From the IMG/VR virus record IMGVR_UViG_3300021379_000072, positions 1 through 22,080 of that record: a stretch of DNA of 22,080 nt, one strand, 5' to 3'. Origin of the DNA: a virus. Numbering within the stretch: the first letter of the stretch is position 1; every line of letters starts with the position of its first letter. Below are positions 1-22,080 of the stretch, piece after piece. The position numbers were made by a program, and so were the translations under genes. Under the pieces are notes generated by a model that was not told where the DNA came from, did not search any database, and saw only the letters and a list, made by a program, of their open reading frames with translations.

Positions 1-784
1 CAAGTTCGTTTTGAATGTTAGGGATGTCCTGTTGCCAATCAACAAATTTAGGATTCTCAGTATTGAAGTGAAGATCGTTCAACCAGTTACGAGTTTCAAA
101 AACATGTTCCCAATCAATATTTTTCTTGTATTCCTTGATTGCATCTAAGTTTTTAATTTGAACAAAAGTCATACCATGAGATGGTTTATAATGTTCGATC
201 TTGATATTGTCGTCTTCATACTCAGTCCTGTCACGGATGCTTTCAGAAAGTCCAAAGAAATCAGTGATGGCGACATCAGGACGCTTCACCTTCACTCCTC
301 CAATCGTATCTCCATAAGTGTATTCATCAATAACATTATCTTCACCACTATGAGCGATTGAGTGTGTATCGTGGAATACAAGGTATCCACCCTCTTTTAG
401 ATTTTCAATCCAGAAATACATCTCAGCAAGAACCTGTTCACGGGTATGAATGGTATCAATAAAAACAATGTCAAAAGGATCCTCATCCCAGTTCTTACCA
501 AGAGTTACACTATCTGCCATATAGCACATGTAGTTTGGTTGAACAAAACGAGCACCGGTTCGTTCAAAACCTTCAAACTTCAAATCACAACCACATACTT
601 GATTGTTGTTATCATCAGCATTAATAGACATGATTGCAGATGATGCACCAAGGCGAACTCCAAGATCCATAAATCTTGCATTCTTGTATGTCTTTACCAA
701 GTCTGCAAAAATCCAGGCATTCACGCCAAGATCATTGTAAGGTTCGTTGAGAAAGTTTCTAATTTCAGTGAGATTAGTAGCCAT
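1..784 (-). CDS. Class I SAM-dependent methyltransferase (partial, 3' end outside window)
   Basis: The reading frame gives 261 complete codons from the ATG at 782-784 and stays open to the window edge, so the C-terminus is missing. Residues 38-50 form the SAM-binding motif I (FMDLGVRLGASSA). Residues 104-114 (FDIVFIDTIHT) and 131-142 (EGGYLVFHDTHS) match the later strands of the Methyltransf_24 type, in which an acidic residue and a His-Asp pair lie near the active site. The likely reaction is methyl transfer from SAM to a small molecule or sugar. The start overlaps the stop of the upstream epimerase gene by 11 bp, so the two are co-translated. That context suggests a nucleotide-sugar or glycan acceptor, which is inference. 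A cephalosporin-hydroxylase-like or other SAM-fold enzyme cannot be excluded. Confidence 0.8.
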   Translation of the reverse strand, partial: MATNLTEIRNFLNEPYNDLGVNAWIFADLVKTYKNARFMDLGVRLGASSAIMSINADDNNNQVCGCDLKFEGFERTGARFVQPNYMCYMADSVTLGKNWDEDPFDIVFIDTIHTREQVLAEMYFWIENLKEGGYLVFHDTHSIAHSGEDNVIDEYTYGDTIGGVKVKRPDVAITDFFGLSESIRDRTEYEDDNIKIEHYKPSHGMTFVQIKNLDAIKEYKKNIDWEHVFETRNWLNDLHFNTENPKFVDWQQDIPNIQNEL

Positions 785-1628
785 AGTTCTTTTTCATATC
801 ATTGAATACTTGTCTAATACCGTCTTGGATATTAGTTTTAGGGATCCACCAGTCAAGAATGAAGGTGTCGGCGGCGTTCCTTTTATCCATCTGAACGCTA
901 TCTTTTGCAAGTCCAGAATTTATTTTAACATCCATGATCCCTTCCAGTTGGAAGCAACCTTGAATGATGTTAGCAACCTCTCTAATCGTGTCAGAGCGGA
1001 ATGAGGTGATGTGAAGAGGATCTTCAGGTTTGAAGTCGGTGTAATTATCCATCACCGTCTCCAGCGCCTCACAGCAGTCCTCTGCGTAGAGGAACTGACG
1101 CTCTTCAGTGCCATCAGTCAACATATCAAATTCCTTCTCTTCAAATCCTTTACGGATGAAGTCAGTGATGACATGTGCTTTATCCATGTCTTTCTCAATG
1201 CCATAGACATTCCAGAACTTAACAGTCAGTCCTTTCAGAGTGCTGGTGTAAAGTTCACCGACACGTTTTAGCACACCATAGGGAGAGTGACTCATGTTAC
1301 TCATCTGAGATGATGCAAAGACAAAACGCTTCTTGTACTTGCCAAGCAAGTCAAAAACGTTTGCCATCATACGAGTGTTGTTATTAACAAAGTTAAACGT
1401 ATGTTGATACTTCTTCAGGTATCTAGAACCACCCACATCAAAAGCAAGAACAAACACAAAGTCTGAATTCTTGATAGCACGATCAAGATTATGATTCGGA
1501 ATTTGAGTCATATCTTCACCATGATGGCGAGCGATATCAAATGGCGTGACATCATGTCCCTTAGCAGAAAGGTACTCAACAAGGTAAGCACCAATCTGTC
1601 CGCTTGATCCCAATACTGTAACTTTCAT
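774..1628 (-). CDS. NAD-dependent epimerase/dehydratase (extended SDR)
   Basis: A 284-aa extended short-chain dehydrogenase/reductase. Residues 6-14 (LGSSGQIGA) form the Gly-rich NAD(P)-binding turn, with GSSG in place of the usual TGxxG. The catalytic YxxxK is Y117/K121 (SPYGVLK), and a Ser pair at 106-107 fits the third catalytic position. A conserved NVYG lies near residue 140. Proteins of this family epimerise, reduce or dehydrate nucleotide-activated sugars in the cytoplasm. The exact substrate cannot be read from the sequence. Its ATG overlaps the stop of the GDP-mannose 3,5-epimerase gene by 4 bp (ATGA), so it probably acts on the product of that enzyme or on a sugar in the same pathway, which is inference. 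The length is slightly short for an epimerase (about 310-340 aa) but no domain is obviously missing. Confidence 0.85.
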   Translation of the reverse strand: MKVTVLGSSGQIGAYLVEYLSAKGHDVTPFDIARHHGEDMTQIPNHNLDRAIKNSDFVFVLAFDVGGSRYLKKYQHTFNFVNNNTRMMANVFDLLGKYKKRFVFASSQMSNMSHSPYGVLKRVGELYTSTLKGLTVKFWNVYGIEKDMDKAHVITDFIRKGFEEKEFDMLTDGTEERQFLYAEDCCEALETVMDNYTDFKPEDPLHITSFRSDTIREVANIIQGCFQLEGIMDVKINSGLAKDSVQMDKRNAADTFILDWWIPKTNIQDGIRQVFNDMKKNYGY

Positions 1629-2674
1629 CGTGCCGATACCTGCTTAGCAATCCAAGTATACGTCAATCTGATTCCTTCTTCAAGTGTCTGAGAATAATCC
1701 CATCCAAGTTTTTCACGAATGAGATCATTGTTAGAATTACGTCCACGAACACCAAGAGGTGCATCTAGTTTGTGGCGCTTCTGCACTACCTTACCAGAAA
1801 CTTTAGCAGTAGTCTCTACCAGTTGATTGATGGTAACCATCTCTTCAGAACCAATATTGACGGGGCCAATAAAGTCACTATCCATCAACCTTCTAGTTGC
1901 TTCAATGCATTCATCAATGAACAGGAAGGAACGAGTCTGTAAGCCATCTCCCCACACCTCGATGGATCCACCGAGCGCCGCAAGTTCTGCGACTTTACGG
2001 CAGATTGCAGCTGGTGCTTTCTCTCTTCCACCTTCCCAGGTTCCCTCGGGGCCAAAGATGTTGTGGTAGCGAGCAACCCTAACAGGAATGCCGTGATTAC
2101 GATTGTAAGCGAAGTAGAGACGCTCACTGAAAAGTTTCTCCCATCCATATTCAGAATCCGGGTTAGCAGGATATGCAGACTCCTCACGACAATCTGGGTT
2201 GTCGGGATCAAGTTGATTGTGCTCTGGATACATGCAAGCAGAACCAGAGTAGAAGATCTTAGTTTTGTTTACTTCAGTTCTTTCATTCAACTGACGTTGC
2301 TCTTCAAGAACGTTCAGATTGATAGATACAGAATTGTGCATGATGTCTGCATCGTTCTCGCCAGTGAAAACGAAACCTGCACCACCCATATCAGCAGCGA
2401 ACTGATAGATCTCATCAAAAGATTCAATCAGTCTTTCAGGAACGCTGTTGTAAAAGTTTCCACGATATCCTTTAAATTCAAGGACTCGTTTGACAAAAGA
2501 AACATCCCTCAAATCACCAAGAACAAACTCATTTGCTCTAGTGGAGGAAAATTCTGGTTGCTTAAGATCGACTCCACGAACCCAATACCCTTCTTCGCGG
2601 AGTCGTTTTACCATATGACTTCCAATAAAGCCACCTGCACCGAGAACCAGTGCAGTCTTTGTGTATTCAGACAT
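1625..2674 (-). CDS. GDP-mannose 3,5-epimerase-like SDR enzyme
   Basis: A 349-aa extended SDR. The NAD-binding motif GAGGFIG is at residues 12-18. The catalytic YxxxK is Y176/K180 in a YGWEK context. Segments typical of GDP-mannose 3,5-epimerase are AADMGG near 93-98, GSACMYP at 144-150 with C147, a HNIFGP loop at 204-209, GREKAPAA at 216-223 with K219, and GDGLQTRSF at 242-250 with R248. In plant GME the corresponding Cys and Lys are the acid/base pair for C3/C5 epimerisation, and the Arg binds the diphosphate. The plant enzyme converts GDP-D-mannose to GDP-L-galactose and GDP-L-gulose. All key residues are present, so the protein should be active. It is the first gene of a sugar-modifying block that continues with an SDR and a methyltransferase. 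A sister epimerase with another GDP-sugar substrate remains possible. Confidence 0.88.
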   Translation of the reverse strand: MSEYTKTALVLGAGGFIGSHMVKRLREEGYWVRGVDLKQPEFSSTRANEFVLGDLRDVSFVKRVLEFKGYRGNFYNSVPERLIESFDEIYQFAADMGGAGFVFTGENDADIMHNSVSINLNVLEEQRQLNERTEVNKTKIFYSGSACMYPEHNQLDPDNPDCREESAYPANPDSEYGWEKLFSERLYFAYNRNHGIPVRVARYHNIFGPEGTWEGGREKAPAAICRKVAELAALGGSIEVWGDGLQTRSFLFIDECIEATRRLMDSDFIGPVNIGSEEMVTINQLVETTAKVSGKVVQKRHKLDAPLGVRGRNSNNDLIREKLGWDYSQTLEEGIRLTYTWIAKQVSAR

Positions 2675-2702
2675 GATAAGTGAATTTTACTTTAGTATTA
2701 TA

Positions 2703-2912
2703 TCAGATGCCAAGTTTATATGCGATCTTCTCTGCAAGTTCTTCAACTCGCTTTTCTAATGCAGCAATTCTATCTGCATCTGCGCCCCCGCCACCACCAC
2801 ACTTATCGTGTGCTTTTGCCTCAAGTGCTTGAAGTCTTCCTTCAACTTCAACATCATACTTAGACATTGCTGCACCAGATGCAGACTTTGCTGCTGTTCC
2901 TTTTGTTGCCAT
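2703..2912 (-). CDS. Small Ala-rich coiled-coil protein, unknown function
   Basis: A 69-aa protein read from the ATG at 2910-2912. The frame extends upstream only to a TTG, which I rejected. The N-terminus is rich in Ala, Ser and Lys and probably disordered. A run of five Gly after a single Cys (KCGGGGG) separates two short heptad-like helices, the second reading as ALEKRVEELAEKI. This composition suggests a small oligomeric or virion-associated protein, but I recognise no named family. An octamer TCTAAATA at 2937-2944 lies 24 bp upstream and could be a late promoter. The next gene downstream is the GDP-mannose 3,5-epimerase, 28 bp away. Confidence 0.6.
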   Translation of the reverse strand: MATKGTAAKSASGAAMSKYDVEVEGRLQALEAKAHDKCGGGGGADADRIAALEKRVEELAEKIAYKLGI

Positions 2913-2935
2913 AGTAATCAAACAATTCTATGTGA

Positions 2936-3169
2936 CTATTTAGATACAACGTCCCTGACATAACAGGGAACACCTTCGGGATCCAGCCACTTGGTGTATT
3001 CAAAGTCGTCCATTGCAGTGAGAAGTTGCATCTGATTGTCCAACAAATACATGTCGCTGTATCGCTTAGTGTAGTGATGTGCTTTTTGAATGCGATAGTC
3101 AGGATATCCGTTCTCTAGGACACCAGACTCAACGTAACGATAGGGGAAGCGTTCGAGAAGAACTTTCAT
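2936..3169 (-). CDS. Hypothetical 77-aa protein
   Basis: A complete small ORF from an ATG that overlaps the stop of the upstream gene by 4 bp (ATGA), which supports translation. The protein is rich in aromatic residues, especially Tyr, and in charged residues, with no membrane segment and no Cys pair. I recognise no family. The overlap and common strand place it in the run of small accessory genes between the tRNAs and the sugar block. Confidence 0.55.
   Translation of the reverse strand: MKVLLERFPYRYVESGVLENGYPDYRIQKAHHYTKRYSDMYLLDNQMQLLTAMDDFEYTKWLDPEGVPCYVRDVVSK
2937..2944 (-). promoter_or_regulatory. Possible late-promoter octamer TCTAAATA
   Basis: It shares TAAATA with the late consensus, is 24 nt before the ATG at 2912, and overlaps the stop of the upstream gene. 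It could drive the coiled-coil gene and the sugar block. Confidence 0.3.
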
Positions 3170-3381
3170 TGGACTTCGATAGTTTCAAGATCATTATACA
3201 CGTATTCCATCAGGATGTCATAGTCATCCATAGGATCGCCAGAAAAAACCACACCGCTGTTCTCATAAAACTTACGAACTTTCTTGAAAAGTTTTGGGTT
3301 CTTTACATCGAGAAAGAATTCTCCATTTGCTGCACTTCGGAGAGTCTGTACGTCCTTCTTGAATTTGCTAGTCAGTGTCAT
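3166..3381 (-). CDS. Hypothetical 71-aa protein
   Basis: The ATG at 3379-3381 is preferred. The longer frame needs a TTG at 3432 that abuts the 3' end of a tRNA gene. The N-terminal half is basic (SKFKKDVQTL, KNPKLFKKVRKFY), and the C-terminal half is acidic and aromatic (DPMDDYDILMEYVYND). No known domain is recognised. It is coupled by a 4-bp overlap to the 77-aa gene downstream. The 51 bp between it and the tRNA hold no other feature I can identify. Confidence 0.55.
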   Translation of the reverse strand: MTLTSKFKKDVQTLRSAANGEFFLDVKNPKLFKKVRKFYENSGVVFSGDPMDDYDILMEYVYNDLETIEVQ

Positions 3382-3432
3382 TGTCTTGTGTGTTGACGAG
3401 TCAAGTATAACTGACTTATGTATCCTTGTCAA

Positions 3433-3505
3433 TAGGGGTTGCGAGGATCGAACTCGCCTTAGGCAAATTATGAGTTTGCTGCATTCACCAGATTGCTAAA
3501 CCCCT
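3433..3505 (-). tRNA. tRNA with CAU anticodon (elongator Met, or Ile2)
   Basis: A cloverleaf can be drawn: acceptor AGGGGTT with AACCCCT and discriminator A, D arm GCA/TGC with GG in the loop, anticodon stem GCAAA/TTTGC with loop CTCATAA (anticodon CAT), and T arm GCGAG/CTCGC with TTCGATC. The 3' CCA is not encoded, since the next bases read TTG. The fully paired first acceptor pair and the A/T-containing anticodon stem argue against an initiator. A lysidine-modified Ile2 cannot be excluded from sequence, but the neighbouring Ile-UAU tRNA makes Met more likely. Its first base directly follows the CCA of that tRNA. Confidence 0.88.
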
Positions 3506-3580
3506 TGGTAGGACTGCTGAGAATTGAACTCAGTTCACACCGTTATAAGCAGTGGGCCTTAACCAATAGGCGACAGTCCC
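3506..3580 (-). tRNA. tRNA-Ile (anticodon UAU), CCA encoded
   Basis: Acceptor GGGACTG pairs with CAGTCCT (first pair G-U), followed by discriminator A and an encoded CCA at 3506-3508. The D arm is GCC/GGC with GG in the loop. The anticodon stem CACTG/CGGTG holds loop CTTATAA, giving anticodon TAT, which reads AUA. The T arm is CTGAG/CTCAG with TTCAATT. Ile-UAU is uncommon in bacteria, which usually read AUA with lysidine-modified CAU. The 5' end overlaps the last codons of the Phd/YefM-like gene by 22 bp. Confidence 0.88.
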
Positions 3581-3711
3581 TCAAAGTCCTCTGCAGGTAT
3601 CATAACTGCAGTATTTTTTCCATTAGTGATTGCAATATGCTCACCATTTTCTACACGGGTGATCATTTCATCCCAGCGTTCTTGAAATTCTTCAACCGTG
3701 TAAGTTTCCAT
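3559..3711 (-). CDS. Phd/YefM-like antitoxin-family protein (orphan), C-terminus inside tRNA-Ile
   Basis: A 50-aa protein from the ATG at 3709-3711 to a TAA at 3559-3561. The pattern METYTVEEF, then a charged helix, then RVENGEHIAIT, AVMIP and EDFEGL follows the N-terminal DNA-binding half of the Phd/YefM antitoxin fold: a beta-strand, two helices, a V-x-x-G-E turn, and a strand ending in a hydrophobic-Pro pair. The toxin-binding C-terminal helix is absent. The last seven residues and the stop are encoded by the 5' end of the tRNA-Ile gene, which suggests the end was formed by a tRNA insertion or recombination. The start overlaps the previous stop (TAATG). No RelE, Doc or similar toxin is visible nearby. 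It may act as a repressor or neutralise a host toxin, both of which are inference. Confidence 0.75.
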   Translation of the reverse strand: METYTVEEFQERWDEMITRVENGEHIAITNGKNTAVMIPAEDFEGLSPIG

Positions 3712-3890
3712 TACTTACCTACCAAGGCAAACAAACCATGCGAATAGAATCCTAAAACAATAGATCCTAAGATCGCACTTATTATTGTAGCAGTTTTGTT
3801 GTGTTTGTCAATTGCTTTGTCAATCATTTCCTGGCACTGTTTTTCAGTAACGTAGTGCTCAGGTTTGATTTCATCCATCCTGTGTGACAT
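3711..3890 (-). CDS. Small single-span membrane protein (59 aa)
   Basis: An ORF from the ATG at 3888-3890. A second in-frame ATG at 3876-3878 would give 55 aa and a tighter 8-bp overlap with the upstream gene. The first 33 residues are polar and charged. Residues 35-57 form one hydrophobic segment (IISAILGSIVLGFYSHGLFALV) suitable for a transmembrane helix, followed by a terminal GK. The stop and the start of the Phd-like gene share one base (TAATG), so the two are probably translationally coupled. The function is unknown. The protein might be an inner-membrane accessory factor. Confidence 0.65.
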   Translation of the reverse strand: MSHRMDEIKPEHYVTEKQCQEMIDKAIDKHNKTATIISAILGSIVLGFYSHGLFALVGK

Positions 3891-4026
3891 TGGGCAGGTT
3901 ACTCATAGGATCCGGTAACCCACTTACTATAGCACAAGCTCGCTTATAAAAGTAGTTGTCTGTTGTTCCGTTTTCCTCAAATTTCTCTTTAATGATTTGC
4001 CAGTTGGCAAGTTCGTCGGGATGCAT
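3871..4026 (-). CDS. Hypothetical 51-aa protein
   Basis: A short ORF from the ATG at 4024-4026 to a TGA at 3871-3873, overlapping the next gene. It reads MHPDELANWQ, then a charged helix, then NYFYKRACAIVSGLPDPM, an arrangement I associate with small conserved proteins of marine T4-like phages. There is no membrane segment and no catalytic motif. The gene overlap on the same strand and the regular amino-acid composition support coding. The function is unknown. Confidence 0.6.
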   Translation of the reverse strand: MHPDELANWQIIKEKFEENGTTDNYFYKRACAIVSGLPDPMSNLPNVTQDG

Positions 4027-4056
4027 TTACTTAAAATGGTAACAGCATGATACTAG

Positions 4057-4272
4057 TTAGACATTTAAGTATCTCTTAAGAGTTATGATACTAACACAAT
4101 TGGAGGAATTATCATTCCAGTGCCTCACGGCATTTGCAACGATGGCAACATTAGTAACCATGTAAGACACAAGAATAAAGGTGCGTATGCAAGCAATAAT
4201 ATCTGCTTCTCTATCATCTCGTCCATCTTTACGTCCTAATGCTTTTGCCCAGATACGCCAAAGCCTCTTCAT
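4057..4272 (-). CDS. Small membrane protein with basic N-terminus (71 aa)
   Basis: The ATG at 4270-4272 overlaps the upstream stop by 4 bp (ATGA). The N-terminus is basic and aromatic (MKRLWRIWAKALGRKDGRDD). A hydrophobic helix follows at about residues 28-49, ending in IVANAVRHW. A positively charged cytoplasmic face and one transmembrane helix are predicted. The pattern resembles small membrane proteins repeatedly found in cyanophages, of unknown role. The 30 bp between its stop and the next gene show no promoter or terminator that I can identify. Confidence 0.65.
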   Translation of the reverse strand: MKRLWRIWAKALGRKDGRDDREADIIACIRTFILVSYMVTNVAIVANAVRHWNDNSSNCVSIITLKRYLNV

Positions 4273-4517
4273 CTAACATCGAAATCTAACTTACGAACTT
4301 TTCTCTTTCTTCTCTGCTCTTGATATGCAAGATCTTGATTAGAAAGAACTTTATCTGATAACTTTTTCTTATCAGAATTAATCATAACAACCTTACTAAG
4401 ATCCTGTGCAGAAACTTTGTCGCCACGCACAGACATCATGTTAGGGCAACCACAGACTTGAGTTTTATTATTACTACAAAGTTCTGTGTTGCATTCTTTG
4501 CATCTGACGGTAATCAT
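4269..4517 (-). CDS. Small zinc-ribbon-like protein (82 aa)
   Basis: The ATG at 4515-4517 is preceded by a strong ribosome binding site AGGAGG at 4528-4533, 10 nt away. The N-terminus carries a CxxC pair (CKEC) at 6-9, a Cys at 14 and a CGC at 22-24, a four-Cys layout that could bind zinc. The remaining part is Lys/Asp/Arg rich and ends in a basic stretch (QEQRRKRKVRK). A nucleic-acid-binding role is plausible but is inference. It is the first gene transcribed after tRNA-Val and is coupled to the membrane-protein gene that follows. Confidence 0.65.
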   Translation of the reverse strand: MITVRCKECNTELCSNNKTQVCGCPNMMSVRGDKVSAQDLSKVVMINSDKKKLSDKVLSNQDLAYQEQRRKRKVRKLDFDVR

Positions 4518-4540
4518 TTTTCATAGTCCTCCTATGGGAA

Positions 4541-4612
4541 TGCAAGATGACGGGATCGAACCGCCGGCCAATTCGGTGTAAACGAATTGCTCTACCGCTG
4601 AGCTAATCTTGC
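4541..4612 (-). tRNA. tRNA-Val (anticodon UAC)
   Basis: Acceptor GCAAGAT/ATCTTGC with discriminator A. D arm GCTC/GAGC, anticodon stem ATTCG/CGAAT with loop TTTACAC (anticodon TAC), and T arm GGCGG/CCGTC with TTCGATC. The CCA is not encoded. Its first base follows directly after the encoded CCA of tRNA-Asn. Confidence 0.92.
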
Positions 4613-4688
4613 TGGCTCCTCCACCTGGACTCGAACCAGGGACAGGGTGATTAACAGTCACCTGCTCTACCAACTGAGCTATAGAGGA
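4613..4688 (-). tRNA. tRNA-Asn (anticodon GUU), CCA encoded
   Basis: Acceptor TCCTCTA/TGGAGGA (with one G-U pair) and discriminator G, then CCA at 4613-4615. D arm GCTC/GAGC, anticodon stem GGTGA/TCACC with loop CTGTTAA (anticodon GTT), and T arm CCTGG/CCAGG with TTCGAGT. It abuts tRNA-Val with no spacer. Confidence 0.93.
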
Positions 4689-4814
4689 AGGGGAATATCC
4701 CCTGCTCGTCAGCAGGGGAGGCTCAAGAGGGATCCCACCTCTCTCTCACATGGGTTGTTGTTCCGATTCTTTTTTTTCTCGGAGATGTGAGCACGGATGT
4801 ATTCCAGTCCGTTA
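4689..4814 (-). other. Structured spacer between tRNA-Gly and tRNA-Asn
   Basis: 126 bp without a convincing gene. On the transcribed strand, an outer 7-bp stem (4785-4791 with 4745-4751, CTCACAT/ATGTGAG) encloses a 5-bp stem (4779-4783 with 4762-4766, TCCGA/TCGGA) that caps an A-rich loop. A second, perfect 8-bp hairpin, CCCCTGCT/AGCAGGGG with a 4-nt loop, lies at 4699-4718 just before tRNA-Asn. Neither hairpin is followed by a T run, so they are not standard terminators. They may be processing signals or a small RNA, which is inference. Confidence 0.4.
4699..4718 (-). other. Perfect 8-bp GC-rich hairpin
   Basis: The inverted repeat CCCCTGCT/AGCAGGGG has a 4-nt loop and lies 11 bp upstream of the 5' end of tRNA-Asn. 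With no U tract after it, it is more likely an RNA-stability or processing element than an intrinsic terminator. Confidence 0.5.
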
Positions 4815-4886
4815 AGCGGGATATCGGACTCGAACCGACGACATTCAGCTTGGAAGGCTGACGTTCTACCACTGAACTAATCCCGC
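4815..4886 (-). tRNA. tRNA-Gly (anticodon UCC)
   Basis: Acceptor GCGGGAT/ATCCCGC with discriminator T, which is usual for tRNA-Gly. D arm GTTC/GAAC, anticodon stem TCAGC/GCTGA with loop CTTCCAA (anticodon TCC), and T arm GTCGG/CCGAT with TTCGAGT. The CCA is not encoded. Confidence 0.93.
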
Positions 4887-4890
4887 GAGG

Positions 4891-4963
4891 CAGGTACGGT
4901 AGGACTCGAACCTACAATCTACCGCTTAGAAGGCGGGGGCATTATCCATTATGCTACGTACCC
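4891..4963 (-). tRNA. tRNA-Arg (anticodon UCU)
   Basis: Acceptor GGGTACG/CGTACCT (first pair G-U) and discriminator G. D arm GCAT/ATGC, anticodon stem CCCGC/GCGGT with loop CTTCTAA (anticodon TCT), and T arm GTAGG/CCTAC with TTCGAGT. The bases after the discriminator read CCT, so CCA is not encoded. It reads AGA, a codon favoured by A+T-rich phages. It lies 11 bp after the acidic protein gene and 4 bp before tRNA-Gly. Confidence 0.93.
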
Positions 4964-4974
4964 AGAAAGAAGAC

Positions 4975-5184
4975 TCAGATCTCTGATTCAGAGTTTTGAG
5001 TTGTGTCTTCGAGTACAATATAGTCCATTCCATCCATTTTGTCAAGATCGAACCACTCGTACCATTCATCCATCATTGCAAGTCTGTCATAGATTTGATC
5101 AACTGATTCAGTTGCTCCCATCTTTTCGATTCTGGTGATTGCCCAATCACGGGCTTGCATCACCACATCCGTTTCCATTTCCAT
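4975..5184 (-). CDS. Small acidic protein (69 aa), unknown function
   Basis: I place the start at the ATG at 5182-5184. Upstream codons of this frame shadow the GIY-YIG gene, and later ATGs at 5176-5178 and 5158-5160 are possible. The core reads ARDWAITRIEKMG, a helix, DEWYEWFDLDKMDGMDYIVLED and a polar tail, giving a strongly acidic, aromatic C-terminal half. I recognise no family. It overlaps the end of the nuclease gene by up to 38 bp in another frame. Acidic phage proteins of this size often bind host enzymes or mimic DNA, but nothing here proves that. Confidence 0.6.
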   Translation of the reverse strand: MEMETDVVMQARDWAITRIEKMGATESVDQIYDRLAMMDEWYEWFDLDKMDGMDYIVLEDTTQNSESEI

Positions 5185-5611
5185 AGTAGTCTTTTCGGAA
5201 GTATCTGCTGAGGATGTTACTATTGTAGTATTTGGGTTCTCCTGTGTCAAGGGATTCTGTAAGGACTCCGTTGATGAAGAGTTGTCTGGTTTCTTCAAAA
5301 TTAGTTTTGCCCTTCGTCTTATGAACACTGATAATAGTTCTGCTAAAATTTTGTTTGCCGAATTTGATAATGTCTTCCTTAAGCTCTGGACAAGAACCAT
5401 AATACTTTTTCCAATCGGATTCTGATTTTACTTTTCGTTTTTTACCTCTAGGAGTTCTGAACTGCCAGAAGTATTTTCTACCGATGTATTGGCGATTATT
5501 TTTGAGATTTGTAATGAGGTAGACAAAACCGTACAGATCGTCAATATCCTCAGATACAAAAGGTGATCCTTTAAAATACCATGGATTTTCATAATCACAT
5601 TCGATACTCAT
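5147..5611 (-). CDS. Free-standing GIY-YIG family endonuclease
   Basis: A 154-aa protein. The GIY-equivalent is in LYGFVYLI (26-33) and the YIG motif in QYIGRK (41-46), where the Arg after YIG is the expected catalytic residue. WKKYYGS lies at 67-73. A Glu pair at 106-107 (NFEETRQ) supplies the metal ligand, and YYN at 128-130 closes the domain. This is the catalytic domain of phage homing-type nucleases. No separate DNA-binding domain follows, and the tail (NGNGCGDASP) simply runs out of frame over the next gene. The gene lies close after nrdB, a locus that carries homing elements in T4. A late-promoter octamer is 26 bp upstream. A mismatch-repair or restriction-like role is an alternative. 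Confidence 0.85.
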   Translation of the reverse strand: MSIECDYENPWYFKGSPFVSEDIDDLYGFVYLITNLKNNRQYIGRKYFWQFRTPRGKKRKVKSESDWKKYYGSCPELKEDIIKFGKQNFSRTIISVHKTKGKTNFEETRQLFINGVLTESLDTGEPKYYNSNILSRYFRKDYYGNGNGCGDASP

Positions 5612-5756
5612 CGATAGCGTCTAGCACCATATTGACGTATTTATGTGCTAAACCTCTGGCTTCTTCACCGTACTTATTTTCTTCCCAGTAGAGTTCATTT
5701 TTAATTTTCTCTACTCTTGTTCTAATCTCCGCAACTGTAATTTGATTACGTGGCAT
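5595..5756 (-). CDS. Hypothetical 53-aa helical protein
   Basis: The start is the ATG at 5754-5756. The longer frame requires a TTG and crosses a hairpin. The product (MPRNQITVAEIRTRV, then KIKNELYWEENKYG, then HKYVNMVLDAIDEY) is mostly charged helix with no membrane span or motif I know. It follows nrdB and overlaps the nuclease start by 17 bp. The ATG lies directly after a 9-bp hairpin, which may control access to its ribosome binding site. Confidence 0.6.
   Translation of the reverse strand: MPRNQITVAEIRTRVEKIKNELYWEENKYGEEARGLAHKYVNMVLDAIDEYRM
5638..5645 (-). promoter_or_regulatory. Late-promoter-like octamer CATAAATA
   Basis: It matches the T4 late consensus TATAAATA in 7 of 8 bases, 26 nt before the nuclease ATG, inside the preceding small gene. 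T4 homing endonuclease genes are often late-transcribed. Confidence 0.45.
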
Positions 5757-5780
5757 ATAAGGGGATATTACTCCCCTTAT
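5757..5780 (-). other. 9-bp hairpin between nrdB and the 53-aa gene
   Basis: On the transcribed strand ATAAGGGGA pairs with the mirrored TCCCCTTAT around a 6-nt loop, ending exactly one base before the ATG of the 53-aa gene. The 5' arm contains an AAGGGGAG purine run that could be a ribosome binding site brought near the ATG or hidden by folding. There is no U tract, so a terminator for nrdB is not supported. Confidence 0.55.
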
Positions 5781-5792
5781 GTATAGCAACAA

Positions 5793-6983
5793 TCAGAGTT
5801 GAAAACCACTGAATGTGTCCTTTTTCACATCTTGCTTGATACCACCAACCACATAGGACTCTACTTCAGTCTCCTGAGGGGCAACCTGAAGTCCCTTAGA
5901 GGAGATCCAATGCTGCGTCCAGGGCAGAGGGTTAGCAGATGCGGGAATATCATACTGTGGTTTCAGTCCGATTGCTTTCAGACGACGATTAGCAATCCAC
6001 TCAACATATTGCTGAAGAAGTTTGTCATTAAGTCCGATCATTGAACCATCCTTGAACAGATAGTCTGCCCACTTCTTCTCTTCGTTGACAGCACGATCAA
6101 ACATCTTATAAGTCCACTCTTCTTCTTCCTTCATGATCTGCTTCATTTCAGGATCATCACCTGCTCTCCACTTGTTCAGAATATTCTGAGTAATTGCTAG
6201 GTGTTGGTTTTCGTCTCTTGCGATAAGAGAGATGACTTTAGCTGATCCTTCCATAAGCTTAAGTTCACCAAAGGCGAAACTACAAGCAAAACTAACGTAG
6301 AACCGAATACCTTCAAGAATGTTAACGTTTGCGACTGCTCTGTAGAGTCTACGCTTGACATCTTTGATCTCCCATTGTGCGGTAGGTGAATCTCTGAAAT
6401 CTTTCTCCCACATATGTCCGTTGCCCCAGGTTTGAGCACCGTTGATGAAATCATCATATGCTTCTGTAACGCTGCTAGCACGCTCCAGAATACGCTTGTC
6501 GGTGACGATCTTATCGAATACCTCTGAGGGATCCGCATAGACGTTCTTGATGATGTAGGTGTAGGAACGACTATGAATCATTTCCATGAATCCCCACACT
6601 TCCATACATGCTTCCAACTCAGGAAGAGAGCAGTAAGGAATGAATGCCATTCCAGGCCCTCTACCCTGAATTGAGTCAAGCATGATCTGATACTTCAGAT
6701 TAGAAGTGTAGATATGCTTCTGCTCCGGACGAAGAGTTTGATAGTCCCCACGATCTTTCTGTAGAGACACCTCTTCGGGACGCCAAAAATATCCAAGTTG
6801 TTGGGTAGTCAGTTTATCAAAAACTGGATACTTATAGGAATCGTACCTCTGGACTCCCAGAGGTTTTCCAAAAAACATTGGTTGCTTTTTGGTATCTACT
6901 TGTTCTGTGTTAAAGACAGTCATTCCTTTGACTTCTGTCTTTTTGTCGTCCACGGATGAAACCTTAAACTGCACAGGATTCAC
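5793..6983 (-). CDS. nrdB: Class Ia ribonucleoside-diphosphate reductase beta subunit
   Basis: The 396-aa radical-generating subunit partners NrdA to reduce ribonucleoside diphosphates for phage DNA synthesis. The diiron ligands align with those of E. coli NrdB: D103 (LDSIQGR), E134 and H137 (MEMIHSRS), E224 (NILEGIRFY), and E258 and H261 (ARDENQH). The radical Tyr is Y141 (HSRSYTY), so the enzyme should be functional. The C-terminal tail (DTFSGFQL) fits the NrdA-docking peptide. The start is a GTG at 6981-6983, supported by a GAGGAGG ribosome binding site 6 nt upstream. An internal ATG at residue 21 (MTVFNTEQ) is the alternative. The gene overlaps the end of nrdA by 20 bp. Confidence 0.97.
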   Translation of the reverse strand: MNPVQFKVSSVDDKKTEVKGMTVFNTEQVDTKKQPMFFGKPLGVQRYDSYKYPVFDKLTTQQLGYFWRPEEVSLQKDRGDYQTLRPEQKHIYTSNLKYQIMLDSIQGRGPGMAFIPYCSLPELEACMEVWGFMEMIHSRSYTYIIKNVYADPSEVFDKIVTDKRILERASSVTEAYDDFINGAQTWGNGHMWEKDFRDSPTAQWEIKDVKRRLYRAVANVNILEGIRFYVSFACSFAFGELKLMEGSAKVISLIARDENQHLAITQNILNKWRAGDDPEMKQIMKEEEEWTYKMFDRAVNEEKKWADYLFKDGSMIGLNDKLLQQYVEWIANRRLKAIGLKPQYDIPASANPLPWTQHWISSKGLQVAPQETEVESYVVGGIKQDVKKDTFSGFQL

Positions 6984-9261
6984 ACTCTCCCTCCTCGGCT
7001 TGTTCTAATTCTTGCAAGATACTATTCAGTTTTTCTTTGTCGTCCTCTACTTCGTCAGACTTTAAATCATTTGTATTCTGGTAGTAAGAGGTTTTCCAAC
7101 CGTACTTATATGTAGTCAAAAAGTCTTGTGCCATGATGGACACTGGGACTTCATTGTCAGGATAATTTTCTGGGTTGTAACTCCAGTTACCAGAAATTGC
7201 TTGATCAAAGAACTTTTGCATCACAGCAACAACATTAATATAACCCCTATTGTCAGGCATATCCCACAAAAGGGTGTAATTATTTTTAAGAGTCGCGTAA
7301 GACGGGACGATCTGTTTAAGCGGGCCCTTCTTGCTCTTCTTAACGGACAAATAGTCTCTAGGTGGCTCGATTCCATTTGTTGCGTTTGACACAACGGAAC
7401 TGCTCTCTGATGGCATCTGAGCAGACAATGTTGAGTGCCGTAAACCGTGGGTGGAGATAGACTCTCTAAGACTTTCCCAATCATGTGCTAATTCTTGACT
7501 AGAAATTTCATCAACATCTTTCTTGTAAGTATCGATAGGAAGAATACCGTCTGCATACTTAGTGCGTCCAAAGTATTCACAGTGTCCCTTTTCCTTAGCA
7601 AGTTGATTAGACGCCTTCAGAAGGTAATACTGGAAGGACTCAGCAAGTCCATGGACTGCATCCCATGCTTCTTGATCACCATAATTATATCCAAGTTTTG
7701 CCAAATAATGTGCCAAACCAATGAATCCAATACCAAGCGATCTACGCGCCCTTGTAGCGATTTCTGCTGCCTTTACAGGGTACTTCTGATAGTCAATCAG
7801 TTCTTCCAGTCCACGAACAGAAAGATCACAAAGATTCTCAAGTTCTTCATCAGACTTGACTTTACCAACATTGATGGCAGACAGAATACAAAGTGCAATC
7901 TCACCATACTCATCATCAATATGATTCAGAGGATAGGTTGGAAGAGTGATTTCTTGGCAGAGATTAGACATCTCAACCTTATCTTTAAAGGAAGAATGGG
8001 AGTTACAGTGATCAATGTTCATGATATAGAGGCGTCCAGTCTCTGCACGCTCCTTCAGAAGATCAAGGATCAGTTTCTGTGCCCCGATAGTCTTTCTTGA
8101 AATAAACTCATTTCGTTCAAAACTAACATATAGATCATCGAACCTATCAGTACCAAAAGCGTCATATAAACCTGGTACGTCATGCGGTGAGAAGAGGCTA
8201 ATCTCTCCATCAGCGATGAAACGTTCGTAGAAAAGTTTTGAAATCTGGATGGAGTAGTCAAGTTTCCTTACGCGATTGTCCTCTGTACCTTTGTTGTTCT
8301 TCAGGACAATGATGTCTTCGATTTCTTGGTGCCAGATTGGGAAGTGGACAGTCGCTGATCCACCTCTAATGCCATTTTGTGTGCAGCATCTGACAGTTGC
8401 CTCAAACTTTTTGAGAAATGGGACAACGCCTGTGTGTTGAACTTCTCCACCTCGGATTTTACTGTTGATGCCACGGATTCTGCCTGCGTTGATACCGATT
8501 CCCGCCCTTTGTGCAACGTACCGGCCAATTGCCATATCAGAAGTAAAGATAGAATCGAGGGTGTCATCAACATCAACAAGCACACAGCTAGCAAATTGTC
8601 GAAGTGGAGTTCGCACTCCTGCCATGATAGGTGTGGGAATGTTGATTTTGTGCTTTGAGATTGCGTCATAATACCTCTTGACGTAAGACATCCTTGTGTC
8701 TTTGGGATACTCTGCAAAAATAGTCAGAGCAATCATCATATACATGAACTGAGGAGTTTCATACACTCCACCAGTGCTACGATCCTGAACCAAATACTTA
8801 TCTGCTACCTGGCGCAGTCCAGCATAGGTAAAAAGAAAATCACGGGTATGATCAATGTAAGAATTTGCTCTCGCAATTTCTTCCTTAGAATATTTAATGA
8901 AAATATCTTTGTCATACACTTCTTTTGCAGTGCAATCCATAATATGTGCCTCAAGATGAGGAAGTTCTCTCATCTTCCCATAGAGACTCTTACGAAGACT
9001 AAACAAAAGCAGACGTGCTGCCACGAACTGATAGTTAGGATGATCCAAATCAATCAGATCAGAAGCAGAACGAATCAAAATTTCCTGAATTTCTGCTGTG
9101 GTGATGCCATCATAAAACTGAATACCAGAAGTCATCTCAACTTGACTAGCTGACACACCTGCAAGTCCTTTGGTTGCTTCATCAACCATCAGATGCATTT
9201 TATCCAAATCAAGAGACTCAATTCTACCGTCTCGCTTTTTAACCTTAATACCGTTGCTCAT
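6964..9261 (-). CDS. nrdA: Class Ia ribonucleoside-diphosphate reductase alpha subunit
   Basis: A 765-aa catalytic subunit. Residues 1-95 form an ATP-cone allosteric domain. The active-site residues match E. coli NrdA: C226 (FASCVLV), N433/C435/E437 (SNLCQEI) with thiyl radical C435, and C458 (IALCILS). The radical-transfer pair is Y726/Y727 (KTSYYQNT). The C-terminal pair C760/C763 (CESC) exchanges with the reductant; it has a CxxC spacing rather than the CxxxxC of E. coli. The ATG overlaps the primase stop by 4 bp, and nrdB follows with a 20-bp overlap. Cyanophages use this enzyme to turn host nucleotides into dNTPs. It is complete, and no intron or intein interrupts it. Confidence 0.98.
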   Translation of the reverse strand: MSNGIKVKKRDGRIESLDLDKMHLMVDEATKGLAGVSASQVEMTSGIQFYDGITTAEIQEILIRSASDLIDLDHPNYQFVAARLLLFSLRKSLYGKMRELPHLEAHIMDCTAKEVYDKDIFIKYSKEEIARANSYIDHTRDFLFTYAGLRQVADKYLVQDRSTGGVYETPQFMYMMIALTIFAEYPKDTRMSYVKRYYDAISKHKINIPTPIMAGVRTPLRQFASCVLVDVDDTLDSIFTSDMAIGRYVAQRAGIGINAGRIRGINSKIRGGEVQHTGVVPFLKKFEATVRCCTQNGIRGGSATVHFPIWHQEIEDIIVLKNNKGTEDNRVRKLDYSIQISKLFYERFIADGEISLFSPHDVPGLYDAFGTDRFDDLYVSFERNEFISRKTIGAQKLILDLLKERAETGRLYIMNIDHCNSHSSFKDKVEMSNLCQEITLPTYPLNHIDDEYGEIALCILSAINVGKVKSDEELENLCDLSVRGLEELIDYQKYPVKAAEIATRARRSLGIGFIGLAHYLAKLGYNYGDQEAWDAVHGLAESFQYYLLKASNQLAKEKGHCEYFGRTKYADGILPIDTYKKDVDEISSQELAHDWESLRESISTHGLRHSTLSAQMPSESSSVVSNATNGIEPPRDYLSVKKSKKGPLKQIVPSYATLKNNYTLLWDMPDNRGYINVVAVMQKFFDQAISGNWSYNPENYPDNEVPVSIMAQDFLTTYKYGWKTSYYQNTNDLKSDEVEDDKEKLNSILQELEQAEEGECESCAV
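6990..6996 (-). promoter_or_regulatory. Ribosome binding site GAGGAGG of nrdB
   Basis: It lies 6 nt before the GTG at 6981-6983 and inside the nrdA reading frame, which favours GTG over the internal ATG as the nrdB start. Confidence 0.6.
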
Positions 9262-10229
9262 ATTTTCTTCCAGGTGTTGAATTTAAGTTTTGCTTCCAAG
9301 CCACTGTACGTGTTACATTCTACAATCTTCTGAACATCATGTCCAGCGATTACCATGTCATTGATATCTTTCTCATCCATAGATGATGGAAAAATAACTA
9401 CGGAGTCACCACTATCGATTGTTTTGCTGATTCGATTGACAATCTCCCTGTTGCGTGGTTCGTTATCATAGATCCACACAGGATTGCTAATCCCCCACTT
9501 ACTAACATCAGCGTCAGCACCGCACATTGCAATCGCGTTGCGAAGGAACGTGCTGTCAAAAGGTCCTTCTGTAACATAGACTGGAGCATCTGTTCGGATG
9601 TTATCAAGTCCGTAGATTTTTGGTGCATCATCATCAAGCATCACAGTGATATATTTAACAGGGTTAGGATCTATAGATCTTCCCTGAAGTCCAATCAGAT
9701 TTTTATTGTAATAGATTGGAATGATGATCCTCTCTTCATCATAACGAGTGTCATCAAAAGTTGGTTTGAGTGTATTTACAAACTTTTTAAACTTCTTTGC
9801 GTAGTAGAACTGAGAAGTATCAAGTTTTCTTGCAGTCAGATATCCATCTGATCTAGCATTCTCAGAAGCTTTAGGAAGATTCAGACTCTTCTTAAATTTT
9901 GGTGCTTCAAACTTAAATTCGGGTTCTTCAACAACAAAATTCCTACCACCTGAGTGTCCTTCTTTAAATTTCTCTAATGAGTATTGCTTATGAGTCGGAG
10001 GATCTACATGCTTCAAAAAATTATTAAACGACATTGAAGCACCACAGTTGTGACACTTAAAGTTTGTATTCGCTTTCACAGAGTAAATATAACCCCGTGT
10101 TTTGTTTTTATTCTTCTTCGAGTCGCCGCAGATAGGACAACGGAAGTTGTAAAGGTTTCCCTTTACTCTCTTGAACTTTTCTAAGCGCGGAGAAATAATC
10201 CCAATATACTTAGAATCAATGTGATCCAT
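9258..10229 (-). CDS. 61: T4 gp61-like DNA primase
   Basis: A 323-aa primase. The N-terminal zinc-binding module is CPICGD at 31-36 and CHNCG at 59-63, giving C31, C34, C59 and C62. A Toprim-type catalytic core follows: YVTEGPFD at 218-225 with E221, then WIYDNE at 252-257 with D255. In T4, gp61 makes RNA primers for lagging-strand synthesis together with gp41 helicase, whose gene is present at 18614-19987. The start is the ATG at 10227-10229, which overlaps the coiled-coil gene by 14 bp. The gene continues directly into nrdA (ATGA overlap), so primer and dNTP synthesis share a transcript. Confidence 0.95.
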   Translation of the reverse strand: MDHIDSKYIGIISPRLEKFKRVKGNLYNFRCPICGDSKKNKNKTRGYIYSVKANTNFKCHNCGASMSFNNFLKHVDPPTHKQYSLEKFKEGHSGGRNFVVEEPEFKFEAPKFKKSLNLPKASENARSDGYLTARKLDTSQFYYAKKFKKFVNTLKPTFDDTRYDEERIIIPIYYNKNLIGLQGRSIDPNPVKYITVMLDDDAPKIYGLDNIRTDAPVYVTEGPFDSTFLRNAIAMCGADADVSKWGISNPVWIYDNEPRNREIVNRISKTIDSGDSVVIFPSSMDEKDINDMVIAGHDVQKIVECNTYSGLEAKLKFNTWKKI

Positions 10230-10617
10230 TCACGAAGGCAACTACTGGTGCTACTATAGCACTTTCAGTAGAGGATAACAAGGGTTTAACAAGTTTGATC
10301 GCTTGTGGGTTCGTTAAAATTAATACTGCTCCCAATGCTCCGATTCCAATCCAAAGCTTCCGTTCCAGTATCGATAATCGTTTAGTAACGCTGTCATGAT
10401 CGCTGTCCATTTTATCACGGAGTTTGTCGATCTTATCAAACAATACCGCGTCGATTTCTTCTTGCTTCGTAATTCTTTCTTCATGGACGGCAAGCATCCT
10501 ACTCACATTGTTATTTACCTCAGCAATTTTTTCAATGGCAGAGTCTAACCTAGAGACTAATGTCTCAAAGTTTTGAAGTCTTTCTTCTAATACTGCAACT
10601 TTAATTTGCTCCGCCAT
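10216..10617 (-). CDS. Coiled-coil protein with a C-terminal membrane segment
   Basis: A 133-aa protein. Residues 5-85 are an almost continuous heptad-rich coiled coil (such as LEERLQNFETLVSRLDSAI). Residues 88-104 (LWIGIGALGAVLILTNP) form one hydrophobic span, and a second weaker hydrophobic stretch lies at 120-130. The layout resembles phage hemolysin XhlA-like or tail-anchored membrane proteins, but I recognise no specific family. A role in lysis or membrane attachment of replication is speculation. It overlaps both neighbours by 14-17 bp, which shows strong coupling to the primase gene. Confidence 0.7.
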   Translation of the reverse strand: MAEQIKVAVLEERLQNFETLVSRLDSAIEKIAEVNNNVSRMLAVHEERITKQEEIDAVLFDKIDKLRDKMDSDHDSVTKRLSILERKLWIGIGALGAVLILTNPQAIKLVKPLLSSTESAIVAPVVAFVNGSH

Positions 10618-10822
10618 TTTGTCGCCAGGTTCTACGTGTGCCGTATCTTCCTACCGGAGTGGGTTTTCTTTTTTTCTTTAATCTAACCGGAGGATCATCT
10701 CCTGCCTCAGCAGTGCCAGCGATTTTTCCATCTCCCACATTATTGGTAGGAGCACCCATGGCCCCTGCACCCATCATCTCTCTAAAAAGAAATAGAAACT
10801 TATCGACTGATTTACTGCTCAT
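10601..10822 (-). CDS. Small basic protein, probably a conserved cyanophage protein
   Basis: A 73-aa protein from the ATG at 10820-10822. The N-terminus is a hydrophobic Phe/Met-rich helix (KFLFLFREMMGAGAMGAP). The C-terminal half is strongly basic and Pro-containing (RLKKKRKPTPVGRYGTRRTW), which would suit nucleic acid or capsid binding. No catalytic motif is present. I believe similar small proteins occur in other cyanophages but cannot name a family. It overlaps the upstream gene by 11 bp and the coiled-coil gene by 17 bp. Confidence 0.65.
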   Translation of the reverse strand: MSSKSVDKFLFLFREMMGAGAMGAPTNNVGDGKIAGTAEAGDDPPVRLKKKRKPTPVGRYGTRRTWRQNGGAN

Positions 10823-11198
10823 TGTGAAAAGAAATAAGTTCTCTTAAACAAGTATCATCTATATCCAAATCATGAATGTAGGTATGAGGATAGTCTGGGA
10901 GTTTATCTAAAAACACTACAAACGTTTTTAGACAACTCCACAAATCTTGCTCATCAATTTTGTAAAACAACATTGGCGTTGTTGCTTCACCAAAAATATT
11001 ATAAAGTACAATGAAGTGATTGAGAAGAAGATGTGTCTTCAACTCACCGGTTGACTTATATCTTTTAAGCAACCGTTTAATATACTTAAAATGATTTAGA
11101 TCCTTATCGAAATCTTCTCTTGTTACTGCCTGAGGATTTTCATAATTTTTAATGGCAAAGAGGAGAAAGTTCTCCGAATTCAATTCATTAAATAACAT
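10812..11198 (-). CDS. Conserved T4-like phage hypothetical protein (128 aa)
   Basis: From the ATG at 11196-11198. The protein begins MLFNELNSENFLLFAIKNY and continues with basic helices (FKYIKRLLKRYKSTGEL) and LLNHFIVLYNIFGEAT, a pattern I recognise from uncharacterised proteins of marine T4-like phages. It is all-helical with no membrane segment, and no function is known to me. It sits between the virion protein at 11208-12290, with a 9-bp gap, and the small basic protein. Its position suggests late or structural use, but this is inference. Confidence 0.7.
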   Translation of the reverse strand: MLFNELNSENFLLFAIKNYENPQAVTREDFDKDLNHFKYIKRLLKRYKSTGELKTHLLLNHFIVLYNIFGEATTPMLFYKIDEQDLWSCLKTFVVFLDKLPDYPHTYIHDLDIDDTCLRELISFHNEQ

Positions 11199-11207
11199 CC
11201 TTCAATA

Positions 11208-12290
11208 TCAAACCATAGTAGTAGGCGGATATTCAGTGCTGGTTGTGATACCAGACATTGCAACCAGAACTTCTTTCTTGACTCTTAAGGTTCCGTCGTC
11301 TTGAGTATAGGTGGTAACACCAACCCAACCGACACCTGCTTCAAACTGAGTTCCTTGAGCAGCACCAGCAGACGCTGCAGAAAGTCCGATTACCTGATTC
11401 TCCTTACTCTTAACACTTTCACCACCAACAACAAAGATTTCTTCACCAGGGGCGATGCCTCTTCTGATGTGGATAGCATCCAAACCATCAACCTGAGCAG
11501 AAAGTCCAACGCTGAACTCAAGACGCCTTACTCCAAGTGCAGGAGTAGTGATGGTTCCGATAGCGATGTTGTTAGTAATGACTTCAGGATCTGTAGAAGT
11601 CATGGTAACGAAGTTGTCACCAACTTTAATCTCATCGAGTCCGTGAATATCACCTTCAAATGGACGCTCAACAACATCAACACTCAGTGCTCCAGCAGCG
11701 AATGTTTCGCCTTTCTTAGCATGATAGTGATGATCGAGTGCTCTTACACCATTGGTAAGAATAATAGAGGTTGAACTGGTTCCGGTGACAGTAGAACGCA
11801 TTCTCATGTCCTGGAAGAGACTTCTTCCATAGACAACCGTATCTAATCCAGTAACAGCATCAGTAACTGCGGTAGGATCGGCGTCAACAAAAATAATAGT
11901 ATCACCAATTGCAACTCTTGAGGTTACGGAAGAAGAATACTTCTTAGTTCTCTCAAATACACTACCACTAGATTGATTCAGAGTAGGATCTGTTGCAACA
12001 TACTTGGGAGATTGAGTTACTTGATAAGAAACCTCATGAATCTCACCACCACTCAAACCAGCGACAGATTGAATATGTGCAAGTTGAGTACCACCTACTC
12101 CAGTGATAACAGCCTCACCAAAGTAACCAGTTGCTCCACTGAAAACATTACCAAATCTGATAACATCACCAGTTCCACCGGCACCAACTGTTCCGAAGGA
12201 AGTACCGCTACCAATTACAGTTCTATTACCATAGTTAACGGATACGGTTCCACCCGAAAACTTATTGTCATTATTTCCCCAGAGTGCCAT
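11208..12290 (-). CDS. Probable virion structural protein, Gly/Thr/Val-rich
   Basis: A 360-aa protein starting MALWGNNDNKFSG, rich in Gly, Ser, Thr and Val, with beta-strand alternation throughout and no enzymatic motif or signal peptide. The style (repeated TVVIGSGTSFG-like strands, many IGDTI/VGDN turns) fits the beta-rich decoration, neck or baseplate proteins of cyanomyoviruses. The best match to the T4 late promoter consensus in this window lies 33 bp upstream, which supports late structural expression. The exact virion location is not evident. A tail-fibre-associated or neck protein is an alternative. Confidence 0.72.
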   Translation of the reverse strand: MALWGNNDNKFSGGTVSVNYGNRTVIGSGTSFGTVGAGGTGDVIRFGNVFSGATGYFGEAVITGVGGTQLAHIQSVAGLSGGEIHEVSYQVTQSPKYVATDPTLNQSSGSVFERTKKYSSSVTSRVAIGDTIIFVDADPTAVTDAVTGLDTVVYGRSLFQDMRMRSTVTGTSSTSIILTNGVRALDHHYHAKKGETFAAGALSVDVVERPFEGDIHGLDEIKVGDNFVTMTSTDPEVITNNIAIGTITTPALGVRRLEFSVGLSAQVDGLDAIHIRRGIAPGEEIFVVGGESVKSKENQVIGLSAASAGAAQGTQFEAGVGWVGVTTYTQDDGTLRVKKEVLVAMSGITTSTEYPPTTMV

Positions 12291-12322
12291 GTCTGTTCTC
12301 TATGAATTTATTTGCTATAAGA

Positions 12323-12330
12323 TATTTATA
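12323..12330 (-). promoter_or_regulatory. T4-like late promoter TATAAATA
   Basis: The octamer is an exact match to the T4 late consensus, which is read by gp55 sigma with the gp45 clamp. It lies 32 nt upstream of the ATG at 12290, in one of the few non-coding gaps of the block. Confidence 0.65.
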
Positions 12331-12332
12331 AA

Positions 12333-12533
12333 TTATTCTTCTCTCGCTTTGATTGCTTTTGTCACAACTTCAAGCAGTTGATCGTCCATATCAGTCTTGG
12401 TTAACTTAACTGCCTTAGCAAGAATAATAAGACAGATCTCAACCATTTTCTCACCGAGTTCCTCATTTTCTGGAATCTGGGCGACGGCATCTTTGATAAT
12501 TTTTGAAGCTAAAGGAAGTAAAAATGCGAGCAT
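12333..12533 (-). CDS. Small helical protein, unknown function (66 aa)
   Basis: From the ATG at 12531-12533, 21 bp after the previous gene. The N-terminus is hydrophobic (MLAFLLPLASKII), and the rest alternates acidic and hydrophobic residues in amphipathic helices (EKMVEICLIILAKAVKL, MDDQLLEVVTKAIKAREE). It could associate peripherally with a membrane or assemble as a helical bundle. I recognise no family. The late promoter at 12323-12330 lies just after its stop, so it is probably transcribed with the genes before it. Confidence 0.6.
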   Translation of the reverse strand: MLAFLLPLASKIIKDAVAQIPENEELGEKMVEICLIILAKAVKLTKTDMDDQLLEVVTKAIKAREE

Positions 12534-12554
12534 GATGAACCTCAGTTCTACACT

Positions 12555-13412
12555 CTATATATTCTCTATAAACTCCTTAAATGTCTTTTTCTTTCCTTGA
12601 CAGTGCGCTCTCTGCGAAAAACCTTTAGGATTGTTACAATCAATTGATTTCTTATACTTCTCACTCCATGCTTCATTCATCTTTTTAGTCTTCTTTTTCA
12701 TCGCATTAATATACTTTCGGTAGACTGCTGCTTCAGCAGACTTACCCATTTCTCTTGCTCTTTGTTCCATGGCAACTGCTGCCTGAATCTTATGAGCATG
12801 AGATCTTGATGAATTGCGAATCTTAGAAACAGATGCTTTAGCAGTGGCAACATCTTTGAATCCCAAACCATGAATGGTTCCTTTAGGATTCTCATCAGTA
12901 TATAAGTCAGAGTGCTTCTTAGAGTTTGCAGGTTGCCCCTTCTTTCTAGGAATACGAGGATTGAATTCTTCCGTTTGAAATCTTTTTATATTATCACGGA
13001 TGCGTCTGAGGGTGTTATCATCCATCAACTGAGTGTATTCTTTTGATGCATGAACCATTTGATCGATACTAGGCCCGTCACCTTGACTATTCGATAATGA
13101 AAGTTTTAATACTGGATATACGTTTGAAAATCTAAACTTCGCTTCTCCTGGTTCAGCAGGCGTTTGATAATCTTGAGTTAGATCATCATCATCTTCATTC
13201 TTAAAAAGATATGGAATGTAATTAGCAACGCCATCTCCAGTGGAGTTAGTGGGTGCTGCTTCAGGAAGAGGGCCACGCTCTGCACTTAATTTGGCAGCAA
13301 TGGCCATCTCCCTTCTTTTTTTCTTAGACTTACCTTTGAATTGGGGTGCCTTGGACTTATAAAAGTCCTTGATGACATCTCCCATATCGTCTTTCTTCAG
13401 ATCTAAAGGCAT
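12555..13412 (-). CDS. Basic late protein, possible structural or DNA-associated (285 aa)
   Basis: A 285-aa protein whose ATG shares bases with the previous stop (TGATG). The N-terminus is Lys-rich (KGKSKKKRREMAIAAKLSAE), and the middle has acidic linkers. Residues 180-215 hold GLGFKDVATAKAS and IRNSSRSHAHKIQAAVAMEQRA, which resemble a short uncharacterised helical domain (DUF5824-like, from memory). The C-terminus carries SIDCNNPKGFSQRAHCQGKKK, a Cys-x-n-Cys motif that I associate with several cyanophage proteins. The Lys content and neighbours suggest a capsid-internal or DNA-binding protein. No enzyme motif is visible. Confidence 0.65.
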   Translation of the reverse strand: MPLDLKKDDMGDVIKDFYKSKAPQFKGKSKKKRREMAIAAKLSAERGPLPEAAPTNSTGDGVANYIPYLFKNEDDDDLTQDYQTPAEPGEAKFRFSNVYPVLKLSLSNSQGDGPSIDQMVHASKEYTQLMDDNTLRRIRDNIKRFQTEEFNPRIPRKKGQPANSKKHSDLYTDENPKGTIHGLGFKDVATAKASVSKIRNSSRSHAHKIQAAVAMEQRAREMGKSAEAAVYRKYINAMKKKTKKMNEAWSEKYKKSIDCNNPKGFSQRAHCQGKKKTFKEFIENI

Positions 13413-14854
13413 CAGTCACTACTTCCCATTCTGGGTTTACCGACTGCATCAGTCATCTTCTCAGCGTCTGTTCTGGTGTCCTTTTTAGGAGCAACCTTTT
13501 TAACATCGCCCATTGCTTTCTTGTTTGCTGCTTTCTTCTGCTCAGGAGTCATTCTATTATACTTCTGAGAGATCTTCATCTGATCATCAACAGATAGATC
13601 CTCACTCATACGCTTTGCAACAGCGAGTGCTCCTTGCTTGATTCTGTCCTTGATACTTTTCTTTGCAACTTTAGGAGCATCAGCAACTCTTTTCTTAGCA
13701 GTGGCAGCAGCACTCTTAACTTTATCTTTAGCAGCAGCGCCAGCGAATGCAACATCAACCGCCTTGTTTACTGCTTTCTTCTTCAGTTTACCAGCAACTT
13801 CACCTGCCTTTCTCTTCATAAATCTAAGGCGTCCTTTCGCCTTCTTCATCATCTCTGCTCTTTTAATTTTACCAGCAGCTGCTTTAGATGACTTCACAGC
13901 AGAGTCATAATAACTATCACTTACTTCGTTCAGTTGCTCAGTCAGAGCAAACTCAATCGCATCCTCAACGTCATCCTCAGAGTATCCTTCTTCAATCAGT
14001 TCATCATATACACTCTGAACGATATCATCAAATTCATCATCTTCGACTGCTTCAATCAAGGAACCACCAATCTGTTCGATTGCTTCACCAAGTTTAGGAT
14101 TGATTTTTACCTTATTGTTTACCTTCTTCTCTTTGATAGGTTTTTCTGCTTCATCCTCATCCATCACTTCGATGAGATCAGTTCTCCAATCAGAGAAACC
14201 TTCTTTGATACGAGCTGCACGTCTCTCATCACGCTCTTTCTTTGCACGATCCACTGCCATTTCCATGCCACCTTTGCCGTAACCAGCAAGGATACGACGA
14301 TCCTTTTTACGCTCAGCAGCAGTTCTTTCGGGAGCAGAAGCGGTGCCATCACGTTGGATGTGAGACTTAGATCCGCTGAACTTGCCTTCTTCTACATTCT
14401 CAACTTCTTCTTTCTTGTACTGAGGATGATCATCCATCTTCATGCCACGCTTTTTCTCAAGGCGTGCCTTACGCTCAGCAGTTCCCTTTTCAGAATCCTT
14501 ATCACGGATGCCTTCTTGCATTTCAAGTTCTTCCTTGCGAGTCTTCATCGCTTTGGCAATTGCCTTACGACGCTTCATCAGATAAGAATCAGTGCTGTCC
14601 TTCTTACCATCATTATTGACATCACCGTCTTCCTTGCCAACAGGATCAAGTCCCTCTTTCATTTTAGCACGCTTAGCAGCTGCCTTCGCTAACAGACGCT
14701 CCTTAGCAGCTTTTTGTTCGTCCTTAGGAATGTTGAACATGTCACGATCAGTCTTCAACTTTTCCTTAGGAGGTTCAATCTTATATGACTCACGCATTTT
14801 TAAGTATACCTCTGAAATATCATTCAAAGGATTCTTACCGATTCCATTAGACAT
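13412..14854 (-). CDS. Lys/Glu-rich protein with a dockerin-like Ca-binding loop (480 aa)
   Basis: A 480-aa protein dominated by Lys, Ala and Glu. Residues 78-89 (DVNNDGKKDSTD) form a complete dockerin/EF-hand-type loop with Asp/Asn at loop positions 1, 3, 5, 9 and 12 and Gly at 6. Residues 290-325 are an acidic helical segment (SVYDELIEEGYSEDDVEDAIEF). Residues 345-425 are an Ala/Lys-rich helical stretch similar to internal head proteins. The mix suggests a capsid-internal, scaffolding or DNA-packaging-associated protein, which is inference. A late-promoter octamer lies 29 nt upstream. It precedes the 285-aa basic gene with a one-base overlap. Confidence 0.68.
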   Translation of the reverse strand: MSNGIGKNPLNDISEVYLKMRESYKIEPPKEKLKTDRDMFNIPKDEQKAAKERLLAKAAAKRAKMKEGLDPVGKEDGDVNNDGKKDSTDSYLMKRRKAIAKAMKTRKEELEMQEGIRDKDSEKGTAERKARLEKKRGMKMDDHPQYKKEEVENVEEGKFSGSKSHIQRDGTASAPERTAAERKKDRRILAGYGKGGMEMAVDRAKKERDERRAARIKEGFSDWRTDLIEVMDEDEAEKPIKEKKVNNKVKINPKLGEAIEQIGGSLIEAVEDDEFDDIVQSVYDELIEEGYSEDDVEDAIEFALTEQLNEVSDSYYDSAVKSSKAAAGKIKRAEMMKKAKGRLRFMKRKAGEVAGKLKKKAVNKAVDVAFAGAAAKDKVKSAAATAKKRVADAPKVAKKSIKDRIKQGALAVAKRMSEDLSVDDQMKISQKYNRMTPEQKKAANKKAMGDVKKVAPKKDTRTDAEKMTDAVGKPRMGSSD

Positions 14855-14863
14855 GGCTATCTA

Positions 14864-16090
14864 CTACTTTTTAGCTTTGTACTTATTTATGAAATTCTTA
14901 ATAGTGGTAGTACCAGTTGCTGCCATCGCATTCTTAAGATATCCACCAGTGCCATCGAGAGTGTTTGGTTTACCAGGAACTCTCATACGACGTTCCATTG
15001 TTTTCTCAGTATATTCCATAACATCACGAATCCAAGACTTAAACATTACGTTCTCTTGGGTGACACAAATGAGATGATTGGTTCCTCTACGGACAATCTC
15101 ACCAATCAATCCAGTGTTGAGATTCTCAACAATATCGCCCATTTTATAAATGAGTCCATTTACATATTGCTCACGAAGTCCCCTTGTATCAAACTTTGGA
15201 GCAATCTCCCACATTTCCGCAGTAACTGCCTTTTTCTTAACATTCATACCAGTGCGGACTGCATCATAAAGTGCTTGGGCATCGGCGTCCTTTACACTAG
15301 AGGGAACACCTCTCTTGAATGCTTCAAAGTCATCATCAACAACTGCCTTTCTCATCTTAGATGCAGACATTCCTTCTACACCTTCAGCATCTGCATCTCT
15401 AACACCTGCAGACACAACACGAATGTTATCAAAGTTGTATAACTCACCATTATATTTGGTGGCAAGACTTTCAAATTCAGACTGACGATCTGAACCAACA
15501 ATGATAGTTACATTTTTGTACTCACCATCAGCAGTTTGTAATACATTAAAGATGGATCTCATCTCATCATCATTAACGATGTTCTCATCAAAGTCTGGGA
15601 ACATCTTCTTCATGAAAGAGACTTTCATATCAGGATCAAGAGGATTTTTCTTAGGATCCTGAGTTCTTGATGGATAGATTTTTAAGTCACCACCAGCGGC
15701 AGTCTTTCTTGCCATTTGAAGTAGTTTCTCATGTCCAACAGTTGGGGGGTTGAATCTACCAAATGCAAGTGTGAGAGTGTCCGTGCTTACTTCCTTTTCC
15801 CCATCACCCTCTTCTTTACCACCTTTTTTCTTCTGAGGTGCCTTGTCCACAGACATTGTTTTTGTCTTGAGAACAGGAGTTGTCTTCTTTGTATTAGGAG
15901 TTTGATCTGGATCCTTACCAGGTTTCTGATTCTTATTGAAAAATTTTAACTTACCGTCTTCTGTCTTCGCAACAAACTCTCCGGCACGGTTTAACCAACC
16001 ACCGTGTCCGTCACCTTTCAAACCAAGTTTTCTTGCCTGTGTTGCAGCTTGTGACTCTGCCTCACCTAGGAACTTAAAGAAACTTTTCAT
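14864..16090 (-). CDS. Nucleotidyltransferase-domain protein with phage-specific ends (408 aa)
   Basis: Three parts are visible. Residues 1-52 are a short module (ATQARKLGLKGDGHGGW, then EFVAKTEDGKLKFF) of a kind I associate with cyanophage proteins. Residues 53-100 are a Lys/Pro-rich linker. Residues 104-260 form a cytidylyltransferase-like fold: FGRFNPPTVGH at 110-120 with a TxGH signature, VGSDR at 198-202, and MSASKMR at 241-247 in place of the ISSTxxR motif. This fold, as in NMN or pantetheine-phosphate adenylyltransferases, transfers a nucleotide to a small substrate. The C-terminus (GLREQYVNGLIYKMGDIVEN onward) is another unidentified module. The substrate is unknown. The gene lies inside the late block between two apparently structural genes. 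Confidence 0.82.
   Translation of the reverse strand: MKSFFKFLGEAESQAATQARKLGLKGDGHGGWLNRAGEFVAKTEDGKLKFFNKNQKPGKDPDQTPNTKKTTPVLKTKTMSVDKAPQKKKGGKEEGDGEKEVSTDTLTLAFGRFNPPTVGHEKLLQMARKTAAGGDLKIYPSRTQDPKKNPLDPDMKVSFMKKMFPDFDENIVNDDEMRSIFNVLQTADGEYKNVTIIVGSDRQSEFESLATKYNGELYNFDNIRVVSAGVRDADAEGVEGMSASKMRKAVVDDDFEAFKRGVPSSVKDADAQALYDAVRTGMNVKKKAVTAEMWEIAPKFDTRGLREQYVNGLIYKMGDIVENLNTGLIGEIVRRGTNHLICVTQENVMFKSWIRDVMEYTEKTMERRMRVPGKPNTLDGTGGYLKNAMAATGTTTIKNFINKYKAKK
14884..14891 (-). promoter_or_regulatory. Late-promoter-like octamer CATAAATA
   Basis: It matches the T4 late consensus in 7 of 8 bases and lies 29 nt before the ATG at 14854, at the end of the preceding gene. Confidence 0.5.
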
Positions 16091-16111
16091 GTATATACGT
16101 TTTCCTATGTT

Positions 16112-17290
16112 CTATTTAGCGTAAGTAAGTTTGCCTGTTTCAATCATAATTTTATCAACATATTGCCCAGAACCATCCTTATAATTTCTTTTCCTAAATC
16201 TGAATTTAAAAATAAAATTATTGTTGTTAGTTTCACCTTTAGGCATAATTCTTATATCACCCGCCATTTTCTTTGCAATCAATTTAATTGGTTTTCCTTT
16301 ATCTCCATATTTTCTATACGCTCTAAACTGTCCAGGTTGCATCTCTTTTATTTTACCTCCAGTTGACTTCACATCAACAACTTGTGCCATATCATCACCA
16401 AAGATTGCCTCCTCAATAAAATTAAAAGCTCTATCAGTAAATTTTGGATCATTACTTGAAACTAAACTTTCCGAAAGCAATTCAAACAATGCGGAGACAT
16501 ATTGCAGTTTTGCATCTCTTTTTGCTTTTTGTATATTTGATAGAAGTTCTTGAGCTTGCGCCGCTGTTTTTCCTCTAGGAGAGATGACTTCATACATTGC
16601 TTCTAATCCTTTCACAACCCCTAAGTTAGCAACAGTAGAAGAGTCACTCTTAACAGAAATATTGATTTGATCTTTGACAAGTTCTTGTCCATTCGCAAAG
16701 ATCGTAACCATGATATCTGCTTTTATATTACCATCTGCTTGCTCACCAGTAACACCATCAGCCAAAACATCATATCTTACAACATCAACCTTTTTATTTT
16801 GTAAGAATTTTTTCTTTGCCACAATCAATCTTCTAAAAAGAATTGATCCCCTTGATGCTAAAAGATTATCAACCTTTTTAGCAAGTTTACCGTAATCCTT
16901 TTTTTCTTCGACATACTGCTCATACTCTTTTCCAAACCCTGGAAAAACTTCTGCAGGTTTTAAATACACTTCGAGTCCAACTTGAATAAAATCAGCAGGA
17001 TTATCATCTATTTGTTGAACGATATAATCCTGTCCACTTTTCATGTGTGGATTAACACTTGAATCTCCTTTGGCAATATTGTAACCCAAATCATCATCTC
17101 TTGGAAATAGTCTTTTTATTCCAATTCTTGGTTTGATATTTTCTTGTAGGACTGTTTCTTTTCTAAGTTTGCTAATATTACTTTTCATCTTTTGCATGTC
17201 CCGTCCATCATCAGGGTCAGCAAAAATCATGGCAATATACATCGCCATGATTCCTTCAATAATACTACCTTCTTTTACACCAGTAGCCAT
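16112..17290 (-). CDS. Protein of unknown function, possible PD-(D/E)XK-like nuclease core (392 aa)
   Basis: A 392-aa soluble protein. An N-terminal helix at 8-25 (GSIIEGIMAMYIAMIFAD) includes E12. Residues 190-216 carry K-A-D192-IMVTI and then ISVK214-SDS, which matches the D...(x)SxK strand pair of PD-(D/E)XK nucleases with about 21 residues between the acid and the lysine. A Lys/Arg-rich C-terminus (FKFRFRKRNYKDGSG) would suit DNA contact. The other parts are not recognised. It has one of the most A+T-rich reading frames in the block. The gene starts right after a TCTAAATA site. A restriction-like, DNA-processing or packaging role is inference, and a structural protein is an alternative. 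Confidence 0.5.
   Translation of the reverse strand: MATGVKEGSIIEGIMAMYIAMIFADPDDGRDMQKMKSNISKLRKETVLQENIKPRIGIKRLFPRDDDLGYNIAKGDSSVNPHMKSGQDYIVQQIDDNPADFIQVGLEVYLKPAEVFPGFGKEYEQYVEEKKDYGKLAKKVDNLLASRGSILFRRLIVAKKKFLQNKKVDVVRYDVLADGVTGEQADGNIKADIMVTIFANGQELVKDQINISVKSDSSTVANLGVVKGLEAMYEVISPRGKTAAQAQELLSNIQKAKRDAKLQYVSALFELLSESLVSSNDPKFTDRAFNFIEEAIFGDDMAQVVDVKSTGGKIKEMQPGQFRAYRKYGDKGKPIKLIAKKMAGDIRIMPKGETNNNNFIFKFRFRKRNYKDGSGQYVDKIMIETGKLTYAK
16113..16120 (-). promoter_or_regulatory. Possible late-promoter octamer GCTAAATA
   Basis: It shares TAAATA with the late consensus and lies 22 nt before the ATG at 16090, overlapping the stop of the preceding gene. It is weaker than the TATAAATA site. 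Confidence 0.3.
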
Positions 17291-17300
17291 TTTTTCTAAC

Positions 17301-17308
17301 TATTTAGA
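17301..17308 (-). promoter_or_regulatory. Possible late-promoter octamer TCTAAATA
   Basis: It shares TAAATA with the late consensus but is only 10 nt before the ATG at 17290, so transcripts from it would be nearly leaderless. Confidence is therefore low. Confidence 0.2.
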
Positions 17309-17552
17309 GTTTTCCTCCAACAACTCCGGAATTGATTACTCTTGTATAATCATCAAGAGTGCCATCAATCTCACACTTAAGATGCCATCGAGTCATTTCA
17401 ACAACATCTTCTTTTTTCAGTCCAGTGAGCATTTTTCTTCCCTGAACAGTCATAGTGCTATGAAGTCCATAACGTGTTTTCCACACATAGAATGCTTCAT
17501 CAATCAGTTCTGAACCATCAGGAATTTTAATCGTCGTCTGTGTTTCCGTCAT
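17304..17552 (-). CDS. Small hypothetical protein (82 aa)
   Basis: The ATG at 17550-17552 is preferred over the longer TTG-start frame. The protein begins MTETQTTIKIPDGSELIDEAF and contains helices KMLTGLKKEDVVEMTRWHLKC and a short acidic loop. It has no known motif. The start overlaps the preceding stop by 26 bp in another frame. It follows two other small genes and precedes the 392-aa gene. Confidence 0.6.
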   Translation of the reverse strand: MTETQTTIKIPDGSELIDEAFYVWKTRYGLHSTMTVQGRKMLTGLKKEDVVEMTRWHLKCEIDGTLDDYTRVINSGVVGGKL

Positions 17553-17745
17553 TTGATTTGTTGAATCCAAAGGGGCCTTCCTTTTTTTCTAGTGCTAGTT
17601 TAAGTGCAAGTCCACCGACTGCTTCCATTACTTTAAGAACTTGTTCTGGTTTTGCATCTTCACCAAGTTCCTTTGCCACATACCAATACTTAGGCCAAAA
17701 CGTTTCTCCAGCCTTTTGGTAGTCCTCAAGTGTCAGTAGTTTCAT
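17527..17745 (-). CDS. Small hypothetical protein (72 aa)
   Basis: From the ATG at 17743-17745. The product is amphipathic and acidic (KLLTLEDYQKAGETFWPKYW, then DAKPEQVLKVMEAVGGLALKLALEKKEGPFGF), ending in DGNTDDD. The Leu/Ala helix and aromatic N-terminus suggest a small soluble adaptor, but no family is recognised. It is linked by a 20-bp overlap to the 66-aa gene upstream and by 26 bp to the gene downstream, which supports coding in this frame. Confidence 0.6.
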   Translation of the reverse strand: MKLLTLEDYQKAGETFWPKYWYVAKELGEDAKPEQVLKVMEAVGGLALKLALEKKEGPFGFNKSNDGNTDDD

Positions 17746-17926
17746 TCTTTAGTGCCTCTTGTCGTTGTTCAAAATCTACATCAATTTCTTTGTAGAGTCT
17801 ATGGAGAACTCCTCTTACCAGTTGTACACGTTCTGATGCAAAAAATTCAGAGTCGTCTTTGGTGTGAAGAAACAGAGCATGTGCAATCGATGCTGCTTCA
17901 CGAGGATTCATTTCAAGTTTAATCAC
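17726..17926 (-). CDS. Small hypothetical protein (66 aa)
   Basis: From an ATG that overlaps the mazG stop by 4 bp. The protein is helical (NPREAASIAHALFLHTKDDSEF, then ASERVQLVRGVLHRLYKEI) with no membrane segment and no motif I recognise. Its position immediately after mazG makes cotranslation with it likely. The function is unknown. Confidence 0.6.
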   Translation of the reverse strand: MIKLEMNPREAASIAHALFLHTKDDSEFFASERVQLVRGVLHRLYKEIDVDFEQRQEALKNETTDT

Positions 17927-18315
17927 AGATCTCCCTCCTGGCGATTTTCAGAATAATATGCGTCAAATGTTCCCTCAGGATATCGAGCAGAGAGTTTCTC
18001 AATGTTCATATCAAGAATCTCATCAAAGTTGGTATCCAGTGCCATGAATGCTTGAGCAAGATACCAGCAGATATCTCCCAGTTCACGCTTCATGTGGAAC
18101 ACATTGTCCTCATTGTAGGGTTTACCTTGAAAGACAATCTTTTTCACAACCTCAGTAAACTCACCTGCCTCAGCAGTCAAACCAAGGGCAGCAGTAAGAA
18201 GTTGAGTCGTGTTAGTTCCGTTTGCTTCCAGTTCAGCAAAACGAGTTGCCATAACTGCATAGTCAAGACTTGGAGCACTAGTGGTTTGCTTAACAAATTC
18301 AGTGTAGTTGTTCAT
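17923..18315 (-). CDS. mazG: MazG-like nucleotide pyrophosphohydrolase
   Basis: A 130-aa all-helical enzyme. The metal-binding pairs E49xxE52 (GLTAEAGEFTE) and E78xxD81 (KRELGDICW) form the EXXE-x(n)-EXXD signature of the MazG/dUTPase-like superfamily. It is expected to hydrolyse nucleoside triphosphates to monophosphates and pyrophosphate. Cyanophage MazG proteins were once proposed to alter host ppGpp, but published biochemistry found they do not hydrolyse it and prefer (d)NTPs. Here the likely role is nucleotide recycling beside ribonucleotide reductase. The gene overlaps the 100-aa gene by 4 bp and lies just after gp41. The length is typical for a phage MazG. Confidence 0.9.
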   Translation of the reverse strand: MNNYTEFVKQTTSAPSLDYAVMATRFAELEANGTNTTQLLTAALGLTAEAGEFTEVVKKIVFQGKPYNEDNVFHMKRELGDICWYLAQAFMALDTNFDEILDMNIEKLSARYPEGTFDAYYSENRQEGDL

Positions 18316-18614
18316 AAATCTACTTCAGGTAATTCAGATTGTTGTAATTCTAGTTTTTGTCCTGCGACTTCAATGTATTCTACCTCTTGCCAACTGCCAC
18401 CCACACCACCATCCATATTAACTACGATGTCGCGGGTGGGAAGTTGCTTGCCGCTAGAAACATCAATAATGTCACCAGGAAGAGGATTGAACGTGAAGTA
18501 ATGCCCATCCCAATATTTGTTTCTAGAGTGCATAAGGTTAACTGCATCTCTTTCGATACCACAGTCAGCGATCTTTTTGCCGTTTGGATCAAATACAGAA
18601 TAGTAACCGTTCAT
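18312..18614 (-). CDS. Hypothetical 100-aa protein between gp41 and mazG
   Basis: From the ATG at 18612-18614, sharing one base with the gp41 stop. The sequence begins MNGYYSVFDPNGKKIADCG and continues with beta-rich segments (GHYFTFNPLPGDIIDV, LPTRDIVVNMDGG). No named domain is recognised. The tight coupling with helicase and MazG suggests a replication-associated protein, which is inference. Confidence 0.65.
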   Translation of the reverse strand: MNGYYSVFDPNGKKIADCGIERDAVNLMHSRNKYWDGHYFTFNPLPGDIIDVSSGKQLPTRDIVVNMDGGVGGSWQEVEYIEVAGQKLELQQSELPEVDL

Positions 18615-19987
18615 TAGAATTTGAATCCATCAAAGGACTTTTTAGGTTTGTCTTCGTAAGTATACTCTTCATCCTGCCCACTGTCAACCATATCATTCTG
18701 AGCAGTCTGTTCGCAATCATAAAGACGCATCTTGGCACGATCAATACCAACAATGAAACGCTTATAAACAGTCGGATCGTTGTATCGGTTCTTCAACTGC
18801 TTCACCATAATCTGCCCGAGTTCTTCAAGCTCATCAGTTGAAATAAGGGCAAACATAAAATCAGCAGTAGCAGGGAGGCCAAAGGACTCACTAGTATCAG
18901 TAAGCTCAACGTCAGAGCTACCGTAACCAGAACGGGTAGTCTGGGTGGCAGATACGATAGGTACGTTCGCTTCGACAGCGAGTCCTCTAAGTTCTTCAGC
19001 AATAGCCTTGATATATGAATATGAATTGACAGAAAGGTTTCCGCGATACCTAGAGGAAGCACATATATTAAGGTAATCAATGAAAATAATGTCAGGACGA
19101 AATGATTTCTTAATAGCGAGTTCATTAAGCAAACCACGGAAATGTCCTGCATGTGCTGACGCAGTAGGATACTCCTTAATAATTAGGGTTCCTTGAGTCT
19201 TTTCTGAGAGTTTTGTCACCTTACTCTCATACATCATCTTGGGAAGATCTGATATCTCCTGAATGGGTACATTGAGAAGGTTTGCATCAATTCGCTCTGC
19301 AATCTTTTCTTCAGCCATTTCAAGCGTGATGTATAACACGTTTTTTCCGTTAAGGAGTGCCGAAGCAGCGACATGACACATAAACAGACTCTTACCGACA
19401 CCAGTGCCAGCGAGAGCAATATTAAGCGTCTTGTTAGGCAAACCACCTTTCGTAATCTTGTTGAAATACTCCAAGTCGAATTCGGTTTTGTCTTCTTTCT
19501 TGTGGTAGGACTCATAACGTGCCTCATAATCCTGAAGATAATCATGTCCCACATGAGTGTCAAATGACACTGCAAGGGCATCAGAAAGGATTGTTGGGAT
19601 GGCATCACGATTTTTCTTTTCGTCCTGTCCATCAGCAATCTGAATGGACTCCATCAGTGCCAAATAGATGGCACGATCACGGCACCACTTCTCAGTGGTA
19701 GATACCAACCAATCAAACTCTGTAGGTGCTTCTTCTAATGAAGAAATGAGTTGTGTAATTTCTTTATAGTCACCATCAGTAATGTCCTGACGCTTCTCTG
19801 CCTCAATACAAAGAATTTCTTTGGTGACTGGTTTGTTGTATTCCTCTACGAACTTGAGAATCTCTTCGTAGACAATCTTTTGACTACGATTCTCAAAATA
19901 ATCTGCTTTGATAAACGGAATTACCTTACGGACATATTCCTCATTATGAAGTAGGTTTCTAAGAATTAGAAACTCAACATTGTCCAT
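18614..19987 (-). CDS. 41: T4 gp41-like replicative DNA helicase (DnaB/RecA-fold)
   Basis: 457 aa from the ATG at 19985-19987, chosen over the upstream TTG because AGGAG lies 7 nt before it. Residues 1-130 form a helical N-terminal domain. Then comes Walker A GTGVGKS at 194-200, VLYITLEM at about 217-224, Walker B IIFIDYLN at about 300-307, and an SATQTTRSG motif H4 at about 346-354. It unwinds DNA as a hexamer and partners gp61 primase, which is encoded at 9258-10229. It follows uvsX with a 14-bp overlap. Confidence 0.96.
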   Translation of the reverse strand: MDNVEFLILRNLLHNEEYVRKVIPFIKADYFENRSQKIVYEEILKFVEEYNKPVTKEILCIEAEKRQDITDGDYKEITQLISSLEEAPTEFDWLVSTTEKWCRDRAIYLALMESIQIADGQDEKKNRDAIPTILSDALAVSFDTHVGHDYLQDYEARYESYHKKEDKTEFDLEYFNKITKGGLPNKTLNIALAGTGVGKSLFMCHVAASALLNGKNVLYITLEMAEEKIAERIDANLLNVPIQEISDLPKMMYESKVTKLSEKTQGTLIIKEYPTASAHAGHFRGLLNELAIKKSFRPDIIFIDYLNICASSRYRGNLSVNSYSYIKAIAEELRGLAVEANVPIVSATQTTRSGYGSSDVELTDTSESFGLPATADFMFALISTDELEELGQIMVKQLKNRYNDPTVYKRFIVGIDRAKMRLYDCEQTAQNDMVDSGQDEEYTYEDKPKKSFDGFKF

Positions 19988-20981
19988 AACTAAACTCCTG
20001 TTTTGCAATCTCGTCTAATTTTTCCATCACCTCTGGGGTGAAGTATTGTTCTGGATCTTTATAGATCGCTTTTGCATAGACTTTCTTACCGTCTATTTCA
20101 TAGCGTCCTGCTACATTTTTCCAGAGTCCTCCAAGTTCTCCCAATTCGAGCAAACCATAGTAACGATCAAGGCCACGCTTGTCATAATATAAACGAACCG
20201 TAACATCTTTGTTCTCCTTGCTTAAACGCGACTTAGCAGTCTTTGCCTTGATAAGATTTCCGACGATTGTCGTTCCATCCTTTTCTTTCTTTTTGCTGAG
20301 ATAGATGATTGTAGAAGCAGCATACTTGAGTCCACTACCTCCTCCCATTTCCTTTGTAGGAACATATGCGCCAATGACATCGTAGGTGTGATTCGTAACG
20401 ATCATAGGAATGTTTGCTTGTCCCAGTTTCAGAGTCAGCATCCTGAAAGCACCTTTGACAAGTTGTGATTTAGTCATGTCACGAACTTGCTTGTCGTTCA
20501 GAACGTCTGTAATCTCCTTCTCTGTGGAAAGCATCCCCAAAGAGTCTAGCACAAACATGCAGGGTTTGCGTTCATCTACAGGTTTTTTTAAGTATAGATC
20601 AACTGCTTTGAGTGCTTTGCTGCGAAACTCTTCAATCGTGACGACATTGACAACAGCGACACGATCAAGATCTAAACCCCTATCTGCGAGAAGAGACTTG
20701 TTAACAGCGGCTTCAGTGTCAAAATATAAGCAATACCCGTCAGGATTAGAATCCAGAAAGTTCTTGACGACAGCAAGGGAGAAAAAAGTTTTTCCAGTGC
20801 TAGACTCCCCAGCAATGGCAGTAATCTTATTCCCAGATACACCACCAAATATACTCCCTGAACAAAGTCCGTTAAAAATGTACGAACCAGTGTCCACATA
20901 CTGTTCAGTATCGTCGATGTCTGATGCGAGTTTGGTGTAGTCATCTCCGATTTCTTTTACAATCTCTTTTAAAAAATCCAT
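19974..20981 (-). CDS. uvsX: T4 UvsX-like RecA recombinase
   Basis: A 335-aa RecA-fold ATPase. The Walker A is GESSTGKT at 58-65. A Walker B strand is CMFVLDSLG near 145-153, and an SxxLxK-type L1/L2 region follows. It is somewhat shorter than T4 UvsX (about 390 aa). It drives recombination-dependent replication and repair by strand exchange. The ATG shares one base with the gp43 stop (TAATG), and gp41 follows, which gives the T4-like order 43-uvsX-41. Confidence 0.95.
   Translation of the reverse strand: MDFLKEIVKEIGDDYTKLASDIDDTEQYVDTGSYIFNGLCSGSIFGGVSGNKITAIAGESSTGKTFFSLAVVKNFLDSNPDGYCLYFDTEAAVNKSLLADRGLDLDRVAVVNVVTIEEFRSKALKAVDLYLKKPVDERKPCMFVLDSLGMLSTEKEITDVLNDKQVRDMTKSQLVKGAFRMLTLKLGQANIPMIVTNHTYDVIGAYVPTKEMGGGSGLKYAASTIIYLSKKKEKDGTTIVGNLIKAKTAKSRLSKENKDVTVRLYYDKRGLDRYYGLLELGELGGLWKNVAGRYEIDGKKVYAKAIYKDPEQYFTPEVMEKLDEIAKQEFSYGQC
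19995..19999 (-). promoter_or_regulatory. Ribosome binding site AGGAG of gene 41
   Basis: It lies 7 nt before the ATG at 19985-19987 and inside the end of uvsX, which settles the gp41 start against the in-frame TTG at 20006-20008. Confidence 0.6.
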
Positions 20982-22080
20982 TATCCAAAGAAGAGTTCAA
21001 GGTTTACAGTTTTTTCCACGCTCCATCCAATAGCATCAAGGATGGCTTTTAGAGGTTCAAGGAATGACTTCTCAAATTGTAAGTCGTAATCAACGTACTT
21101 GTCAAGATTCAATTCTCTAGGAAAGTCTTGAATAAATGAGATGACATTCTCATGAATGTGATTTGGTTTTTTCAGATAGCAGAACTTAATCTTCTCACCA
21201 TTCTGAATAAGAGAATACTTAGCATCAAGTTTTTTCTCTTTGATGTAATGATTGTATAAAAGTGCGCCTCTAGCATGGATGGGTGTCCCTTTGGCATAGA
21301 TGCTTGCGTGGGACTTATATTTTACAACATCAGAAACAGAGCGTGGAAAAGAAACTTCCTCAGGGGGCAACTTCTTAAACTCTTCACGTTTAGAATCGAT
21401 GAACTTAATCATTTCATCTTCAGATCCAGTCATCAGAATCTTAAATGCATCTTTCAACATCTGGCGACAGGGAGCAGGAGTGGATGATTTGACAGACTCA
21501 ATGCCCATCACCTTCAGTTTAGGTTCTTCATAGCGAACACCTTCACTATCCCACACGTTAAGAATATATCGCTTCTTCGCAGTCCAGATACCACGATCAG
21601 CGATATTCTCACGCTTCATTTGCATCTTCTGATCATACGCCGATACATACGTCGCGAGGTTGCTATAACATTCGTCGATGTACGGTTCCAGTTTGTCACG
21701 ACAAACCATATCAAGTAACTCCACAACCTTTGCTTTGTCGCTAGAGCGATTAGCAAGAAATTTATCAACAACAGGTCCAAGATTAAGATAAATTGAGTCT
21801 GTGTCGGATGCAATTACGTAATCCTCTTTCTCTGTTTTTAACAGATTATTTAGATATTCATTCATCTTCTGCTCAATCCAACGGATTGAAACCTGTCCAG
21901 ACAAAGTGATCGCTTCTGCGTTCTCTAGTTTGTAATACCTGAAGTATTGATTACCAATAGCACCATAAGCAGAGTTAAGAGAAATCTTCTTCGCCATTTG
22001 AATGTTGTTACATCGGGCGATTTCCTTTTCAAGTGCTTTAGTAGGCGTCTTCTCATACTGCTGCTTGGCAGCAAGCATTC
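20981..22080 (-). CDS. 43: T4-like family B DNA polymerase gp43, C-terminal part
   Basis: The frame is open to the window edge. The Met at 22076-22078 is internal, so the gene is partial at its 5' end. Counting from that Met, residues 31-49 carry polymerase motif B (KISLNSAYGAIGNQYFRYY). Residues 91-97 carry motif C (SDTDSIY) with the two catalytic Asp. The C-terminus ends VNLELFFG, a short hydrophobic-aromatic tail like the sliding-clamp-binding peptide of T4 gp43. The exonuclease domain lies outside the window. The stop overlaps uvsX by one base. Confidence 0.97.
   Translation of the reverse strand, partial: MLAAKQQYEKTPTKALEKEIARCNNIQMAKKISLNSAYGAIGNQYFRYYKLENAEAITLSGQVSIRWIEQKMNEYLNNLLKTEKEDYVIASDTDSIYLNLGPVVDKFLANRSSDKAKVVELLDMVCRDKLEPYIDECYSNLATYVSAYDQKMQMKRENIADRGIWTAKKRYILNVWDSEGVRYEEPKLKVMGIESVKSSTPAPCRQMLKDAFKILMTGSEDEMIKFIDSKREEFKKLPPEEVSFPRSVSDVVKYKSHASIYAKGTPIHARGALLYNHYIKEKKLDAKYSLIQNGEKIKFCYLKKPNHIHENVISFIQDFPRELNLDKYVDYDLQFEKSFLEPLKAILDAIGWSVEKTVNLELFFG

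What the first reader, a model, noticed from the sequence alone, without database searches (positions are those of the whole stretch)
1625..2674. Phage-encoded GDP-mannose 3,5-epimerase
The protein carries the complete fingerprint of plant GME: C147, K219 and R248, plus the GREKAPAA and GDGLQTRSF strings and the YGWEK motif. This is a specialised enzyme of GDP-L-galactose/GDP-L-gulose formation, rarely discussed in phages. A phage version could rebuild surface sugars on infected cells or decorate the virion.
Basis: partly seen in the sequence, partly recalled or inferred. Interest (0 to 1): 0.72.

Follow-up and report, generated by a model that had tools for sequence, protein, structure and literature searches.

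The report
Cyanophage GDP-mannose 3,5-epimerase in sugar cassette
A virus of marine cyanobacteria carries a well-preserved gene for the enzyme that plants use to turn GDP-mannose into GDP-L-galactose; it is a real but already reported kind of phage gene, and its surroundings point to a less understood two-enzyme route to an unusual sugar.

Summary
Window 1625-2674, MINUS strand, encodes a 349-aa GDP-mannose 3,5-epimerase (GME). Plant GMEs are its best solved relatives by sequence (1e-84; next family 2e-21) and fold (Z 35-36 against 32.9). The window is a 22-kb fragment of a T4-like cyanophage.

It is not a first: cyanophage S-SCSM1 has a published GME, and 38 of 146 matching phage records are at 60% identity or more, mostly named otherwise. 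It is a new member of a known kind.

Around it: (1) the next gene overlaps it by 4 bases and encodes a GME-like enzyme ("SDR2") without the catalytic cysteine. It shares a contig with GME in 67 of 80 viral contigs, but follows GMD and GDP-fucose synthase in P-SSM2, so I infer that it modifies an L-galacto GDP-sugar. (2) In 38 of 80 viral GME loci the orphan candidate riboswitch wcaG lies directly before GME; the window lacks it. (3) GME is rare in the host family. Activity, product and role are untested.

The parts
1625..2674 (-). GDP-mannose 3,5-epimerase (GME), 349 aa; C147, K219, S145, Y176, K180, N205, R248, R312
774..1628 (-). SDR2, 284-aa GME-like SDR without the catalytic cysteine (ASSQM in place of SSAC); its start overlaps the GME stop (4 bases)
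2..784 (-). Methyltransf_24 protein, cut by the window edge; overlaps SDR2 by 11 bases, so probably the same operon
2684..2713 (-). sigma-70-like promoter match directly before GME (TTGGCA-18-TAAAAT); no more than a consensus match
   Evidence: 8 sites found in 2000-5000 against 5.9 expected, so weak
2703..2921 (-). small ORF just before GME; at this place many relatives have a wcaG RNA, for which no match was found in the window
3433..4963 (-). six tRNA genes (Met, Ile, Val, Asn, Gly, Arg), with small ORFs, between nrdB and the sugar cassette; similar order of modules in phage S-SM2
5793..9261 (-). nrdB (5793-6983) and nrdA (6964-9261): T4-like phage context
18614..22078 (-). DnaB-type helicase, UvsX/RecA-like recombinase and a DNA-polymerase-like ORF: T4-like replication block

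Best explanation
A T4-like cyanophage encodes a working GDP-mannose 3,5-epimerase. It oxidises GDP-D-mannose at C4 (Y176/K180 and bound NAD), inverts C5 and C3 with C147/K219 as acid/base, and reduces C4 again, giving mainly GDP-L-galactose (some GDP-L-gulose). The gene starts an operon-like sugar cassette. SDR2 then further modifies the L-galacto GDP-sugar, and phage glycosyltransferases (GT10/GT11 'fucosyltransferase' families in relatives) put the L-sugar on the infected cell's surface polysaccharide. Shown: homology, active-site residues, purifying selection, gene order. Inferred: activity, product, SDR2's place in the pathway, surface glycan as target.
For: Best PDB match is plant GME. 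The model (pLDDT 87.7) matches plant GMEs at Z 35.1-36.2, 43-44% identity, above all other rows shown. The GME site residues are present and invariant in 84 viral and 81 bacterial rows. dN/dS 0.03-0.10. In a contig with a 98%-identical GME the cassette goes on with two GT11s, GT17, GT2, GT25 and two UDP-glucose/GDP-mannose dehydrogenase-family genes; in S-SM2 the next gene is a GT10. Fucosyltransferases are known to accept GDP-L-Gal (PMC8787198). In two Prochlorococcus genomes GME and SDR2 lie together; in the one that I looked at further, the next gene is mannose-1-phosphate guanylyltransferase/mannose-6-phosphate isomerase. In ten GME-bearing records, three of them complete phages, no match to GMD or GDP-fucose synthase passes the family cut-off.
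Against: I found no activity data for a phage GME in the papers searched. Blocks of residues 141-180, with C147 and Y176, are modelled with mean pLDDT of only 62-71. GDP-fucose could come from the host (GMD over cut-off in 194 of 300 genomes of the host family), so the GT10/GT11 genes need not use GDP-L-Gal. S-SCSM1 and 7 of 80 SDR2 loci carry GMD, GDP-fucose synthase and GME together. The window's own cassette is cut at its edge, so its glycosyltransferases are inferred from a relative.
Confidence: 0.85

Rival explanations
1. It is another GDP- or NDP-sugar SDR: a GDP-fucose synthase (GFS), a UDP-glucose 4-epimerase (as many cyanophage records call it) or a dTDP-glucose dehydratase.
For: Weak matches to GFS (93 bits), GalE (67) and RmlB (64) models; many homologues in phage records carry such names.
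Against: All three scores are far below the curated cut-offs (500, 262, 365). GalE lacks the Cys/Lys pair and GFS uses His, not Lys (PMC8787198); here C147 and K219 are present. Plant GME scores 288 bits.
Confidence: 0.05
2. It is a GME by descent, but the product that matters is GDP-L-gulose or GDP-D-altrose, or the substrate is a relative of GDP-mannose.
For: GMEs make GDP-L-gulose and GDP-D-altrose as by-products (PMC8787198). The phage protein is only 43-44% identical to plant GME over the aligned part and has an insert before residue 85 relative to it.
Against: The residues named for the reaction on GDP-mannose are kept; the characterised bacterial GME of Methylacidiphilum, about 50% identical to plant GMEs, does the same reaction (PMC6678494, sections read).
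Confidence: 0.1
3. The sugar goes to the virion (for example tail or capsid glycosylation) rather than to the host surface.
For: I did not search for it.
Against: The cassette of a close relative holds families common in surface-polysaccharide synthesis, and in a Prochlorococcus contig the same pair lies beside GMP/PMI and sugar genes. Neither excludes virion use.
Confidence: 0.12

Closest known systems
Plant GDP-mannose 3,5-epimerase (Arabidopsis 2C54/2C59, Myrciaria 8SG0/8SKB)
   Same: Fold, catalytic residues, GREKAPAA, GDGLQTRSF, RGRNS
   Different: 43-44% identity over the aligned part; YGWEK instead of YGLEK, GAGGFIG instead of GAGGFIA; virus gene in a polysaccharide cassette, not vitamin C synthesis
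GME of Synechococcus phage S-SCSM1 (ORF123, PMC9602691)
   Same: Same family, T4-like cyanophage, inside a cell-wall sugar cassette; named GME in print
   Different: 65% identical; there it follows GMD and GFS. A long branch in the tree
Bacterial GME (first characterised: Methylacidiphilum fumariolicum, PMC6678494)
   Same: Same site residues; the 80 loci fetched from bacterial and archaeal genomes are 61-78% identical to the window (the top three are the phage-like contig L085 and two Prochlorococcus)
   Different: 26 of 30 phage rows, with one genome of the host family, form a starred set of their own
qui gene for GDP-L-quinovose from GDP-L-fucose (De Castro 2013, known here only as cited in PMC5322557, passages read)
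   Same: Like SDR2 in P-SSM2 it goes with gmd and fcl
   Different: Not compared: the Qui sequence was not at hand, so any kinship with SDR2 is a lead only

Membership tests
GDP-mannose 3,5-epimerase | Closest solved relatives are GMEs | tested here: met
   1e-84 against 2e-21 for the best non-GME; Z 35.1-36.2 against 32.9
GDP-mannose 3,5-epimerase | Ser/Tyr/Lys triad and NAD-binding glycine motif | tested here: met
   S145, Y176, K180, GAGGFIG; S145, Y176, K180 and the three glycines tested invariant in 165 of 165 rows
GDP-mannose 3,5-epimerase | Catalytic Cys/Lys pair (Arabidopsis C145/K217) | tested here: met
   C147/K219 by the alignment; invariant in 165 of 165 rows (loci were partly chosen by motifs, one of which includes this Cys)
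GDP-mannose 3,5-epimerase | Cys-acidifying Arg (R306), diphosphate Arg (R243), Asn (N203) | tested here: met
   R312, R248, N205; roles from PMC8787198
[quoted passage not shown]
   needs an assay
GDP-L-fucose synthase (GMER) | Over the curated score of NF047922; catalytic His instead of Lys | tested here: not met
   93 bits against 500 (note that two phage GFSs score 455 and 462, also under it); Lys at 219
UDP-glucose 4-epimerase (GalE) | Over the curated score of TIGR01179; no Cys/Lys pair | tested here: not met
   67 bits against 262; pair present
GME, for SDR2 (774-1628) | Catalytic Cys | tested here: not met
   ASSQM, invariant in 29 of 29 rows; SDR2 is related to GME by profile (hhalign E 1.8e-17) but is not a GME by this test

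The most novel reading that the evidence does not exclude
GME and SDR2 form a two-step phage pathway to a rare GDP-L-sugar. Because SDR2 follows either GME (GDP-L-galactose) or GMD plus GFS (GDP-L-fucose), it may be a 4-epimerase of L-galacto GDP-sugars, giving GDP-L-glucose in the first case and GDP-L-quinovose in the second. In many relatives the candidate riboswitch wcaG would govern entry into this GDP-mannose branch by sensing one of its GDP-sugars.
Probability: 0.12. Interest if true: 0.82.

Novelty: new member of a known kind. Interest (0 to 1): 0.42.

Why it matters
The gene shows that marine cyanophages carry the committed step to GDP-L-galactose, a gene found in only 2 of 300 sampled genomes of the host family (one of the two being the genome chosen as centre because it has GME; completeness of the genomes not told). 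If the enzyme is active, infection would add a sugar that most hosts may not make, which bears on superinfection, grazing and dissolved polysaccharide. Many database names for these proteins are wrong or vague, so the pathway is hidden. The neighbours give two testable questions: what SDR2 makes, and whether the orphan wcaG RNA senses a GDP-sugar of this branch.

Tried and rejected
Rejected: GFS, GalE and RmlB as identities for the window protein. Rejected: a recent transfer from plants; the protein nests among bacterial and marine GMEs with the single plant row on a long branch. Not established: that phages took the gene from cyanobacteria or the reverse; four of 30 phage rows fall outside the main phage set and the bootstrap had not settled. 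Not found: a wcaG RNA in the window; Rfam at E up to 1 and my own model at E up to 0.01 gave none. SDR2's fold does not tell its reaction: the 50 entries shown are ordinary NDP-sugar SDRs within Z 22.8-24.3; the Foldseek top hit happens to hold GDP-L-fucose (8rdh), but that is no evidence by itself. The bacterial sample for SDR2 (398 genomes of one phylum) gave only the starting genome and one distant match, without a GME, GMD or GFS match in the 16 kb taken around it. Literature: 'GDP-mannose epimerase'+phage+virus found nothing; 'GDP-mannose 3'+epimerase+cyanophage, cyanophage+nucleotide-sugar epimerase+lipopolysaccharide, GDP-L-galactose+cyanobacteria+phage and wcaG+riboswitch+GDP-mannose each found only PMC9602691. 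In its passages on wcaG RNA I saw no link to GME; I did not read the whole paper or its supplements. GDP-L-quinovose+Pyrococcus-type leads gave nothing on SDR2. Subscription journals are mostly not held.

Full report
OBSERVATION. The window is a 22,080-base virus record. Its recognised genes lie on the minus strand and include nrdA, nrdB, a DnaB-type helicase, a RecA/UvsX-like recombinase, a DNA-polymerase-like ORF and six tRNAs. UvsX is 94% identical to that of Synechococcus phage S-SM2, so this is a T4-like cyanophage. The ORF at 1625-2674 is on the minus strand, 349 aa.

IDENTITY. Among 177,635 distinct PDB sequences the best matches are plant GMEs: five GME sequences at 1e-84 to 3e-81 (276-288 bits), then a GalE at 2e-21 (80 bits). 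By the same alignment (chain number = native number + 2) the phage residues correspond to Arabidopsis S143, C145, Y174, K178, N203, K217, R243 and R306 as S145, C147, Y176, K180, N205, K219, R248 and R312. Their roles are in PMC8787198 (section 5 read). All eight are invariant in 84 viral and 81 bacterial rows; these loci were found partly by peptide patterns, one of which includes the cysteine, so that count is somewhat circular. NCBIfam models of GFS, GalE and RmlB score far below their cut-offs. The AlphaFold model (52 sequences, pLDDT 87.7, pTM 0.89) matches GMEs first (Z 35.1-36.2, rmsd 2.2-2.9, 307-316 aligned, 43-44% identity), then GalE at Z 32.9; the blocks of residues 141-180, with C147 and Y176, have mean pLDDT of only 62-71. 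NG86 dN/dS against four relatives is 0.030-0.102: strong purifying selection.

KNOWN IN PHAGES. Of 146 phage records with a match, 38 are at 60% identity or more; 37 of them are in the listing that I saw. Of these 37, one is named GME (S-SCSM1, one of its two records), five have no annotation, and 20 are called 'UDP-glucose 4-epimerase' or 'nucleotide-sugar epimerase'; some records are GenBank/RefSeq doubles. For scale, 447 records have a UvsX at 60% or more. S-SCSM1 ORF123 is named GME in its record and in print, with GMD and GFS before it (PMC9602691, passages read). So the finding is a new member of a known kind.

DESCENT. I built a tree of 63 GMEs: 30 phage rows (window, 20 of the 80 viral contigs, two further contigs, seven phage records), four rows from Prochlorococcus-family genomes and the phage-like contig L085, 28 other rows of the 80 loci, and one plant. 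The window lies in a starred set of 27 rows: 26 phage rows and one genome of the host family. A wider starred set of 41 rows adds two Prochlorococcus, a Pelagibacteraceae, Patescibacteria and a few others. Phage rows are not one clade (S-SCSM1, S-PRM1, P-TIM68 and S-SSM7 fall outside the 27), and the bootstrap had not settled. The plant row is far off. In the GTDB family of a Prochlorococcus genome that has GME, 2 of 300 genomes have a close GME (E up to 1e-60, at most six candidates scored per genome), one of them being that centre itself; GMD is over its cut-off in 194 of 300; SDR2 is in 1 of 300, again the centre. Hosts thus commonly make the GDP-fucose intermediate but rarely have GME.

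SDR2. The next gene (774-1628) overlaps the GME by four bases. Its product is a 284-aa SDR whose closest PDB sequences are again GMEs, but weakly (1e-8); the profiles align nearly end to end (hhalign 98.9%, E 1.8e-17, 25% identity). It keeps the GG motif after the Rossmann core, Tyr117/Lys121, a Lys (150) aligned with GME's catalytic Lys and an Arg (177) aligned with R248, but has ASSQM where GME has SSAC; these are invariant in 29 of 29 rows. It therefore fails the GME test. dN/dS is 0.10-0.14 in three pairs. In GME loci it is present in 33 of 80 viral and 4 of 80 from cellular genomes: two Prochlorococcus, the phage-like contig L085, and one Patescibacterium, where it lies on the other strand. 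Many loci are cut, so these are lower bounds. Searched the other way, 51 of 80 SDR2-bearing viral loci hold a GME, always before SDR2 on the same strand, within 50 bases in 28. Of the 29 without, 16 have GME elsewhere on the contig: 67 of 80 in all. The remaining 13 are contigs of 5-29 kb without one. Among phage records with SDR2 at 59% or more (17), 12 also appear with GME at 60% or more. The other five are P-SSM2 (three records), P-SSM5 and AG-345-E02. In P-SSM2 the two genes before SDR2 are GMD (539 bits, cut-off 415) and a GFS (462 bits, just under its cut-off of 500); AG-345-E02 has the same order by tblastn and P-SSM5 is annotated with GMD and an epimerase there; the two other P-SSM2 records were not opened. 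SDR2 thus stands after either route to an L-galacto GDP-sugar, GDP-L-Gal or GDP-L-Fuc. That is why I infer that it acts on such a sugar. Which reaction is open; a gene called qui is presumed to turn GDP-L-fucose into GDP-L-quinovose (cited in PMC5322557, passages read), and a 4-epimerase would fit. Against: 7 of 80 SDR2 loci have GMD, GFS and GME all together, two more GMD and GME, and I could not compare SDR2 with Qui.

CASSETTE. In a contig whose GME is 98% identical, the cassette continues past the window's edge with a GalE-like SDR (138 bits, under its cut-off of 262), GT17, GT2, GT25, two GT11s, two UDP-glucose/GDP-mannose dehydrogenase-family genes, methyltransferase, radical SAM and NAD synthase. 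S-SM2 has a GT10 right after GME; S-SCSM2R is annotated with GT10 and GT11. Fucosyltransferases can use GDP-L-Gal (PMC8787198, section 12 read). In ten GME-bearing records, three of them complete phages and seven fragments, no match to GMD or GFS passes its cut-off: 3 of 10 have sub-threshold GMD-model matches of 42-64 bits, and the best GFS-model score, 94 bits, lies on the GME itself, against 455 and 462 for two phage GFSs. The host may still supply GDP-fucose. In one Prochlorococcus contig, GME and SDR2 are followed by mannose-1-phosphate guanylyltransferase/mannose-6-phosphate isomerase (683 bits) and lie among glycosyltransferase- and SDR-like genes near what I read by eye as chromosomal housekeeping genes.

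wcaG RNA. Rfam's wcaG (RF01761), a riboswitch candidate whose ligand I saw nowhere named (PMC2864571, passages read), lies before the cassette in S-SM2 and S-SCSM2R; in that first look 4 of 10 GME stretches had it. A model built from five copies, two of them from these loci (L007, L012), hits 56 of 80 viral GME loci at E up to 0.01, each time upstream on the same strand. In 38 of them its 3' end is 47-154 bases before the GME start, 34 of these at 67-82; 30 of the 38 score 42 bits or more, eight are weaker. Rfam's own model reaches its gathering score at this place in 16 of the 17 of these 38 loci that I gave it. Against: the copy annotated in S-SCSM1, one of my five, does not reach Rfam's gathering score, and none is found in the stretches of S-SSM7, P-TIM68, S-PRM1, P-SSM2, AG-345-E02 or two host genomes, nor in 24 of 80 viral loci. 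GME starts within 200 bases of the core in 24, GMD in 16; one of GME/GMD/GFS is further downstream in 38; none is seen in 42 (12 of these with under 1.2 kb of sequence). GME, GMD, GFS and SDR2 lie upstream in 0 of 120 (60 with 4 kb or more upstream). So wcaG often precedes the committed enzyme that takes GDP-mannose towards GDP-L-Gal or GDP-L-Fuc, but by no means always. In the window and its four nearest relatives (L002-L005) none was found.

VERDICT. A genuine, conserved cyanophage GME; activity very likely, role inferred. Ordinary as a kind, more interesting for its partner SDR2 and for the wcaG link in relatives.

Noticed in passing
L002-L081 upstream of GME; L264-L382 and L081: The orphan candidate riboswitch wcaG (RF01761) lies directly before GME in 38 of 80 viral GME loci, and within 200 bases of GME or GMD in 40 of 120 wcaG loci found by pattern.
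   Followed up: partly
window 774-1628 (SDR2); L177 8073-10843 (P-SSM2): SDR2 goes with GME in most phages that have it but with GMD+GFS in P-SSM2: interchangeable upstream modules suggest a substrate with L-galacto configuration.
   Followed up: partly
L085 / L171 (record titled Rhodobacteraceae MAG): The contig carries GME, SDR2 and, by clustering and by eye, GT11 and NAD-synthase genes like cyanophage cassettes, and its GME pairs with that of phage S-SSM7 in the tree; the same MAG has another GME (60%) elsewhere. It looks like a phage contig binned into a bacterial MAG. L088/L089, titled Bifidobacterium breve, have GMEs near the marine cluster, so their labels may be doubtful too.
   Followed up: partly
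phage records H1-H37: Of 37 cyanophage GME records listed at 60% identity or more, 20 are annotated as UDP-glucose 4-epimerase or nucleotide-sugar epimerase and one as GME.
   Followed up: yes
window 2675-2935, minus strand: The stretch before GME (a small ORF) folds more stably than its shuffles (z -3.4, 0 of 200 as low); it is probably coding and no Rfam match was found there.
   Followed up: no
window 5147-5611: SegE-like GIY-YIG endonuclease gene (PF19835, 1.5e-54) beside nrdB and the tRNAs.
   Followed up: no
window 14864-16090: 408-aa protein with cytidyltransferase PHROG matches (phrog_395, 5.8e-98).
   Followed up: no
L176 3113-3308 (phage P-TIM68): A manA RNA (RF01745, 177 bits) lies about 2.7 kb before the GME of P-TIM68, with other genes between.
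   Followed up: no
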